From an uncultured Sphingomonadales bacterium (GTDB lineage Bacteria; Pseudomonadota; Alphaproteobacteria; Sphingomonadales; Sphingomonadaceae): a stretch of DNA of 64,000 nucleotides. The notes below the pieces were generated by a model that was not told the origin of the DNA, did not search any database, and saw nothing but the letters and a program-made list of their open reading frames with translations. Where the stretch lies: positions 248,001 through 312,000 of the forward strand of contig CAIMDB010000028.1 in NCBI GenBank assembly GCA_903839675.1. The letters run 5' to 3'. The position numbers were made by a program, and so were the translations under genes. Shown one piece after another: positions 1-64,000 of the stretch (positions are counted from its first letter, which is position 1; the number at the start of each line of letters is the position of its first letter).

Positions 1-1
1 C

Positions 2-430
2 CCCGATCATCCGGCTGATAAGCTGTTTGAAGAGCATTTTGTTGTGGCAGGTTGGTCAGAGAATCCTGTGTTCCGAGGAGAACTAACGCAGGCGGATTTC
101 TGCGCGGCCGGACATATTGCAGTGGAAATTGGGCGGCTGCGCCGGGCTTCTTTCGCGGAGTCCCATCTTCGGCGCCTGGGCATTGAACGGCGCATCGATA
201 TTTTGGTCGCCGGTTTTTCGATGGTGCCGGAATTGCTGGTCGGCACAGATCGACTGGCGATCATGCACGCACGCCTTGCGTCGTCGGCGGCGGCTCATCT
301 GCCTTTGGCCTATGCGAAACTGCCCTTTGAGTTTCCTGTGATGATGGAGATGGTGCAGTATCACCGGAGCCGCGCGGCCGATCCCGGCCTTACGTGGCTG
401 CGCCAAGAGATCGCCAATTCGGTTCGCTAG
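2..430 (+). CDS. LysR-type transcriptional regulator, C-terminal part (5' end outside window)
   Basis: An open frame runs from the window edge to a TAG stop, giving about 142 residues with no visible start, so the gene is cut by the window. The residues resemble the end of a LysR substrate-binding domain, with the NodD/PcpR-like pattern of a GFSMVPELLVGTDRLA stretch followed by a region ending in WLRQEIA. The DNA-binding helix-turn-helix lies outside the window. It is read in the same direction as the catabolic genes that start 92 nt later, with LysR-like dyads in the gap. It is inferred to be the effector-responsive regulator of that operon. Family assignment is fairly secure; the effector is unknown. 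Confidence 0.8.
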   Translation, partial: PDHPADKLFEEHFVVAGWSENPVFRGELTQADFCAAGHIAVEIGRLRRASFAESHLRRLGIERRIDILVAGFSMVPELLVGTDRLAIMHARLASSAAAHLPLAYAKLPFEFPVMMEMVQYHRSRAADPGLTWLRQEIANSVR

Positions 431-445
431 GGTTTATTTGAAAAA

Positions 446-472
446 TTGATTGTCATCCATAAATACAATCAA
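446..472. promoter_or_regulatory. Perfect T-N11-A dyad, candidate LysR operator
   Basis: Arms TTGATTGT (446-453) and ACAATCAA (465-472) are exact reverse complements separated by 11 nt, so the innermost bases give the T-N11-A pattern of LysR binding sites. It lies 51-77 nt upstream of the first catabolic gene and just after the LysR gene, where an activator recognition site would be expected. Binding by this regulator is inferred. Confidence 0.65.
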
Positions 473-478
473 CTTTTC

Positions 479-501
479 AGATAAGTTGACGCCGGTTATC
501 T
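479..501. promoter_or_regulatory. Second dyad with 11-nt spacer, candidate LysR activation site
   Basis: Arms AGATAA (479-484) and TTATCT (496-501) are exact reverse complements, again 11 nt apart. The centre (490) is 31 bp from the centre of the first dyad (459), close to three helical turns, so both would face the same side of the DNA. The half-site sequence differs from the first dyad (A-N11-T core), which fits a weaker activation site. Short arms could arise by chance. Confidence 0.4.
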
Positions 502-522
502 CTTCATGGGGAGAAGGTAGCC

Positions 523-1638
523 GTGAAAAATCAGAACATACTTATCATCGGAGGCGGTATTGGAGGGCTGACGTCTGCCATTGCGTTGGGTCGCGATGGC
601 CATCGCATCACCATCGTCGAGAAGGATCCGGACTGGGCCGTATACGGCGTCGGTATCATCCAGCAGGGCAACGTCGTTCGCGCTGTGAAGGAACTCGGGA
701 TCATTGATGATTATCTTGATGCCGGTTTCGGTTTTGATTTTGTCGAAGTTTTCATTCCGTCGGGCCAGAAAGTTGCCCGCATTCCATCGCCTAAACTGGT
801 CGATGGCTATCCATCCAATGTCGGCATCGGGCGCCGGGCCTTGCACACTGTCCTGGGCCAGCGGGCGAAGGCGGCAGGGGCTGAGGTCCGTCTCGGTGTG
901 ACTGTCGAGGCACTGGAGGATGACGGAACATCTGTGACGGTCCAGTTTTCGGACGGAACAACCGAACGGTTCGACATCGTCATTGGCGCTGACGGCCTCT
1001 ATTCGCGGACGCGCGGACAGTTATTTCCCGATGCGCCACAGCCGGAATTCACCGGTCAATCCGTGTGGCGCTACAATTTTCCAAGGACAGAAGGGCTGGA
1101 TTGTCTGCAGGCCTATGAAGGCAAAATTGGGGTCGGGCTTGTTCCACTCGCATCTGATCTGATGTACATGTTTGTCACGACACCCGAGCCGGGCAATCCC
1201 CGTTATCCCGTTGAGGGGCTCGCAGCGGAAATGCGCCGCAAATTGGTAGGTATGTCTCCCGCTATCAGCGCGCTCGCGGACCAAATCCGCGATGATGCAT
1301 CCGTTGTTTATAAGCCCCTTGAAGTGCTCTTCGTGCCGGGTGCTTGGCATAAAGGACGAACAGTTCTGTTGGGTGATGCGGTTCATGCAACCACGCCGCA
1401 CCTTGGCCAAGGGGCCGGAATGGCGATTGAAGACAGTCTTGTGCTGGCAGAGGAAATCGGGCGCGCAGAGACACCGGATGCGGCCTTTGCAGCTTTCCAG
1501 TCGCGGCGTTTTGATCGCTGCAAGTACATTGTCGAAGCCTCTTTGGCCTTGTGCCATGGGCAGCTTGGCTTGGGCCCCCTGATCGAACAAGCGACGGCGA
1601 CCAAAGAAATGTTCGAACGCGTCGCCCAACCAATTTAA
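523..1638 (+). CDS. FAD-dependent aromatic monooxygenase
   Basis: A 371-residue single-component flavoprotein hydroxylase of the salicylate/6-hydroxynicotinate hydroxylase type, expected to use NAD(P)H and oxygen to hydroxylate an aromatic ring in the cytoplasm. The N-terminal dinucleotide-binding GGGIGG sits at residues 10-15, and the second FAD motif (LLGDAVHATTPHLGQG) near residue 284. A DG-type motif (IGADGLYSRTR) is present near residue 155. Start is GTG at 523 with a strong GGAGAAGG ribosome site 6 nt upstream. It is the first gene of a same-strand operon; the next gene, 17 nt downstream, is a ring-cleavage dioxygenase, so the product is probably a catechol-like diol. The exact substrate is not deducible. 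Confidence 0.88.
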   Translation: MKNQNILIIGGGIGGLTSAIALGRDGHRITIVEKDPDWAVYGVGIIQQGNVVRAVKELGIIDDYLDAGFGFDFVEVFIPSGQKVARIPSPKLVDGYPSNVGIGRRALHTVLGQRAKAAGAEVRLGVTVEALEDDGTSVTVQFSDGTTERFDIVIGADGLYSRTRGQLFPDAPQPEFTGQSVWRYNFPRTEGLDCLQAYEGKIGVGLVPLASDLMYMFVTTPEPGNPRYPVEGLAAEMRRKLVGMSPAISALADQIRDDASVVYKPLEVLFVPGAWHKGRTVLLGDAVHATTPHLGQGAGMAIEDSLVLAEEIGRAETPDAAFAAFQSRRFDRCKYIVEASLALCHGQLGLGPLIEQATATKEMFERVAQPI

Positions 1639-1655
1639 CTAAAGGACAATTTGCG

Positions 1656-2558
1656 ATGAGCCGTGTCACAGAGATCCGCTATGTTGGCTATGCGACGCCT
1701 GATTTTGAGGCTGAGCGCGCCTTTTATGTGGACCAATGGGGTCTTGAGCCTGTCCCGTCTTCTGATGGAATGGCCTATTTCAAGGCCAAGGGTGCACCTG
1801 AGCATCACGTTGTGCGTCTTCGCAAGGACCCAGCAAAACGTGTCGATGTCATCGCCCTTGCGGCGGATAGACGCACGGATGTCGATGCCCTGCATGATCG
1901 TGTTGCCGCAAGCGGTGGCAAAATCGTCCATGCGCCGCAGGAACTGACCTCGCCCGGCGGTGGCTATGGCTTTCGCTTCTTCTCTCCTGATGGTCTGCCT
2001 TTTGAGATTTCAAGCGACGTTGCCTCGGGGCCTACTGCGTCCATCGCACGCTGGGACGGTGTGCCGGTTAAGATAAGCCACATCGTTATGCATTCGCCCG
2101 ACCACAAAGCTATGACCCAGTGGTTCATTGATGTGCTTGGTTTCCGCCTGTCCGACTGGATCGGCGATTTCATGAGCTTCCTGCGTTGCAACTCGGCACA
2201 CCATCGCCTTGCGATCCTGCCGGGTCCACCGTGCCTGAACCATGTTGCCTATGACATGGAAGGCGTCGACGGGATGATGCGGGGCATTCACCGGCTGAAG
2301 CAAAACGATATCGATATTCGGTGGGGCCCCGGGCGGCACACCGCTGGCAACAACACCTTCAGCTACTTCGTGACGCCGGCGGGCTTCGCCGTGGAATACA
2401 CGTCAGAACTTGAGGAAGTGGATGAGGCGACCTGGCAGCCCTCGGTCTATCCGCCTGCGCCCTTGCTGATGGACCAGTGGTCGATCGGGGTCGGTGGGCC
2501 GCAAACCATGCCGCATCCCGAAGTTGATGCCGGCCTTTTCCAGCCAGCAGGGGTCTGA
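1656..2558 (+). CDS. Type I extradiol ring-cleavage dioxygenase (VOC family)
   Basis: A 300-residue two-domain vicinal-oxygen-chelate protein of the BphC/catechol 2,3-dioxygenase kind, the usual length. The three expected Fe(II) ligands are visible: His142 (ISHIVMH), His196 (LNHVAY) and Glu247 (AVEYTSE), so it is probably active and opens a dihydroxylated ring next to one hydroxyl. The ATG at 1656 was chosen because it follows an AAAGGA ribosome site and begins the first VOC repeat; an upstream in-frame ATG would overlap the monooxygenase gene. The gene downstream, 3 nt away, encodes an alpha/beta hydrolase suited to the ring-cleavage product. Substrate unknown. Confidence 0.88.
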   Translation: MSRVTEIRYVGYATPDFEAERAFYVDQWGLEPVPSSDGMAYFKAKGAPEHHVVRLRKDPAKRVDVIALAADRRTDVDALHDRVAASGGKIVHAPQELTSPGGGYGFRFFSPDGLPFEISSDVASGPTASIARWDGVPVKISHIVMHSPDHKAMTQWFIDVLGFRLSDWIGDFMSFLRCNSAHHRLAILPGPPCLNHVAYDMEGVDGMMRGIHRLKQNDIDIRWGPGRHTAGNNTFSYFVTPAGFAVEYTSELEEVDEATWQPSVYPPAPLLMDQWSIGVGGPQTMPHPEVDAGLFQPAGV

Positions 2559-2561
2559 TCC

Positions 2562-3740
2562 ATGGCGCTATTTGAACCTTTTCCCAACTATATCTGGAAC
2601 CTCTCCGTCGCCATCGCGATGGAGTCTGGTGGCCAAGTTGGTGAAATTGTCGACATCGTTGCTGCGGCCAAAGAAGCCGCCGGAACAAGCGCCGACAATG
2701 GTACCCAAGCCTTCATGCAGGCTTGGATGGCAAAGGCAGACACGTTGATTGAACTGGCCGCAGAGGATGAGGCGCGCGGGCGCCACTTCTCTGCTGGGGC
2801 GAAGCTCGAACGCGCCGCACTCTACCTGCTGAACGGGGAGCGGATGCAAGCGCAAGGCACACCGGGGCGCCTGGAAACCTATCAGCGCGCGCGCGATTGT
2901 TTCGGTCGCGGCATGGCGCTGGGCCAAGCCAACTGCACGCGTGTCGAAATTCCGCTGGAAAAAGGAACAATGCCGGCCTTGTGGGTGCAAGCGCCGGGAG
3001 ACGGGCCACGGCCAGCTGTCGTCTATTGCAACGGGCTCGATAGCAGTAAAGAGTTGCTCTATTGGTCCGGCCTGCCGCAGGCTCTGGCGCGCAGAGGCAT
3101 TTCAACCCTTTGCGTTGATCAGCCCGGAACGGGGGAGGCTTTGCGGCTTCAGGGCCTGCCCGCCACGCCGTACAGCGAACAATGGGCTTCGCGCGCCGTG
3201 GATTGGCTGGAAGGCCAGGCCGATGTGGATGCCGCACGGCTGGGGATGACCGGCATTTCGCTTGGCGGTCACTATGCGCCGCGTGCCGTCGCTTACGAGC
3301 CCCGCTTTGCGTCGGGCGCTTGCTGGGGCGCGAACCATAATTGGGCCGAAGTTCAGGAAAAGCGTCTGCGGCGCGAGGGCGAAAATCCCGTCCCGCATTA
3401 TTGGGGCCATGTGATGTGGGTCTTTGGCGCGAGCGACATGGACGACTTTCACGAAAAGACCAAAGACATGAACCTGAACGGCCATATGGACCGGATCAAG
3501 GTTCCCTTCCTCGTCACCCATGGCGAGAATGACCGGCAGATTGGCGTGGAATATGCCCATCAGGCGTTCGAACAACTGGTCAACAGCCCCAAGGCAGAGC
3601 TGAAGATATTCACCCCGCGCGAAGGCGGCGTGGAGCATGTCGGCGCCGATAACATGTCCTTTGGCAGGGACTATATTGCGGACTGGTTTGCAGACACGCT
3701 CGGCGGACGTCCTGGCGGGTCTAATCAGCCGCAGCCCTAG
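2562..3740 (+). CDS. Alpha/beta hydrolase, FrsA / 2,6-dihydropseudooxynicotine hydrolase type
   Basis: A 392-residue hydrolase with the extra helical N-terminal domain (about residues 1-140) typical of the FrsA/DHPON-hydrolase group, followed by the alpha/beta core. The catalytic triad can be read as Ser233 (GISLGG), Asp324 (GENDRQ) and His359 (VEHVG). Members of this group break carbon-carbon bonds in diketone-like intermediates as well as esters. Directly after an extradiol dioxygenase, the likely job is hydrolysis of the ring-fission product. It is separated from the dioxygenase gene by 3 nt and from the P450 gene by 12 nt. Exact reaction inferred. Confidence 0.82.
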   Translation: MALFEPFPNYIWNLSVAIAMESGGQVGEIVDIVAAAKEAAGTSADNGTQAFMQAWMAKADTLIELAAEDEARGRHFSAGAKLERAALYLLNGERMQAQGTPGRLETYQRARDCFGRGMALGQANCTRVEIPLEKGTMPALWVQAPGDGPRPAVVYCNGLDSSKELLYWSGLPQALARRGISTLCVDQPGTGEALRLQGLPATPYSEQWASRAVDWLEGQADVDAARLGMTGISLGGHYAPRAVAYEPRFASGACWGANHNWAEVQEKRLRREGENPVPHYWGHVMWVFGASDMDDFHEKTKDMNLNGHMDRIKVPFLVTHGENDRQIGVEYAHQAFEQLVNSPKAELKIFTPREGGVEHVGADNMSFGRDYIADWFADTLGGRPGGSNQPQP

Positions 3741-3752
3741 AAGGCCATTCCA

Positions 3753-4946
3753 TTGGCGCCGCCAGCACAAATCCCAAGTTTGGACATTGATCCTTTCGAC
3801 GACGCGTTTCTGGCAGCGCCCTATACATTTCACGGCGCACTTCGTGATGCAGGGCCAGTCATATGGCTCAAACCGATAAACTGCTTCGCTATGGCGCGAT
3901 ATGCCGAGGTGTCAGCCAGCTTGAAAGACTGGCAAACCTTCGTGTCGGGGCGCGGGGTTGGTATGACCGATTTTGCGACGGATACGCCTTGGCGTCCGCC
4001 TTCGCTGTTGCTGGAAACCGATCCCCCCGTCCATGATCGCACGCGCGGCCTGATGAACAAAGTTGCCTCGCTCTCCAGCCTAAAGACTGCAATGCCGCAA
4101 TGGTGCGCGAAGGCCGAAATATTGGTTGATCGCCTGCTTGGACAGAGAGTGGATGGCGTTCGGGACTTGGGCGAGCAATTCCCGCTGTCCGTCTTTCCGG
4201 ATTTGATCGGCATTCGCGAAGAAGGCCGTGAACATCTCATCCCTTACGGCACAACAGCGTTCAACGGTTTTGGTCCACGCAACCGGCTTTTTGAAGAGGC
4301 GATTGCCAATGCGGCGGCGGCGTCTGCTGCGGTCATGGAGAGTTGCCGGCGTGAGAATCTCGCACCCAATGGCTGGGGCATGAAGGTTTATGAAGCCGCG
4401 GACCGCGGGGACTGCACACCGGAAGAAGCGGAGCGATTGGTTCGCTCATTTCTGACAGCCGGGCTTGATACGACCGTCAATGGCATCGGCAATATGCTGC
4501 ACGCTTTTGCCCAGCATCCGGATCAATGGGCAAAACTAAGGGCGGACCCCAGCCTTGCCAAAAAGGCCTTTGAAGAAAGCCTGCGGTGGGACGGGACGGT
4601 TCAGACCTTTTTTCGAACGACATCGCGAAACGTTCCACTGCCCGACGGACATATCCCGGCGGGTTCCAAAGTAATCCTGTTTCTGGCGTCCGCAAACCGC
4701 GATCCGCGACAATGGGAACGATCAGAGGAGTTCGACATCTCCCGGTCAAGCAGCGGGCATGTCGGCTTCGGCTTTGGTATCCATCAATGTCTGGGACAAA
4801 TGGTCGCAAGGATGGAAGCAGAGGCATTGCTGAAGGCGATGATCCCGCGTGTCCGCGAAATCCGGCTGGTAGGAAAACCAGTCCGTCGCCTGAACAACAC
4901 GCTGCATGCCCTGGCGTCTCTCCCCCTTCAACTCTTGGCCGATTAA
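3753..4946 (+). CDS. Cytochrome P450
   Basis: A 397-residue soluble bacterial P450. The heme-thiolate loop FGFGIHQCLG places the axial cysteine at residue 346; the I-helix oxygen-activation motif reads AGLDTT and the K-helix ExxR is EESLR. The start is TTG at 3753 because no in-frame ATG occurs before about residue 46 and the N-terminal residues fit other P450s; an AAGG lies 9-12 nt upstream. No ferredoxin or ferredoxin reductase gene is present anywhere in the operon, so electrons must come from partners encoded elsewhere. It probably hydroxylates or dealkylates the growth substrate before ring cleavage. Confidence 0.9.
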   Translation: MAPPAQIPSLDIDPFDDAFLAAPYTFHGALRDAGPVIWLKPINCFAMARYAEVSASLKDWQTFVSGRGVGMTDFATDTPWRPPSLLLETDPPVHDRTRGLMNKVASLSSLKTAMPQWCAKAEILVDRLLGQRVDGVRDLGEQFPLSVFPDLIGIREEGREHLIPYGTTAFNGFGPRNRLFEEAIANAAAASAAVMESCRRENLAPNGWGMKVYEAADRGDCTPEEAERLVRSFLTAGLDTTVNGIGNMLHAFAQHPDQWAKLRADPSLAKKAFEESLRWDGTVQTFFRTTSRNVPLPDGHIPAGSKVILFLASANRDPRQWERSEEFDISRSSSGHVGFGFGIHQCLGQMVARMEAEALLKAMIPRVREIRLVGKPVRRLNNTLHALASLPLQLLAD

Positions 4947-4956
4947 GCGAGACGTA

Positions 4957-5979
4957 ATGACGACCTATCTCAGAAACATTTGGTACATGGCCGGCTGGTC
5001 CGACGAGGTGGGTGAGGGCCTGCTGTCGCGGCGCATCTTTGACCGCAATATCGTCCTATTCCGCACGAAGGATGGCGTTGCTGCCCTCGCTGACCGCTGC
5101 CCGCACAGATTTGCGCCGCTCAGTTTGGGTGAAAAGGTCGGTGATAACGTCGTCTGCCCTTATCATGGCCTCACATATGACGGCAGCGGCAAGTGTGTGA
5201 GAAATCCATTCTCCGACACGATCCCAGCCGCAGCGCGTGTCGATGCTTGGCATACGTTAGAAAAGCACGGCATGATCTGGCTTTGGGGTGGTGATCCCAA
5301 AGAGGCCAACCCACAGACCATCCCCGATTTCTCGATGGTTGAGGACAACGATTTCACCCGCGTTGTGCGCGGCTATACTTTGCTTGAAGCGCCTTTTGAG
5401 TTTGGCATCGATAATCTGATGGACCTGAGCCATATCGAATATGTCCACAAGGGCAGCTTCGCTGGCAACGGCGTCATCTTCAGCGGCAAGCACACGATAA
5501 AGGACGAGGGCAATACGCTTCGTTCCAATTGGTGGATGCCCGGGGTCAAAGCGCCGCCACACACCGTCGGTGTATATCCGCCGGACATGGAGACAGATCA
5601 CTGGCTCGATATGCGTTGGAATGCGCCGGCATCCATGCAACTGGAAATCGGTGCTTGTCCGGCGGGTGCTGCTCGAGAAACGGGCGTAATTGCCCAGCAG
5701 GCCCACATATTGACCCCAGCCAGCCCAACCACGACGCACTATTTCTGGGCAACCACGCGCTACCACGATCTCGATTCAGCAGAGACCGATGACTTCCTTC
5801 GCACCCTTTTTGCCCAAGCCTTTGATGAGGAGGACAAGCCCATCATCAAAGCGGCTTATGACAACCTCGAAGGACAGGATTTTTGGGACGCGCAGCCCCT
5901 TTCTTTGGGAATTGATGCGGGCGGAACGCGCGTCCGGCGTAAGTTGGAAGCCATGCTGAAAGCAGAGCGGACCGACTGA
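4957..5979 (+). CDS. Rieske non-heme iron oxygenase, vanillate-demethylase (VanA) type
   Basis: A 340-residue oxygenase component. The Rieske cluster ligands are Cys48, His50, Cys67 and His70 (CPH, CPYH), and the mononuclear iron ligands fit Asp156-x2-His159-x4-His164. The MTTYLRNIWYMAGW start and the overall length match the VanA/LigX/dicamba-demethylase branch, which removes methyl groups or hydroxylates aromatic acids. The ATG at 4957 is chosen over an upstream in-frame ATG that would overlap the P450 gene. No VanB-type reductase lies nearby, so the redox partner is elsewhere. Overlaps the next start by one base (TGATG). Confidence 0.87.
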   Translation: MTTYLRNIWYMAGWSDEVGEGLLSRRIFDRNIVLFRTKDGVAALADRCPHRFAPLSLGEKVGDNVVCPYHGLTYDGSGKCVRNPFSDTIPAAARVDAWHTLEKHGMIWLWGGDPKEANPQTIPDFSMVEDNDFTRVVRGYTLLEAPFEFGIDNLMDLSHIEYVHKGSFAGNGVIFSGKHTIKDEGNTLRSNWWMPGVKAPPHTVGVYPPDMETDHWLDMRWNAPASMQLEIGACPAGAARETGVIAQQAHILTPASPTTTHYFWATTRYHDLDSAETDDFLRTLFAQAFDEEDKPIIKAAYDNLEGQDFWDAQPLSLGIDAGGTRVRRKLEAMLKAERTD

Positions 5980-6716
5980 TGTTCAGGCTGGACAACAAGG
6001 TTGCGATCGTCACCGGATCAACATCTGGCATTGGCCGGGCCATCGCCGAAGCATTTTGCGCGGCGGGTGCCCATGTGATCGTTTCCAGCGAAAGTGCAGA
6101 GGCGACTGCCCAAGTCAGCGCTGAGCTCGGCGCGACGGGAATCGCCTGTGACGTGACGGACCCAGAAGCGTTGAAGGCATTGATAGCTGGAACCTTGGAA
6201 CTTCATGGGCAGATTGATATCCTCGTTTGCAATGCAGGCATTGCGGGCAAGAATGGCGATGCGAGTCTTGAGGATTTTGACAGAGTCATTGCCGTCAACC
6301 TCAGAAGCCAAGTCGCACTGACTGGCCTTGCGTTGCCCCACATTGCAAAGCAGCAAGGCTCAATCATCTTGATCGCAAGCCTTGCAGGCCTTCGCGGCAA
6401 CGCATCGATCAACGGCTACGCGCTGGCCAAAGCCGGGGTGGTTCAACTGGCCCGCAACATCGCAGTTCAATGGGGGCCACAAGGGGTGCGCGCGAATGCA
6501 ATTTCGCCGGGTTTGATTGATACCAAGCTGCTGGCTGATCTGCCCCAGACGGGGGATTTCATGACACGCCGGATGCAAATGACACCCTTGCGTCGGGTTG
6601 GCACTGTGGAGGAAGTGGCCGGTGCTGCCGTCTTTCTTGCAAGCCCCGCGGGGGGCTTCATCACTGGCCATAATCTTGTCGTCGATGGCGGCACTCTGAT
6701 CACTGACGGGAGCTAG
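5979..6716 (+). CDS. SDR-family NAD(P)-dependent oxidoreductase
   Basis: A 245-residue classical short-chain dehydrogenase. The cofactor motif TGSTSGIG is at residues 12-19, the NAG motif reads NAGIAG, catalytic Ser is in IASLAGLRG, and the YxxxK pair in YALAK; the C-terminus has the usual ADLPQTG...GTVEEVAGAAVFLAS pattern. It starts inside the stop of the Rieske gene, indicating translational coupling. A dehydrogenation step for an alcohol or dihydrodiol intermediate of the pathway is inferred. Cofactor preference was not worked out. Confidence 0.85.
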   Translation: MFRLDNKVAIVTGSTSGIGRAIAEAFCAAGAHVIVSSESAEATAQVSAELGATGIACDVTDPEALKALIAGTLELHGQIDILVCNAGIAGKNGDASLEDFDRVIAVNLRSQVALTGLALPHIAKQQGSIILIASLAGLRGNASINGYALAKAGVVQLARNIAVQWGPQGVRANAISPGLIDTKLLADLPQTGDFMTRRMQMTPLRRVGTVEEVAGAAVFLASPAGGFITGHNLVVDGGTLITDGS

Positions 6717-6722
6717 CGGCCA

Positions 6723-7613
6723 ATGCGGATCATCATAACCGGCGGCGGCGGCTTTGTGGGCCGTGCATTGGCCAGCGCGCTTGAGGGGCAGCATGACCTT
6801 GTGCTCGTCGACCATCAACTGGGGACGCGGACAGGTGTAGAGGGTGATCTGTGTCATCCCGCCACCCTCGATCGGGCCTTTGCGGACGGCTGCGATGCGG
6901 TGGTTCATTTGGCAACAGTGCCGGGGGGGGCTGCCGAACAGGACCCCGCGACGGCCAAGAGCGTGAACATGGATGCCACGATGGCCCTTGCAGAGGCAGC
7001 AGCTCAATCAGGGCAAAGGCCACGCTTCATCTTTGCCAGCAGCATCGCCGTTTTTGGCGATCCTTTGCCCGCCTTTGTCGATGACGACACCCCACTCGCC
7101 CCCCGCATGATCTATGGCGCGCATAAGGCACTCATGGAGCAGTGGCTGGCCACGCAGACTCGGCGGGGTGCCATTTCCGCCCTGTCGCTGCGGCTGCCCG
7201 GCATCATCGCCCGACCCCGTGGCCCCTCCGGCATGAAGTCAGCGTTCATGAGTGATGTCTTTCATGCGCTTAAGGCAGGGGAGCGCATTGCACTGCCCGT
7301 GTCCCCACAGGCGACCATGTGGCTCATGTCGGTCGCGCAAATTGCCCAAAATCTGGTCCATGCGTTGCAGATTGACACGGAAGGGGCTTTCACCCTGCCA
7401 GCGCAGCGTGTCGTCATGGAAGACCTCGTCAAAGCAATCTGCGGGGCAACGGGCTCGGGGGCTGATCTTGTAGCCTACGCGCCTGACACAGCAATTGAGC
7501 ATGCCTTTGGCTCCCAACCGCCTTTGTCCACGCCCGCTGCCGAGGCGTTGGGCTTCGCAGCGGATGCCGACCTTGAGGCACTCGTCCACTCAGCCCTTTC
7601 AACCCTGTCCTGA
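6723..7613 (+). CDS. NAD-dependent epimerase/dehydratase-like protein (extended SDR)
   Basis: A 296-residue extended SDR resembling D-erythronate dehydrogenase (DenD). The Rossmann motif GGGGFVG starts at residue 7; the active-site set is SSIAVFG followed by YGAHK (Tyr-x3-Lys). In sugar-acid pathways DenD oxidises a hydroxy acid. In this aromatic operon it probably acts on a hydroxylated acyclic product, though this is inference. It starts 6 nt after the preceding SDR gene. A run of eight G residues (6924-6931) within the gene is a place where sequencing frame errors could occur, but the frame is intact here. Confidence 0.78.
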   Translation: MRIIITGGGGFVGRALASALEGQHDLVLVDHQLGTRTGVEGDLCHPATLDRAFADGCDAVVHLATVPGGAAEQDPATAKSVNMDATMALAEAAAQSGQRPRFIFASSIAVFGDPLPAFVDDDTPLAPRMIYGAHKALMEQWLATQTRRGAISALSLRLPGIIARPRGPSGMKSAFMSDVFHALKAGERIALPVSPQATMWLMSVAQIAQNLVHALQIDTEGAFTLPAQRVVMEDLVKAICGATGSGADLVAYAPDTAIEHAFGSQPPLSTPAAEALGFAADADLEALVHSALSTLS

Positions 7614-7624
7614 AGGAATGGCGC

Positions 7625-8131
7625 GTGACATCTGACATGAAGAACCCGTTTCCCCCCATCCGCCGTGTCGTCACTGGGCACAATGCAAATGGCAGAGCGA
7701 TCATCCGGTCCGACGAGCAATTTCCGAGTGAACCGATTGCGCTTGGCGGAGCAGAATTTGCGCTGATTTGGGCGACCGCAACAGTGCCAGCGGACAACAA
7801 TGATGACACAGACGGTCGCGATCTGGAGGCAGGCCTCACGATCAACCAAGGCTCTGTCATCCGCATTGTTGATTTTCTCCCCGGCGGGGACTCCCCCATG
7901 CACCGGACCAACAGCATCGACTATGGGATCGTGCTGGCAGGGGAGATTGAGCTGGAGCTGGAAGACGGCGTCAAAACCATCGTCGGCACCCATTCGATTA
8001 TTGTGCAGCGCGGCACCAACCACAAATGGCGCAATCCGAGCGAAACGGACTTCGCCCGCGTGGCATTCGTGCTGATCGAAGCGCCAGCCTATACAGCCAA
8101 TGGAAGCTCTCTTGCGGAGATGAAGCCATAG
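7625..8131 (+). CDS. Cupin-domain protein
   Basis: A 168-residue single-cupin protein. The cupin core is residues 80-150 (PGGDSPMHRTNSIDYGIVLAGEIELEL, then GTHSIIVQRGTNHKWRN), with His and Glu residues where metal ligands usually fall, although the first motif has one His rather than the usual two. Start GTG at 7625 is chosen because it follows AAGGA by 7 nt; an ATG four codons later is possible. Similar operon-linked cupins are annotated only as cupin proteins; a role as an isomerase, decarboxylase or ring-modifying enzyme in this pathway is possible but unproven. Confidence 0.72.
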   Translation: MTSDMKNPFPPIRRVVTGHNANGRAIIRSDEQFPSEPIALGGAEFALIWATATVPADNNDDTDGRDLEAGLTINQGSVIRIVDFLPGGDSPMHRTNSIDYGIVLAGEIELELEDGVKTIVGTHSIIVQRGTNHKWRNPSETDFARVAFVLIEAPAYTANGSSLAEMKP

Positions 8132-8197
8132 CTGCGCACGTGCAAAGATCGCGATCCAGCTGCGGCTGGTTTTCCAATACGTCGGAAGGAATTTTGA

Positions 8198-8518
8198 ATG
8201 AGTGCAATATCTGAGGCCAACGTTCCGACGACCCAGGGCCTGAAATATGTGCACCAGCTGTGTAAGCACTGGGCGCATAATCTTGCTGTGACGACAGACG
8301 AAACGGGTGGGCGGGTTACATTCCCGGCAAATGCCCGTGGCGCGGACTGGCCCAGCGATGCGGTCATCATCATGACAACGACCACTGACAGCATTCTGTG
8401 CCGCATAGAAGCCAGCGCAGAGGGTCAGCTGGACGGCCTCAAAGGTGCGCTTGCCCGCCATTTGGATCGGTTCGCGTTTCGAGAAGCACCACTTAGCTTC
8501 CACTGGACAGACATTTAA
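8198..8518 (+). CDS. DUF2218 domain protein
   Basis: A 106-residue protein made up almost entirely of a DUF2218 domain, recognised from the YVHQLCKHWAHNL start and the later LARHLDRFAFRE segment. No function is established for this family that I can state with confidence; members are small and cytoplasmic, often next to metal-uptake or redox genes. Here it lies between the cupin and cyclase genes, co-directional, 66 nt after one and 31 nt before the other, with a GGAAGGAA ribosome site. A GGGAGAG ribosome site precedes the next gene. Confidence 0.7.
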   Translation: MSAISEANVPTTQGLKYVHQLCKHWAHNLAVTTDETGGRVTFPANARGADWPSDAVIIMTTTTDSILCRIEASAEGQLDGLKGALARHLDRFAFREAPLSFHWTDI

Positions 8519-8549
8519 GGCCTAAGGCCGAGCAAAAGGGAGAGAATTT

Positions 8550-9329
8550 ATGGGCCGCCAAATCATCGACATTTCGATCACGCTGGAAAATGACGTGATC
8601 ACAGACCCGCCGTTCATGCGTCCGCATATTGAATATCAAAAGCATGAAGACACCTTAACTGAGCTCCAGCATTTCTTCCCTGGCGTGACAGCGGAGGACA
8701 CGCCTGACGGGATGGGCTTTGCAGCCGCAGAGACGATCACGCTCACCACACACAATGGCACGCATCTGGACGCGCCTTGGCATTTTCACCCGACGCAAGA
8801 TGGCGGCAAGCCCGCAATGACGATTGACGAGGTCCCGCTAGACTGGTGCTTCCAGCCGGGCGTGAAGCTGGACTTCCGCCATTTCCCCGATGGCTATGTC
8901 GTGACGGCGGAAGATGTGGAGGCGGAGCTTGCACGTATCGCGTATGAGCTGAAGCCGCTCGATATTGTTCTGGTGAACACGGCTGCAGGCAAGGCCGTCG
9001 GCAATCCTAATTTTGTCAGCATCGGTTGTGGCATGGGCTATGAGGCGACCATGTACCTCACCTCGCGGGGTGTCCGCGTCACAGGAACAGATGCTTGGAG
9101 CTGGGATGCTCCCTTCGTCCATACCGCCCAACGCGTGAAGGAAACCGGCGACAAGAGCCTGATCTGGGAAGGGCATAAGGCCGGTCGCGACATCGGTTAT
9201 TGTCATCTGGAGAAGCTCCACAATCTGGAAGTCTTGCCCGCCAGCGGCTTCACGGTCTGCTGTTTCCCCCACAAAATCAAAGGCGCGTCCGCCGGCTGGA
9301 CCCGCGCCGTCGCCATTATTGAGGACTGA
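8550..9329 (+). CDS. Cyclase-family metal-dependent hydrolase (kynurenine formamidase-like)
   Basis: A 259-residue member of the cyclase/kynurenine formamidase family. The diagnostic metal motif appears as HNGTHLDAPWHFHP near residue 70, and DIVLVNT and GTDAWSWD are in expected places. Family members hydrolyse formamides, isatin or lactone-like rings using Zn or Mn. In this operon it would open or hydrolyse an intermediate formed after ring cleavage; a substrate containing an amide would point to a nitrogen-bearing aromatic, but this is speculation. It is separated from the FAH gene by only 6 nt. Confidence 0.8.
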   Translation: MGRQIIDISITLENDVITDPPFMRPHIEYQKHEDTLTELQHFFPGVTAEDTPDGMGFAAAETITLTTHNGTHLDAPWHFHPTQDGGKPAMTIDEVPLDWCFQPGVKLDFRHFPDGYVVTAEDVEAELARIAYELKPLDIVLVNTAAGKAVGNPNFVSIGCGMGYEATMYLTSRGVRVTGTDAWSWDAPFVHTAQRVKETGDKSLIWEGHKAGRDIGYCHLEKLHNLEVLPASGFTVCCFPHKIKGASAGWTRAVAIIED

Positions 9330-9335
9330 TTTTTC

Positions 9336-10280
9336 ATGAAACTCGCAACGCTCAAAAACGGCACGCCCGATGGTCAGTTGATTGTCGTTTCTCCGGACGG
9401 ACTTAAGTGCACGCAGGCGCCAATTCCAACTCTGCAGGCCGCCTTGGAGAACTGGGCGCAGGCTGAGGCCCAGTTGCGCGCGGTGAACACGTTCCCCGAT
9501 GCGTTACCACTTGATCAGCTTGCGGCGCCGTTGCCGCGTGCCTGGCAATGGCTCGATGGGTCGGCTTATGAAAGTCACGGCGCGTTGATGCAGATTGCCT
9601 TCGGGTCGGACCCGATCGAGACGGATCGCCCGCTTATGTACCAGGGCATCTCAGACCGCTTTTACGGGCCGCGTGAAGATGTGGCTTTTCCAAGTGAGGC
9701 TGACGGTATCGATTTTGAAGGCGAGTTTGGCGTCATTGTCGATGCGGTGCCAATGGGTATCTCGGCTCAGGAGGCGCTGGCGCACATCCGCCTGATCGTC
9801 CAGATCAACGACTGGTCGCTGCGCGCCATCGCGCCGATTGAAATGAAGACGGGTTTTGGGTGGGTACAGGCAAAGCCTCCCTGCAGCGTGGCACCCTTTG
9901 CCGTGACGCCTGAGGAACTCGGCGATGATTGGCGCGACGGGCGCGTCTGCCTTGATCTGACCGTTGATTGGAACGGCAATCGCTTTGGCAAAGCCAATGG
10001 CGCGCCAATGGCCTTTGGCTTCCACGAACTCGTCGCCCATGCCGCGCGCACCCGGTCTTTGGTGGCCGGGACAATTATCGGTTCAGGTACGGTCTCCAAC
10101 GCCAACTTCCGCGACGTCGGCTCGTCATGCATCTCTGAACGCCGCGGCATTGAGATCGTCGATGAGGGTACCGCCAAGACGCCCTTCATGTCCTTTGGAG
10201 ATACAGTTCGTATGGAAGCCCGATCGGCAGCGGGAGACGTGCTGTTCGGCGTGATCGACCAGCGAGTTGTTGCGGCTTAG
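9336..10280 (+). CDS. Fumarylacetoacetate hydrolase (FAH) family protein
   Basis: A 314-residue FAH-superfamily protein; the C-terminal catalytic domain (about residues 95-305) carries the metal-binding pattern DFEGEFGVIVD and a later WxQAKPPCSVAPF segment, with GTIIGSGTVSN near the end as in bacterial FAH-like hydrolases. Such enzymes cleave beta-diketones or act as hydratase/decarboxylases in lower aromatic pathways, yielding fumarate-, pyruvate- or acetoacetate-level products. It is the last gene of the operon and the most likely final step. No clear terminator is seen between it and the tRNA gene on the opposite strand. Confidence 0.82.
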   Translation: MKLATLKNGTPDGQLIVVSPDGLKCTQAPIPTLQAALENWAQAEAQLRAVNTFPDALPLDQLAAPLPRAWQWLDGSAYESHGALMQIAFGSDPIETDRPLMYQGISDRFYGPREDVAFPSEADGIDFEGEFGVIVDAVPMGISAQEALAHIRLIVQINDWSLRAIAPIEMKTGFGWVQAKPPCSVAPFAVTPEELGDDWRDGRVCLDLTVDWNGNRFGKANGAPMAFGFHELVAHAARTRSLVAGTIIGSGTVSNANFRDVGSSCISERRGIEIVDEGTAKTPFMSFGDTVRMEARSAAGDVLFGVIDQRVVAA

Positions 10281-10340
10281 CCTAAGTGCAATGCTGCACC
10301 TTGATAATCACATCAGGCGCAGGCGACTCAAGCAGATCAA

Positions 10341-10417
10341 TGGCGCGCCCGGCAGGATTCGAACCTGCGGCCCCAAGCTTAGAAGGCTCGTGCTCTATCC
10401 AACTGAGCTACGGGCGC
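10341..10417 (-). tRNA. tRNA-Arg (anticodon TCT)
   Basis: On the minus strand the sequence folds as a cloverleaf: 7-bp acceptor stem GCGCCCG/CGGGCGC, D arm with GCTCAGTTGGATAGAGC, anticodon loop CTTCTAA giving TCT, T arm with GGTTCGAATCC, discriminator G and an encoded CCA. Reads AGA codons. Its 3' end points toward the catabolic operon, which makes it a candidate integration site. Confidence 0.95.
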
Positions 10418-10500
10418 GCACAGATTGCTTCATAGAGGGGTTTTTGCCTAAGCGGAACCTCCAGACGTGACAGAGCGCTGATTTGCCGTCAGGGACGGCA

Positions 10501-12021
10501 ATGATGGCGGCATTAATTGACAGACCCACAGAGGACCGGAGCAAGCCTCGGCTAATGTCGCGGATGCTGATCTGCTTGGTTGTCTTTGGCTGGATAGTGG
10601 CCTTGGCCGAGCGTCTTTGGGCGGGACGGGCTCTGCCGCTGTGGATTGACGAGACATGGACCGCGATGATTGCCGGGCAATCGGATTGGGCGCGCTTCTG
10701 GCACGAGGCTTGGCTCGATGTGAACCCGCCGCTTTATTATGGCTTTATGGCGCTTTGGACGCGCCTTGCGGGCCTGTCGGACCTCTCCTTACGGTTGCCG
10801 AGCGTCCTCTTCGTGATTATCGCAGCCCTCCTCCCCCTGATGTGGCGCGGCAACGCGCTGTCCCGCAGCGGACGATTATGCTGGTCTGCCCTCCTCATCC
10901 TGTGGTGGCCGGGGTTTGAAATCTCGCTGGATGCGCGCGGCTATGGCCTGTTGCTGTTGCTGTCGGTGGCGCAGACACTCGCCTTTGCGAACGTTCTGGA
11001 GCACCCGGACCGGCGCACGACAGGGCTTTGGTCGGCGCTCGCCGCCGCCGCCATCCTCACCCATTATTTCGCGCTTATCCCCTCGGCCTTGCAGGGCATG
11101 GTCCTGTTGGTGCGCGAGCGACAGCGCGCCATTCGCTTGTGGCCGGCAGCGCTTCCCTTCGTGCCTGCCCTTGCCTGGCTCACCGTCCACGCGCCGCGCC
11201 TCGCCGACTATGCGCGCCCGGACGTCGCTTGGTATGAACCGTTCACAGCCGAGCTCGCTGCCGGCTTCGTCCAATATCTTGTCGGCCCACCGGGCTGGAC
11301 CCAATGGGCGCTGATCGGGGCGGCTCTTATCCTGATGATTGCCACTTCGCTTGGCCGACGCACCCGCCCCACGGACGGAGCAAAGCAAATGGAGGCCGCG
11401 GCGCTCATCGGGGTTGTGGCCCTTCTCCTCCTGCTTGGCCTTGGCACGGCGCGCGACACGCTGACGGACCGCTATCTGGTGCCGGTGGTGCCGTCTGTCC
11501 TCCTCGCCTTGGTCCTGATCGCACAGCGCTTTGAAAAGGCCGCCCTTGGCCATGCGCTGCTGGCCCTCGCCTTCCTTGTGCCGCTCGCGACCCCGTCTGA
11601 CTTGCAGGCCCGGCTGGCTGCGCGAAACGCTTATGGCTTTGAACAGGCCAGCCAATTCCTGCTTCCCTCTGCACCTACGCGGCTGGTGTTCGTATGGGAT
11701 CATCCAGCCGCCAAGGTTCTTGATCCGCATTCTCTGGAAAAGCTGGGGCGTTTCTTTTTTGAGCGGGCAGGCCAAAGTCCCACGACGCGCACAGTGGTTC
11801 TGACGCCGGAACAGGACGGCAATGTCGTGCTCAGCTCCGCCAAGGACGAGGCTGTCATCTGGATCTACAACCGGGCACGCAATACCTCTGCGCGCCTGCA
11901 CCGACCCGATGAACAGCATTTTGAAGGCAGGGCATGCCAGCACCAACGCGCGCCATGGGTGGGCACCCTGGCCTGTGCCCCCGTTGCCAAAGCTGATGGC
12001 GTGGCTAAGGTTATTCCATGA
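10501..12021 (+). CDS. GT-C/GT39-like integral membrane glycosyltransferase
   Basis: About 506 residues with a dozen predicted hydrophobic helices. The acidic pair in the first periplasmic loop (LWIDETWT) and the following DVNPPLYYGF are typical of GT-C enzymes such as ArnT/PMT-like transferases that use polyprenyl-phosphate sugars. A soluble C-terminal part from about residue 370 lacks further helices. The ATG at 10501 is chosen because AGGGA lies 6 nt upstream; a TTG at 10483 would give a six-residue extension. The next gene starts inside its stop codon. Sugar and acceptor are unknown. Confidence 0.72.
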   Translation: MMAALIDRPTEDRSKPRLMSRMLICLVVFGWIVALAERLWAGRALPLWIDETWTAMIAGQSDWARFWHEAWLDVNPPLYYGFMALWTRLAGLSDLSLRLPSVLFVIIAALLPLMWRGNALSRSGRLCWSALLILWWPGFEISLDARGYGLLLLLSVAQTLAFANVLEHPDRRTTGLWSALAAAAILTHYFALIPSALQGMVLLVRERQRAIRLWPAALPFVPALAWLTVHAPRLADYARPDVAWYEPFTAELAAGFVQYLVGPPGWTQWALIGAALILMIATSLGRRTRPTDGAKQMEAAALIGVVALLLLLGLGTARDTLTDRYLVPVVPSVLLALVLIAQRFEKAALGHALLALAFLVPLATPSDLQARLAARNAYGFEQASQFLLPSAPTRLVFVWDHPAAKVLDPHSLEKLGRFFFERAGQSPTTRTVVLTPEQDGNVVLSSAKDEAVIWIYNRARNTSARLHRPDEQHFEGRACQHQRAPWVGTLACAPVAKADGVAKVIP

Positions 12022-12731
12022 CCGATCAACATCCACGCGCCGTAAAGGCGGAGACCATTCACCAGTTCCGCAGCTTTGATGTTGTGATGGCCGCCTTTGT
12101 TGCCATCCTCTTGCTGTCAAATGTCATCGGCGCGGCCAAAGTCGCGACGCTGGGCGGATGGGAATTTGGCGCGGGCATTCTATTCTTCCCGCTGGGCTAT
12201 GTCATCGGTGACGTGCTGACCGAAGTCTATGGCTATGCCCGCGCGCGCCGCTGCATCTGGGTGGGCTTTTCAGCGATGCTGTTCATGGCGTTTATGAGCT
12301 GGGTCGTCGTCTCGCTGCCGCCAGCCCCGGGCTGGGACGGGCAGGCCGCGTATGAAAGCGTGTTCGGGCAGGTGCCGCAGATCGTTTTTGCCTCCATCGT
12401 CGCCTTCTGGGCGGGGGAGTTCGTCAACTCCTATGTGCTCGCGCGCATGAAAGTGTGGACCAAGGGCAAACATCTGTGGAGCCGCACCATCGGGTCGACC
12501 ATCTTCGGACAAGGCGTGGACAGCCTGATCTTCTATCCACTCGCCTTTTGGAACGTCTGGTCAACGGACCAGATCCTTACCGTGATGGTGACCAATTGGG
12601 GCCTAAAGGTGTTGTGGGAAGCGCTGCTGACACCCGTGACCTATGTGGTCGTCAACAAACTGAAGCGCCATGAGGGCGTCGATCTGTTTGACGAGGGCAC
12701 TGATTTCACCCCGTTTAAGACGCGGGCGTAA
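12018..12731 (+). CDS. yhhQ: Queuosine precursor transporter YhhQ
   Basis: A 237-residue membrane protein of the VUT/YhhQ (DUF165) family, which imports preQ0/preQ1 for queuosine synthesis across the inner membrane. Recognised from FFPLGYVIGDVLTEVYGYARAR, the WAGEFVNSYVLARMK segment and SRTIGSTIFGQGVDS; about six membrane helices. Start ATG overlaps the preceding TGA by four bases (ATGA), indicating coupling to the glycosyltransferase gene. A REPIN-like repeat follows its stop codon. Confidence 0.87.
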   Translation: MTDQHPRAVKAETIHQFRSFDVVMAAFVAILLLSNVIGAAKVATLGGWEFGAGILFFPLGYVIGDVLTEVYGYARARRCIWVGFSAMLFMAFMSWVVVSLPPAPGWDGQAAYESVFGQVPQIVFASIVAFWAGEFVNSYVLARMKVWTKGKHLWSRTIGSTIFGQGVDSLIFYPLAFWNVWSTDQILTVMVTNWGLKVLWEALLTPVTYVVVNKLKRHEGVDLFDEGTDFTPFKTRA

Positions 12732-12745
12732 CCGAGAACGCATCC

Positions 12746-12839
12746 CGACCCGTTTGGGCTGAGCTTGTCGAAGCCCTGTCCTTCCCTGTGCTTCAAGCGA
12801 GAAGAACAACCCTTCGACAGGCTCAGGGTAAGCGGGTGG
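12746..12839. repeat. REPIN-like inverted repeat, copy A1
   Basis: Two imperfect inverted arms, 12746-12773 (CGTTTGGGCTGAGCTTGTCG core) and 12811-12839 (CTTCGACAGGCTCAGGGTAA core), flank about 37 bp. A second copy with the same arms lies at 44111-44206. Located between the converging yhhQ and ssb genes. The organisation matches REP doublets (REPINs) mobilised by a RAYT transposase, none of which is in the window. Confidence 0.75.
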
Positions 12840-12860
12840 AAAGGGCCGAAGCCCCCCCGA

Positions 12861-13370
12861 TCAAAACGGGACGTCGTCGTCCAGATCGCTGTCAAACGGG
12901 CTCGGCGCGCCGGAGCCACCAAAGTTGCCGGATGATGCGCCGCCGCCACCGGCATTGCCGCCGCCCGACCGCTGACCCCAGTCGCCGCCGCCGGAGCTGG
13001 CACCGCCGCCGCCGCCGCCTTCGCGACCGGAGAGCAGGACGAGTTCCCCACGGAAGCGCTGCAGCACAACCTCAGTCGTGTAGCGGTCATTGCCGTTCTG
13101 GTCGGTCCATTTGCGGGTTTGCAGCTGGCCTTCGATATAGGCCTTCTGGCCCTTGCGCAGATAGTTCTTTGCGACCTTGCCGAGGTTCTCGTTAAAGATC
13201 ACGACATTGTGCCACTCAGTCTTTTCCTGCTTGTTCCCGTCGCGGTCGTTCCAGGTTTCCGAAGTGGCGAGGGTGAAGCTCACCACTTCCCCGCCATTGT
13301 TCATCGAACGCGCTTCGGGGTCTTTCCCCAGATTGCCGACCAGTGTGACTTTGTTGACGCTCCCCGCCAT
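12861..13370 (-). CDS. ssb: Single-stranded DNA-binding protein
   Basis: 169 residues: N-terminal OB fold (residues 1-110, starting [21 protein letters not shown]), a glycine/serine-rich linker with GGGGGG runs, and the acidic tip DDDVPF that recruits replication and repair partners. All expected landmarks are present and the length is usual. It is the last gene of a minus-strand set and begins 10 nt after the feoB stop, so it may be read through from the iron-regulated operon or have its own promoter inside feoB. A REPIN-like repeat lies just beyond its stop. Confidence 0.95.
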
Positions 13371-13380
13371 GCTCTATCCT

Positions 13381-15234
13381 TTAAAGACCCAAAAATGTTG
13401 AGAGCCAGTATGTAACGCCTGCCGCGACATATGCCAGTGCGAACAGATAGGTGACCATAATCACCGGCCATTTCCATCCATTGGTTTCACGCCGCACCAC
13501 GGCAATGGTGGAAATGCACTGCGGCGCAAAAACGAACCAAGCGAGGAAGGCGAGCGCCATCGGGATGGTCCAGCCCGCACGCAGCTTCTCCCGAAGCGTC
13601 TTTTCGCCTTGCGCGTCGTCAGCGGAATCGATGGCGTAGGTTGTGGCCAGCGCAGAGACGGCCACCTCCCGCGCGGCCATGGCCGGGATCAGCGCCAGCG
13701 CCATATCGCGGTTGAAGCCGATAGGTGCCACGATGGGTTCCAACCCGCTGGCGATGCGCCCGGCAATTGACTGGTCGATCTGGCTCTTACTCGACCCGGC
13801 GGGCACCTGCGGAAAGCTGAGCAGGGCCCAAAGGATGATGGTGGTCACGGCGATAATGGTGCCCGCACGGCGAAGGAACGCAGCGGCCCGCTGCCAAAGG
13901 CCGAGGGCGACGTCCTTCAAATTCGGCATCTGGTAACGCGGCATTTCCATCATGAAGCCGAGGCTGGAGCCTTGCGCCACCGTCTTGCGGATGACGAGGG
14001 CCGCCAACATCGCGCCGACAATTCCGGCGATGTAGAGGCCAAACAGAACGAGCCCCTGCAAGCCCAGCCCCGGCCCGACCGACCGTTCCGGAATGAAGGC
14101 ACCAATGATGACGGCATAGACGGGCAGGCGCGCCGAACAGGTCATCAGCGGGGCAATGAGGATCGTCGTCAGCCGGTCGCGCGGATCTTCAATCGTGCGC
14201 GTCGCCATGATGCCGGGCACAGCACAGGCAAAGGAGGAGAGGAGCGGGATGAAAGCCCGGCCCGACAGCCCGACGCTGGCCATCAACCTGTCCATGATGA
14301 ACGCCGCGCGCACCATATAGCCCGACATTTCGAGCACGAGGATGAAGGCGAAAAGCACGAGGATCTGCGGCAGGAACACCACCACCGCGCCGACGCCTGC
14401 AATAACCCCGTCAATCAGTGCTGACCGCAGCAGCGTGTCCGGCATGGACGTCCGCACGAAATCGGACAGCAAGCCAATCCAGCCTTCGATCAGATCGACA
14501 GGGGCTTCCGCCGCTGAATAGACAAGTTGGAACATCGCAAACAGCGTCGCGAACAAAAGGATCGGCCCTGCAATGGGGTGGAGCACAACCGCGTCAATCG
14601 TGCGGGTGATCTGCCGTTCCTGCGTTTCGCCGACAATGGCCGATTTGGCCGCTGCGTGCGCCCGCGCGCGCAAATCCGCCGCGCTGATCTGCGGCACGTC
14701 TGCCACCACGGGCTTCTTCTGCGTGACAGCGCTCGACAACGCGGCGCGCAGGTCCTCAAGGCCACGGCGCCGCACCGCGACAGTCGGGATCACCGGTACA
14801 CCCAAGGCTGCTGACAGGCGCTGCGCATCGAGCGTCAGCCCGTCCCGCTCCGCCAGATCGATCATGTTGAGCGCAACGACTGTCGGCAGACCAAGGGCGA
14901 TCAGTTCAATGGCAAAGCGCAGATGATTGTCGAGATTGCCAGCATCGACCACGACGATGAGGGCATCGGGACGCCGTTCGCCCGCCTGCTTGCCCATGAT
15001 GACATCGCGCGTGACGGCTTCATCGGGGCTGGCAGGTTGCAGGCTATAGGTGCCGGGAAGATCAACGACCTCAACCGGCCGCCCATCATCGAGAGAGAAG
15101 CGGCCCGCATGGCGCTCCACCGTAACGCCGGGATAATTGCCCGTCTTCTGCCGAGCGCCCGTCAGCGCGTTGAAGAGCGCGCTCTTCCCGGCATTGGGGT
15201 TCCCGGCAAGCGCAACAAGTGGGAGGGACGTCAC
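13381..15234 (-). CDS. feoB: Ferrous iron transporter FeoB
   Basis: 617 residues. The N-terminal G domain shows G1 GNPNAGKS (11-18), G3 DLPGTYSL and G4 NMIDLAE; the C-terminal membrane part contains the two Gate-type repeats, with FACAVPGIMATRTIEDPRDRLTT in the first and AREVAVSALATTYAID in the second. It imports Fe(II) across the inner membrane, assisted by FeoA. Its ATG overlaps the feoA stop (ATGA). No FeoC gene is seen. A Fur box lies upstream of feoA, so iron repression of both is expected. Confidence 0.95.
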   Translation of the reverse strand: MTSLPLVALAGNPNAGKSALFNALTGARQKTGNYPGVTVERHAGRFSLDDGRPVEVVDLPGTYSLQPASPDEAVTRDVIMGKQAGERRPDALIVVVDAGNLDNHLRFAIELIALGLPTVVALNMIDLAERDGLTLDAQRLSAALGVPVIPTVAVRRRGLEDLRAALSSAVTQKKPVVADVPQISAADLRARAHAAAKSAIVGETQERQITRTIDAVVLHPIAGPILLFATLFAMFQLVYSAAEAPVDLIEGWIGLLSDFVRTSMPDTLLRSALIDGVIAGVGAVVVFLPQILVLFAFILVLEMSGYMVRAAFIMDRLMASVGLSGRAFIPLLSSFACAVPGIMATRTIEDPRDRLTTILIAPLMTCSARLPVYAVIIGAFIPERSVGPGLGLQGLVLFGLYIAGIVGAMLAALVIRKTVAQGSSLGFMMEMPRYQMPNLKDVALGLWQRAAAFLRRAGTIIAVTTIILWALLSFPQVPAGSSKSQIDQSIAGRIASGLEPIVAPIGFNRDMALALIPAMAAREVAVSALATTYAIDSADDAQGEKTLREKLRAGWTIPMALAFLAWFVFAPQCISTIAVVRRETNGWKWPVIMVTYLFALAYVAAGVTYWLSTFLGL

Positions 15235-15470
15235 GCGGTCGTGACCTGCACAGCGGCGGCGTGTGCGGCGCGGATGGCAACGGTCATGCGGCCAACACGC
15301 ACGGCGAGCGGGTCTTTGAACAGGAACCAGCCACGGTGCAGCGGCTCCACTTCAGCCCCCGGCTCAAACCCCAAGCAACGCAGGCGATGCGCCTCGGTGT
15401 CGCCAAGGCGTGTCCAATCAATGGCGGCAATGTGCGCAACCTGATTCAGTGGCAATTCGTCGAGTTGCAC
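15231..15470 (-). CDS. feoA: FeoA ferrous iron transport accessory protein
   Basis: A small SH3-like FeoA domain (LDELPLNQVAHIAAIDW..., then LRCLGFEPGAEVEPLHRG and DPLAVRVGRMTVAIR). The longest frame begins with TTG at 15503, but that codon lies inside the Fur box, so a GTG at 15470 is preferred, giving 79 residues that start directly at VQLDELP as in other FeoA proteins; GGGGCCGGA precedes it. The stop overlaps the feoB start, so the two are coupled. The protein helps activate FeoB at the membrane. Confidence 0.85.
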   Translation of the reverse strand: MQLDELPLNQVAHIAAIDWTRLGDTEAHRLRCLGFEPGAEVEPLHRGWFLFKDPLAVRVGRMTVAIRAAHAAAVQVTTA

Positions 15471-15499
15471 TCCGGCCCCAGCTTCATCCAAACCCAATT

Positions 15500-15518
15500 G
15501 CAATTGATTATCATTTTC
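15500..15518 (-). promoter_or_regulatory. Fur box upstream of feoAB
   Basis: On the minus strand the 19 bases read GAAAATGATAATCAATTGC, matching 15 of 19 positions of the classic Fur consensus GATAATGATAATCATTATC, including the central ATGATAATCA block. It sits 30 nt before the preferred feoA start and within the 69-nt gap after COQ9. Iron-dependent repression is inferred. Confidence 0.7.
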
Positions 15519-15539
15519 TTCAGCGGAATACCAGACGAT

Positions 15540-16238
15540 TCAAGCGGCAGGGTAGCGCAGCCGTCCGAGGAAACGGGCCATGCTGAAATGGCGGTCATTC
15601 CCGCCGCCTGTCCATTTCGCCTTGGCCTTTTCAAACCGCATGATGCCGTCAATCCTCCGGGCGAGAAACGCCTGTGTGTCGGCCCACTCCTCGCTGTCAT
15701 CATTAACGAAGATCAGCAGCGTGGCGGCATAAACCGAGCCCAGAATGGCGCGCTTGGTATAGTGATTATAATCCGTCGCCGTATCGCCCGCCGCGCGCCA
15801 CATGACGTCGGCCGCGCGCCAACCCAGACGGGACGCGACACGCGCATTCAGCGGATTGGCAAGAATGGCCTGCGCGCGCCGCAGCGCCTCCCGATTGGGG
15901 GCGAGGATCGACAGGCGGCTCTCCACCAGCGTCGTGATCCGCTCCCGGATTTTCATCGTGGCCAGCATTTCGGATGGACAGGCATCCAGCATGTCGCTGT
16001 CCACCGACGCGAACCAGGCGTCGATCATCTGGAGGGCGCCATCAGGGAAGGCGAGACCGGCCACATCGCCGTCCACGCCCAACCGTTCTGCCGTCGCCTG
16101 CAAGGCCGTTGCCGTCCATCCGTCAAACGCAGCGTCCGCAGGAAGTTCGCTTGCCAAAGCGCCGCGCAGCTCTTCAAGCGTCATGTTATTGAAATCGACG
16201 GACACGTGCCGGGCCTTTCGCTGCAACCAAGGTGACAT
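15540..16238 (-). CDS. COQ9 family protein
   Basis: 232 residues with the COQ9 pattern: TLEELRGALASELPADAAFDGWTATAL near the N-terminus, and WRAAGDTATDYNHYTKRAILGSVYAATLL, the hallmark lipid-binding region, around residues 145-180. In mitochondria and alphaproteobacteria COQ9 presents ubiquinone precursors to COQ7. The start could be the ATG at 16238 or a slightly later codon (the VSVDFN segment); the longer form was kept. First gene of the minus-strand group; divergent from a PuuD-like gene across 67 bp. Confidence 0.85.
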   Translation of the reverse strand: MSPWLQRKARHVSVDFNNMTLEELRGALASELPADAAFDGWTATALQATAERLGVDGDVAGLAFPDGALQMIDAWFASVDSDMLDACPSEMLATMKIRERITTLVESRLSILAPNREALRRAQAILANPLNARVASRLGWRAADVMWRAAGDTATDYNHYTKRAILGSVYAATLLIFVNDDSEEWADTQAFLARRIDGIMRFEKAKAKWTGGGNDRHFSMARFLGRLRYPAA

Positions 16239-16305
16239 CGGCTAGATGGGATGTTAGGTTCGCTGCGTCAATCAAAGGTTCAACCAATTGGGGGAGTCGT
16301 CAAAA

Positions 16306-16875
16306 ATGGCGAAATTTTTTGGAAATCTGAACGCGGTTCTTGCGGTAGGCTTAGTCGCCGCTCTTGCCATTATTTTCTCGATCGCACCAAATGGCGATCT
16401 GGAGCAGCAGACAATCCGCTGGCTACATGTCTTTTTCGGCATCTTGTGGATTGGTCATCTCTATTATTTCAACTTCACGCAGATCCCGACCATGCCGAAG
16501 ATCCCCGCAGAGCTTAAGCCGGCCGTGTCTAAGTACATCGCTCCCGAAGCCCTATTCTGGTTCCGGTGGGGCGCAGCCCTTACTGTGGTAACCGGCCTCC
16601 TGATCGCTTGGCGTGCAGGCTATCTGGCACAGGCAATGCTGCTCCAAGGCGAGGGCGGCATGCTCCTTATTGGTATTGGCATGTGGCTTGCGCTGATCAT
16701 GGCATTCAACGTCTGGTTCATCATCTGGCCAAACCAGAAGAAAGCCCTCGGCATTGTTGCTGCTGACGACGCTACCAAAGCGAAGGCTGCAAGCACGGCG
16801 ATGATGTTCAGCCGCACCAACACTTTGCTGAGCATTCCCATGCTTTATTGCATGATTTCAGCGAACTTGGGCTAA
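16306..16875 (+). CDS. PuuD-like urate hydroxylase family membrane protein
   Basis: 189 residues with four hydrophobic segments and conserved histidines in RWLHVFFGILWIGHLYYFNF; the WRAGYLAQ and WPNQKKALG segments fit the membrane part annotated as PuuD (urate hydroxylase) in alphaproteobacteria. Classic PuuD carries a cytochrome c tail for electron transfer; that tail is missing here, so urate oxidation is doubtful. ATG at 16306 has GGGGGAG nine bases upstream. No purine-catabolism genes are adjacent; the neighbour overlaps nothing and converges. Confidence 0.65.
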   Translation: MAKFFGNLNAVLAVGLVAALAIIFSIAPNGDLEQQTIRWLHVFFGILWIGHLYYFNFTQIPTMPKIPAELKPAVSKYIAPEALFWFRWGAALTVVTGLLIAWRAGYLAQAMLLQGEGGMLLIGIGMWLALIMAFNVWFIIWPNQKKALGIVAADDATKAKAASTAMMFSRTNTLLSIPMLYCMISANLG

Positions 16876-17790
16876 CTAATCCTTTGACCGGTCGGGCTGG
16901 CGCACCATGAGGAGTGCCAGCCCGATCAGCCCTGCGCCGATCCAGTCGGGCAAGGCCAGCATTTCTCCATAGCTGATCCAGCCCATCGTGGCTGAGACCA
17001 CTGGCTGCGTGAGCAGCGCCAGCCCAAAAACGAGCGGCGTGACACGCCCAAGGGCATACACCATCATCCCCTGACCGATTAGCTGGCTGACCACCGCCAG
17101 TGCGATGACCGGCGTCCAATTCCGCGGCATGATCGTTTCGCCGAGCGCCAGCGCGATCAACAGCAGCGGCAGGATGGTTGCAACCGTGGACCAGGCCAGC
17201 AACGTCCAGCTTTGCAACTGCGCGCGCGCCTGCGCGACGACGACCAGATAGGCCGTGTAGAACAGGCCGGCAGCAAGGCAGAGCATATCGCCGAGCAGGT
17301 TCTGCGTGCTGAGTTCTGCGGACCGACCCAGCAACAGGACAGTGCCGATGGTCGCGACAGCAAAGGCCGTCCCTTCCCGGCGCGTCGGCCAGGCGCGCGC
17401 CACAAGGAAACCCCAGACAGGGAAAAACAGGCTCGCCGCATTGGCAAAGAGCGTGGCGTTGGCCATCTTGGTTTTGAGAATGCCAATATGCCAGGCGGCC
17501 AGGTCAACGGCGAAGAACAGGCCCGACAACAGCATCGTCCAATAGAGCGCGTTGCTTGGCAGGGTCAGCGGCTGGCGGCGATAGGCGGCGATCAGGAAGA
17601 GCACAGGTGCTGCCAGCGCTAAGCGCCACATGGCCGAGGCGCTTGGGCCAACATCGGCCATACGCACGAGCCATGGCCCGAAGGCGAGAGCAAAGTTTCC
17701 AATCAGCAACGCCGCGATGACAGCGGCCCGGCTGCCAACTTCTTGCCCCCCAAGAGATTGTTGCTGTTGCGTGGACCCCATCGCCCTCAT
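16876..17790 (-). CDS. DMT-superfamily (EamA) permease
   Basis: 304 residues forming two EamA repeats with about ten membrane helices; recognisable are AMWRLALAAPVLFLIAAYRR in the first repeat and PLVFGLALLTQPVVSATMGWISYGE in the second. EamA proteins export amino acids, metabolites or other small molecules across the inner membrane; the substrate cannot be told. Ends next to the stop of the PuuD-like gene (converging, no gap) and diverges from the old yellow enzyme gene over 38 bp. Confidence 0.82.
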   Translation of the reverse strand: MRAMGSTQQQQSLGGQEVGSRAAVIAALLIGNFALAFGPWLVRMADVGPSASAMWRLALAAPVLFLIAAYRRQPLTLPSNALYWTMLLSGLFFAVDLAAWHIGILKTKMANATLFANAASLFFPVWGFLVARAWPTRREGTAFAVATIGTVLLLGRSAELSTQNLLGDMLCLAAGLFYTAYLVVVAQARAQLQSWTLLAWSTVATILPLLLIALALGETIMPRNWTPVIALAVVSQLIGQGMMVYALGRVTPLVFGLALLTQPVVSATMGWISYGEMLALPDWIGAGLIGLALLMVRQPDRSKD

Positions 17791-17828
17791 ATCCGTTAGC
17801 CGAACTCACAAAGCAACTAGGGGCCCAC

Positions 17829-18902
17829 ATGCCGACACTTTTCGATCCGATTGATCTTGGGGCCATTCATTGCCCGAACCGCATCCTGATGGCGCCACTG
17901 ACCCGCGGCCGCGCCGACCCCGGCCATATCCCCAATGATCTGATGCGCCTCTATTATGAGCAGCGCGCGTCGGCGGGCCTCATCATCTCGGAAGCCACAG
18001 GCATTTCGCAGGAAGGCCTTGGCTGGCCATCCGCACCGGGCATCTGGACCGATGCGCAGACCGAAGGCTGGAAGCCTGTGACAGAGGCCGTGCACAAGGC
18101 CGATGGTCGCATCATCCTTCAGCTGTGGCACATGGGTCGTCTGGTCCACTCCAGCTATAACAACGGCCCCGGCGTCTCGTCTTCGGCCACAACTGGTCCG
18201 GGCCACGCCTATACCAAGACGGGCAAGCAGCCGCTGGAAGAAGCCCGCGCCTTGCGCCTTGATGAAATCCCCCGCCTGATCGGCGATTATGTGAAGGCCG
18301 CTGAAAACGCGAAGAAGGCGGGCTTTGACGGCGTCCAGATCCACAGCGCGAACGGCTATCTGCTCGACCAGTTTTTGCGCGACAACAGCAATTTCCGTGA
18401 CGATGCCTATGGCGGCTCCATTGAAAACCGAATCCGCCTGACGACCGAAGTCACAGCGGCTCTGTGCGATGTGTGGGGCGCGGACCGCGTCTCTGTCCGC
18501 CTGTCCCCCAATGGCGATTCACAAGGCGCGGATGACAGCAACCCCGAAGGCCTGTTCACGGCTGCCGCGGCCGCATTACAGAAGCTCAACATCGGCTTTC
18601 TGGAACTGCGCGAACCCGGCCCTGACGGCACCTTCGGGCGGACCGATGTGCCCAAGCAGTCCCCCGCGATCCGCAAAGTCTTCACCAACAAGCTGGTGCT
18701 CAATTCCGACCTGACAGCCGAAGACGGAAACGCCCTGATCGCTTCGGGGCAGGCGGACGCTGTCAGCTATGGCCGTCCCTATATCTCCAACCCGGATCTT
18801 GCTGAGCGTATCCGCGATGGCAAGGCATGGACCGAGACCAACATGGCAACTTGGTACACACCGGGCCTAGAAGGCTATACGGATTATCCGGTGGCTGGGT
18901 GA
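17829..18902 (+). CDS. Alkene reductase, old yellow enzyme family (NemA-like)
   Basis: 357 residues of an FMN-dependent TIM-barrel ene-reductase. The start PTLFDPIDLGAIHCPNRILMAPLTRGRA, the substrate-binding GFDGVQIHSANGYLLDQFLRD and the tail VSYGRPYISNPDLAERI are diagnostic. It reduces activated alkenes, nitro-esters or quinones with NAD(P)H in the cytoplasm; a role in detoxifying electrophiles is typical. It stands alone, followed by a G/C-rich palindrome at 18961-18982. Confidence 0.92.
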   Translation: MPTLFDPIDLGAIHCPNRILMAPLTRGRADPGHIPNDLMRLYYEQRASAGLIISEATGISQEGLGWPSAPGIWTDAQTEGWKPVTEAVHKADGRIILQLWHMGRLVHSSYNNGPGVSSSATTGPGHAYTKTGKQPLEEARALRLDEIPRLIGDYVKAAENAKKAGFDGVQIHSANGYLLDQFLRDNSNFRDDAYGGSIENRIRLTTEVTAALCDVWGADRVSVRLSPNGDSQGADDSNPEGLFTAAAAALQKLNIGFLELREPGPDGTFGRTDVPKQSPAIRKVFTNKLVLNSDLTAEDGNALIASGQADAVSYGRPYISNPDLAERIRDGKAWTETNMATWYTPGLEGYTDYPVAG

Positions 18903-18960
18903 GGTCGGTTAGGCCCTCCCCACTGCGACTAAGGCGACCGAAAGCCGCCTAAGTCTCGCT

Positions 18961-18982
18961 CCCCTCCCGCAAGCGGGAGGGG
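18961..18982. repeat. Short perfect palindrome (10-bp arms)
   Basis: CCCCTCCCGC-AA-GCGGGAGGGG is an exact hairpin between the converging old yellow enzyme and ribH genes. Similar CCCTCCCGCAAGCGGGAGGG elements are common intergenic repeats in proteobacteria and may also stop transcription; no clear U-run follows on either side. Confidence 0.6.
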
Positions 18983-19010
18983 TTGGGGGAGGGCCTGTCC
19001 CGAATTCAGA

Positions 19011-19430
19011 TCAACCGAACTGAGACTTCAACTCCAGCAACGCAATCGCTGCCTTGGCCGCTTCGCCGCCCTTGTCCTTCTGCGTCGGATCCGCGCGGAC
19101 GAGGGCCTGCTGCTCATTCTCGACAGTCAAAATGCCATTACCGATGGCAATCCCGTCCATGGTCAGCGCCATAATGCCGCGTGCGCTTTCGCCCGCGACG
19201 ATTTCAAAATGATAGGTCTCACCGCGAATGACGACGCCAATGGCGACAAAGCCGTCATAGCGCCCGCTTTCCGCGGCCAGCGCAATCGCACCGGGGATTT
19301 CAAGCGCGCCGGGGACAGTGATGACGTCGGCCTTATGGCCTTCGTCTTCGAGCGCCGCCTTTGCCCCTTCGACCAGCATGTCGTTGAGGTGATCATAAAA
19401 ACGGGCCTCGACGATCAGAAACTTTGCCAT
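19011..19430 (-). CDS. ribH: 6,7-dimethyl-8-ribityllumazine synthase
   Basis: 139 residues, the usual length. [33 protein letters not shown], the [14 protein letters not shown] block with the catalytic His, and [13 protein letters not shown] are diagnostic. It joins the ribityl-pyrimidinedione with dihydroxybutanone phosphate, the step before riboflavin synthase. ATG at 19430 chosen because the family starts there; a longer frame exists into the preceding gene. It begins 4 nt after the stop of the HTH-RibB fusion gene, with which it is surely co-transcribed. Confidence 0.95.
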
Positions 19431-19434
19431 GGAC

Positions 19435-20712
19435 TTATGCCTCCGGAATGGGGCGCTCGCCCACGATGTTGATGCCATAGCCTTCAATGCCAACGACATT
19501 GCGGTGGGCGTTGGTCAGAAGAATCATGTCGTGAATGCCAAGATCGGCGAGGATCTGCGCGCCAATGCCATAGCTGCGCAAATCCATTTCCGGCGCCTTG
19601 CCAGAGGCCGCGCTAATTTCACGCGTGAGCGAGTCCGCGTCTCCGGGCATCAGCAGCACGATCACACCTGCGCCAGCCGTTCCAATTTCCGCCATAGCGC
19701 GCTGCAGGGTCCGCTTGCGCGGTCCGGGTGCACCCAACACATCAGAGAAGATCGAGATGCCGTGCATGCGCACCAGCGTCGGCTCCCCTTCGACCACGCG
19801 GCCCTTTTGCAGGACGATGTTGACCGATCCATCGACCTTGTTGCGATAGGTCTTGGCCGTCCATTCCCCGCCATAATCCGAGACGAAAGGCGCTTCGGAC
19901 ACGCATTCGACCAGATGGTCATGCTTGCGCCGATATTCGATGAGGTCACGGATCGTGCCCATCTTCAAATTATGCATCCGCGCGAAGGAGACGAGGTCAT
20001 CCATGCGCGCCATGGTGCCGTCATCCTTCATGATCTCGCAGATCACGCCCGACGGGTTAAGCCCGGCCAGACGCGAAATGTCGACGGCTGCTTCGGTATG
20101 GCCCGCGCGCACCAACACGCCGCCATCGCGGGCGATCAGCGGGAAGACATGGCCAGGCGTCACAATATCATCGCGGCCCTTGGACGAATCGATGGCGACA
20201 GACACGGTGCGGGCACGGTCGCCTGCTGAAATGCCGGTCGTCACGCCTTCGCGTGCTTCGATAGAGGTGGTGAACGCTGTTTCGTGGCGCGTGCCGTTGG
20301 CGCGGCTCATCAGTTCAAGGCCGAGGTCCTCAACGCGCTTCTTGGTCAGCGTGAGGCAGACGAGCCCACGGCCATGCGTGGCCATGAAGTTGATCGCATC
20401 GGGCGTTGCCATTTGCGCAGGGATCACAAGATCGCCTTCATTCTCACGGTCTTCATCATCGACGAGGATGAACATGCGGCCATTGCGCGCTTCCTCAATG
20501 ATTTCCTCAATGGGGACGAGCGCGGGGCTATCGTCGCTGGCGAAGAGATAGGCCTCCAGCTTGCGCAGCGTCTCTGCCGTCGGGTTCCAGTCGGGCTGGT
20601 CCAGATCGCGCAGCGTGTTGGCATGGAGGCCGGCTGCACGGGCAAGGCCGGAACGGGATAAGCCACCGTCGGTGACGAGGCTGCGGAGCTTTTCGATGAG
20701 TTGTGTAGACAT
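19435..20712 (-). CDS. ribB: HTH / 3,4-dihydroxy-2-butanone-4-phosphate synthase / degenerate GTP cyclohydrolase II fusion
   Basis: 425 residues in three parts. Residues 1-55 form a helix-turn-helix ([22 protein letters not shown]). Residues 65-270 are an intact Rib[23 protein letters not shown] and [24 protein letters not shown], making dihydroxybutanone phosphate from ribulose 5-phosphate. Residues 275-425 resemble GTP cyclohydrolase II but lack its zinc cysteines (the CLTGD...RCDC region reads [14 protein letters not shown]), so RibA activity is not expected and a separate RibA must exist. The DNA-binding part and a palindrome upstream suggest autoregulation. Operon order is ribD-ribE-ribB-ribH. 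Confidence 0.9.
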
Positions 20713-20723
20713 GAATCCTGAAA

Positions 20724-20741
20724 ATCACATCATAGTGTGAT
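20724..20741. promoter_or_regulatory. Palindrome upstream of the HTH-RibB gene
   Basis: ATCACA-TCATAG-TGTGAT is a perfect 6+6 dyad 12-29 nt before the ribB start codon. On the coding strand it contains a TATGAT hexamer that could serve as a -10 element, so a bound protein would block transcription. A second dyad, TCAATG-N10-CATTGA (20744-20765), lies directly upstream. No FMN riboswitch sequence is seen. Binding by the HTH domain of RibB is inferred. Confidence 0.5.
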
Positions 20742-20767
20742 CGTCAATGATTCATTTCACATTGAGA

Positions 20768-21382
20768 TTATCGCGCCGCGCTCAAACGTTCCTGCATCCG
20801 CGCCAAATAGCGGGCGAGGACATCAATCTCGACATTGACCTGCTGGCCCTCCGCCAGATCGCCCAGCGCTGTAACGTCCCAAGTGTGCGGAATGATGTTG
20901 AGGCCAAAAGTTGCGGTGCCGTCCGCATTGTCCGCAACGCTGTTGACCGTCAACGAGACGCCGTCGACGGTTACGGAGCCCTTCGTCGCGATATAAGGCG
21001 CAATCTCTGCACCCACCGTCACGGAGACGCGATGCGAATCGCCTTCGGGCGCGATAGCAGCAATGGTGCCGACGCCATCAACATGGCCGGTCACGATATG
21101 CCCACCCAATTCATCGCCGATCTTGAGCGCGCGTTCCAGATTGAGGCGGCGGCCCTGCGCCCACATCGCATTCGATGTTTTGGACGCTGTTTCCGCCGAG
21201 GCGTCGATGGCGAACCAGTCTGCACCCTTGTCCACAACAGTGAGGCACACGCCCGAACAGGCGATAGAGGCACCGAGATCCACGCCCGACATGTCATAGC
21301 CGCACTGAATGATCAGCCGCAGATCCCCGCGCTGTTCTGCCTTGGTGATTGTGCCAACGTCGGTGATGATACCTGTGAACAT
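20768..21382 (-). CDS. ribE: Riboflavin synthase alpha subunit
   Basis: 204 residues with the duplicated lumazine-binding fold: MFTGIITDVGTI at the start, SIACSGVCLTVVD in the first half and VTVDGVSLTVNSV plus GHVDGVG in the second. It converts two lumazine molecules to riboflavin and a pyrimidine. ATG at 21382 is the family start; the longer frame upstream overlaps ribD. Spacing to ribD is 13 nt, and 55 nt to the ribB fusion, where a palindromic candidate operator is found. Confidence 0.94.
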   Translation of the reverse strand: MFTGIITDVGTITKAEQRGDLRLIIQCGYDMSGVDLGASIACSGVCLTVVDKGADWFAIDASAETASKTSNAMWAQGRRLNLERALKIGDELGGHIVTGHVDGVGTIAAIAPEGDSHRVSVTVGAEIAPYIATKGSVTVDGVSLTVNSVADNADGTATFGLNIIPHTWDVTALGDLAEGQQVNVEIDVLARYLARMQERLSAAR

Positions 21383-21395
21383 AGTCCGCCCCTTT

Positions 21396-22367
21396 TCAGG
21401 CCCGCTCGTAGACTTCGAGACTGTCCTTGCCAAGCGGGCGCGCATCAACGCGCCGCCATTGACCGTGCGCCTCAGCCAATGCCCCCAGCCCGATATCGGC
21501 AAGACAAGCTTTGCCCGCGCCAATAACGATGGGCGCACGGTAGAGCATCAGCCGGTCCACCAGACCCGCCTTCAAAAATGCCCCCGCCGTCTGCGCGCCG
21601 CCTTCCACCATCAGATAGTGGACATGCGCCAATCCTGAAATCTGCTCGGGCGATGCAAGGCCAAGCCATCCGTCTGGTGCTTCCGACTTTGAAAGGAGCG
21701 CACGCGCCGGAGATTGCGATTCCAAGCCTGAAAGCCGAACGTCGAGCCTTGGGGCATCCGCATCAAATGTGCCGCGCCCGACAAGGATCATGTTGCTGCG
21801 CGACCGCTCCAAATGGCCATGGCTGCGCGCCGTATCTCCGGTGATCCACTTGCTCTCCCCATCGGCCCTGGCGACGCAGCCGTCGAGCGAGGTGGCAAGC
21901 TTCAACGTGACAAAGGGCCGCCCCTGTTGCTGCTGCATGAGCCAACCCGCCATGGTCTGAGCCGCTTCTGCGGCCATCAGCCCGGCCTCCACCGCAATGC
22001 CAGCGGCTTGCAAGCGCGCAATGCCTTGGCCGTTGGTGCGGGGGTCAGGATCGGTCAGCGCAACCACGACCCGCGCGATACCCGCCGCAATCAGACTGTC
22101 AGTGCAATTGGGTCCGCGCGCACTTTCATGCGCACAGGGTTCCAGTGTGACATAGGCGGTCGCGCCTTTGGCCAGTTCCCCCGCCTGCGCCAGTGCCATC
22201 GCTTCAGCATGCGGGCGACCACCGGCTTGCGTCCACCCCCGGCCCACCACCGTGCCACGCGCGACGATGACGCAGCCGACATTGGGATTGGGAACCGTCC
22301 GCGCGCGGCCGCGTTGCGACAAAGCGAGTGCCGCCCCCATATACCGCCGGTCGTCAGACGTCGTCAC
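21396..22367 (-). CDS. ribD: Bifunctional pyrimidine deaminase/reductase RibD
   Basis: 323 residues. The N-terminal deaminase has the zinc motif HAEAMAL plus PCAHESARGPNC; the C-terminal reductase starts around residue 145 (FVTLKLATSLDGCVA) and includes the VEGGAQTAGAFL loop. It performs two successive steps on the GTP cyclohydrolase product. The reductase part is a little short compared with E. coli but complete. Its start overlaps by 4 nt the stop of the preceding small membrane-protein gene, so those two are coupled. Confidence 0.93.
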   Translation of the reverse strand: MTTSDDRRYMGAALALSQRGRARTVPNPNVGCVIVARGTVVGRGWTQAGGRPHAEAMALAQAGELAKGATAYVTLEPCAHESARGPNCTDSLIAAGIARVVVALTDPDPRTNGQGIARLQAAGIAVEAGLMAAEAAQTMAGWLMQQQQGRPFVTLKLATSLDGCVARADGESKWITGDTARSHGHLERSRSNMILVGRGTFDADAPRLDVRLSGLESQSPARALLSKSEAPDGWLGLASPEQISGLAHVHYLMVEGGAQTAGAFLKAGLVDRLMLYRAPIVIGAGKACLADIGLGALAEAHGQWRRVDARPLGKDSLEVYERA

Positions 22368-22714
22368 AGACCGAGTTCGTCCATCTTCTTGTCGATGGCC
22401 TTAAACGGCGCGCGGCGCTCCTCAAGGATGCGCTGCACTTCGGCCTCATGCTTCTTCCGGGCGGCCGTATCGATCTTCTGCTGCGCCTTGATCTGCTCAT
22501 CCGTCCGGTTGGGATCGAACTTTTCAACATAGACGATTTCAGGCGGGCGATACTCCATCGGCACCTGATCCAGATAGAAAAGACCCAGCCAGAACAAAGG
22601 AATGGCGATCGAGAGCACCGCAAACCCGAATTCGTGCCGGGTGCGCGCGCCCACAAAGGCGCGCAGATCGCGGAAGGCAGCCAAGGGATTAACCGGACGG
22701 GGGAAGAAACTCAT
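22364..22714 (-). CDS. Small membrane protein of unknown function upstream of ribD
   Basis: 116 residues, not assigned to a named family. It has one clear hydrophobic stretch (residues 28-48, FGFAVLSIAIPLFWLGLFYL) after a short basic N-terminus, and a charged, probably coiled-coil tail from residue 70 (NRTDEQIKAQQKIDTAARKKHEAEVQ). Single-pass inner-membrane topology with the tail in the periplasm or cytoplasm is likely. It is translationally coupled to ribD, so it belongs to the riboflavin transcription unit, but no role can be stated. Confidence 0.7.
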   Translation of the reverse strand: MSFFPRPVNPLAAFRDLRAFVGARTRHEFGFAVLSIAIPLFWLGLFYLDQVPMEYRPPEIVYVEKFDPNRTDEQIKAQQKIDTAARKKHEAEVQRILEERRAPFKAIDKKMDELGL

Positions 22715-22766
22715 GCCCGCTAAATAGGGACACTCAACGCGCGATGCTACCCCGTCCGGTATCCGG

Positions 22767-23405
22767 CTATCGTGGAATGACGAAACGGACCGTCATTTCC
22801 CGCCAACTTTCAACGGGATGCCCGTCTAAGGTGGCGGGGCGGAAGCGCCATTTGCGCAAGGCCTGATCCTTCGTTGCCTCAAAAAAGAGCGGATCATCTG
22901 CACGGATGGAGTCCACTGCCTTTACGCGCCCATCCACGCCAACAAGCACGCGCACGATAGCGACACCCTCGACGCCATCGGCCTGAAGACTGCGCGGATA
23001 TGGCGGCTGCGCTGTCCCGCGGGCCGTGAAGATTGGCTCGGTGCGGACGGGCAGCGGCCTTGGTGAATCTAGCACAATATCGGGGCCTGGCCCTGGCGTG
23101 ATGATGTCTGGCCCCGGGCCGGGGCCAGTGATTGTAATGCCCTTGCTGTTCGCGGGTCCGGCAAGGGGTGGCTTTGTTGCCGTCACCCGCGTCTCGCTTG
23201 TCGTTGATTTCTGGCGTTCAACCGGCCGGTCGATTGGTTTTGGCGGATTGAATGTCTGCGTCAGCACCAGTGGTGGTTCGGGCAAGTTGCTAATCAAACT
23301 CGGCGATGCTGTTGCAATGCCGAGGATGATCACGCCACTCATTAGGAAGGCGCCGCCCAGCCCTGCCGGGTCAACGCGGGTTCGGGTGGAGTCAGTAAAG
23401 CTCAT
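22767..23405 (-). CDS. TonB-family energy transducer
   Basis: 212 residues: a membrane anchor near residues 18-34, a proline-rich spacer with two GPGPGPDI-type repeats, and a C-terminal TonB domain (PPYPRSLQADGVEGVAIVRVLVGVDGRV...ALRKWRFRPATLDGHPV). TonB proteins span the periplasm and power outer-membrane receptors. No exbB or exbD is adjacent, so energy coupling is supplied elsewhere. A strong AGGAGAAGG ribosome site precedes the ATG. A TonB-dependent receptor at 56987-59002 is a possible, unproven client. Confidence 0.85.
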   Translation of the reverse strand: MSFTDSTRTRVDPAGLGGAFLMSGVIILGIATASPSLISNLPEPPLVLTQTFNPPKPIDRPVERQKSTTSETRVTATKPPLAGPANSKGITITGPGPGPDIITPGPGPDIVLDSPRPLPVRTEPIFTARGTAQPPYPRSLQADGVEGVAIVRVLVGVDGRVKAVDSIRADDPLFFEATKDQALRKWRFRPATLDGHPVESWREMTVRFVIPR

Positions 23406-23518
23406 GACATCCTTCTCCTATGATGGGGAGGCTTGAGCCTCCTCCGGAATAGGATGTTACAACGTGACATTCACTTTGCAAGAGAATTTGCAGAGCGCTA
23501 CATTGACCTACCAAAAAC

Positions 23519-24835
23519 TCAGTTCGCGGCCGCTTTTTCCAGCCGCGCAATGGCCCGCGCTTGGCCGATGAGCGGAAGCAGCGCCTTCATGTCAGGGCCA
23601 TGATCATGCCCGGTCAGCGCCTGCCGGAGCGGGAGGAACAGCGCCTTGCCCTTACGCCCACTCGACGCTTTGAGCGCATCGGTAAGCGCGTGCCAGGGGT
23701 CCGCATCCCACGCCAATGAAGCTGCAATTTTTACGGCCTCGGCCAGGTAGTCGCGGTCTTCGGCGGGAATATCGGCGTTCACCTCACCGGATACAACCGA
23801 CCACCAATCTGCCACATCGGCGAGCGTGGAGATATTGGGACGAATGGCATCCCAAGCCACCGCATCCATGCCGTCCGGTAACCGGTCCGCCACGGTTGCA
23901 AAATCTGTGTGATGAAGGATCTTCGCGTTCAATTGCGCAAGCTCCTCCTCGTCAAAACGCGCAGGGGCACGGCCGAAATGCCCAAAGTCGATGGTCGCCA
24001 CCAACGGCGAGGCAGTCGTCACCGGTTCCACCGGTTCACTTGTCCCAAGACGTGCAAGCAACGCGATGATCGCCATCGGCTCAATCCCGCGTTCCTTAAA
24101 AGCATCCATGCCGAGCGAGCCGAGCCGCTTGGACAGCTTGCCTTCGGTGCCGGTCAACAGCGCCTCATGTGCGAAGTGCGGGGGCGTGGCGCCAAGGGCT
24201 GCAAACATCTGAAGCTGGGTTGCGGTGTTGGTCACATGGTCTTCGCCGCGCACGACGTGCGTGATGCCCATGTCGATGTCATCAATCGCCGAGGGCAGCA
24301 TGTAGAGCCACGATCCGTCCGCACGGCGGATAACGGGGTCGGACATCAGCTTGGGGTCAAAATGCTGCGGTCCGCGCACAAGATCGGTCCACTCAATCAT
24401 GGCCTCATGATCAAGCTTGAAGCGCCAATGCGGCGCGCGACCCTCGGGCACCGGCGCATCGGCATCCTTGCGCTCATAGACGGGCGGCAGCCCGCGCCCG
24501 AGCAGCACCTTGCGGCGCAGATCAAGCTCTTCAGGCGTTTCATAGCAGGCATAGACGCGGCCTACGGCCTTCAGCTCTTCAAAGCGCCGCTCGTACAAAT
24601 CAAAGCGCGCCGACTGGCGCTCCTCGCCGTCCCAGTCGAGACCGAGCCAGCGCAGATCGGCACGAATGCCGTCGACATACGCCTCTTTCGACCGCTCAAG
24701 ATCGGTGTCGTCGATGCGCAGCAGGAACTTGCCGCCATGCTTTTTCGCCCACATCCAGTTGTGGAGCGCGGTGCGGACATTGCCGACGTGCAAATTGCCG
24801 GTGGGCGACGGCGCGAAACGGGTGATCACAGTCAT
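23519..24835 (-). CDS. gltX: Glutamate--tRNA ligase
   Basis: 438 residues of a class I synthetase. The HIGH-type motif is SPTGNLHVGN near residue 9 and the KMSKS-type loop is EGKLSKRLGS near residue 245. It charges tRNA-Glu; many alphaproteobacteria carry two GluRS paralogs, one serving tRNA-Gln via amidation, and which one this is cannot be told from sequence alone. Slightly shorter than the E. coli enzyme (471). It starts 3 nt after the nadE stop on the same strand. Confidence 0.92.
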   Translation of the reverse strand: MTVITRFAPSPTGNLHVGNVRTALHNWMWAKKHGGKFLLRIDDTDLERSKEAYVDGIRADLRWLGLDWDGEERQSARFDLYERRFEELKAVGRVYACYETPEELDLRRKVLLGRGLPPVYERKDADAPVPEGRAPHWRFKLDHEAMIEWTDLVRGPQHFDPKLMSDPVIRRADGSWLYMLPSAIDDIDMGITHVVRGEDHVTNTATQLQMFAALGATPPHFAHEALLTGTEGKLSKRLGSLGMDAFKERGIEPMAIIALLARLGTSEPVEPVTTASPLVATIDFGHFGRAPARFDEEELAQLNAKILHHTDFATVADRLPDGMDAVAWDAIRPNISTLADVADWWSVVSGEVNADIPAEDRDYLAEAVKIAASLAWDADPWHALTDALKASSGRKGKALFLPLRQALTGHDHGPDMKALLPLIGQARAIARLEKAAAN

Positions 24836-24838
24836 GGC

Positions 24839-26503
24839 TTAGGCTGTACGGAAGGCGTTGGTGATTGGATAGCGCCGATCGCGCCCGAAATTGCGCGTGC
24901 CAAGCTTGACGCCAGGCGGCGCCTGACGCCGTTTATATTCGGCGATGTACAGCAACCGCTCAATCCGCTGCACCACGTCGCGCGGATGGCCGCGTGCAGC
25001 GACCTCATCGACCGACAATTCCTGCTCGACCAGCCCCAGCAAGATATCATCGAGCACCGGATATTCCGGTAGGCTGTCGCTATCTTTCTGGTCTGGGCGC
25101 AGTTCGGCACTGGGCGGGCGCGTGATGATCGCGTCGGGCATGACAGGACCGTCTGGACCAAGGCCGATGCGGCATCGGTGGGCATTGCGCCAGCGCGAAA
25201 TCGCAAACACCGTCATCTTATAGGCGTCCTTCAGCGGGTTATAGCCGCCCGCCATGTCACCATAAATGGTCGCATAGCCGACGCTCATCTCGCTCTTGTT
25301 GCCGGTGGTCAGCAGCATGTGGCCAAATTTGTTGGAGAGCGCCATCAAGGTGACGCCGCGGATGCGCGACTGGATATTTTCTTCGGTAATGTCGACGCTT
25401 CGGTCGGCAAAGCTGTCGCTCAGCATCTCGTCAAAGGCCATGACGGCCGGGTTGATGGCAATGGTGTCGAGCTTACACCCGATCATCCGGGCGCAGTCAC
25501 TGGCAAGATCAAGGCTTTCCTGTGACGTGAAACGGCTGGGCATCATGACGCACCAGACGCGGTCCGGACCGAGCGCATCGGCGGCGATCGCCGCACAGAT
25601 TGCGCTGTCGATGCCGCCGGAAAGGCCCAGCACAACGCCGGGGAAACGGTTGCGATCAACATAGTCACGCAATGAAAGGACCATGGCCGAGTAGATATCG
25701 GCGGGATGATCTTCCCACTGCGAAAGGTCGCCGGGTGCGCACGTCCAGCTATCGCCCTTCCGCGTCCACACGGTGAGGCGAAGATGTTCCTCCCAATCCG
25801 GAAGACGATGCGCCGCGACACCATCGGCATTGAGCACGAAGGAGCTGCCGTCAAACACCAGTTCATCCTGCCCGCCGATGCGGTTGAGGAAGATGATCGG
25901 AAGCCCGGTTTCTTTGACGCGCGCGGCGAAAACCTGCTCAAGCCGCCGGTCATCCTTGTCGATCTCATAAGGGCTGCCGTTGACCGAAATCAGCAGTTCA
26001 GCGCCGCATTGCTTCAAATGGGTGCAGACCGTGGGCAGCCAGCCATCTTCACAGATGGGCAACCCCAATTTGACTCCGCGAAAGTCGACAGGGTCGGGCA
26101 GGGGCCCTTGTGCGAAGATGCGCTTTTCATCGAATGTGCCGTAATTGGGGAGCTCATGCTTTTTGCGGATGGCCGTGATCCGGCCACCGTCGAGTAGCGC
26201 CACAATATTGTACAGCCGGTCCGCTTCCATCAGGATGGACCCAACCAGCATGGCCGGGCCACCATCCGCCGTTGCCGCGGCCAATCGCTCCAGCTCCTGA
26301 GCCGCTGCCTGTTGAAAGGCGGGCTTCAGGACGAGATCTTCTGCCGGATAACCAATGAGTTGCTGTTCGGGGAATAGCACCAGATCCACTGCGCCCGCCT
26401 CCATCGCCTTGGCACGCCAGGCGAGCATGGTATCTGCATTGCCGACAAGATCGCCCACGCGCTGGGACAATTGGGCAACGGCGATGGTGAGGGTATCCGT
26501 CAT
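24839..26503 (-). CDS. nadE: Glutamine-dependent NAD+ synthetase
   Basis: 554 residues. N-terminal nitrilase-type glutaminase with Glu (LFPEQQLIG), Lys (KKHELPNYGTF) and Cys (LGLPICEDGW); C-terminal NAD synthetase with the ATP loop LGLSGGIDSAICA near residue 290 and the GNKSEMSVGYATIYGDMAGGYNPLKD block. It amidates nicotinate adenine dinucleotide to NAD+. The ATG at 26503 is used; a longer frame adds ten residues without support. It is immediately upstream of gltX and probably co-transcribed. Confidence 0.94.
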   Translation of the reverse strand: MTDTLTIAVAQLSQRVGDLVGNADTMLAWRAKAMEAGAVDLVLFPEQQLIGYPAEDLVLKPAFQQAAAQELERLAAATADGGPAMLVGSILMEADRLYNIVALLDGGRITAIRKKHELPNYGTFDEKRIFAQGPLPDPVDFRGVKLGLPICEDGWLPTVCTHLKQCGAELLISVNGSPYEIDKDDRRLEQVFAARVKETGLPIIFLNRIGGQDELVFDGSSFVLNADGVAAHRLPDWEEHLRLTVWTRKGDSWTCAPGDLSQWEDHPADIYSAMVLSLRDYVDRNRFPGVVLGLSGGIDSAICAAIAADALGPDRVWCVMMPSRFTSQESLDLASDCARMIGCKLDTIAINPAVMAFDEMLSDSFADRSVDITEENIQSRIRGVTLMALSNKFGHMLLTTGNKSEMSVGYATIYGDMAGGYNPLKDAYKMTVFAISRWRNAHRCRIGLGPDGPVMPDAIITRPPSAELRPDQKDSDSLPEYPVLDDILLGLVEQELSVDEVAARGHPRDVVQRIERLLYIAEYKRRQAPPGVKLGTRNFGRDRRYPITNAFRTA

Positions 26504-26554
26504 GCAGGCTGTGTATGAGGGCCCTGCCATCACGGCAAGACCAGACCCTCAATC

Positions 26555-27058
26555 TCAGAACAGTCCGGCGACGAGCTGCCCCATCACCCGGCCCGGCATG
26601 AAGGAAAAGAGGCCCGCCACGATCAACCCGATATAGGGCCCGGTCATCGCCTGCTGATGCGTCCGCACATCGCCCTTGCGGATCGCCCAAATCGCCCGCG
26701 GGATAGAAATGAGCGTAACTACCGAGAAGATATGGATCGGCCCGATGGAGCCAACCAGACCCTGAAGCCAGAAGCTGGATATGGCCGTCGTCATCATCAG
26801 CGTCGCCCAGATCCGCCCGAGCATTTTGTGCAGGCGGGTGCCCTTCTTCATCAGCAACACCGGCCCGCCGAGCAGCAGCGCGGGAATGACGGTGCCGACA
26901 TGAATGAACAAGGCCCATGGCGTGTCATCATAAGTGATCCGCGCCCCGCCGGAGATCACACTTGCGGCGGCCATGAAGGTCAATGTCCCCAACACGGCAA
27001 AGGCGATGCAGGCGAGGATGAAGCGCGGGGAATAAGCTGGTGCAGTTGCGGTCGTCAT
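26555..27058 (-). CDS. DUF2306 family membrane protein
   Basis: 167 residues with four to five membrane helices and the histidine-containing segments typical of DUF2306: ALFIHVGTVIPALLLGG, RLHKMLGRIWATLM, GPIHIFSVVTL and RTHQQAMTGPYIGLIVAG. The conserved histidines suggest heme or metal binding in the membrane, though function is not known. It ends 51 nt before nadE and diverges from the LytTR gene across 142 bp. Confidence 0.78.
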   Translation of the reverse strand: MTTATAPAYSPRFILACIAFAVLGTLTFMAAASVISGGARITYDDTPWALFIHVGTVIPALLLGGPVLLMKKGTRLHKMLGRIWATLMMTTAISSFWLQGLVGSIGPIHIFSVVTLISIPRAIWAIRKGDVRTHQQAMTGPYIGLIVAGLFSFMPGRVMGQLVAGLF

Positions 27059-27200
27059 GGCGGGTCTCCTGAATGGCTGGTCCCGTCATGCAAGCTGGCC
27101 GTTCACGGGCAATGCCGCCTTCGCGATCCCGACAATATTCTTCGCCGAAAGGGCCGCGCCGCCAATTGACGCTTCGTGAAATGGCAGGCACGTTCGCGGA

Positions 27201-27974
27201 ATGATTAAGTCCGTAAGCATCGAAATCTTCATCATGTTGACGATCGGGCTGTTGCTTGGCTTCATTGGACCCTTCGGAACTTTTGAAGTCGCTGTCGGCC
27301 CGAGGGTTGCCTACTGGATTGTGACCATGCTGGCGGGCTATGCCATTTTCCGTCCGCTGCTCCTCGTCAGCCAGTGGGTCGGCGAGGCTCTGCGCATACC
27401 GCAATTGGTCGCAGGCGGGCTGGCCCTCGTCATCGGAGCAATGCCCCAGACTTATCTGGTCGCCCTGTACTTCGTCGGATTTGATTTCGCCCGCGCGCTG
27501 AAATGGGATGGACTTCCAAGCCTTTATATTCAGGTCTGGGTTATCGGCTTTCTGGTCAACGCTGTTTTCGTATTCACGTTGGGCCGACGACAGGAACACG
27601 CGGCAAACGCGAACGTCGAAGAAGCGCCAACAGGCAAAGAAAGCGAGGTGCACGCCCAAGAGCGACCCGCAGGACTATTGACCAATCTGGGCCTCGACTT
27701 GGGACGTGTAAACGCCCTCAAAGGCGAGGATCATTACGTCCGTGTCTTTGCGGCAGGTGGAGAGCGACTTGTTCTCATGCGCCTGCGCGATGCGATTGCG
27801 GATGTGAACGACAATGAGGGCGTACAGGTGCACCGCAGCTGGTGGGTCGCGCGACCCGCAGTCGCCTCCGTGCGCCGGGTTGGACGAACGGCGGAACTGA
27901 CGTTGGTCGACGGCACCGTCGTTCCCGTCGCAAGGGATATGATGCCGCGGCTGCGGGAACTCCGCTGGCTTTAG
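27201..27974 (+). CDS. Membrane-anchored LytTR transcriptional regulator
   Basis: 257 residues: four predicted helices in residues 1-125, a polar linker, then a LytTR DNA-binding domain (about 160-257) seen in GRVNALKGEDHYVRVFAAGGERLVLMRLRDAIADV, VQVHRSWWVARPAVASVRR and LVDGTVVPVARDMMPRLREL. There is no receiver domain, so it would sense through its membrane part and act directly on DNA. Its target may be the divergent DUF2306 gene or the hydrolase gene downstream (38 nt away); not shown. Confidence 0.82.
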   Translation: MIKSVSIEIFIMLTIGLLLGFIGPFGTFEVAVGPRVAYWIVTMLAGYAIFRPLLLVSQWVGEALRIPQLVAGGLALVIGAMPQTYLVALYFVGFDFARALKWDGLPSLYIQVWVIGFLVNAVFVFTLGRRQEHAANANVEEAPTGKESEVHAQERPAGLLTNLGLDLGRVNALKGEDHYVRVFAAGGERLVLMRLRDAIADVNDNEGVQVHRSWWVARPAVASVRRVGRTAELTLVDGTVVPVARDMMPRLRELRWL

Positions 27975-28012
27975 CTGATTGTATCGCTTCTTTTAGGATG
28001 TAAGGTGTTGAT

Positions 28013-29161
28013 ATGGAGAGAGATACTGAACTGAGCGCTGCCATTGATGCAGCCCAAGTCGCCGGCGCCGTTGCGATGACGGGGGGGCGTGACGGCATCC
28101 ATTACGGTCGTGCCTTTGGGTCGCGCAGTCTGGATGGTGCGGCGATGCAGACCGACGATCTGTTTCAGATCGCCTCGATGACGAAAGCCATCGTCTCGGT
28201 CGCTGCCTTGCAGCTGGTGGAACGCGGCAAGCTGTCGCTGGATGCGCCGCTCGATACGCTCCTGCCGGACCTTGCCAATCCGCAGGTGATTGAGGGCTTT
28301 GATGCGGACGGCGCAGTCCAGCTGCGCCCCGCCAAACGCGCGATCACGCTGCGCCATTTGCTCACCCACACATCGGGCTTTGGCTATGAGTTTATGAACG
28401 CGGATATGGTCCGCGCACGTGGACCCGCCGGATCGCCGACACCCGGCACCAAAGCCGCGCTCATCTCCCCCCTGCTGTTCGATCCCGGCGAAAAGTGGGA
28501 ATATGGCATCAGCACAGACTGGGTTGGACTGGCCGTTGAAGCCGCAAGCGGCCAGCGGCTTGACGCCTATCTGAGCGAACACGTCACAGGTCCGCTTGGC
28601 ATGGTGGATACGCATTTCAACCCCGATGCGGCGCAACGTGCGCGGGCGGCGTCGCTCTACCTTCGCAACGAAGGCGGCCTCGCCCCCATGCCAATTGAAA
28701 TTGGTGGCGGGCCAAATGTCGAAGTGCTGTCCGGCGGTGGCGGGCTGTATAGCACCGCGCCGGATTATATACGGTTCTTGCAGATGCTGTTGAACGGCGG
28801 CGCCTTGGGCAGCACACGCCTCCTGTCTGAGGCCATGGTTGCAGAACTGACCCAGAACCATGTTGGCGACCTGCGCGCTGGCCGCATGGAATCGGTCGTT
28901 CCATCGCTTGCCGGTGTCTTTGATATGTATCCGCAGATGGACACCAAATGGAGCCTCGGTTTCCTGATCAACCCGGACGTGGGACCACATGGCCGTTCGG
29001 CAGGGTCGCTCAGCTGGGCGGGCATTGCCAATTGCTATTATTGGCTGGATCCAGTGGCTGATGTGGCAGGCGTTCTCATGACGCAAGTGCTGCCTTTTGG
29101 GGATCCCGGCGTGCTCAATGCGCTCGGCGCTTTGGAACGAATGGCATATCGGGGGGATTGA
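28013..29161 (+). CDS. Beta-lactamase-fold serine hydrolase (EstB/class C-like)
   Basis: 382 residues. The serine/lysine pair lies in [26 protein letters not shown] near residue 60, and the tyrosine motif in [10 protein letters not shown] near residue 165; TSGFGYE and [17 protein letters not shown] are family landmarks. No signal peptide is evident, so it is likely a cytoplasmic esterase or peptidase rather than a resistance enzyme. A TAAGG ribosome site precedes the ATG. It lies between the LytTR gene and prs on the same strand. Confidence 0.85.
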
Positions 29162-29225
29162 CCCCTTTTCGGATTCCATTCCACGTTCTAAGGGACGCGC
29201 ACTTCTTGTGGGCGGGACACACTTC

Positions 29226-30161
29226 ATGAAACTGATCACCGGCAATTCCAATATCCAACTGGCGCAGTCGATTGCGGATTACTGTGATATCCCGCTGACC
29301 AAGGCGAGCGTGCGCCGCTTTGCCGATGAAGAAGTTTTCGTCGAGATCCATGAGAATGTCCGTGGTGAAGACGTGTTCGTGATCCAGTCGACGAGCTATC
29401 CCGCCAATGACAATCTGATGGAGCTGCTGATTATCTGTGATGCTCTGCGCCGCGCTTCGGCCAAGCGGATCACAGCGGTTCTCCCTTATTTCGGCTATGC
29501 CCGGCAGGACCGGAAGCCCGGCCCGCGCACGCCGATTTCAGCCAAGCTCGTGGCAAACCTGATCACGACCGCTGGCGCCAACCGCGTGCTGTCGATCGAC
29601 CTCCACGCCGGCCAGATTCAGGGCTTTTTCGACATTCCGACCGACAATTTGTTTGGCGCGCCGGTGGTGTCGGCCGACATTCAGGCCCGCTTTGGCGACC
29701 GCAATATCATGGTCGTATCGCCTGACGTGGGCGGCGTGGTCCGTGCCCGTGCCCTCGCCAAACGCCTCGACAACGCCCCGCTCGCCATCGTCGACAAGCG
29801 GCGTGAACGTGCCGGCGAATCAGAAGTCATGAACATCATCGGCGACGTTGAAGGGCGCTTTTGCATCCTCATCGACGATATCGTCGATTCAGCCGGCACT
29901 TTGTGCAATGCGGCGGCCGCATTGAAGGCAGCAGGCGCCGAAGACGTTGTTGCCTATTGCACCCACGGCGTTCTGTCTGGTGGCGCTGTTGCCCGCGTCG
30001 AAGGATCAGCGCTGCTCGAACTCGTCGTCACCGATTCGATTGGCGCGCCAGACACAGCGGCAACTGCAAAGAAGATCCGCCATTTGACCATCGCGCCGCT
30101 GCTGGGAGAAGCAATCAAGCGGATTGCAGATGAAAGCTCGGTGTCCAGCCTGTTTGACTGA
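29226..30161 (+). CDS. prs: Ribose-phosphate pyrophosphokinase
   Basis: 311 residues, the standard length. Diagnostic are [13 protein letters not shown], the [12 protein letters not shown] segment, [39 protein letters not shown] and the PRPP loop [17 protein letters not shown]. It makes PRPP for nucleotide, His, Trp and NAD synthesis. ATG at 29226 matches the family start; an upstream frame overlapping the hydrolase gene has no support. Confidence 0.97.
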
Positions 30162-30193
30162 TCGCGCCAGTTACCTTCGGCGCAGAGACGGTA

Positions 30194-30823
30194 TTAGACG
30201 CGCGTCGCGCCTTCCAGCCGGTCGGCAAAGATCATGTGGCCCGGGCCCATGCGGGCGATGACTTCAACGAGCTTGGCCTGCGGGAAAGCAAAGCAGCCTT
30301 CGCTCCGCCCCAGCTTGCCCATCGTGCGGATGAGATCGGGGTTGGCATAGTCGGCCCCGTGGACGACGATCGCACGGTCCTCGGCATTGTTATTGTCCGC
30401 TTCCAGCCCCGACAGACGCATCGAAAGGCCATGCTTCCCGTTATAATAGTTGCGCGTCAGATAAGCGCCGCGAGATGTGGCATTAGAGCCGGGATCGTTT
30501 GAAAAGTCCTTAAGCCAGCCGTCATGTTGCGGGTCCGATCCCCTGCCATGCGTCACGTAATAACGGTTCACCGTTCCGTTCACGAGATTGGCGATGAAGA
30601 AGCGCGGTTCGGCGGACGGCAAAGAAAAGTCAGCCATGCCAACAACATCGCGGACCCAGATACGGTTGCCCATCCGGTCCAACTCACGCTTGGCGATGTC
30701 CAGCAGGCGCACATCTGTCGGTGCCGCCAAAGCCTTTGACGGGATCATCGACGCTGCGGTGGTTGCGACCAAACCCGCAAGAATATCTCTGCGGCCGATT
30801 CGATCAGCCCGAATTTCTATCAT
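30194..30823 (-). CDS. Murein L,D-transpeptidase-like catalytic domain protein, Tat-exported
   Basis: 209 residues. The N-terminus IGRRDILAGLVATTAASMIPSKALAAP looks like a twin-arginine signal ending near residue 34. The catalytic region VVHGADYANPDL...GRSEGCFAFP holds the HG and SxGC residues of the L,D-transpeptidase fold variant common in Bacteroidetes and alphaproteobacteria. It would act on peptidoglycan or a similar substrate in the periplasm; actual transpeptidation is unproven. It converges with prs over 32 bp and diverges from arsC. Confidence 0.83.
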   Translation of the reverse strand: MIEIRADRIGRRDILAGLVATTAASMIPSKALAAPTDVRLLDIAKRELDRMGNRIWVRDVVGMADFSLPSAEPRFFIANLVNGTVNRYYVTHGRGSDPQHDGWLKDFSNDPGSNATSRGAYLTRNYYNGKHGLSMRLSGLEADNNNAEDRAIVVHGADYANPDLIRTMGKLGRSEGCFAFPQAKLVEVIARMGPGHMIFADRLEGATRV

Positions 30824-30974
30824 GGATCAAGCTTAGGCAGGCCCTGTGGATAAAGTCGATACCGACATGCGATGGACTGCGGCAAACGCGCGGTAAGTGT
30901 TCGCATTCCCGCCCAAAACAGGCAATTCCTTTCTTCCACCAGCTTCGCTAGGACCGCCGAAGAAGGAGACCGGC

Positions 30975-31319
30975 ATGAAAGCGACGATCTGGCACAATCC
31001 CAACTGCGGCACCTCCCGCAAGACGCTCGAGATTCTGCGGGAGATGCCCGGCGTCGACTTAGAGGTGGTTGAATATTTGAAAACGCCACCGTCGCGCGAC
31101 ACACTGATGGCGCTGTATCGCGACGCTGGCCTGACGCCGCGTGAGGGTCTGCGGACACGCGGCTCTCCCGCTGAAGAGCTTGGGCTGCTCGATGCTGATG
31201 GAGACACCATTCTCGATGCCATGGCACGCGAACCGATCCTCATTGAACGCCCGCTGGTCCGCACAGACAAGGGTGTCCGCCTCTGCCGTCCGCAGGATGT
31301 GGTGCGCGAGATCCTCTAA
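30975..31319 (+). CDS. arsC: ArsC-family arsenate reductase (glutaredoxin-linked)
   Basis: 114 residues starting MKATIWHNPNCGTSRKTL, with the catalytic cysteine at residue 11, followed by an arginine in the LRTRGS position and the RPLVRT...RLCRP arginines that bind arsenate. It reduces arsenate to arsenite with glutathione and glutaredoxin. AAGGAG lies 7 nt before the ATG at 30975. No arsenite pump or ArsR is near, so it may be a housekeeping or stress protein of the same fold. Confidence 0.87.
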   Translation: MKATIWHNPNCGTSRKTLEILREMPGVDLEVVEYLKTPPSRDTLMALYRDAGLTPREGLRTRGSPAEELGLLDADGDTILDAMAREPILIERPLVRTDKGVRLCRPQDVVREIL

Positions 31320-31378
31320 GGGCCACCCGCGCCAATCAGCCCTTCCCCGGCGGCCACCAATTGGGCATGATGCAGACT

Positions 31379-32113
31379 ATGAACGTTGTTGCAGTCTATA
31401 ATCTGAAAGGGGGCGTCGGGAAAACGACGCTCGCCGTCAATCTGGCTTGGTCCGCCGCCACGCTTTCATCGCGCCGCACCTTGCTGTGGGATCTTGACCC
31501 GCAGGGTGGCGCCACCTTCCTATTGGGGTCCAGTCCGACGGCTGAAAAGGCCCGCTCCGTCTTTGCAAAGGATATTGAGCCGTCGCGGCTGATCACGCCC
31601 ACCGGCATTGACCGGCTCTCGGTGCTGCCCGCCGACCGCAGCCTGCGGTCCTTGGACCACCTGCTGTTTTCTTTGGGCAAGCGCAAGCGCCTCGCCAAGC
31701 TTCTGGAAGGGCTGTCCACCTCATTTGACCGGATCATTCTGGATTGCCCGCCCGGCCTTACAGAGACGAGCGAACAGGTGATGCGGTCCGCCGATGTTAT
31801 CCTGATTCCGGTCATCCCCTCCCCATTATCGCGTCGCGCTTTCGACGATGCGGTGGAGCATCTGCACCAGCACCATGCAGGCCAAGCGGCTATATTGCCG
31901 GTGTTTTCGATGGCTGACCGCAGGCGCGCTCTGCACAAGGCCGCACTCGATGCGCAGCCGGATTGGCCCGTCATCCCCATGGCCAGCGTCATTGAGCAAA
32001 TGGCCGCGCGGCGCAAACCCGTTGGCGCATTTGCGGGATCTACAGCAGCTGCGGAAAGCTTTGCCTTTCTCTGGCGGGCCGTTGAGCGAAAGTTGGCCGA
32101 GCATAAGCCGTGA
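31379..32113 (+). CDS. ParA-family ATPase (orphan)
   Basis: 244 residues beginning MNVVAVYNLKGGVGKTTLAVN, with a deviant Walker A KGGVGKTT at 10-17 and DLDPQGGATFLLG and LDCPPGLTETS as switch regions. No ParB gene or centromere-like repeat is visible nearby, so it is not the chromosomal parAB pair; such orphans position other cargo or act in unknown ways. Start is uncertain: TTG 31361 and ATGs at 31367, 31370 or 31379 are all in frame. The stop overlaps the aat GTG start (GTGA). Confidence 0.82.
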   Translation: MNVVAVYNLKGGVGKTTLAVNLAWSAATLSSRRTLLWDLDPQGGATFLLGSSPTAEKARSVFAKDIEPSRLITPTGIDRLSVLPADRSLRSLDHLLFSLGKRKRLAKLLEGLSTSFDRIILDCPPGLTETSEQVMRSADVILIPVIPSPLSRRAFDDAVEHLHQHHAGQAAILPVFSMADRRRALHKAALDAQPDWPVIPMASVIEQMAARRKPVGAFAGSTAAAESFAFLWRAVERKLAEHKP

Positions 32114-32838
32114 GCGGGTCGCTTGACCTGAACATGCTCCTAAAGGCCTATGCTATCGGCGTCTTTCCGATGGCGGATGACCGCGATGCCGATGACATTT
32201 ACTGGGTGGAGCCGCGCAAGCGGGGCATCCTCCCGCTCGACCGGTTCCACCTCTCAAAGTCGCTGCGCAAGACACTCCGAAGCGAGCGTTTTGAAACCAC
32301 GTTCAACCGCGCCTTTCCTGAAGTCCTCACCGCCTGTGCCGAATCGACTGAGGATCGCCCCGGCACTTGGATCAATGGCCAGATCGAGCACGCCGTCCTC
32401 CAGCTTCACGCGGCGGGGCACGCCCATTCCATCGAGACATGGTCTGAAGGGCGTCTCGTCGGTGGGCTGTATGGGATTTCGCTCGGCCGCGCCTTTTTTG
32501 GCGAGAGCATGTTCAGCCGGATGACCGATGCCTCAAAGGTTGCTCTGGCGCATCTGGTGGCGCGGTTGAAAGTGGGCGGGTTTACCCTGCTCGACTGCCA
32601 GTTTCAGACACCGCATCTCCAATCACTGGGTGCGGTCGAGATCAGCCGGGCGGATTATTCGGTCGCGCTGTCCGCTGCGCTGTCGGGCGCGGACGGCGCA
32701 GCGACGGCAACCGGTGCTGATTTGGCAGTCTTGGACCGTGATCCCGATGCCCCGCCTGTGTCATCACCGCGCGCAACAATCGTGCCCGCTCCAATTTCGG
32801 GGTGCCGCATCTTGCAGGCCTTAATCCAGACATCATAA
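32110..32838 (+). CDS. aat: Leucyl/phenylalanyl-tRNA--protein transferase
   Basis: 242 residues with the family core: LLKAYAIGVFPMADDRDADDIYWVEPRKRGILPLD, WINGQIEHAVLQLHAAGHAHSIE, and GLYGISLGRAFFGESMFSR; the tail ends ISGCRILQALIQTS as in alphaproteobacterial Aat. It adds Leu/Phe to proteins with N-terminal Arg or Lys for N-end-rule degradation. GTG start is coupled to the ParA stop. The last 184 nt overlap, on the other strand, the 3' end of the DUF2155 gene, an unusually long convergent overlap. Confidence 0.93.
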   Translation: MSGSLDLNMLLKAYAIGVFPMADDRDADDIYWVEPRKRGILPLDRFHLSKSLRKTLRSERFETTFNRAFPEVLTACAESTEDRPGTWINGQIEHAVLQLHAAGHAHSIETWSEGRLVGGLYGISLGRAFFGESMFSRMTDASKVALAHLVARLKVGGFTLLDCQFQTPHLQSLGAVEISRADYSVALSAALSGADGAATATGADLAVLDRDPDAPPVSSPRATIVPAPISGCRILQALIQTS

Positions 32839-33332
32839 ATCGGGTGCTCGACGACGTTGATCGACGGGCTTTCCTTGTACAACCAACCGGAAAAGGTCTT
32901 GCGCCAGCTCGTGCGCGTCTCACGTGTGATGACCTGCACAAAGGCGCCGGTCCAACGTTCCGTTTCCCAAGGCGCCGTCGCCTCGCACGCGCGCAGGCGC
33001 ACCACAAGGTCCCCGATGCGCACCGCTTCACCGGGCTTCATCGTGAGATCGCGCGACAGGCCGTTGCGCTTGTTGAGCACGCCAATCGTCGCCACCCGTT
33101 CCGCCATGGGCGTGAACACCTTGCTGTCCGGGATGGCGGCAGGCGCCTTTGCTTTTGAAGGGGTGGGTGCCGAAGGCGTCGCCGCAGTTGGTTCCGCAGC
33201 AGGGGTGGTTGATGTCGAAGCAGGGGAGGTCGACGCCGAGGGATCCGGTGTATCCTGCAGCGCAGAAGCGGCCTGCCAGGCAGCGAGCCCGGCCAGGAGC
33301 GCGGCACCCGTCCAGACGGCTGCACGCCTCAC
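32655..33332 (-). CDS. DUF2155 domain protein, exported
   Basis: 225 residues: signal or anchor at the N-terminus (WTGAALLAGLAAWQAASA), an Ala/Pro/Ser-rich stretch to about residue 70, then the DUF2155 domain (TLNKRNGLSRDLTMKPGEAVRIGDLVVRLRACEATAPWE...EHPIYDVWIKACKMR). The low-complexity tail after the domain lies antisense to the end of aat. DUF2155 is a conserved alphaproteobacterial envelope protein of unknown function, usually next to aat and NDUFA12, as here. Its start overlaps the NDUFA12 stop by 4 nt. Confidence 0.85.
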   Translation of the reverse strand: MRRAAVWTGAALLAGLAAWQAASALQDTPDPSASTSPASTSTTPAAEPTAATPSAPTPSKAKAPAAIPDSKVFTPMAERVATIGVLNKRNGLSRDLTMKPGEAVRIGDLVVRLRACEATAPWETERWTGAFVQVITRETRTSWRKTFSGWLYKESPSINVVEHPIYDVWIKACKMRHPEIGAGTIVARGDDTGGASGSRSKTAKSAPVAVAAPSAPDSAADSATE

Positions 33333-33730
33333 GCGGCGTCCGGGCTCCAGGCTTCATAGTCGCCGGTGGCACTGGCGCGGCGTCCGCCGGATTCCAGCGC
33401 ACCCATCGGACGATAGGCGTTCGGCGTGCCGGTCAGGTTCGGCTGCGGTTCCGCTTCCCAAGCACGCGGCGCAGGCAAGCTTTCAGACGGCGGCGCCTCA
33501 ATCGTATTGTGCAGCCAGCCGAACCATTCGGGCGGAACGCGGCTTGCGTCATTGTTGCCAGAATAGGTGACCCAACGGCGATGGTGCCCGGCAGGCTCCA
33601 CCTTTTTTGCCTGATAGTAGACGTTGCCCTCGGCATCTTCGCCGATACGGACACCGCTGGTCTTGGTGTGAAGCCAGGTGCCGAAGGTTTGGCCCTCCCA
33701 CCATGTGAAGATGTTTTTGAAAACGCCCAT
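33329..33730 (-). CDS. NADH:ubiquinone oxidoreductase NDUFA12-type accessory subunit
   Basis: 133 residues. MGVFKNIFTWWEGQTFGTWLHTKTSGVRIGEDAEGNVYYQAK and HRRWVTYSGNNDASRVPPEWFGWLHNT are hallmarks of the B17.2/NDUFA12 family, which in alphaproteobacteria is an accessory subunit of complex I at the membrane. ATG at 33730 matches the family start. The C-terminal 50 residues are Pro-rich and variable. It is coupled to DUF2155 and preceded by the DUF192 gene 42 nt away. Confidence 0.9.
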   Translation of the reverse strand: MGVFKNIFTWWEGQTFGTWLHTKTSGVRIGEDAEGNVYYQAKKVEPAGHHRRWVTYSGNNDASRVPPEWFGWLHNTIEAPPSESLPAPRAWEAEPQPNLTGTPNAYRPMGALESGGRRASATGDYEAWSPDAA

Positions 33731-33772
33731 GGTCGTGCCGTTACGACTTTGCAGCGTGCGATGCAACGGGCG

Positions 33773-34240
33773 CTAGCGGGTCCAGCGCACCTTATCGCCT
33801 TCGGAAATGCCAAGTTTGGCTGCACGGCCACCTGCAAGCTCCAGCACAGCCGACACAGGTTCCCCCGAATCAATCGGTTCCAGCGAATAGGGGACTGCCT
33901 CAGGCGCTATCCGGGCAATGGTGCCGTCCGGGCGGATGAAGATGAGATCAAGCGAGATGACCGTATTCTTCATCCAAAAGCTGGCCGGTCGCGGCGGGTT
34001 CATGGGGAAAATCATGCCGCCATTTGGCGCCAGTTTATCCCGGAACATCAGCCCGCGGGCCTGTTCGCTTTCGGACCGGGCGACCTCAACCTTGAAAGAG
34101 TAGGTCTTGCCACCCGCGGTGCGGATGCTCAGTGGAACAACCGAAAGGCCGCTGGCCGCTTTGGTGACGTCCGGAGTCCCGGCCTGACACGCGGCGGGGA
34201 GCATCAACAAGAGCGCCGCGAGCGCTCGAAACATTGTCAT
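33773..34240 (-). CDS. DUF192 lipoprotein
   Basis: 155 residues. The N-terminus [21 protein letters not shown] is a lipoprotein signal with lipobox LPAAC, cleaved before Cys18. The DUF192 core follows: [51 protein letters not shown] and [19 protein letters not shown]. Function unknown; exported in most bacteria. Its start overlaps the stop of the cold-shock gene by 4 nt (ATGA-type), so they are coupled. Confidence 0.85.
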
Positions 34241-34779
34241 GGACGTTTCACCTCAACTGCAAGATAGCCCTTATTACTCTTCACGAGACGCGCTTCAAGC
34301 GTGTCTTCTGGCAGGACATCGATGATTCCGGCCCGCCTAAGTGTTTCCATATGAACGAAAATGTCGGCGCCGTCTTCTGACCGGACCAGAAATCCATAGC
34401 CCTTTGGTCGGTTGAACCATTTGACGGCAACGGGCTCGAAAGGCCCTGCATTTTCAATGTCGGGCAGTTCGGCGTCCCGGCCACGCTTTGGCGCGCGGTC
34501 TCCCTCTTCGGGAACAATCGCCGAGCTGAGGTCGAACGCGACCAAGCGCGTGGCTTGCAAGCCACGCTGGCCGAGCGCGACTTCGCACGTCACCCGCGCA
34601 CCTTCCGGCAGGGTCCGGCGGCCATGTTCACGCAGAACCGAGAAATGGAGAAGAACGTCCCCGACCTCAATGTCGTCCGGGACGACAAAACCGAAACCCC
34701 GTGTCGCGTCGAACCATTTCACATGGCCCTCCACGGTCCGGCTTTCGACGTCCGCCCCTTCTTGCCTCTCCTCCGTCAT
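34237..34779 (-). CDS. Two-domain cold-shock protein
   Basis: 180 residues with two cold-shock domains: about residues 13-80 ([38 protein letters not shown]) and 115-180 ([37 protein letters not shown]). Both keep the KWFN/D...GFGF/GYGF RNP1 and FVH/LHF RNP2-like aromatic residues, so both should bind RNA or single-stranded DNA. Duplicated CspA-like proteins are usual in alphaproteobacteria. ATG at 34779 chosen; a longer frame upstream is poorly supported. Coupled to the DUF192 gene. Confidence 0.88.
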
Positions 34780-34874
34780 TCCGGAGCCCGGCAGCTTGTT
34801 ATCATTACACGGCCTCGCACAACCAAACGGCACCCACCTGTTCAACTGCCGCGTCAGAAACTTAATGTGCGACC

Positions 34875-35411
34875 TTATAGTTCTGACAAAGCCTGATCAT
34901 CTTGGACAAGTTCCGGAGACAAATCAAGAATTCGCCGCGCGGTTAAGTATGCATGCCCTGCACGGAGCATCGACGCCAATGCTTTGCGGCGGTGATCCGG
35001 GTCATCAAAATGCGCGGAGAAAGGACCTAAGCGTCGTCTTTTGGCATAGGCAAGTGCTGCGGCTGTGCTTTCGACCTCTGCGCCACGCAAAGCCTCTGCG
35101 GCATCGCCTTCGGCAATCCCCGCCGCATCAAGCGCCTGACGCACGCGGCGCGGGCCATAGCCCCGGCGCGAAAGGCTGCCCGCCTTCATCTCGGCATAGG
35201 CCCTATCATCAACAAACCGGTTCTCGGCAAGCTCCGCGACCAGAGCCTCGACCGGCGGCGCCTCTTCCTCCTCCCAGCCCCGCTCGCGAAGTTTCCGCGT
35301 CAAATACGCGGCAAGCTTGTGCCGAGATGTGGCGTATCGACTGACATAGGTCAGGGCGAATTGACGCAAATCTGCGCTGCTGAGTGGTTTAGATGCGATG
35401 AATCGTTTCAT
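34875..35411 (-). CDS. recX: RecX-family regulatory protein
   Basis: 178 residues. RecX features are the [27 protein letters not shown] helices, [43 protein letters not shown] in the centre, and a C-terminal repeat. RecX limits RecA filament growth, but recA is not adjacent here. Diverges from the fatty acyl-AMP ligase gene across about 107 bp. Confidence is moderate because RecX is variable. Confidence 0.78.
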
Positions 35412-35518
35412 GTCTTATGTCCGGCCCAATTTGTGCCATAGTCCCGCAAGATTGGAAGCGCTCGCTACAATTGTCGCGAATGGGAATGCAACGCGCGTCT
35501 GAGCCAAAAGCCAGCGCC

Positions 35519-37315
35519 ATGACGAAGTTGGGATACTCCGTGCAGGATAGCCTTGACCGGACCACCACGACGCCGGCCACGTCGACACTTCAGGCCACGC
35601 CAACGCGGGACAGCCTGCCCCGGCGCATGTCTGATTTTGCCACCTTAGGCGAAGCGCTGGATTATGCAGCGAAGGGCGTTCGCGGCCTCAATTTTCATGA
35701 TCCGCGCGGTAACTTGGCGCAGCCATATCCCTATTCCGAATTGCGCCGCGATGCGCTTGAGATGGCCTACCGCCTGATCGCCAAGGGCGTCGCGCCCGGT
35801 GACCGGATTGCCCTGATCGCAGAGACATCTCCCGAATTCGCGGCCTTGTTCTTTGGAACCATCTATGCCGGAGCCTGGCCGGTGCCCTTGCCTCTGCCTA
35901 CGTCATTTGGCGGCAGGGATTCCTATGTGGATCAGCTAGCGGTGCAGATGCAGAGCGCGGAACCCAAGTTCCTCATCTACCCGGAATCGCTGGAAAATAT
36001 GGCGCCAGATGCGGGCCGCCTCGTCGGCGCTGAAACGATCAGTTGGGAAGCCTTTGGCACAGAGCCTGCCGTCGAAACCGCGCTGCCTTCGGCTGCGACC
36101 GACGACATCGCCTATCTCCAATATTCAAGCGGATCGACACGCTTTCCGCACGGCGTCGCCGTGACCCACCATGCACTGCTCAACAATCTGGCCGCGCACG
36201 GCCATGGCATGGAAGTCAACGACACTGACCGCTGCGTGTCTTGGTTGCCTTGGTATCATGACATGGGCCTTGTCGGCTGCTTCCTTTCGGTCGTCGCCAA
36301 TCAGGTGTCGGTCGATTACATGAAGACCGAAGATTTCGCCCGCAGGCCGCTGGCTTGGCTGGATCTGGTCACCCGCAACACCCGCGTCGGCGATACGTCG
36401 ATCAGCTATTCCCCCACCTTCGGCTATGACATCTGCGCCCGCCGCATTTCGAGCCAGAGCCATGTATTCGACCGGTTCGACCTGTCGGGATGGCGCATTG
36501 CGGGCAATGGCGCAGACATGATCCGCCCGGATGTGATGCAGAGCTTTGTCGATGCGTTCCATGAGGCCGGTTTCAGCGCCAAAGCCTTTCTACCGAGCTA
36601 TGGTCTTGCCGAAGCGACGCTGGCGGTCACCATCATGCCGCCGGGCGAAGGCATCATTGTTGAGCTAGTGGAAGAGTCTGAACTGTCGGGCGAAGCATGG
36701 CCGGGGGATCGGCCGCAGCGCTACCGCGCCATCGTGAATTGCGGCAAGCCATGCCGCGACATGTCGCTTGAAATCCGCGGCGACGACGGCACTCCGCTTG
36801 CCGAACGCCAAATTGGCCAAGTCTGGACCGCCGGTCCGTCGATCATGCACAGCTATTTCCGCGACCCTGAATCAACCGAAGCCTGCCTGCAGAACGGTTG
36901 GCTCAACACCGGCGATATGGGCTATATGTCGGGCGGATATCTCTATGTTGTTGGCCGCGCCAAGGACATGATCATCATCAATGGCAAGAACCATTGGCCG
37001 CAGGACATTGAATGGGCTGTCGAACAGCTGCCCGGCTTCAAGCAGGGCGATATCGCTGCCTTTTCCGTCACCATGCCGGGCGGCGAAGAATCGCCTGCCG
37101 TTCTCGTCCATTGTCGGACCACCGATGGCGAAGAACGTTCTAAATTGCGGGATGCCATCCGCGAGAAGGTCCGTTCTATCACCGGCATGAATTGTGTCGT
37201 GGAACTGGTGCCTCCCAGGTCCTTGCCGCGGACCAGTTCCGGCAAGCTGAGCCGTGCAAAAGCGCGGCGTCTCTATCTTTCGGGAGAGATCCAGCCCTAC
37301 GCGCTGGCGGCTTGA
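35519..37315 (+). CDS. Fatty acyl-AMP ligase (FAAL)
   Basis: 598 residues in the preferred form, within the ANL adenylate-forming superfamily. YLQYSSGSTRFPHGVAVTHHALLNN is the P-loop-like motif; AFLPSYGLAEATLAVT, WLNTGDMGYMSGGYLYVVGRAKDMIIINGKNHWPQDIE and the late PRTSSGKLSRAKARR lysine follow. The subtype activates a fatty acid as acyl-AMP and passes it to a carrier protein rather than CoA. No PKS, NRPS or acyl carrier protein lies nearby. In-frame starts also exist at 35417 and 35480; none has a clear ribosome site. Confidence 0.85.
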   Translation: MTKLGYSVQDSLDRTTTTPATSTLQATPTRDSLPRRMSDFATLGEALDYAAKGVRGLNFHDPRGNLAQPYPYSELRRDALEMAYRLIAKGVAPGDRIALIAETSPEFAALFFGTIYAGAWPVPLPLPTSFGGRDSYVDQLAVQMQSAEPKFLIYPESLENMAPDAGRLVGAETISWEAFGTEPAVETALPSAATDDIAYLQYSSGSTRFPHGVAVTHHALLNNLAAHGHGMEVNDTDRCVSWLPWYHDMGLVGCFLSVVANQVSVDYMKTEDFARRPLAWLDLVTRNTRVGDTSISYSPTFGYDICARRISSQSHVFDRFDLSGWRIAGNGADMIRPDVMQSFVDAFHEAGFSAKAFLPSYGLAEATLAVTIMPPGEGIIVELVEESELSGEAWPGDRPQRYRAIVNCGKPCRDMSLEIRGDDGTPLAERQIGQVWTAGPSIMHSYFRDPESTEACLQNGWLNTGDMGYMSGGYLYVVGRAKDMIIINGKNHWPQDIEWAVEQLPGFKQGDIAAFSVTMPGGEESPAVLVHCRTTDGEERSKLRDAIREKVRSITGMNCVVELVPPRSLPRTSSGKLSRAKARRLYLSGEIQPYALAA

Positions 37316-37375
37316 CACCAGTTCGGCGCTAAAAAACCGGAATAGTGCTTACCGAACGCTAACCCTTTTGCGCTT

Positions 37376-39742
37376 ATGCCCTCGGGTGTGAGACGGAAAA
37401 GCACCCATTCTACCGCGCCCGGCATTCCCGGTTGGCTTTCGATCCTTGGCTTTACGGAGCCGGCGGGCACCGATTGGGGCATTGTGCGTGCGGCACAGCT
37501 TGCGGTCGTCAAACGATTTGCTGTGACGCGCCTCGTGATTTCTGTCTTGGGCGCGATCGTCCTGCTGCTTTTGCTGAAATCCTCCATTTCTCCCATGAAG
37601 CTGGGCCTTTGGTTTTTCTGCACAATCGTGATGGCGGCGGTCGCTGCTTGGCCGCACCTGCGCGAACGCGGCTGGACACCCGTGATCGCAACGAATGCAG
37701 ACCTCCATCGTGAAACGGGCATTACGCTTATCGGCGCTGCCGCATGGGCCGTGGCACCGCTGTTGTTTGGACCGGGCGCATCGGCGGAAAGCCTGATTGG
37801 CATCTGGACCGTGCTGACCGCGCTGATGGCCGGCATGACGGTCGCCCTGTCGGCTGTCCCGATGGCCACGGCGGCGTTCCTGACCGTCACCGGCACCAGC
37901 CTCGCCGCGATGATGTGGTATTCAGGCATGCCGCTTATTTCGGCAACCGCCCTTGCCTATTCCGGCGCGCTGATGCTCAGTTGCCTTGCCAATGGCCGTA
38001 ACTTTGTGATGCACCGCTCGGTTGAGAGCGAACTTGCCGAAAAGGACGAAGTCGTCAGCCTTCTCCTGCGCGAATTTGAGGAGTCAGGTGGCGACTGGAT
38101 GTGGCAAATCGACGCCTCAAAATGCCTTACCCATGTTTCCCCGCGCTTTGCCTATGCGCTGGGCCTTCAGCCCGAGCAGGTCGAAGCCAAACCCATTCTT
38201 GAGATTCTTGCGGGCGATTCATGGGAAGCCGGAAACTTTTCGGCAGCCCTGCGCGTCTTGGCCGACAAGCTGAAGAACCGCGAAAACTTCAGCGACCTTA
38301 TCCTTCCTGTAACCGTCGCAGGCGAGGCGCGCTGGTGGGAACTTTCCGCCTCCCCGCGCTTTGACGATTCCGGCTCCTTTCTCGGCTTCCGCGGCGTTGG
38401 ATCAGACGTGACCGAAGCCCATCGGTCAGCCGACAAGATCAACCGTATGGCGCGCTATGACACGCTCACCGGCCTGCCGAACCGCCTCCACATCACCGAG
38501 GCCCTTGGCGATGCCATGGTCGAGGCGGACCGCTGGCGCGGTCGGTGCGCCTTCCTGATGATCGATCTGGACCGGTTCAAGGCTGTCAACGACACGCTGG
38601 GCCATCCCGTCGGCGACCGGCTGCTGACGCGCGTGGCCGAACGCCTGCGCTCGATCATGACCGATAACGAAGTCTGTGGCCGTCTGGGTGGCGACGAGTT
38701 TGCCGTCGTCGTCAGGGACGCCAATGACCCGCAGCGCCTGTCCAAATTTGCCCAGAACATCATTGATACATTGTCGCGGCCCTATGAGGTCGACCAGCAC
38801 ACGCTGTATATCGGCGCCAGCATCGGCACCGCCACTGGACCACGCGACGGTCGTACCGTTGAGACGCTGATTCGGTCAGCAGACCTTGCACTCTACCGGT
38901 CCAAGGACGTCGGCGGTGGCGCTGTCCATTGTTATGAGCCCCAGCTTCACGTGCATGCCGAAGAACGCCGCGTCATCGAAATCGCACTGCGCAAAGCGTT
39001 GGAGCGCAATGAATTTGAAGTGCACTACCAGCCCGTCGTCAATGCAGAGACGAGTGCTGTTGAAAGCTTTGAAGCGCTCTTGCGCTGGACCAACCCGGAA
39101 CTGGGCCCGGTCTCACCCGCCAAATTCGTGCCCGTGGCCGAAGACACGCGCCTCATCGCCCCGATCGGCGATTGGGTGCTGCGCACGGCGTGCGCCGAAG
39201 CGGCCACATGGCCCTCCACAATCCGCGTTGCGGTCAACGTGTCGGCTGAACAGCTGACCGACGTGAACTTCGTGACGTCTGTCGTACAGGCCCTGTCGCA
39301 AAGCGGTCTTCAGCCACAGCGGCTGGAGCTGGAAGTGACCGAAAGCGTTTTCATGCGCGAAGGCACCGCCGCCCTTCAGATTCTCGATCAGTTGATAGCG
39401 CTGGGCGTTCGGCTGGCCCTCGACGATTTTGGCACCGGCTATTCGTCGCTCGGCTATTTGTCGCGGACCAAGTTTAACACCATCAAGGTCGACCGCTCTT
39501 TCGTTCAGGGCGCCGCGCGTAACGCGCCGGAAAGCTTGGCGATCATCCGTGCTGTGGTCGCGCTTGCGAACAGCCTTGGCATGGTCACGACAGCGGAGGG
39601 CGTGGAAACCGAGGAAGAATACCGGATGATCTGCCAGCTCGGCTGCCGCAAGATTCAGGGCTATCTCTTCGGACGACCCATGCCCGCCGCCGACGCGCGT
39701 CGTCTGTTGGCCGACAGTCGGGCAGATCGCGCCGTCGCCTGA
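37376..39742 (+). CDS. Membrane PAS-GGDEF-EAL cyclic-di-GMP protein
   Basis: 788 residues. Several membrane helices (about 50-200), a PAS-like domain (about 230-350, WMWQIDASKCLTHVSPRFAYALGL), a GGDEF domain (350-520) with intact RLGGDEF and an EAL domain (530-780) with SFEALLRW, EVTES, DDFGTGYSSLGYL and KVDRSFV. Both active sites look intact, so synthesis and breakdown of c-di-GMP are possible. No RxxD inhibitory site is seen before GGDEF. It stands alone between the FAAL gene and tRNA-Trp. Confidence 0.92.
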   Translation: MPSGVRRKSTHSTAPGIPGWLSILGFTEPAGTDWGIVRAAQLAVVKRFAVTRLVISVLGAIVLLLLLKSSISPMKLGLWFFCTIVMAAVAAWPHLRERGWTPVIATNADLHRETGITLIGAAAWAVAPLLFGPGASAESLIGIWTVLTALMAGMTVALSAVPMATAAFLTVTGTSLAAMMWYSGMPLISATALAYSGALMLSCLANGRNFVMHRSVESELAEKDEVVSLLLREFEESGGDWMWQIDASKCLTHVSPRFAYALGLQPEQVEAKPILEILAGDSWEAGNFSAALRVLADKLKNRENFSDLILPVTVAGEARWWELSASPRFDDSGSFLGFRGVGSDVTEAHRSADKINRMARYDTLTGLPNRLHITEALGDAMVEADRWRGRCAFLMIDLDRFKAVNDTLGHPVGDRLLTRVAERLRSIMTDNEVCGRLGGDEFAVVVRDANDPQRLSKFAQNIIDTLSRPYEVDQHTLYIGASIGTATGPRDGRTVETLIRSADLALYRSKDVGGGAVHCYEPQLHVHAEERRVIEIALRKALERNEFEVHYQPVVNAETSAVESFEALLRWTNPELGPVSPAKFVPVAEDTRLIAPIGDWVLRTACAEAATWPSTIRVAVNVSAEQLTDVNFVTSVVQALSQSGLQPQRLELEVTESVFMREGTAALQILDQLIALGVRLALDDFGTGYSSLGYLSRTKFNTIKVDRSFVQGAARNAPESLAIIRAVVALANSLGMVTTAEGVETEEEYRMICQLGCRKIQGYLFGRPMPAADARRLLADSRADRAVA

Positions 39743-39824
39743 TCCCGTCTGCGCCAGCAACGAAAAACAACGGTCTTTGCTTGCACCATGAAGGGCGCTT
39801 CGCTATGCGCCGCCGTCTGGCCAT

Positions 39825-39900
39825 AGGAGCGTAGCTCAGTTGGTAGAGCATCGGTCTCCAAAACCGAGGGCCGTGGGTTCGAGTCCCTCCGCTCCTGCCA
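39825..39900 (+). tRNA. tRNA-Trp (anticodon CCA)
   Basis: Cloverleaf with acceptor stem AGGAGCG/CGCTCCT, D arm TAGCTCAGTTGGTAGAGCA, anticodon loop TCTCCAAAA giving CCA, T arm GGGTTCGAGTCCC, discriminator G and encoded CCA at the 3' end. Its place just before secE-nusG is the standard bacterial arrangement. Confidence 0.96.
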
Positions 39901-40107
39901 GTTTCCCGAATCGCAGACTATACTTTCGCGAATCGAGGGGGACTGGCCCTATGTCCGTCGCCGAAGGGGAAACCCTATGCGACGCTTGCTTTTCCGCCAA
40001 AAGCCGACTATCGGCGTCCCATCCCGACATCAGGGTTCCACATTTGCCGGTTTTTCCGGTTGCGGTCCTGTTGTCGAAACAAGTTTTGAAGGACGGAAAG
40101 CGAGTCC

Positions 40108-40305
40108 ATGGCTAAAACCAGCCCAGGCGAATTCATCCGGCAGGTCCGGGCCGAAACGGCGAAGGTTTCGTGGCCCACGGGGCGTGAAACCGGCATGACC
40201 GTTGTCATGGTGATCATCATGACGACGATCCTCGGGCTGTTTTTCCTCGGCGTTGATTCGGTGTTCAGCTGGATCGTGAAGACGCTGCTCACCCTCGCTT
40301 CCTGA
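40108..40305 (+). CDS. secE: Preprotein translocase subunit SecE
   Basis: 65 residues, one membrane helix. MAKTSPGEFIRQVRAETAKVSWPTGRETGMTVVMV is the classic start with the KVSWPTxxE amphipathic motif, followed by the helix and a short tail. It clamps SecY in the translocon. Preceded by tRNA-Trp (207 bp gap, in which I see no convincing gene) and followed by nusG after 19 nt. Usual short bacterial form. Confidence 0.96.
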   Translation: MAKTSPGEFIRQVRAETAKVSWPTGRETGMTVVMVIIMTTILGLFFLGVDSVFSWIVKTLLTLAS

Positions 40306-40324
40306 CACATAAGAAAAGAAAACT

Positions 40325-40861
40325 ATGTCACGCTGGTACATCATCCACGCCTATTCGGGCTTTGAGAACAAGGTTCGCGACGCGATTCTGGCAGACGCGC
40401 AGCGTCTCGGTTTGGAAGCGCTCGTCGATTCGGTTGAAGTGCCCGTGGAAACCATCACTGAAATCCGCCGTGGCAAGAAGATCCAGTCGGAACGCAAGTT
40501 CTTCCCGGGCTATGTTCTGGCCAAGCTGAGCATGAATGATGATGTGTACCACCTCATCAAGAACCAGCCGAAGGTGACAGGCTTCCTCGGATCAATGGGT
40601 AAGCCGCAGGCCATCAGCGAAGCTGAAGCCGCGCGCATCCTGAACACCAAGGAAGAAGCCGCCGCTGCCCCCAAGCAGCAGATCCGCGTCGATTACGAAA
40701 TCGGCGATCAGGTCAAGGTTCTCGACGGCCCGTTTGCCAGCTTTACCGGCCTCGTCGAGGAACTCGATTTCGACAAGGGTCGCGTCAAAGTTTCCGTGTC
40801 GATCTTCGGTCGCCCGACACCAGTCGAGCTCGAGTTCGAGCAGGTTGAACGGACGAAATGA
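40325..40861 (+). CDS. nusG: Transcription termination/antitermination protein NusG
   Basis: 178 residues. The NGN domain opens SRWYIIHAYSGFENKVRDAILADAQ, with KKIQSERKFFPGYVLAKLSM; the C-terminal KOW domain has IGDQVKVLDGPFASFTGLVEELDFDKGRVKVSVSIFGRPTPVELEF. It binds RNA polymerase and either Rho or S10. Standard place behind secE; an in-operon hairpin follows before rplK. Confidence 0.97.
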   Translation: MSRWYIIHAYSGFENKVRDAILADAQRLGLEALVDSVEVPVETITEIRRGKKIQSERKFFPGYVLAKLSMNDDVYHLIKNQPKVTGFLGSMGKPQAISEAEAARILNTKEEAAAAPKQQIRVDYEIGDQVKVLDGPFASFTGLVEELDFDKGRVKVSVSIFGRPTPVELEFEQVERTK

Positions 40862-40866
40862 GATTT

Positions 40867-40882
40867 GGGCCCTTTTGGGCCC
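40867..40882 (+). other. Small perfect hairpin in the nusG-rplK spacer
   Basis: GGGCCC-TTTT-GGGCCC, 6 nt after the nusG stop. It has no U-run and is unlikely to end transcription; it may protect or separate the secE-nusG and rplKA messages. In other bacteria the mRNA leader of rplK is bound by L1, but I cannot identify that site here. Confidence 0.4.
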
Positions 40883-40978
40883 GGATAAGCGCGGGAGGGG
40901 GCCACCCCGTTTGAACCGCTAAACTTGAACCGGGCGAAACGCTTCAGGCGTGGACCCCACCTAAAGAGTGAGTGAACA

Positions 40979-41410
40979 ATGGCCAAAAAGATTGCCGGCT
41001 ATATTAAGCTGCAGGTGCCCGCGGGCGCCGCCAATCCATCCCCGCCGATCGGCCCTGCACTGGGTCAGCGCGGCGTGAACATCATGGAATTCTGCAAGGC
41101 GTTCAACGCGGCGACGACAGAGCTCGAAAAGGGCATGCCGATCCCGACCGTGATCACGGTGTTTGCAGATAAGAGCTTCACCTTCGTCACGAAGACGCCA
41201 CCAGCGACTTATCTGATTAAGAAGGCTGCCAAGCTCGACAAGGGTTCGAAGGAACCCGGCAAGGCATCCATCGGTTCGATCGCACGTTCCAAGCTGTCCG
41301 AAATCGCTGAAGCGAAAATGAAGGACCTGAACGCGAACGATATCGAAGCAGCAACACGCATCATCGAAGGCTCTGCCCGTTCGATGGGCCTCGAAGTAGT
41401 GGAGGGCTGA
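40979..41410 (+). CDS. rplK: 50S ribosomal protein L11
   Basis: 143 residues, the usual size. [43 protein letters not shown] is diagnostic, with the later [28 protein letters not shown]-type end. It forms the GTPase-associated centre with 23S rRNA and is the binding site of thiopeptide antibiotics (the PPIGPALG loop is intact). rplA follows after 4 nt. Confidence 0.98.
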
Positions 41411-41414
41411 GCCC

Positions 41415-42113
41415 ATGGCATTCCAGAGCAAGAAGGCCAAGAAGCTGGCCACCATCGTCAACCGTGAAAAGCTGTATGGCGTCACGGAAGCCATCGCGCT
41501 GATCAAGGAAAACGCGACGTCGAAGTTCGACGAGACAATTGAAGTCGCGCTCAACCTTGGTGTTGATCCGCGTCACGCAGACCAGATGGTCCGCGGCGTT
41601 GTCTCGCTGCCCAAGGGCACCGGCAAGACCGTTCGTGTCGCTGTGTTCGCCAAGGATGCAAAGGCTGAAGAAGCCCTCGCCGCTGGCGCAGACATTGTTG
41701 GCGCTGACGATCTCATCGAACAGATCACCAACGGCAACATCGATTTCGATCGTTGCATCGCCACCCCGGACATGATGGGTCTCGTTGGCCGCGTCGCCAA
41801 GATCCTTGGTCCTAAGGGCATGATGCCGAACCCGAAGCTCGGTACTGTGACGCCGAACGTCGGTCAGGCCGTGAAGGACGCCAAGGGCGGCCAGGTTGAA
41901 TACCGCGTCGAAAAGGCCGGCATCATCCATTCGGGCATCGGCAAGGCCTCGTTCTCGGCAGAAGATCTGCGCGAAAACTTTGATGCGCTGGTCAATGCGA
42001 TCGTGCGTGCCAAGCCGTCAGGCGCCAAGGGCAAGTATCTGCGCAAGGCCGCCATCAGCTCGTCGATGGGCCCAGGCATCCGCCTGGACGTCGCCGAACT
42101 CGGCAACGCCTAA
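41415..42113 (+). CDS. rplA: 50S ribosomal protein L1
   Basis: 232 residues with the expected landmarks: [54 protein letters not shown], and the [18 protein letters not shown] loop. L1 forms the movable stalk near the E site and represses its own operon through the mRNA leader. Followed by 265 bp that carry the L10 leader. Confidence 0.98.
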
Positions 42114-42177
42114 TTGAATTTGCAGGGAACGGCCTTCGGGTCGCCCCTGCGGAAAAGGACCGGCCTTCGGGCCGGTT

Positions 42178-42260
42178 CACCGTCCGAGACAGCAGGTGAA
42201 GGACATGACGTCCTTCTTAATTGCCTGCCTAGGCGGGGACATGGATTACCAACGGTCTCC
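42178..42260 (+). ncRNA. Ribosomal protein L10 leader (autoregulatory mRNA element)
   Basis: Between rplA and rplJ the sequence CCGTCCGAGACAGCAGGTG, then CTTAAT, then GCCTGCCTAGGCGG matches the kink-turn and adjacent helices of the L10 leader known from many bacteria. A GAAGGAC/GTCCTTC stem lies between. The L10-L7/L12 complex would bind here and repress rplJL. A strong hairpin GACCGGCC-TTCG-GGCCGGTTC lies just upstream (42158-42180) and could be a processing or pausing site. Boundaries are approximate. Confidence 0.8.
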
Positions 42261-42378
42261 TTTTTCAAAGAGACTGCCATTCCCCACGGACAATTGGCTG
42301 ACCGCTAAGGCTTAGGCCGGATCGGTTGACCGGACGGTTTGCGGATGGGCCGCAAGCCGAATGTTGAAGGAGAATGGC

Positions 42379-42894
42379 ATGGATCGTGCTCAAAAGGCCG
42401 ATGCTGTCGCTGAACTCAGGAGCGTCTTCAACGAGGTTGGGGTGGTTGTTGTCACCCGTAATCTCGGGCTCACCGTCGCGGAATCGACGGCGCTGCGTAC
42501 GAAGATGCGTGAGGCTGGCGCCAGCTATAAGGTCGCTAAGAACCGACTCGCCAAGCTTGCTTCCCAGGACACCGCTTATGCCGGCATCAGCGATCTGCTG
42601 ACCGGCCCGACGGGCCTTGCTTCCTCGATCGATCCGGTCTCGGCAGCAAAGATCGTCGTTGAATTCGCCAAGACGAACGACAAGCTCGAAATCGTCGGCG
42701 GATCCATGGGCGCACAAGTTCTGGATGCAGATGGCATCAAGGCTCTGGCAACTCTGCCGTCGCTTGATGAACTGCGCGCCAAGATCGTGGGCCTTGTACA
42801 GGCACCTGCGACCAAGGTCGTTCAGATCGTCCAGGCACCAGCAGGACAGCTCGCACGCGTATTTGGGGCTTATGCCGCCAAAGACGCTGCCTGA
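42379..42894 (+). CDS. rplJ: 50S ribosomal protein L10
   Basis: 171 residues, usual length. MDRAQKADAVAELRSVFNEVGVVVVTRNLGLTVAEST, the KVAKNRLAKLA segment and the C-terminal helix that carries L7/L12 dimers are present. The ATG at 42379 has AAGGAG 8 nt upstream; an in-frame upstream ATG overlaps that ribosome site. Controlled by the L10 leader immediately before it; rplL follows after 57 nt. Confidence 0.97.
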   Translation: MDRAQKADAVAELRSVFNEVGVVVVTRNLGLTVAESTALRTKMREAGASYKVAKNRLAKLASQDTAYAGISDLLTGPTGLASSIDPVSAAKIVVEFAKTNDKLEIVGGSMGAQVLDADGIKALATLPSLDELRAKIVGLVQAPATKVVQIVQAPAGQLARVFGAYAAKDAA

Positions 42895-42951
42895 TTTTGA
42901 CACTTAACTGAAACTTATGCGGGCACATGTCCCGCGCATTGGAGACTTAAA

Positions 42952-43326
42952 ATGGCTGATTTGAACAAAATCGTTGATGACCTTTCGGCTCTGACCGTTC
43001 TGGAAGCTGCTGAACTTTCGAAGCTTCTCGAAGAAAAGTGGGGCGTTTCGGCAGCTGCTGCTGTTGCAGTTGCTGCACCGGCTGCTGGCGGCGCTGCTCC
43101 GGCTGCTGAAGAGCAGACCGAATTCGACGTCATCCTCGTCGGCGACGGCGGCAACAAGATCGCCGTCATCAAGGAAGTCCGCGCCATCACCGGTCTCGGC
43201 CTGACGGAAGCTAAGGCTCTCGTTGAGTCGGCTCCGAAGGCGATCAAGGAAGCCGTCAGCAAGGACGAAGCTGCCAAGGTTCAGGCCCAGCTCGTTGGTG
43301 CCGGCGCCCAGGTCGAAGTTAAGTAA
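42952..43326 (+). CDS. rplL: 50S ribosomal protein L7/L12
   Basis: 124 residues. N-terminal dimer domain ([33 protein letters not shown]), Ala/Pro-rich hinge and C-terminal factor-binding domain ([37 protein letters not shown]). Four copies form the stalk that recruits translation GTPases. It is followed by a strong terminator and then unrelated genes rather than rpoB. Confidence 0.98.
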
Positions 43327-43349
43327 GCTTCGAACTTCGGTTTTAGATC

Positions 43350-43380
43350 AAGGGCGGTCCCGCAAGGGGCCGCCCTTTTT
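43350..43380 (+). terminator. Rho-independent terminator after rplL
   Basis: AAGGGCGG-N12-CCGCCCTT gives an 8-bp G/C-rich stem, directly followed by a T-run (CTTTTT). It lies 24 nt after the rplL stop and cleanly closes the ribosomal operon before the nucleosidase-like gene. Confidence 0.88.
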
Positions 43381-43410
43381 CGTTGCGCCAAAGGCGGCTA
43401 GGGCGGCGTT

Positions 43411-44091
43411 ATGATCACACGCATCGCCCTCATCACCGGCGTTCAGGAAGAAGCCGACGCCTTCTGTCCGGATGCAACGACGCATCACAGCACGCATTCG
43501 GCCTTCAACGTCCGCCATGTGTCGCTCGGGCGTCGCACGGTGGTGGTCACCTGTTCGGGCGTGGGGAAGGTCAATGCAGCGACGGCGGCGACCCTTCTCG
43601 CCCATCTGCACGACGCCCAGTTGCTGATGATCATCGGCACGGCGGGCAAGATCGGCAACCACAGTGGCGATTGCTTCTACATCCACGAAGCTGTGCAGAA
43701 TGATTATGGCGCGCGTCGCCCCGACGGCTTTGCCCATTATCGCGGCGGCAGCTGGCCGATTGGCCCCGCCGACACGACCCCGTTCCGCGCGATGGCGACC
43801 CCGCACTGTGACCTCCCCCGCGCCCGCATTGCGACCGGGGACGCGTTCATCGAATGCCCGGACCATGCACGCGCTATGGCCGCGCAGCTAGGTGCGACGC
43901 TTGTCGATATGGAGACGGCAGCGGTAGCCCAAGCCGCCGAACGGCTCGGCCTGCCCTGGATCGCGATCAAGGCGACAACCGACGATGCCAATGGCGAGAG
44001 TGCAGGCGATTTCTCCGCCAACCTCGCCCGTGCCGCACGCCGCGCCGCGGAAGCGGCAGAAGCGGTGCTTCGGGGCGATCTTTCGCTCTAA
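43411..44091 (+). CDS. Nucleoside phosphorylase / MTA-SAH nucleosidase-like protein
   Basis: 226 residues of the purine nucleoside phosphorylase/UDP superfamily. MITRIALITGVQEEAD, VVVTCSGVGKVNAATAATLLA, MIIGTAGKIG and VDMETAAVAQAAERLGLPWIAIK with catalytic-type Glu and Asp positions (TDDANGESAGDF) resemble MtnN. It would cleave methylthioadenosine or S-adenosylhomocysteine, or a futalosine-like substrate. Specificity is not certain. It stands alone after the rplL terminator and before a REPIN-like repeat. Confidence 0.8.
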   Translation: MITRIALITGVQEEADAFCPDATTHHSTHSAFNVRHVSLGRRTVVVTCSGVGKVNAATAATLLAHLHDAQLLMIIGTAGKIGNHSGDCFYIHEAVQNDYGARRPDGFAHYRGGSWPIGPADTTPFRAMATPHCDLPRARIATGDAFIECPDHARAMAAQLGATLVDMETAAVAQAAERLGLPWIAIKATTDDANGESAGDFSANLARAARRAAEAAEAVLRGDLSL

Positions 44092-44110
44092 AGGGCCAGG
44101 GCCCTAACCA

Positions 44111-44206
44111 CTCCCGTTCGCCCTGAGCTTGTCGAAGGGCCGCCCTTTTCTTTGGATCAAGGCAAACAGAAGAACAGTGCTTCGACAGGCTCAGCACAAA
44201 CGGGTT
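44111..44206. repeat. REPIN-like inverted repeat, copy A2
   Basis: Left arm 44111-44139 (CCCGTTCGCCCTGAGCTTGTCG core) and right arm 44179-44206 (CTTCGACAGGCTCAGCACAAAC core) are the same inverted pair found at 12746-12839, with a different central sequence. The two copies lie over 31 kb apart between converging genes. Confidence 0.75.
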
Positions 44207-44230
44207 GGGGTCTCTAAAGTCGAGGATGGT

Positions 44231-46291
44231 CTAAGCCACGCCCCGCACCTCAACAGGAACCCCAGACAGCGCCGCATTGCCCGAGAGCGGGTCCATCGCA
44301 GTCTCATCGGTCAGGTCGTTGATGCTGACGCCTGCATGCGCTTGCGCGACCGCCATGCGGATGCCGGGGAGGCTGTGGCCCCAGCCGTGGGGGATGGAGA
44401 CGGTGCCGGGCATCATATCGTCGGTGACCTCGACCTTGAGCTGCACCGAGCCGGTGCGCGAGCTGACGTCGGCCATGCCGCCATCGCCCAGATTGCGGGC
44501 GCGGGCATCATCGGGGTGGATCATCAGCGTGCAACGGTCCGCCCCCTTTACAAGCCGCGCGCTGTTGTGCAGCCAGCTGTTGTTGGAGCGCACGTGCCGC
44601 CGCCCAATGAGCCGCAGATGCGTGCCCGATTGCGTGGCAGGTTCCGCCGCCAGCCGAACCAAATCCCCGACAATCTCTTCCGGCGCGATGTCGATCGTCT
44701 TGTCGGGCGTCTTCAACCGGTCGGGCAATTTGCCTGCGGTGAGCGGGCCGAAGTCCATGCCGCTGGGATGCGCCTCCACCTCCTCGAGCGAGACGCCAAA
44801 GGGCCCTGCGCGCATCATCTGGTCCAGCATCTCACGCGGGGTCGGGCCGTCTGCCTTATGGCCTGAGATCGCCCCGGCCAGCCCGCGCAGGATTTCCCAA
44901 TCGGCGAGCGTCTCATCATCCTTTTCAAACAAGGGCGGCGAATATTTGGCGAAGCTGCGGATCGCGATGGGCAGCAGGAACAGGCCATAATGATCCTTCT
45001 CCAGCGGACCCGCAGGCGGCAATATGAAGTGCGCCCGCCTGCTCGTGGCGTTCAAATACATGTCGACCGACACCATCAGGTCCAGGCCCGCCAGTGCCTT
45101 ATCTAGCCGCGTGCCATTGGGGGTGGAAAGCACAGGGTTGCCGGCCACGACGAACAGCGCCTTGATCTGGCCCTCACCCGGCGTTTCCATTTCCTCGGCC
45201 ATGGCCGACGACGGAAACTCGCCGAGCACCTCACGGTGGCCGGAGACGCGGGAGTGGTGCTTGCCGATGCTGCCGGGCCCGAAGAGGTGCAGCAGGTCCA
45301 CCACCGGCGCCCCGCACAGCAGCCCGCCTTCGCGGTCGAGTTGACCGGAGACGATATTGGCCACCGCCACCAGCCAGGTGGTGAGCGTGCCAAAGCTCTG
45401 CGTGGACGCGCCCATGCGCCCATAAAGCGCAGCGGGACCGGAGAGCATGCGCGTCGCCAGATGCTCCACATCTTCGGCCGCGACGTTCGCGCGCGCAAGG
45501 CAGTCGGCCACGTCGAAGGGCTCCAGTGCCGCCCAAAGCGCATCGACATTGCGGACATAATCGGCCGCCGCCGGAAGCCCCATGGCCTTCATCGTCTTCA
45601 ACAGGGCAATCAGCAGGAAGGCATCGCTGCCCGGTCGCACGAAGATATGCCGGTCGGCGATCTTCGCGGTCTCGCTGCGGCGCGGGTCGATGACGATCAG
45701 CTCCCCGCCACGTGCCTGCAAGTCCTTCACCCGGTTGCGGAAATCAGGCACGGTCCAGACGCTGCCATTGGACGCCATGGGATTGCCGCCAAGAATGATC
45801 ATCGTCTGCGTGCGGTCAATATCGGGCACGGCCCAAAAGCCCGAATGCCCGTAGAGCCGGATATTGGCGACATGGTGCGGCATCTGGTCCACCGTGCTCG
45901 CCGAGAAGACGTTCTTTGTCTTCAACGCCTTTTTGAGGTCCCCCGAGGTCAGCACATTACCATAGCTGTGCGCATTGGGGTTGCCGACATAAAGCGCGGT
46001 CGAGGCCGGATCGCGCTCTATGATCGCGCGCGTCTTCTCGCCAATTTCGGCAAAGGCCTGGTCCCAGCTGATCTCTTGCCAGCCCTCGCCCACCCGCTTC
46101 ATCGGGCGGCGCAGACGGTCCGGATCATTCTGCAGATCGGCAATGGCAGTCGCCTTAGGGCAGATGTGCCCCCGGCTCATCGCATTGTCGGGATCGCCCT
46201 TGATCGACAGGATATCGCGCCCCTCCGCTGTCACGATCACCCCGCAATTGGCCTCGCAGATATGGCATGTGCGGCGATGAGTGACGGGCAT
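44231..46291 (-). CDS. Molybdopterin-dependent oxidoreductase with [4Fe-4S] cluster
   Basis: 686 residues of the DMSO-reductase/formate-dehydrogenase superfamily. The N-terminal cluster ligands are Cys9, Cys12, Cys16 and Cys44 (CHICEANC...HICPK); then NPNAHSYGNVLTSG, ILGGNPMASNGSVWTVPDF and the C-terminal molybdopterin-binding domain with LRLIGRRHVRSNNSWLHN and MHPDDARARNLGDGG. No Tat signal, so it is cytoplasmic. Expected to oxidise or reduce a small substrate; none of the accessory subunits is adjacent. ATG at 46291 agrees with the cluster position; a longer frame adds an unlikely leader. Diverges from the TorF-type porin. Confidence 0.87.
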   Translation of the reverse strand: MPVTHRRTCHICEANCGVIVTAEGRDILSIKGDPDNAMSRGHICPKATAIADLQNDPDRLRRPMKRVGEGWQEISWDQAFAEIGEKTRAIIERDPASTALYVGNPNAHSYGNVLTSGDLKKALKTKNVFSASTVDQMPHHVANIRLYGHSGFWAVPDIDRTQTMIILGGNPMASNGSVWTVPDFRNRVKDLQARGGELIVIDPRRSETAKIADRHIFVRPGSDAFLLIALLKTMKAMGLPAAADYVRNVDALWAALEPFDVADCLARANVAAEDVEHLATRMLSGPAALYGRMGASTQSFGTLTTWLVAVANIVSGQLDREGGLLCGAPVVDLLHLFGPGSIGKHHSRVSGHREVLGEFPSSAMAEEMETPGEGQIKALFVVAGNPVLSTPNGTRLDKALAGLDLMVSVDMYLNATSRRAHFILPPAGPLEKDHYGLFLLPIAIRSFAKYSPPLFEKDDETLADWEILRGLAGAISGHKADGPTPREMLDQMMRAGPFGVSLEEVEAHPSGMDFGPLTAGKLPDRLKTPDKTIDIAPEEIVGDLVRLAAEPATQSGTHLRLIGRRHVRSNNSWLHNSARLVKGADRCTLMIHPDDARARNLGDGGMADVSSRTGSVQLKVEVTDDMMPGTVSIPHGWGHSLPGIRMAVAQAHAGVSINDLTDETAMDPLSGNAALSGVPVEVRGVA

Positions 46292-46497
46292 GGTGGCTCT
46301 CCGGTCTGTTTTCTTTTCTCGCCCTATGATGTCGCGGGAAGGTCTGGCGGGCAAGCGATAGTCGCATGGCGTGGGCGATGGCGGACATCGACATATCTGC
46401 AACACTCATCAGGAATTGCGCAGGCAAGGCATGGATTTTGCCTCATTTCTTGGCAAGATGCTCCCATTGTCGCCAAGTCAAAATGAGGAAACACCCT

Positions 46498-47205
46498 ATG
46501 AACACTGCCATTCGCGCCTTCACGCTGGCCTCTCTCGCCGCTGCTGCCCTCACCATTTCCGCCCCGGCAATGGCACAGGAAGAAGAAGCCGCTGGCCCCC
46601 TCGACATTGAATTCACGCTGGCTGGCGTCTCGGATTATCGCTTCCGCGGCATTTCGCTCAGCGATAAGGACCAAGCGTTCCAGCCATCGCTGACAGTGAG
46701 CCACGAATCTGGCCTTTACGCGTCGGCATGGGGGTCAAACATTGCTGACAATGGCGGCGATAACATTGAAGTCGATCTGACAGCAGGCTGGTCCGGCCAA
46801 GTCGGTCCTATCGACCTGAATATCGGCGGTGTCTACTATCTCTACCCCGGCGTGACAGGTGCGAACTACATTGAAGCGCTCGGTTCGGTTGGCACTGGCG
46901 TTGGTGCAGGCAATATCGCAGTCAACCTTGGCTATACCCCGCGACAGAAGAACACTGACAATGAGGACAATGTCTATGTGGCTGTTACCGCGGGCTTTCC
47001 GGTCTTCAACACGGGCCTGTCGCTCAACGGCTCCTTCGGGATTGAAGATGGTGCCTTTGCCAACAAGAAGAAGGATTGGTCCATTGGTGCGGATTATGAG
47101 CTTGCCGGATTCACCCTTGGCGTGAAATACGTGGATACGGCGCATACGTCCGGCAATCCGCTGGGCAAGGCCGGCGCTTTGTTTTCGGTCAGTAAGACCT
47201 TCTGA
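46498..47205 (+). CDS. TorF-family putative outer-membrane porin
   Basis: 235 residues: signal peptide MNTAIRAFTLASLAAAALTISAPAMAQ, then a beta-rich body with the family start FTLAGVSDYRFRGISLSDKDQAFQPSLTVSHESGLYASAWGSN and final aromatic SKTF (terminal Phe, as in outer-membrane barrels). GAGGAA lies just before the ATG. The TorF group is linked to uptake by proximity to polyamine/amine genes in some bacteria; here the glutamine synthetase-like gene follows after 48 nt, supporting a joint uptake role (inference). Confidence 0.82.
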   Translation: MNTAIRAFTLASLAAAALTISAPAMAQEEEAAGPLDIEFTLAGVSDYRFRGISLSDKDQAFQPSLTVSHESGLYASAWGSNIADNGGDNIEVDLTAGWSGQVGPIDLNIGGVYYLYPGVTGANYIEALGSVGTGVGAGNIAVNLGYTPRQKNTDNEDNVYVAVTAGFPVFNTGLSLNGSFGIEDGAFANKKKDWSIGADYELAGFTLGVKYVDTAHTSGNPLGKAGALFSVSKTF

Positions 47206-47253
47206 CCGGCAGCGCATGAAACAGGAGGGTGCGCCTTTGCGCACGATGACATC

Positions 47254-48603
47254 ATGGCGACGAACCTTGCAACCTGGATTACAGAGCATGGCGTCAGCGA
47301 AGTGGAGTGCATCGTCCCGGACATGAATGGCGTGCAGCGCGGAAAGGTGCTGCCCGCCAACAAGTTCCTGTCCAGCGTGAAGGAAAACACGCTGCGCATT
47401 CCCGGCAGCATTTTCTCCGTCACGATCAATGGCGAATATCCCGAAGGCATCGGGCACATCATCCCGGAATATGATCCCGATCAGATGATGGTGCCCGATC
47501 CCGAGACGATCCGCGAAGCCCCGGGCTTTGCGACGCCGACGGCCTATGTCATCGCCGATGCCTTCACCAAAGACGGCGCACCGGTGGCCATTGCCCCGCG
47601 CATGATCCTGAAGCGTGTGCTCAAACTCTATGAAGACCGCGGCTGGCGGCCCGTCATCGCGCCGGAGGTTGAGTTCTATCTCGTCTCGCAGAATACGGAT
47701 CCTGACTTTCCGCTGGTGCCGCCGACCGGGCGCTCCGGCCGCGCGGAGACCGCGAGCCAGCCTTACGGCCTTGAAGCGCTGACCGAGTTCGAAGAGTTTA
47801 TCGAACACACCTATGATTGGTGCGAGAAGGCTGGGATCAACATCGACACGATGATCCATGAATCAGGGGCCGCACAGCTGGAGGTGAACTTCCTCCACGG
47901 CGATCCGCTGCGGCTGGCCGATGAGGTCCTGCTGTTCAAACGGCTCGTGCGTCAGGTTGCGCTGCAGCATGGGGTCTATGCGACGTTCCTCGCCAAGCCG
48001 ATGAGCGACCAGCCCGGCAGCGCAATGCATATCCACCAATCGGTTCTCGACATTGAAACCGGCCGCAACATTTTCAGCACGCAGGCCGGTAAGGACAGCG
48101 CCTTGTTCCGCGGCTATATAGCGGGGCTCGCCCGCCTGTTGCCGCAGGTGGCGCCAATGTTCGCGCCTAACGTCAACAGTTTCCGCCGGATGCGGCCGGA
48201 CAGCGACGCGCCGATCAACGTGCAATGGGGCACCGACAACCGATCGTGCGGACTGCGAATCCCGATTTCCGATACCAAGAACCGGCGTATCGAAAATCGC
48301 CTGCCCGGCGCCGACAGCAACCCCTATCTCGCCATCGCGGCGTCCCTTATCTGCGGCTATATCGGGATGGTGGACCGGATGGTGCCGCCCAAGCCGATCG
48401 CGGGAAGTGCCTATAACCGCGCCCGCACACTGCCCCGCACATTGGAAGCCGCGCTCGACCGCTTCTCGCACTGCAAGCTGGTCAAACAGCTGCTCGGCGA
48501 AGACTTTTTCGAAATCTTCTACGCCATCAAGGAATGCGAGCTGTTCAACTACCAGTCGGTCATCAGTTCGTGGGAGCGTGAGCATTTGTTGCTCCGCGTC
48601 TGA
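47254..48603 (+). CDS. Glutamine synthetase-like gamma-glutamylamine synthetase (PuuA-like)
   Basis: 449 residues with the glutamine synthetase fold: ECIVPDMNGVQRGKVLPANKF N-terminal beta-grasp, VIAPEVEFYLV and NIDTMIHESGAAQLEVNF in the catalytic domain, MHIHQSVLD and the NRRIENRLPGADSNPYLAIAASL block. The sequence fits the GlnA-like/PuuA branch that ligates glutamate to putrescine or other amines rather than making glutamine. It is followed one base later by an FAD oxidoreductase gene starting GTG, so the two form a catabolic pair. Confidence 0.85.
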   Translation: MATNLATWITEHGVSEVECIVPDMNGVQRGKVLPANKFLSSVKENTLRIPGSIFSVTINGEYPEGIGHIIPEYDPDQMMVPDPETIREAPGFATPTAYVIADAFTKDGAPVAIAPRMILKRVLKLYEDRGWRPVIAPEVEFYLVSQNTDPDFPLVPPTGRSGRAETASQPYGLEALTEFEEFIEHTYDWCEKAGINIDTMIHESGAAQLEVNFLHGDPLRLADEVLLFKRLVRQVALQHGVYATFLAKPMSDQPGSAMHIHQSVLDIETGRNIFSTQAGKDSALFRGYIAGLARLLPQVAPMFAPNVNSFRRMRPDSDAPINVQWGTDNRSCGLRIPISDTKNRRIENRLPGADSNPYLAIAASLICGYIGMVDRMVPPKPIAGSAYNRARTLPRTLEAALDRFSHCKLVKQLLGEDFFEIFYAIKECELFNYQSVISSWEREHLLLRV

Positions 48604-48604
48604 C

Positions 48605-49870
48605 GTGCGCGACCCCTTGGCAAGCAGCTATTACGCGGCCACCGCGAACCGGCAGCGCACGCCGCAACCCTTAAGAGGCGAGACGACCTGCGACGTCGTC
48701 GTCATCGGCGGCGGGTTTACAGGCGTGGCCGCTGCCCTTGCCTGTGCGGAGAAAGGCTTTTCCGTCGTCCTGCTGGAGGCCTACACCATCGGCTTTGGCG
48801 CATCGGGCCGCAATGGCGGGCAACTCATCCCCGGTCTGCGCTGGTCAATGCGCGAGATGGAAGCCGAATTTGGTGCGGCGCGCGCCAAGGCGGTCTTCGA
48901 CGTTGCTTGGGGGGCGCGTGACCTTGTGTGGGGTCGGGTCGCCCGCCACAAGATCGACTGTGATCTGACGTCCGGTCATTTGGAGGCGGCCTATAAGCCC
49001 GCGCATCTGGGCGATATGGCGGCTGAGGCAGAATTGCTGGAAGCCCGCTTTGGCTACAAGACGGCCATCTTGGACCGCGCAGGCTTGGCCGAGCATATCC
49101 GCGCTGACGGCTATCATGGCGGGCTCTATGACCCACAAGGCGGCCATTTCCATCCGCTCAACTATGTTCTCGGGTTGGCAGGCGCCGCAGAGGACGCGGG
49201 CGTCCGTATCTTTGAAAACAGCCGCGTCGCAGAGGTGACCGATCAAGGCGCGGTGACGGTCCAAACAGCGCACGGCACCGTCCGCGCGGCCCATGCCATC
49301 CTCGCCACCGATGCCTGGATGGACGAGCTTGATCCCCGTCTCGCGCGCTTCACCATCCCCATCATGAACTACAATGTCGCGACGGCACCAATCCCCGAAG
49401 CTGCCGCGCTTCTTCCCTCTAACGCTGCCGTCGCGGACAGCCGGTTCGTCCTCAACTATTTCCGCCTGTCTGCCGATAAGCGCCTGCTGTTCGGCGGCGG
49501 TGAGAAATATGTGCAGACGCCGCCGGCCGACATCGCCGGGTTCGTGCGCCGCCATATTGTGGACGTGTTCCCACAACTGGCGGACACCCCCATCGACTAT
49601 CAGTGGGGTGGCGCCGTTTCGGTGAGCATGAACCGGCTGCCGATCCTGGGGCGGCGTGGCAATGTGTTTCATGCCTTCGGGTTTTCAGGTCACGGCGCGC
49701 TGGTCACGACGCTGGCGGGGGAACTTATCGCCGAAGCGCTGGCGGGGACGGCATCACGGTTTGACGTCATGGCGTCCTTGCCGAAACGGCCCTTTCCCGG
49801 CGGAAAATGGATGCGCCGTCCCTTGGCGACGCTTGGGCTTCTCTGGTACGCGCTCAAGGACCGTTTATGA
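48605..49870 (+). CDS. FAD-dependent oxidoreductase, gamma-glutamylputrescine oxidase-like (PuuB)
   Basis: 421 residues of the DAO-fold oxidases. The FAD motif VVVIGGGFTGVAAALACAEKG occurs near residue 33, the EAYTIGFGASGRNGGQLIPGLR block after it, and the C-terminal GGAVSVSMNRLPILGR...GFSGHGALVTTLAGELIAEAL pattern at the end. It would oxidise the glutamylated amine to an aldehyde. GTG at 48605 just after the preceding stop is preferred over a longer overlapping frame. Next gene, 45 nt on, is an aminotransferase. Confidence 0.86.
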   Translation: MRDPLASSYYAATANRQRTPQPLRGETTCDVVVIGGGFTGVAAALACAEKGFSVVLLEAYTIGFGASGRNGGQLIPGLRWSMREMEAEFGAARAKAVFDVAWGARDLVWGRVARHKIDCDLTSGHLEAAYKPAHLGDMAAEAELLEARFGYKTAILDRAGLAEHIRADGYHGGLYDPQGGHFHPLNYVLGLAGAAEDAGVRIFENSRVAEVTDQGAVTVQTAHGTVRAAHAILATDAWMDELDPRLARFTIPIMNYNVATAPIPEAAALLPSNAAVADSRFVLNYFRLSADKRLLFGGGEKYVQTPPADIAGFVRRHIVDVFPQLADTPIDYQWGGAVSVSMNRLPILGRRGNVFHAFGFSGHGALVTTLAGELIAEALAGTASRFDVMASLPKRPFPGGKWMRRPLATLGLLWYALKDRL

Positions 49871-49915
49871 TTTTCGGCTGCCGGTCGTGAACAAGGGGAA
49901 CGGGAAAGAACGATC

Positions 49916-51262
49916 ATGATCGACCGCAACCGCATTGCCACCTGCCGTGCCGAAGAAGAGGCGCGCTTCATTGCTGCCAACCCCAAGTCGGCGGACGCTG
50001 CGCTGGACCGCAAGCGCGGCTGGCATCAGGGCGTGCCTTTCCATTGGATGCGCGACTGGCCCTCGCCTTTTCCGCTGACCGCCAAGAGCGCGCACGGGTC
50101 CACGCTGACCACGCTCGACGGGCAGGTGCTTGATGACTTTTGTCTGGGCGACACCGCCTCGATGTTCGGACATTCGCCGGAGCCACTCGCCCTCGCCCTT
50201 GCCCAACAGGCGCAGGAGGGGCTGAGCTACATGCTCCCGAGCCAGAAGGCCGCCGATGTCGGCCTGATGCTCGCCACCCGCTTTCACCACCCGCATTGGC
50301 AGCTGACGACCACCGCGTCTGAAGCCAACCGTGCTGCGATCCGCTGGGCGCGGGGCATCACGGGGCGGGACAAGATCCTCATTTTCAACGGCTGCTATCA
50401 TGGCGCGGTCGATGACGTCTTCGTCGATTTGCGCGACGGCATGCCTGAAACACGTCGCAGCCTTGTCGGCCAAGTGTGGGACGTCCGCCAACATACCATT
50501 GCCATTGAGTTTAATGACGGCCGTGCGCTGGAAGCCGCGCTTGAGGCCGGCGATATCGCCGCCGTCTTGGCTGAGCCAGTGATGACCAATTGCGGCATGG
50601 TTCTGCCGCGCCCCGGCTTCCTTGCCCTGATGCGCGAAGCGACGGCGCGGACGGGCACGCTCCTCATCTGGGATGAGACGCACACCATCTCCTCCGGCCC
50701 CGGTGGCCATTCAGGCAGCTATGGTCCGGCGGGCGATATGTTCGTCATCGGCAAATCCATCGGCGGCGGCGTGCCGTGCGCCGCCTTTGGCTTTTCCGAC
50801 GATGTGGCAAAGCGGATGGAAGCTTATCGCGCCACCCTGCCCCCCGGTCATTCGGGGATCGGCACGACGCTGTCTGCCAATGCGCTGGCGATCTCAGCAA
50901 TGCACGCCATGCTCGACGATGTGATGTCGCCGCACGCCTATAGCCATATGCTCGGCCTTGGGCAGATGCTGGCCGGGCGCATTGAAGGCGTGATTGATCG
51001 GCACAACCTGCCCTGGCATGTGTCGAGCGTCGGCGCGCGGGTGGAGATCGTCTGCGCCCCCAAGCCGCCCACCAATGGCACGGAAGCCCGCGCGGCGATG
51101 GACCATGAACTGGAAAGCCTGATCCACCTGATGCTCGTCAACCGCGGTACCTTGCTGGCGCCCTTCCACAATATGATGCTGGTCAGCCCTGTAACGACGG
51201 TGGAGCAGGTCGGCCGATTGGCGGATCATTTGGACGACGCGGTCTCAGCGCTGCTTTCCTGA
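49916..51262 (+). CDS. Class III PLP-dependent aminotransferase
   Basis: 448 residues. The PLP lysine is in FVIGKSIGGGVPCAAFGF around residue 283, and WDETHTISSGPGG supplies the Asp pairing the pyridine ring; SEANRAAIRWARGITGRDKILIFNGCYHG is the cofactor-phosphate loop region. It resembles glutamate-1-semialdehyde aminomutases and omega-amino acid transaminases. In the cluster it would transaminate the aldehyde or amine product. The 3' end overlaps the CYTH-CHAD gene on the other strand by 18 nt. Confidence 0.87.
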   Translation: MIDRNRIATCRAEEEARFIAANPKSADAALDRKRGWHQGVPFHWMRDWPSPFPLTAKSAHGSTLTTLDGQVLDDFCLGDTASMFGHSPEPLALALAQQAQEGLSYMLPSQKAADVGLMLATRFHHPHWQLTTTASEANRAAIRWARGITGRDKILIFNGCYHGAVDDVFVDLRDGMPETRRSLVGQVWDVRQHTIAIEFNDGRALEAALEAGDIAAVLAEPVMTNCGMVLPRPGFLALMREATARTGTLLIWDETHTISSGPGGHSGSYGPAGDMFVIGKSIGGGVPCAAFGFSDDVAKRMEAYRATLPPGHSGIGTTLSANALAISAMHAMLDDVMSPHAYSHMLGLGQMLAGRIEGVIDRHNLPWHVSSVGARVEIVCAPKPPTNGTEARAAMDHELESLIHLMLVNRGTLLAPFHNMMLVSPVTTVEQVGRLADHLDDAVSALLS

Positions 51263-52765
51263 CGCCCGCGCAGCTATCGTCTTCCGCTTGGCGAGGGCAA
51301 GGTCGACGGCGTCCTGCGCTTTCTCCAAAAGCTTTGGCACATGGCGGTGCTGGCCCCGCGCCGCTGCTTCCAGCGCTTCAAGGATCGCTGCACGGTGGAG
51401 CGGATCGCCCTTGAGCCGCGCCCCAAGCGAGGCCCCGACATCGAGATCATTCAGATCCCCCAGATGTGTCTGCGCCTCGGCCAGCCGGTCCAGCCGCAAC
51501 CGGTCCAGCGTCTTGCGCGCGGGATCGCGCGACAGGCTCGTGAAGAATTCCGTGGCATAGCGCAGCCGCTTCAGCCCGATGCGAATCCGGTGCCGCGCTT
51601 CGGGCGACAGGTCGGCAAGGTGCTTCGATTTCCGGCGGAGTTTGCGCCGCCAGTTTTTCAAGAGCGCACGCGCGGCCTGATCGAGCGGAAGATCGTCCGG
51701 CATTGGCCCACCAAGATGTTCCGCCCAATGCACGGTTCCGACCAACAGATGCTGAAAGGACGCGCTCTGGATCAGACCCACCACCGACGCATAGGCCTGC
51801 GTCCGCTCCTCCGCGAGGGCGCGACGCACATCGGCGCCTGTTTCGGTGTCGGGCCCTTTTCCGATCCGTGCAAGGATGACATCAAGATCCCGTGCGGTGC
51901 CCATCACCCCAATGGCGGCACCCCACTCTGCATCCAGCACCGGTGCATCGGCATCCTCCAGCATGTCATGGGCAAGGCGCAGCGCGACACGCAAGCGCCG
52001 CAAGGCAACCCGCATCTGATGCAGGCCTTCAGGCAGACTGAAGATCTCCAGCGCGTCGACATTGGCCAGAAACTGTCCAATGCTGCCCCACACAATTCGC
52101 CGCAGCGCCGCCCTTGTGCCGATATTGGCGGGCAGGCGGATGGGACGCGCCTTGACCGCAACGGGCGGTGCCGCTTCAGTCAAGCGATAGCCGATTGCCG
52201 ACTTACTGGTGGTGGACCAATAAAGCTCTGGCCCCAGCGGCAGCGCACGCACAAGCCCCAGCAGGTCCTTTAAACTGCCCGACAGCAGCTCCAGCTCCAA
52301 TTCACACACTGGGGCCGTCCGGCCTCCGGCGGTCACATGCCCCTCATCAAAGGCCAGTTCGATTTTGGAACGGCCAAAGGCGACCGCCCGGACGTCACGG
52401 TCCACAACGAGGCTGAAGGCAGGCTCTAGATCGGCGCCCTTGCCGGCCCTGATCACAAGGCGCGCGGCCTGTGGCGGCAGGGCACCGAGATCAAGCTGCG
52501 GACCGTCTAGCGGAGCGTTCCATTCCGGGCGGGAAATGGCCTTGCCTGTCGCCCCGCGCTTCACGGTTATCTCGCAACTTTTGCCATCATTCCGAATACG
52601 CAAAGCGAGGTGTGCGGCGGCCAGCCTTTGGTCAGGCGTATCATAATAGACGGTCGAGAAATGCCGTGCCCGACCTTCGCCTTGCAGCATGTCCATCGAT
52701 CGCAGGTGCGCGAGCATGGCGGCGGATGCGGCCAGCTTCAATTCGATCTCATGCCCGTCTGCCAT
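51245..52765 (-). CDS. CYTH-CHAD domain protein (inorganic triphosphatase-like)
   Basis: 506 residues. CYTH domain, residues 1-200, starts MADGHEIELKL with the ExExK metal/triphosphate motif (Glu6, Glu8, Lys10); CHAD domain, about 225-500, is rich in His and Arg (LHQMRVALRRLRVALRLAHDML, RHRIRIGLKRLRYATEFFTSL). The family hydrolyses inorganic triphosphate or binds polyphosphate. It stands opposite to, and between, amine-catabolism genes, so it interrupts that cluster. ATG start at 52765 fits. Confidence 0.9.
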   Translation of the reverse strand: MADGHEIELKLAASAAMLAHLRSMDMLQGEGRARHFSTVYYDTPDQRLAAAHLALRIRNDGKSCEITVKRGATGKAISRPEWNAPLDGPQLDLGALPPQAARLVIRAGKGADLEPAFSLVVDRDVRAVAFGRSKIELAFDEGHVTAGGRTAPVCELELELLSGSLKDLLGLVRALPLGPELYWSTTSKSAIGYRLTEAAPPVAVKARPIRLPANIGTRAALRRIVWGSIGQFLANVDALEIFSLPEGLHQMRVALRRLRVALRLAHDMLEDADAPVLDAEWGAAIGVMGTARDLDVILARIGKGPDTETGADVRRALAEERTQAYASVVGLIQSASFQHLLVGTVHWAEHLGGPMPDDLPLDQAARALLKNWRRKLRRKSKHLADLSPEARHRIRIGLKRLRYATEFFTSLSRDPARKTLDRLRLDRLAEAQTHLGDLNDLDVGASLGARLKGDPLHRAAILEALEAAARGQHRHVPKLLEKAQDAVDLALAKRKTIAARASGKQR

Positions 52766-52889
52766 AGCCCGGCGCCCATCTGTTTAAGGTGGGGAGGGTA
52801 ACACCCGACGGCACAGGACGCGACTCTTCATCCAGCGGCGGTGCGTGTCCGGCTTGACGGAGGCCCTGCACTCCCCGCACAAGGCCCTT

Positions 52890-54284
52890 ATGACCAGCAA
52901 GACGTCCTCGCATCAGATCGCGCACCTTTCCGAAGCAGAAGCCTTTTTCAAGGCCCATCCGGAGGTCGACGCCATCGACATCATCTTCACCAATATGTGC
53001 GGCGTGCCGCGCGGCAAGCGGCTGCGCGCGCATGAAGTGCTGGGTGTTTACAAAGAAGGCCGCTTCCTGCCTGGCTCTGCCGTCATCGTTGATATTACCG
53101 GGCGCGACACCGAAGAGACAGGCCTCGTCTGGGAAGATGGCGATGCCGACAGGCGCATCCATCCGATCCCCGGCACGCTCGTGCCGACCCCTTGGGCCGG
53201 GCCAAATGCCGCGCAGTTCCTGACCGGCTTTTATGAGCTGGACGGCACACCCAATGATCTTGACCCGCGCCATGTGCTGGGGCGCGTGATCGACCGGCTG
53301 GCAGGGCATGGCCTGACGCCCGACGTTGCGGTGGAACTGGAATTCTATCTGGTCGATGCCAAGCGCGGCAAAGATGGTCGCCCAACGCCTGCCCGCTCGC
53401 CCTCGTCAGGCGAAACGCCGCACGACATTCAGGTCTATGGTCTGGCCGAGATGGAGGACTTCCGGCCCTTCTTTGATGATCTTTATGCCTGTGCTGCCGC
53501 GCAGAACCTACCGCTGGAAGCCGCCATTTCAGAATATGCGCCGGGCCAGTTCGAAATGACGCTCGCGCACAAGGCAGATGCCCTGCAGGCCTGTGATGAT
53601 GCCATCATGCACAAGCGCATGGTGAAGGCGATTGCGCAGAAGCATGGCATGGAAGCGACCTTCATGGCCAAGCCATTTGAACATAGCGCCGGCAATGGCA
53701 TGCATCTGCATGCCTCAATGCTCGACGCGTCGGGCAAGAACGCTTTTGCCAGCGAAGACCCGGAAGGGACGCCGCTCTTGCGTCACGCCATTGCCGGCAT
53801 GCAGGCCACCATCGCTGATGCCTTCCTGATCTTTGCGCCCAACGCCAACAGCTACCGGCGTTTCAAGGCGAACAGCTATGCGCCGGTTGCGCCGACCTGG
53901 GGCGTCAACAACCGCACGGTCAGCTTCCGCGTGACAGCAGGGCCACCGGCCAGCCGCCATGTGGAACACCGGATCGGCGGCGCGGATGCCAACCCCTATC
54001 TTGCGATGGCCGCGATGCTGGCGGGCATGTGCCACGGGATCGAGCACAAGCTGGACCCCGGCGCGCCTGTTGTCGGCAATGGCTATGAAGCCGTGACCAC
54101 AGCCCCTCCCATGCCAACCAACTGGTTTGCCGCACTCGACCGGTTCAGCGGGTCAGAGGTGATGAAGGAACTTCTGGGCGCCCGCTTTGTCGAGATGTTT
54201 GGCATCGTGAAGCAGACCGAGATGGAACGCTTCTTCGGGGCCGTGCCCGATCTTGATTACGCTTGGTATCTGCGGACGGCTTAG
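52890..54284 (+). CDS. Second glutamine synthetase-like protein (PuuA-like)
   Basis: 464 residues with IDIIFTNMCGVPRGKRLRAHEVL, VAVELEFYLVD, EAAISEYAPGQFEMTLAHK, GNGMHLHASMLD and the VEHRIGGADANPYLAMAAML block. It is a clear paralog of the protein at 47254-48603, of the same gamma-glutamylamine synthetase branch. ATG at 52890 (AAGG 7 nt upstream) is preferred to a GTG at 52845 that would add 15 residues. The paralogs could take different amines, or one could be regulatory. Diverges from the CYTH-CHAD gene. Confidence 0.85.
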   Translation: MTSKTSSHQIAHLSEAEAFFKAHPEVDAIDIIFTNMCGVPRGKRLRAHEVLGVYKEGRFLPGSAVIVDITGRDTEETGLVWEDGDADRRIHPIPGTLVPTPWAGPNAAQFLTGFYELDGTPNDLDPRHVLGRVIDRLAGHGLTPDVAVELEFYLVDAKRGKDGRPTPARSPSSGETPHDIQVYGLAEMEDFRPFFDDLYACAAAQNLPLEAAISEYAPGQFEMTLAHKADALQACDDAIMHKRMVKAIAQKHGMEATFMAKPFEHSAGNGMHLHASMLDASGKNAFASEDPEGTPLLRHAIAGMQATIADAFLIFAPNANSYRRFKANSYAPVAPTWGVNNRTVSFRVTAGPPASRHVEHRIGGADANPYLAMAAMLAGMCHGIEHKLDPGAPVVGNGYEAVTTAPPMPTNWFAALDRFSGSEVMKELLGARFVEMFGIVKQTEMERFFGAVPDLDYAWYLRTA

Positions 54285-54320
54285 GCGTCGCGGAAAAATC
54301 CAAATTTGGCGCAGTTTCAG

Positions 54321-54468
54321 CGTCGCCCCGTGCTCGACACGGGGCTTGGCTACCTATGTCCGGTTTCCGCCCCGAGTTTGCCAGGTACCACTGATCCTAC
54401 ATGTCAGGCACTACGCCAAGCGAGACAGTGCAAGATAAGCCAAGCCCCGTGTCGAGCACGGGGCGACG
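54321..54468. repeat. Perfect 31-bp inverted repeat, REPIN-like (family B)
   Basis: Arms 54321-54351 and 54438-54468 are exact reverse complements over 31 bp, spaced by 86 bp. Each arm itself folds as a hairpin, GCCCCGTG-CTCGA-CACGGGGC. This differs from the two family A repeats elsewhere in the window. It begins 37 nt after the stop of the second glutamine-synthetase-like gene. Confidence 0.85.
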
Positions 54469-54509
54469 GAGAGCTTCCTTGGGTTCTGGTGACCTGTTGA
54501 AACCGCGCC

Positions 54510-54575
54510 TCAGCGCTTTGGCGCGCGGGTCGCGAACAGGTTTTCAAGCACGCGCAGAATGGCGAGCATATGCAT
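54510..54575 (-). CDS. Possible 21-residue small protein
   Basis: A short minus-strand frame begins ATG at 54575 and ends TGA at 54510, encoding MHMLAILRVLENLFATRAPK-R. It is amphipathic (hydrophobic at start, basic at end) and preceded by GAGAG but no strong ribosome site. I do not recognise it and it may be non-coding. It lies in the 573-bp gap between the second glutamine-synthetase-like gene and glnK. Confidence 0.2.
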   Translation of the reverse strand: MHMLAILRVLENLFATRAPKR

Positions 54576-54809
54576 GGGACGTCTCTCATCTTTTTGATGT
54601 TTTGTGCGGCATGCCCGAAAAGAGGCACCGCCGTCAGAGCCTGAGATAGACGGTTTTCTGCCAATTCTCAATTCAAAGGTTAATTTTGCCTAAATTTCAG
54701 GCAATTTCGCAACGCTGCTGTTGAATCAGGCAGACCTTTTGATGCTTTGTGACGCCTGCGAGACACGTCGCGTATCATTATTCCCCGAAAAGCGCCCTAC
54801 TCCCGATTC

Positions 54810-54825
54810 TGGCACGGCAATTGCG
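54810..54825 (+). promoter_or_regulatory. Sigma-54 (RpoN) promoter of glnK-amtB
   Basis: TGGCACG-GCAA-TTGCG matches the -24/-12 consensus TGGCACG-N4-TTGCW at all but the final base. It lies 33 nt before the glnK start codon, so the mRNA would start near 54836. This is the usual nitrogen-controlled (NtrC-dependent) promoter of this operon; the NtrC sites further upstream could not be assigned. Confidence 0.85.
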
Positions 54826-54857
54826 GAGGACTTCCTGACCAATTCCAAGGGGGTCCA

Positions 54858-55196
54858 ATGAAACTGATCATCGCAATCATTAAACCGTTCAAGCTGGACG
54901 ACGTTCGCGAAGCGCTCACCGCGCTTGGCGTGTCCGGCATGACGATCACCGAAGTCAAAGGCTTCGGCCGCCAAAAAGGCCAGACCGAGATTTATCGCGG
55001 AGCCGAATACTCGACCAACATGGTGCCCAAGGTGAAGGTGGAAGTCGCCTGCGACGACGCCATTGCCGACCGTGCGCTTGAGGCCATTCAGCAAGCCGCC
55101 AACACCGGCTCCATCGGTGATGGCAAGATCTTCATGCTCGAACTCAACGCGGCGGTCCGTATCCGCACGGGTGAGACGGGCGCGGTCGCACTCTAA
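54858..55196 (+). CDS. glnK: Nitrogen regulatory protein P-II (GlnK)
   Basis: 112 residues, standard length. MKLIIAIIKPFKLDDVREALTALGVSGMTITEVKGFGRQKG and the T-loop with Tyr51 (YRGAEYS), the uridylylation site, then GDGKIFMLELNAAVRIRTGETGAVAL. It reports nitrogen status and blocks the AmtB channel when unmodified. AAGGGGG precedes the ATG; amtB follows after 17 nt; a sigma-54 promoter is located upstream. Confidence 0.96.
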   Translation: MKLIIAIIKPFKLDDVREALTALGVSGMTITEVKGFGRQKGQTEIYRGAEYSTNMVPKVKVEVACDDAIADRALEAIQQAANTGSIGDGKIFMLELNAAVRIRTGETGAVAL

Positions 55197-55213
55197 CGAA
55201 AAGCAGGGGACAT

Positions 55214-56620
55214 ATGACCAGACTCAACAAATGGATTGCAGGGGCCGCGACGATGCTCGCAACTGCCCCTGCCTTTGCGCAGGACGGGCCGATCAAGGCA
55301 CCGACTGCTGAACAAATGGCCGGCATGGTCGACAAGGGCGACACCACCTGGATGCTCGTTTCGTCGGCGCTCGTGCTGCTCATGTCGATCCCGGCGCTCG
55401 CGCTTTTCTACGGCGGCCTTGTCCGCACGAAGAACATGCTGAGCCTCCTCATGCAGGTCTTCATGATCGTGTCGATCGCGGCCCTCGTCTGGGTCAGCTG
55501 GGGCTATACCCTCGCCTTTACAAGCGGCACGCCCTTCATCGGTAGCCTGTCCAAATTGTTCCTTCAGGGCGTTGATGCAACCACGGTTGCGGCGACCTTC
55601 TCGAACAATGTCTACATCCCGGAATACGCGTTCGTTGTGTTCCAGATGACCTTTGCCTGCATCACCCCGGCGCTGATCGTCGGTGCCTTTGCGGAGCGCG
55701 TGAAGTTTGCGCCGCTGATGCTGTTCGTGGTCGCTTGGTTGACGGTCGTCTACTTCCCGATTGCGCACATGGTTTGGTATTGGGCCGGCCCAGACTTCCT
55801 GGTCGATGCTCCTGCTGACATGGGCTATCTGTGGGGCATGGGCGCACTGGACTTTGCCGGTGGCACCGTGGTTCACATCAACGCCGGGATCGCAGGCCTT
55901 GTTGGCTGCATCATGATCGGCAAGCGCATCGGTTACGGCAAAGAAGCCACGCCGCCGCACTCGCTCACCATGACGATGATCGGCGCTTCGCTTCTGTGGG
56001 TGGGCTGGTTCGGCTTCAACGCCGGTTCCAACCTTGAAGCCAACGGCCTTGCGGCTCTGGCCTTCATCAACACCTTCGTTGCGACAGCTGCTGCCGCTGT
56101 CGCCTGGGCGCTGGTTGAACAGCTCCACCATGGTCGTCCGTCGCTCCTCGGCGCTGTGACGGGTGCGGTTGCGGGTCTTGTCGCCATCACCCCGGCTTCG
56201 GGCTTTGCAGCCCCGATGACGTCGATCCTCATCGGCCTCGTCGTCTCGCCGGTCTGCTACCTGTTCGTCGCAGTTGTGAAGAACAAGCTGAAGTATGACG
56301 ACACGCTCGACGTGTTCGGCGTGCACTGCGTCGGCGGTATCGTCGGTGCTCTCGCGACAGGCATTGTGGCTGACCCGGCTTTGGGCGGTCAGGGCTGGAT
56401 CGACTACACCGTCTTCCCGGCTGTCGCTGGCGAATACGACATGGCCGGACAGGTCATCACTCAGGCCAAGGCCGTCATCCTGACGCTGCTCTGGTCGGGG
56501 ATTGGCTCTGCTGTCCTCTTCTTCATCCTCGACAAGACCATCGGTCTCCGCCCGTCGGAAGATGCCGAACGCGAAGGTCTCGATCTGTCGAGCCACGGGG
56601 AACGTGCCTACAACTACTAA
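55214..56620 (+). CDS. amtB: Ammonium transporter AmtB
   Basis: 468 residues with an N-terminal signal (to AFAQ), eleven membrane helices and the Amt hallmarks: FYGGLVRTKNMLS, IAHMVWYWAGPDF (first pore His), GTVVHINAGIAGLV and DVFGVHCVGGIVGALATG (second pore His). It conducts ammonium across the inner membrane and is gated by GlnK, encoded just upstream. A terminator lies about 90 nt after the stop. Confidence 0.96.
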   Translation: MTRLNKWIAGAATMLATAPAFAQDGPIKAPTAEQMAGMVDKGDTTWMLVSSALVLLMSIPALALFYGGLVRTKNMLSLLMQVFMIVSIAALVWVSWGYTLAFTSGTPFIGSLSKLFLQGVDATTVAATFSNNVYIPEYAFVVFQMTFACITPALIVGAFAERVKFAPLMLFVVAWLTVVYFPIAHMVWYWAGPDFLVDAPADMGYLWGMGALDFAGGTVVHINAGIAGLVGCIMIGKRIGYGKEATPPHSLTMTMIGASLLWVGWFGFNAGSNLEANGLAALAFINTFVATAAAAVAWALVEQLHHGRPSLLGAVTGAVAGLVAITPASGFAAPMTSILIGLVVSPVCYLFVAVVKNKLKYDDTLDVFGVHCVGGIVGALATGIVADPALGGQGWIDYTVFPAVAGEYDMAGQVITQAKAVILTLLWSGIGSAVLFFILDKTIGLRPSEDAEREGLDLSSHGERAYNY

Positions 56621-56710
56621 GGCCACCCGTTACCAAGCTTGGGGTCCGTCCCGCTCCTCTCCTGAAAAGGGAAGGATCCCCTCCCCAGGTTCCTCCTGCG
56701 AACCTTACTG

Positions 56711-56743
56711 GGCCGGCAAGGAAACTTGCCGGCCTCTCTTTTT
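56711..56743 (+). terminator. Rho-independent terminator after amtB
   Basis: GGCCGGCAAG-GAAA-CTTGCCGGCC is a perfect 10-bp hairpin with a GNRA-type tetraloop, followed by TCTCTTTTT. It closes the glnK-amtB operon. Confidence 0.88.
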
Positions 56744-56924
56744 GCCGAAAATTTGTGCAGCGCAACATTTCGTGTGTGTTGCCAACAACTTGTGACTTGC
56801 CGGACACGCCATCCCGAAAATGCCGCCGTCTATTGCGAAGGGGATTGGCAATATGACAATTTTAAGGCATTAGCGCCTTCAAGCGGTCAAGCCGCAAGAA
56901 ATACAAAGCTCCGCGGGAGAGGAG

Positions 56925-56960
56925 AAAAAGGGTCGCCGGGGTTTCCCCGCGACCCTTTTT
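56925..56960. terminator. Bidirectional-looking terminator before the TonB-dependent receptor gene end
   Basis: AAAAAGGGTCGCCGGGG-TTT-CCCCG-CGACCCTTTTT makes a long stem flanked by A- and T-runs, so it can act on both strands. It lies 27 nt after the stop of the minus-strand receptor gene, and about 180 nt past the amtB terminator. The 180 bp between the two stems hold no convincing gene; a short plus-strand transcript ending here is possible. Confidence 0.8.
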
Positions 56961-56986
56961 AATGCCTGCAATACGGGCAATCCCGA

Positions 56987-59002
56987 TCAGTTTAGCCGAA
57001 GACCGAACCATAAGGTGCGCGGTGCCGCGCGTTCGATGACGCCGGTTGCGCTGATCGCTGTTTCGACGCGGGCGTCGGTTACATTCTCGCCGCGCACGAA
57101 CAGCGACATCCGATCCGTCACCGGCAGCACCGCCACGGCATCCAGCGTCAGCGCGTCGTTCAGACGGCGGCTGTTTGAATCATCTTCAAACTGGGCAGAG
57201 ACATAGCGCAACGTTGTGGACAGGCCCCGCCAGCCGAGCGTCCCGCTCGCTGTGTGCGCAGGCACCTGTGCCGGACGAAGACCATCCAGCGCCGCCGCCC
57301 TGCCCGATCCGCTGATGCGGGCATCGCTATAGGCATAGCTCGCCGCCAGCCGCCAATCGCCGCGCTCGATCCGGGCGTCGAGCTCTAGGCCGTTGCTGCG
57401 GACAGCATCAATGTTCACGCGCTGGCGATAGGCCCCGGAGACAAAGCCCACACCGGGGAACGTGCCGGGCCCTTGCGCCAGCGTGACATTGCCGATGGCG
57501 TCGGTCAGCTTGTTGGTAAAGGCCGTCGCGCGGAGCGACACGCCCTCAGCAGGCGTCAGGTCGATGCCAAGTTCGGCCCCCTTCATCCGCTCTGGCGCAA
57601 GCGCGGGATTGGCCGCCGTGGCATCCGCGCCCACGCGGAACGGGCGATAGAGTTCATTGAGCGTCGGCAGACGCCAGCCGAGATAGGCCGCCGCCCTGAG
57701 CGTGACGATGCCCGCCTCATAAGCAAGGCCAGCCCGCGCCGTTGGTTCCCAGCCCTGCCGGTCCGGCGCCAGTTCGTTGCGGATGCTGGCCCCGGTCGCC
57801 AGCGTGCGTTCGACCAAGCGGCCATCGCGGATCCACCAGCGATCGGCACGCACGCCACCGGTCAGCGTCAGCGCCTCCAGCTTGGCGGAGAGCTCGGCAA
57901 AGGCACCCGCGGTATCGCTCTGCCCACCGGCCTCGCGGATGCGCGTCGGCTTGCCTGCGACATAGGTGAAGAGCTCGTTGGTCTCGCCCGTCGTCCGTCG
58001 GACATCAGCACCCAATCGCAGCTCAACCGCTTCCCCCAAAGGCGGGCGGATTTCCAGCCGCCCACCTAGCCCCGTCGACGGAACATTATACTGATCGACC
58101 GACTGGGTAACGGTCGTCCGCGTCGCATCGACGGCCACCGCCCGGCTCGTGAACTTGCGCATCTGGACATAGCCCAGTGCCTGCACACCCCAGCGCCCCT
58201 TATGGACGAGCCGCACGCTGGCATCAGCCCCATCCCCGCCATTTTCGGACAGGATCGTCCCGCGTTCCCGCCGGTCGGTAAAGCCCATGACAGACGCCTG
58301 AAGCTCAGTCTGTGCATCCAGAGATGCGACGCCACGTGCCGTCAGTGTCGCCTGCTCATAGGGAGCCGCAATGTCTGCTGTGCCGCGTCGGGCGGCCACG
58401 ATGGGGATGAAGCCATTACCCCGCGCATAGGTCGCAGAGAGGAAGCCAAAGCCTTGGCCAAGCTTGCCGGACAGCATCGCGCTGCCGTCAACACTCGCGC
58501 GGCTGCCATAGGCCATGCTGCCGGTGAGCCTCTGACCCGAACCGACGCTTTCCATCTCAATGGTGCCTGCCAACGCCCCTGACCCGTAAGTGCCGGACCC
58601 GCCCCCCCGCGTGACGCGGACGCTGCCAAGGCGTTCCGGCGCATAGGCCGGCCAAGTGATCCAGCCGCCAAAGGGGTCGCTCTGCGGCACCCCATCGAGC
58701 ACCAGCAAGGCGCGGCTCGACGCATTGCCACCAAGGCCCCGCAAGGTCGCGCCCTGGCTGGTCGCATTGGCCGAGCGGGCGTCGCTGCGCCGGAACTGGG
58801 TGAGCCCCGCCACATCACGCAAGACATCCTCAATCCGGCCGGATGCCGTCGCGACGATCCGGTCGCGGTCGACCACGGCCACGTCATAGGCGCTCTCACC
58901 GATGGAGGCGGGCAGCGGCTGGCCAGTGACGACGATCTCCTCCTCGGCAAGCGCAGGCGTGGCAAAGAGAAGGGCGGTAGAAGCGAGCAGACGTGGTTTC
59001 AT
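56987..59002 (-). CDS. TonB-dependent outer-membrane receptor (BtuB/siderophore type)
   Basis: 671 residues: signal peptide MKPRLLASTALLFATPALA; a TonB box-like EEIVVTGQPLP; plug domain (about 30-150, SGRIEDVLRDVAGLTQFRR...GLGGNASSRALLVLDGVPQSDPFGGW); then a 22-strand barrel ending in an aromatic-rich RTLWFGLRLN. Substrate could be cobalamin, a siderophore or another nutrient; no riboswitch or Fur box is visible and only 45 bp separate it from the GFA gene upstream. ATG at 59002 chosen because the signal peptide starts there. Confidence 0.9.
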   Translation of the reverse strand: MKPRLLASTALLFATPALAEEEIVVTGQPLPASIGESAYDVAVVDRDRIVATASGRIEDVLRDVAGLTQFRRSDARSANATSQGATLRGLGGNASSRALLVLDGVPQSDPFGGWITWPAYAPERLGSVRVTRGGGSGTYGSGALAGTIEMESVGSGQRLTGSMAYGSRASVDGSAMLSGKLGQGFGFLSATYARGNGFIPIVAARRGTADIAAPYEQATLTARGVASLDAQTELQASVMGFTDRRERGTILSENGGDGADASVRLVHKGRWGVQALGYVQMRKFTSRAVAVDATRTTVTQSVDQYNVPSTGLGGRLEIRPPLGEAVELRLGADVRRTTGETNELFTYVAGKPTRIREAGGQSDTAGAFAELSAKLEALTLTGGVRADRWWIRDGRLVERTLATGASIRNELAPDRQGWEPTARAGLAYEAGIVTLRAAAYLGWRLPTLNELYRPFRVGADATAANPALAPERMKGAELGIDLTPAEGVSLRATAFTNKLTDAIGNVTLAQGPGTFPGVGFVSGAYRQRVNIDAVRSNGLELDARIERGDWRLAASYAYSDARISGSGRAAALDGLRPAQVPAHTASGTLGWRGLSTTLRYVSAQFEDDSNSRRLNDALTLDAVAVLPVTDRMSLFVRGENVTDARVETAISATGVIERAAPRTLWFGLRLN

Positions 59003-59056
59003 GGCCTGCATGTGGCAGTGCCAGCCGCAACATTAAAGGGGCAAGGTGGCGCTTTT

Positions 59057-59464
59057 CTATCCCGGCCAGCGATCATGCACCGGAAGATCGGTCGGCAGGC
59101 GGTGCCAATCTTCGGCATCGCTCGCAAAGGCCGCGAACTCAGCGCCACCGAAATCATCCTGAATGGCGAGGCTGCCCGCCTTGAGGATGACGCCCTGAGG
59201 GAACCCCGGCGCGCGGGTGAAAAGATGCGTGCCGCAGTTCGGGCAGAATTCCCTCGTCACCGCGCCGTCTATGTCTTGGCGGGTGAAGCCCTTCACCTCG
59301 CCCTTGGTCACTGCAAAGCCCTCATTGAGCACGGCCATGCCGATGACCGGTCCACCGCCGGAGACGTAGCGGCATTCGCGGCAATAGCATTCAAACTTCA
59401 TGAAGCCCGGCCCTTCGGCCCGATAGTGCACATCCCCGCAATAGCAGCGTCCGGTGATCGTCAT
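59057..59464 (-). CDS. GFA-family zinc protein
   Basis: 135 residues. The Gfa zinc pattern is visible: Cys7 and Cys9 (CYC), Cys26, Cys28 and Cys31 (CYCREC), and Cys74/Cys77 (CPNC). Named for glutathione-dependent formaldehyde-activating enzyme, though most members are of unknown role. It lies 12 nt after the maleylacetoacetate isomerase gene on the same strand, and glutathione chemistry would be a shared theme; this is inference. Confidence 0.88.
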   Translation of the reverse strand: MTITGRCYCGDVHYRAEGPGFMKFECYCRECRYVSGGGPVIGMAVLNEGFAVTKGEVKGFTRQDIDGAVTREFCPNCGTHLFTRAPGFPQGVILKAGSLAIQDDFGGAEFAAFASDAEDWHRLPTDLPVHDRWPG

Positions 59465-59476
59465 GAGAGTCTCCTG

Positions 59477-60118
59477 TCAGTCATAGCGCGTCGGCCTCAC
59501 GGCGTCAGGATGGGCACGGGCGAACGGCTCCAATGCGGTTGCCCGCGCATCAATGGCGACGAGTGTCGGAAAGGCATCGAGCGATGTTGCGACCCGCCTT
59601 GCATTGGCCATTTGTGGCACGAGGAAGACGTCCGCCAGGCCCGGTGCATCGCCCGACAGGAACGGCTTGGCGGGATCGGCCATCGCTTCAAGCGCTGTAA
59701 ACCCCTCGACGATCCAATGACGTGCCCATTGGTCGATGGCGTCCTGCGATTGCCCCAGTTCCGTCTTCAGATATTTGAGGATGCGCAGATTGTTGATCGG
59801 ATGGATGTCCGCTGCGATGACCATCGCTTTGGCCAATTCCGCTGCCCGCGCGACCGCGTCCGCCGGTATCAGCCGGGGCTCCGCATAGGTGGCGTCCAGC
59901 CAGTCGATGATCGCAAGGCTCTGCGTCAGCCGTAGCTCGCCGACCTCCAGCATCGGCACGAACCCTTGCGGATTGCGCGCCACATAATCGGGCGCGCGCT
60001 GTTCGCCATGGAGAAGGCTGGTGTCGATGGCCTGATAAGCCACTCCCTTGAGATTAAGCGCAATCCGCACCCGATAAGCCGCCGAAGACCGCCAATAATC
60101 ATAGAGCCGAACGGTCAT
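59477..60118 (-). CDS. maiA: Maleylacetoacetate isomerase (zeta-class GST)
   Basis: 213 residues starting MTVRLYDYWRSSAAYRVRIALN, where the paired serines (11, 12) bind glutathione; GFVPMLEVGELRLTQSLAIIDWL and GDAPGLADVFLVPQMANARR complete the GST fold. It isomerises maleyl- to fumarylacetoacetate in tyrosine/homogentisate or gentisate-type breakdown. No homogentisate dioxygenase or FAH is adjacent here, but an FAH-family protein is in the catabolic operon at the left end of the window. Start overlaps the preceding cytochrome stop (ATGA). Confidence 0.9.
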   Translation of the reverse strand: MTVRLYDYWRSSAAYRVRIALNLKGVAYQAIDTSLLHGEQRAPDYVARNPQGFVPMLEVGELRLTQSLAIIDWLDATYAEPRLIPADAVARAAELAKAMVIAADIHPINNLRILKYLKTELGQSQDAIDQWARHWIVEGFTALEAMADPAKPFLSGDAPGLADVFLVPQMANARRVATSLDAFPTLVAIDARATALEPFARAHPDAVRPTRYD

Positions 60119-61131
60119 TTCATCTCTCTGATCCATTGGCTGACCAGCGCGACGCCTTCTTCATGCGTCATAGAACGGCTCAGTTCCGGCATGGCGATAC
60201 CAGGTTCGGTGCTCGCCATGCGTGCGACGAGATAGGACGCCGCAGGGTCCCCCGGCTTGATCGCAAAGTCGAGCCCGACACTGCCGCGCCCTGCGGCGGT
60301 GGGGCGCTTGCCAATGCCAAGGTTGGTGTCAGCCGGTTGGTCCCAATCAAGCCAAAGCCCGGACGTGTCGGCAGGTCCCGCCTTGTTGTGGCAATGGCCG
60401 CAATTGGCATCCAGATAGGCCCGCGCGCGCAAGGCGACCGTTCCGGTTTCAGGCTTGTCCCAAACCGGCATGGGCCGCACGGCCTGCGGCTTGCCGCTGA
60501 GCAATCCGGCCTGCGCCAGCGCCTTTAACTGATGCCCGTCATCCAGATTGCGGACCTTGGGGCCAATCGGCGTCATGGCCGCGCCCGACACATGGCAGCC
60601 CTTGCACTGGTTGGCATTGGGCACAGCATAGCTGATGGTCCGCTTCTGCCCGTCCAAATGCGTCCAGCTGACGTCCATGCGCTGGCCTGCGCGTTTCAGC
60701 GTCGCTTCCGTCCCGTCCGCATTCCAGACATAGGGCAGCGCCACCCAGCCGCTGGCCCGGTGAATGAGCAGACGCGTTTCGAGGATGTGCATATCCTTGT
60801 CGGGGCTGCGCATGTCTGCCGGATATCCAAAACTCTTGATGAGGACGGTTCCAACCGGAAAGTCGAGCAACCCGTCGCCCACTGCCTTCGCCTTCTTGCC
60901 CTTGGGCAGGTGCATGAAGCGGAACTTCATCGAATAATCGGAGAAGAGCGGGGTGTTGAGATGATAGGGGACGACTCCCGGCGCGGGCGTCTTGCCATCC
61001 ACCAGCAGACCGAAATCCTGCAACCTCGGCGGCAGCGCGTCGCTCAGGATCAACGCTTCGTTGACCTGTGGTGACGGGCTGGCGCTGACCAGCCCCACCC
61101 ACGCAGCGGCCATCACGACCGCCCGCTTCAC
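60115..61131 (-). CDS. Exported diheme-type c-type cytochrome (SO2930 family)
   Basis: 338 residues. Signal at the N-terminus (RAVVMAAAWVGLVSAS), and two CxxCH heme motifs, CKGCH (near residue 170) and CGHCH (near residue 245). The N-terminal half (PYHLNTPLFSDYSMKFRFMHLPKG, ILETRLLIH) fits a family named after Shewanella SO2930 and found with a parallel beta-helix partner. GTG at 61131, overlapping the beta-helix gene's stop (GTGA), marks the two as a pair. Probably periplasmic; electron partner unknown. Confidence 0.8.
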   Translation of the reverse strand: MKRAVVMAAAWVGLVSASPSPQVNEALILSDALPPRLQDFGLLVDGKTPAPGVVPYHLNTPLFSDYSMKFRFMHLPKGKKAKAVGDGLLDFPVGTVLIKSFGYPADMRSPDKDMHILETRLLIHRASGWVALPYVWNADGTEATLKRAGQRMDVSWTHLDGQKRTISYAVPNANQCKGCHVSGAAMTPIGPKVRNLDDGHQLKALAQAGLLSGKPQAVRPMPVWDKPETGTVALRARAYLDANCGHCHNKAGPADTSGLWLDWDQPADTNLGIGKRPTAAGRGSVGLDFAIKPGDPAASYLVARMASTEPGIAMPELSRSMTHEEGVALVSQWIREMK

Positions 61132-62333
61132 TTGGCCGCGGCCTCCATGGCTGCCGGCATGAGGATGGTCGGCAGGTCCTTGGCAGGCGGCGTGGACGGC
61201 GGGGCATAAGCGGCCGGTTGCGCCAGAGAGATAGCCGCCCCTTGCGAAGGCAGATTGAGCGTCACGGTCAACACGGCGTCCTTGAGATGCACATTGGCGG
61301 CTGCACCACCGACACCGTCCCATAGCACCGAGGGGAACGACCCCCCAAGTGCTGCGGCCAGTTCAGCGCCACCCGGGAAGGCGGGTGCCCATCCGGCACG
61401 CCCATGCTGATTGTCCCGCACGACGATGTTGCGCGCGTTGGGATCATAATTCTTGTCGTTGAACGCAGATTGATAGGCGACCACCATCACATTGGTCGTG
61501 CCGTTTTCGCCGATGATGTTGCTGAACACATGCACGTCGCGATTGGCCATCACCATGACGCCCGTGCCGGTCGGCACACTCGCCACGATATTGCCCTTGG
61601 GCGCGAAATTGGGTGTGTCGTTCTTTTCAACGCGGTTGGAAAAGACGCGGATGGCGTGGCCGCCCTGCTGCGGCAGATTGGGCAGATCGAACACGAGGAT
61701 ACCGCCCGTATTGTGCATGGCGAGGTTGGAATGCACGTCGGCGCTGTAGCTGTTTTCAATCTCAATCCCGGCGACATTGTACATCGCAGTGGAATTGCGG
61801 ACGATGATGTTCTTGGACTGACCGACATAGATGCCGGCGTCTGACGCGCCTTTGACGACCGCGCCGTCGATCAGCACATCGGTCGATTCGACCGGGTAAA
61901 GACCGTAAGCGCCATTGGTTTCCTTGGGGCCGCCCGTCCATTCCACGCGGACATTGCGATAAACGATCCGGTCCGCGCCCTTGGATTTGATGCCGTCGCC
62001 GCGTGAATCTTCGACAGCGAAGTCGCGCAGTACAACGTCATCAGACGTCACAAGCAGACCTTCGCCTGCACCCTTTTGTCCCTTAAAGCTGAGGATGGTG
62101 GCCGCTGGCCCGGCACCTTTGACGGTCACGCCGTTGACGTCGAGCGACAGGCCATCGGTCAAGTCAAACCGTCCCGCGCCGATGTCGACTGTGTCGCCGG
62201 GTTTCGCCTCAATCAGGGCGGCCTGCAGCCGCTCCTGCGCTCCATCGCCCGGTTCGACACGCAAAGTGCCCGCCTGGACGTGCGCAGTGGCCATTAAGGC
62301 TATGACTGCGGCTTGCATCGCTCTCCGTTTCAT
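61128..62333 (-). CDS. Exported parallel beta-helix repeat protein
   Basis: 401 residues: signal MKRRAMQAAVIALMATAHVQAG, then right-handed beta-helix rungs from about residue 30 (FDLTDGLSLDVNGVTVKG, VLRDFAVEDSRGDGIKSKG, VVKGASDAGIYVGQSKNIIVRNSTAMYNVAGIEIENSYSADVHSN). Resembles the NosD/pectate-lyase-like family that binds or cleaves polymers or copper. It is the first gene of a minus-strand unit and is coupled to the cytochrome gene; the shared operon suggests a joint periplasmic or surface role, which is unknown. Confidence 0.8.
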   Translation of the reverse strand: MKRRAMQAAVIALMATAHVQAGTLRVEPGDGAQERLQAALIEAKPGDTVDIGAGRFDLTDGLSLDVNGVTVKGAGPAATILSFKGQKGAGEGLLVTSDDVVLRDFAVEDSRGDGIKSKGADRIVYRNVRVEWTGGPKETNGAYGLYPVESTDVLIDGAVVKGASDAGIYVGQSKNIIVRNSTAMYNVAGIEIENSYSADVHSNLAMHNTGGILVFDLPNLPQQGGHAIRVFSNRVEKNDTPNFAPKGNIVASVPTGTGVMVMANRDVHVFSNIIGENGTTNVMVVAYQSAFNDKNYDPNARNIVVRDNQHGRAGWAPAFPGGAELAAALGGSFPSVLWDGVGGAAANVHLKDAVLTVTLNLPSQGAAISLAQPAAYAPPSTPPAKDLPTILMPAAMEAAAK

Positions 62334-62396
62334 GGCGTATTCATCGCACTGACATAGGTGTAAGCCAAGAAGAAAACTGAGTTGAGGAGTATATCG

Positions 62397-62810
62397 ATGC
62401 GTCTTGCCCCCTTCATCATTGCCTGCGCGGCGCTGGCAGCACCGTCCTTTGCCGCCGTTCCTGTCGCCGGACGCTATTACACCGATGGCAAGGACAGCAT
62501 CGTCCTCATCGGACCATGCGGCCCCGTCGTCTGCGGGAAGATCGCCAAGATCATCAAGGGACCGCCGGGGGGTGGTCGCGCGCTCGACACCAACAACCCT
62601 GACCCGAACCTGCGGTCCCGCCCGATTGAGGGTCTTGTCATCCTGTCCAACTTCAAGGACGCCGGTGGCGAATGGGAAGGGAAGATCTACGATCCGCGCG
62701 CGGGCAAGACCTATCGCTCCACCATGGTCAAGCAGGCCGACGGCTCTTTGAAGGTGAAAGGCTGTGTCGGCCCCTTCTGCAAGGCCGTGAAGTTCACACC
62801 CGCCCCATAA
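62397..62810 (+). CDS. DUF2147 exported protein
   Basis: 137 residues with a signal peptide (MRLAPFIIACAALAAPSFA) and the DUF2147 fold: GRYYTDGKDSIVLIGPCGPVVCGKIAKI, GLVILSNFKDAGGEWEGKIYDPRAGKTYRSTM and LKVKGCVGPFCKAVKF, with two Cys pairs that could be disulfides. Function unknown. ATG at 62397 has GAGGAG 8 nt upstream. It diverges from the beta-helix gene across 63 bp. Confidence 0.83.
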   Translation: MRLAPFIIACAALAAPSFAAVPVAGRYYTDGKDSIVLIGPCGPVVCGKIAKIIKGPPGGGRALDTNNPDPNLRSRPIEGLVILSNFKDAGGEWEGKIYDPRAGKTYRSTMVKQADGSLKVKGCVGPFCKAVKFTPAP

Positions 62811-62816
62811 GGCGGC

Positions 62817-63764
62817 CTATTTCTTCAACCCGATCTCGATCAGCCGCTGGACGAGAAAATCGTTCGCGGTGATCGGGTCTGGGTAGAGATTGGGATGATC
62901 CCCATCCACGCAGCTCGGCAGCGTTTCGATGAGAACATCGGACGCCAGATGCAGGAAGAAGGGCATCGAATAGCGCGGAATGTGACGCCGCTCCGGCGGC
63001 GGGTTGAGCACGCGGTGGATGGTCGCGGGCAGGTGGTTGTTGGTCAGCCGTTCCAGCATGTCCCCGGAATTGATGACCATCGCACCCTCAGGCGGCGTGA
63101 TCGACAGCCAGTCGCCCTGACGGGTGAGCAGTTGCAGCCCGCCCTCTTCGGCGCCCAGCAACAGCGTGATCAGGTTGATATCGCCATGCGCGCCTGCACG
63201 AATGCCTGGCGCGTCCTTCGGGATGGGCGGATAATGCAAAAGCCGCATCACCGAATTGCCATAAGCGACGGCGGGATCAAACCAGTCGGGCGCAAGGCCG
63301 AGGTCGCGTTCAATCGCTGACAGCAGGCGGTTGCCGGCTGCGTCAAACGCCGCATACATCGCTTCAAACGTGGCCCGGAATTCCGGCAGTTCGGCAGGCC
63401 AGATATTGTCGGGCATATGATCGCGGAAGCGGTGCCCGGGCGGCAGATCGCGTCCGACATGCCAGAATTCCTTCAGGTCCACATGGTCGGCATCCTTGGC
63501 GATTTCCGTGCCAAAGGGCGTGTATCCCCGCTGCCCCGCCAGTTCCGATGTGTAATAGGACCGCTTCACCTCTTCGGGCAGTTCAAACAACAGCCGTGTC
63601 TGTTCCCACGCCTTGTCGATCAGCGCGCGGTCCACGCCGTGATCGGTGATGACCGCAAAGCCGAATGTGCGAAATGAATCCCCAAAGGCTTGGGCAAAGC
63701 CTTCAGGATCACGGTCTTGAGAAGCCAAAGAGAGGGTCGGCAGGTTCTTAAGCGTTTCGGTCAT
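62817..63764 (-). CDS. 2-oxoglutarate/Fe(II)-dependent oxygenase, isopenicillin N synthase family
   Basis: 315 residues. N-terminal DIOX_N (LPTLSLASQDRDPEGFAQAFGDSFRTFGFAVITDHGV) and the catalytic Fe ligands HGD (GAHGDINLITLL) with the distal His (ATIHRVLNP) and the RYS-type 2-oxoglutarate Arg (PRYSMPFFLH). Resembles ethylene-forming/flavone synthase-like oxygenases of bacteria; the substrate is unknown. Converges with the DUF2147 gene. Confidence 0.86.
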   Translation of the reverse strand: MTETLKNLPTLSLASQDRDPEGFAQAFGDSFRTFGFAVITDHGVDRALIDKAWEQTRLLFELPEEVKRSYYTSELAGQRGYTPFGTEIAKDADHVDLKEFWHVGRDLPPGHRFRDHMPDNIWPAELPEFRATFEAMYAAFDAAGNRLLSAIERDLGLAPDWFDPAVAYGNSVMRLLHYPPIPKDAPGIRAGAHGDINLITLLLGAEEGGLQLLTRQGDWLSITPPEGAMVINSGDMLERLTNNHLPATIHRVLNPPPERRHIPRYSMPFFLHLASDVLIETLPSCVDGDHPNLYPDPITANDFLVQRLIEIGLKK

Positions 63765-63830
63765 GCCGACCGTTTACTCAGGTTGCAGGCGTTGCGCATT
63801 TGAATTCTGCGCAACACCGACTGCAGAGAT

Positions 63831-64000
63831 TTACTCGCCGCCGGCCGAGACCAGCTTGAGCTCACCAGACTGGGTCGCCTTTTGCGACAGGCGGCCGTCA
63901 ACGCGCGCGCCGGTTTCAATTGAGATGCTCTCATAAGAGACATCGCCCGCGATGCGCGCAGCCCGTTCAATGACGAGTTCGGTCGCAACAATCGCGCCTT
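63831..64000 (-). CDS. Bactofilin, C-terminal part (5' end outside window)
   Basis: A minus-strand frame reads about 56 residues to a TAA at 63831, with GAIVATELVIERAARIAGDV, YESISIETGARVDGRLS and an ending SAGGE. This is the end of a bactofilin beta-helix, a polymer-forming cytoskeletal protein used in cell-shape, stalk or wall functions. The remainder lies to the right of the window. No function beyond the family is claimed. Confidence 0.82.
   Translation of the reverse strand, partial: GAIVATELVIERAARIAGDVSYESISIETGARVDGRLSQKATQSGELKLVSAGGE

Follow-up and report, generated by a model that had tools for sequence, protein, structure and literature searches.

The ribB gene of this uncultured sphingomonad encodes a DHBP synthase with a probable helix-turn-helix (HTH) domain at its N-terminus, and since a palindrome stands directly in front of the gene, the question arises which protein reads this palindrome and to what effect. 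The original prediction took it for a repressor operator, with the HTH of the protein that it precedes as its most economical reader. Within the window, by which we mean the whole 64-kb stretch of DNA that was analysed, the riboflavin genes lie on the minus strand in the order ribD - ribE - ribB - ribH. The ribB fusion gene (19435..20712, minus strand; 425 aa) joins the HTH to a DHBP synthase (aa 69-260) and a GTP-cyclohydrolase-II-like domain (aa 271-420) from which the zinc cysteines and the C-x10-C-x-C motif are absent (window 19453-19902, minus strand), and the same genome encodes a separate RibA that has this motif (G000:C32:178371-178862). As such, the protein resembles a RibBA-type enzyme with a degenerate GTP cyclohydrolase II domain, which we take to be RibBX-like, in its DHBP synthase, its GCHII-like domain without zinc cysteines and the presence of a separate RibA, and differs from it by the additional N-terminal HTH and a candidate operator of its own. 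The gene ribE (riboflavin synthase alpha; 20768..21382, minus strand) ends upstream, leaving 55 nt between its stop and the ribB ATG, and ribH (lumazine synthase; 19011..19427, minus strand, start codon inferred) follows downstream. Just past ribH (window 16876-18902), there is an EamA-type transporter gene and, divergent from it, a gene that by eye looks like one for an old yellow enzyme. Apart from two tRNAs, no known RNA family was matched in the 64-kb window.

Both dyads of the original prediction lie within the 55-nt gap. The first, ATCACA-TCATAG-TGTGAT, is present as claimed at 20724-20741, an 18-bp dyad 12-29 nt before the ribB ATG, and is kept in relatives. The second, TCAATG-N10-CATTGA, does exist at 20744-20765, but is not kept as a dyad, as a sequence logo of related genes shows there an ATGTGA half-site only. 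As bare dyads neither palindrome is unusual, with 25 perfect dyads of the form 6-N6-6 and 21 of the form 6-N10-6 in the window against a uniform expectation of about 16. It is because of its conservation before HTH-ribB genes that the first dyad stands above chance, and the exact pattern TCACA-N6-TGTGA occurs a single time in the organism's own 2.9 Mb genome.

For comparison between genes, an operator score was defined as the number of matches to TCACAT-N4-ATGTGA over the 12 specified positions of this 16-bp site. The proximal operator of the window, TCACACTATGATGTGA on the coding strand (20725..20740, minus strand), scores 11/12. Among 128 fused HTH-ribB genes, namely those with upstream DNA fetched from an estimated 240 fused genomes in a 298-genome sample (profile A2 matches 254 of the 298, about 15 of them weakly), 127 carry a site of at least 10/12 and the remaining gene reaches 9/12; the full split is 12/12 in 70 genes, 11 in 44, 10 in 13 and 9 in one. 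In this set, L068 was dropped since the gene is cut by the contig end, and L057 was indexed by hand. None of 48 distinct HTH-less ribB genes reaches 10/12, the best being one gene with 9/12 (up to 266 or 316 bases were scanned for unfused genes, 146 for fused ones), and shuffled sequences reached 10/12 in 14 of 2560 cases. The 48 genes stem from 22 and 28 loci with two genomes in common; in two cases (G003, G033) the gene is a second ribB besides a fused one in the same genome, and of the 33 HTH-less family genomes with a match, the scan omitted G134 and some extra copies. In a further set of ribB loci from named genomes, which partly overlap the other set, all 79 carry a site of at least 10/12 (79 of 80 loci; L320, with too little upstream DNA, was omitted). 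Free variation of the dyad between relatives, the outcome by which the original prediction would have fallen, is thus ruled out for the first dyad.

The link between site and HTH also holds across genomes. A perfect site was found in 22 of 60 relatives (own genome included), 21 of which have one each, 20 at ribB and one in a prophage (G029), and a strong HTH match lies inside ribB in 30 relatives, again one each; beyond these, G033 has a free HTH match in surroundings that resemble a prophage, and G014 has a weak match. In the 24 order-level genomes, neither a perfect site nor the HTH profile inside the ribB frame was detected. On a RibB-core tree (81 rows; L062 counted as fused, L068 dropped), each of the 80 labelled rows has either both HTH and site (50 rows) or neither (30 rows), over five changes between the fused and the unfused state for which gain and loss are not separable. 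Independent pairs on supported branches of this tree agree in four of four cases, which from these alone amounts to p = 0.125.

The remaining relative with perfect sites, G011, has seven of them, two of which lie at ribB. Besides three TCACAT-N4-ATGTGA sites before its ribB, it has extra ones in two other intergenic stretches (L171 at 5173, 5265 and 5298; L172 at 4055, 4088 and 4190), one of which precedes a lon-like gene as judged by translation. The regulon of G011 may thus be wider, or a repeat may be spreading there.

One could imagine that a regulator encoded elsewhere reads the site while the HTH of RibB serves another role, all the more as the genome is expected to encode further XRE proteins. 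We consider this unlikely, since site and HTH come and go together over the five changes on the RibB tree, since HTHs of the same family in phages use the same operator shape (see below), and since the site has nearly no other targets. Within the organism's own genome the exact site has no second copy, and by their coordinates none of 35 one-mismatch sites lies by ribD, ribH or ribA. A wider riboflavin regulon, for which the original prediction had proposed to look upstream of other riboflavin genes, is thus not seen there. Exact and one-mismatch sites together number 36 in this genome compared to 7 for a reversed-pattern control, a control that has other dinucleotides. A regulator of the CRP/FNR type, which the original prediction had named as an alternative, fails on the orientation of the half-sites: CRP/FNR proteins recognize TGTGA-N6-TCACA, whereas the order here is TCACA-N6-TGTGA, and the gap from the distal to the proximal half is 16-17 nt and not 6.

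The place of the site relative to promoter elements gives a first indication of what a bound protein would do. A logo of 103 of the 128 genes (proximal site of at least 10/12, distance to ATG of 24-34), counted from the operator start, shows a conserved TTG(A)C at -7..-3, the palindrome at 0-15 and TA at 16-17. In the window, this corresponds to a -35-like TTGACG (20742..20747, minus strand) directly ahead of the operator (-7..-2) and to a weak, putative -10-like TTTTCA (20719..20724, minus strand) 17 bp after it, of which the first two bases alone are conserved, being TA in most relatives. The operator would hence fill the 17-bp gap between the TTGAC of the -35 and the TA of the -10. TATGAT, which had been proposed as the -10, is indeed a coding-strand sequence, yet it coincides with the variable centre of the operator and is not conserved as a -10. 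Given the -35/-10-like spacing of TTGAC and TA, transcription is predicted to begin at the A of the ribB ATG (20712, minus strand), which would make the message leaderless. Counted from where the operator begins, 53 of the 128 genes have their ATG at +28 and 102 have it at +27 to +30, and Shine-Dalgarno-like words upstream of ribB are no commoner than in shuffled sequences (10 of 80, i.e., 12.5%, vs 15.2%), which is in keeping with a leaderless start. Against such a start, a plain sigma-70 scan returned no promoter on the ribB strand of the window, because the -10 there is poor.

Upstream of the -35, the distal half-site ATGTGA (20757..20762, minus strand; logo positions -22..-17) appears to be the remnant of a second operator about 32 bp away. 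Of the 57 genes with two sites of at least 9/12, 42 have them 31-33 bp apart, and in the window the upstream site is reduced to its ATGTGA half. With a distal site in this position, RibB might also bind as an activator. This seems very improbable to us, as the proximal site is the better conserved of the two and a protein bound at its place, between -35 and -10, normally blocks the polymerase, and as the phage counterparts are placed alike.

Being located in the gap behind ribE, the dyad could alternatively act as an RNA hairpin that hides the ribB start in messages reading through from ribE. Some folding evidence points in this direction: the RNA of the window region folds better than its shuffles (z -2.3), of which 7 in 200 do equally well; sequences with their native flanks gain 1.73 kcal/mol (se 0.46) over those with swapped flanks and are lower in 50 of 80 cases, with four folding controls between -0.51 and +0.29; and weak covariation is seen at two pairs beside the site (z 3.6 and 2.5). 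Against this stands the observation that the arms conserve letters and not pairing. The inner ACA/TGT is invariant in all 128 genes, and deviations at the next pair occur independently in the two arms, with 3 double deviations compared to 3.2 expected. Moreover, four or more extra pairs in a row, and thus clearly longer stems, are found in just 3 of 125 genes, and the presence of the site tracks the HTH. We therefore hold a hairpin to be very unlikely as the function of the dyad; the folding signal of the flanks may reflect a slightly longer operator together with a few true hairpins. Upstream of ribB in L018, L048, L118, L122 and L154, genome-specific complementary flanks extend the operator into a long stem, as would result from hairpin selection or from quasi-palindrome mutation.

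If the site is a DNA operator, the N-terminus of RibB should be a DNA-binding domain. The domain (about aa 1-60; 20533..20712, minus strand; alignments A1 and A3) likely adopts a Cro/CI (XRE) HTH fold. RibB matches HTH_31 at aa 8-60 below the cut-off, and the domain alone reaches 18.8 bits for HTH_31 (cut-off 27) and 17.0 for HTH_3 (cut-off 23), while 35 and 34 of the 41 alignment members match HTH_31 and HTH_3, respectively, at E <= 0.1, a limit other than the per-member cut-offs. A comparison of profile A3 with the PDB yielded an XRE regulator at E 2.6e-4 and HipB, SinR and DdrO at weaker E. In the AlphaFold2 model (pLDDT 80.2, pTM 0.63), helices span residues 2-15, 20-26 and 46-60, and none is assigned at 27-45, the expected place of the recognition helix. 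Foldseek returned nothing at E <= 0.001, the best match being HipB at E 0.15 with a TM of about 0.57, and the matches at E 0.15 and above comprise HipB-, DdrO- and C-protein-like folds. The recognition stretch, HANTLRD in RibB, is kept as H-x-N-[TS]-L-R in the alignments. Among named genomes, the best HTH matches were two Sphingomonadales MAGs and Chakrabartia godavariana.

Relatives of the RibB domain occur as small HTH proteins in prophages and on viral contigs, and inspection of translations placed a divergent CI-type-repressor-like gene next to five of those whose neighbours were read. For 12 of 18 distinct small HTHs a candidate operator of the form 6-N4-6 could be assigned, with 25-31 bp from operator start to ATG in all 12. 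A TTGA or TTGC precedes nine of them, at -7 in seven cases and at -6 in the other two. The choice of the 12 operators from dyad scans was made by eye (wholly so for L209 and L362), a procedure that favours the same-shape reading, and the set leaves out the weaker class-level loci L339-L344 and three phage records. No convincing operator was seen for L175, L207, the near-identical L213-L221 group, L337, L338 and L345. In genome G029, in which RibB lacks the HTH, a prophage carries four TCACAT-type sites in two pairs, 31 bp apart within each, one pair ahead of a cro-like gene and the other ahead of leftward genes. This prophage (L173; G029:C1:209001-228000) is lambda-like, with integrase-, CI-, cro-, terminase- and portal-like genes by inspection, and a stretch identical to it is present in IMG/VR (L205).

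The phage proteins further connect recognition helices with half-sites. A helix of the type xN-T-L is paired with xCACAT-like halves in L173, L209, L210 and L362, and RibB itself combines HANTLRD with TCACAT, whereas DT[TV]L is paired with xCGCAT in five of five cases (L092, L174, L176, L208, L332). The exception to the xN-T-L rule is L093 (HHNTLL with GCATAT), and L174 has a TCACAT half as well. From our point of view, no other observation hints as strongly that this very site is read by the RibB HTH, and the pairing suggests that HTH, promoter and operator travelled together as a module.

Taken together, the separation of fused from unfused genes, the agreement on the tree, the position between -35 and -10 and the phage counterparts support the original prediction of a repressor operator read by the HTH of the following protein, as far as sequence comparison can tell. 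We consider it probable that the palindrome is the operator of a promoter before ribB, that it is read by RibB's own Cro/CI-type HTH and that ribB is negatively autoregulated in a Cro-like manner; binding, repression and the leaderless start are inferred from sequence. DHBP synthase is a dimer. A RibB dimer could hence present two HTHs to TCACAT-N4-ATGTGA, and once bound between -35 and -10 it would keep RNA polymerase off a promoter that is predicted to start its message on or next to the ribB ATG. Binding may be reinforced by the second site, which lies three helical turns upstream and is often degenerate. More RibB would thus mean more operator occupancy and less transcription of ribB, and perhaps of ribH downstream, too.

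An FMN riboswitch (RF00050) would likewise give feedback on riboflavin genes, but none was found in the 64-kb window, nor, with strict filters, above the cut-off in any of 40 family genomes (20 fused, 20 unfused), the best score in the own genome being 25.8 bits compared to a cut-off of 66.2. One of six order-level genomes has one over the cut-off (L364; G058:C1:1171564-1171718). Since fused and unfused family genomes alike lack the riboswitch, the operator module did not simply replace one, and we discarded this explanation.

The module resembles the Cro switch of lambda-like phages in its HTH sequence, in its paired dyad operators and in having an operator between -35 and -10 at a set distance from the ATG, and differs in that the RibB HTH is fused to an enzyme, encoded between ribE and ribH without a divergent CI partner and directed at one gene. 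One could speculate that sphingomonads captured a whole phage switch module before ribB, complete with cro-like gene, early promoter, paired operators and a start at the ATG, the phage Cro becoming the N-terminal domain of RibB and the phage operator a means of feedback control; to us, the chances for and against such a capture look about equal. An HTH tree of 59 rows and 57 columns has long branches and too little resolution to settle either the direction of transfer or a single ribB origin, and the module may alternatively have passed from ribB to prophages of the G029 type. Such prophages, which share the TCACAT specificity, could also cross-talk with riboflavin synthesis of the host.

The nearest precedent for HTH-RibB is archaeal RbkR, an HTH fused to riboflavin kinase that is described as 'bifunctional as gene regulator and enzyme' (PMC8305020). 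Both combine a DNA-binding HTH with an enzyme of the riboflavin pathway and are thought to regulate riboflavin genes. In contrast to RbkR, the sphingomonad protein is bacterial, its enzyme is RibB (DHBP synthase and GCHII-like domain) with no riboflavin kinase domain, its HTH resembles phage Cro-type proteins and its own ribB is the one target seen. Searches by title and abstract, with most subscription papers outside their reach, found no literature on an HTH-RibB fusion or its operator, and the words helix-turn-helix, proteobacteria and fused are absent from the available part of a 2025 review on riboflavin regulation (PMC12542839).

Overall, the present analysis names a candidate protein, operator and promoter for the control of vitamin B2 synthesis in a family without an FMN riboswitch over the cut-off in 40 genomes. 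The phage relatives form a small natural specificity set in which recognition helices are paired with half-sites (DTT with CGCAT, xNT with CACAT). If the proposed autoregulation is true, the sphingomonads would provide a bacterial parallel to archaeal RbkR, and a phage lysis-lysogeny switch would have been turned into metabolic feedback.
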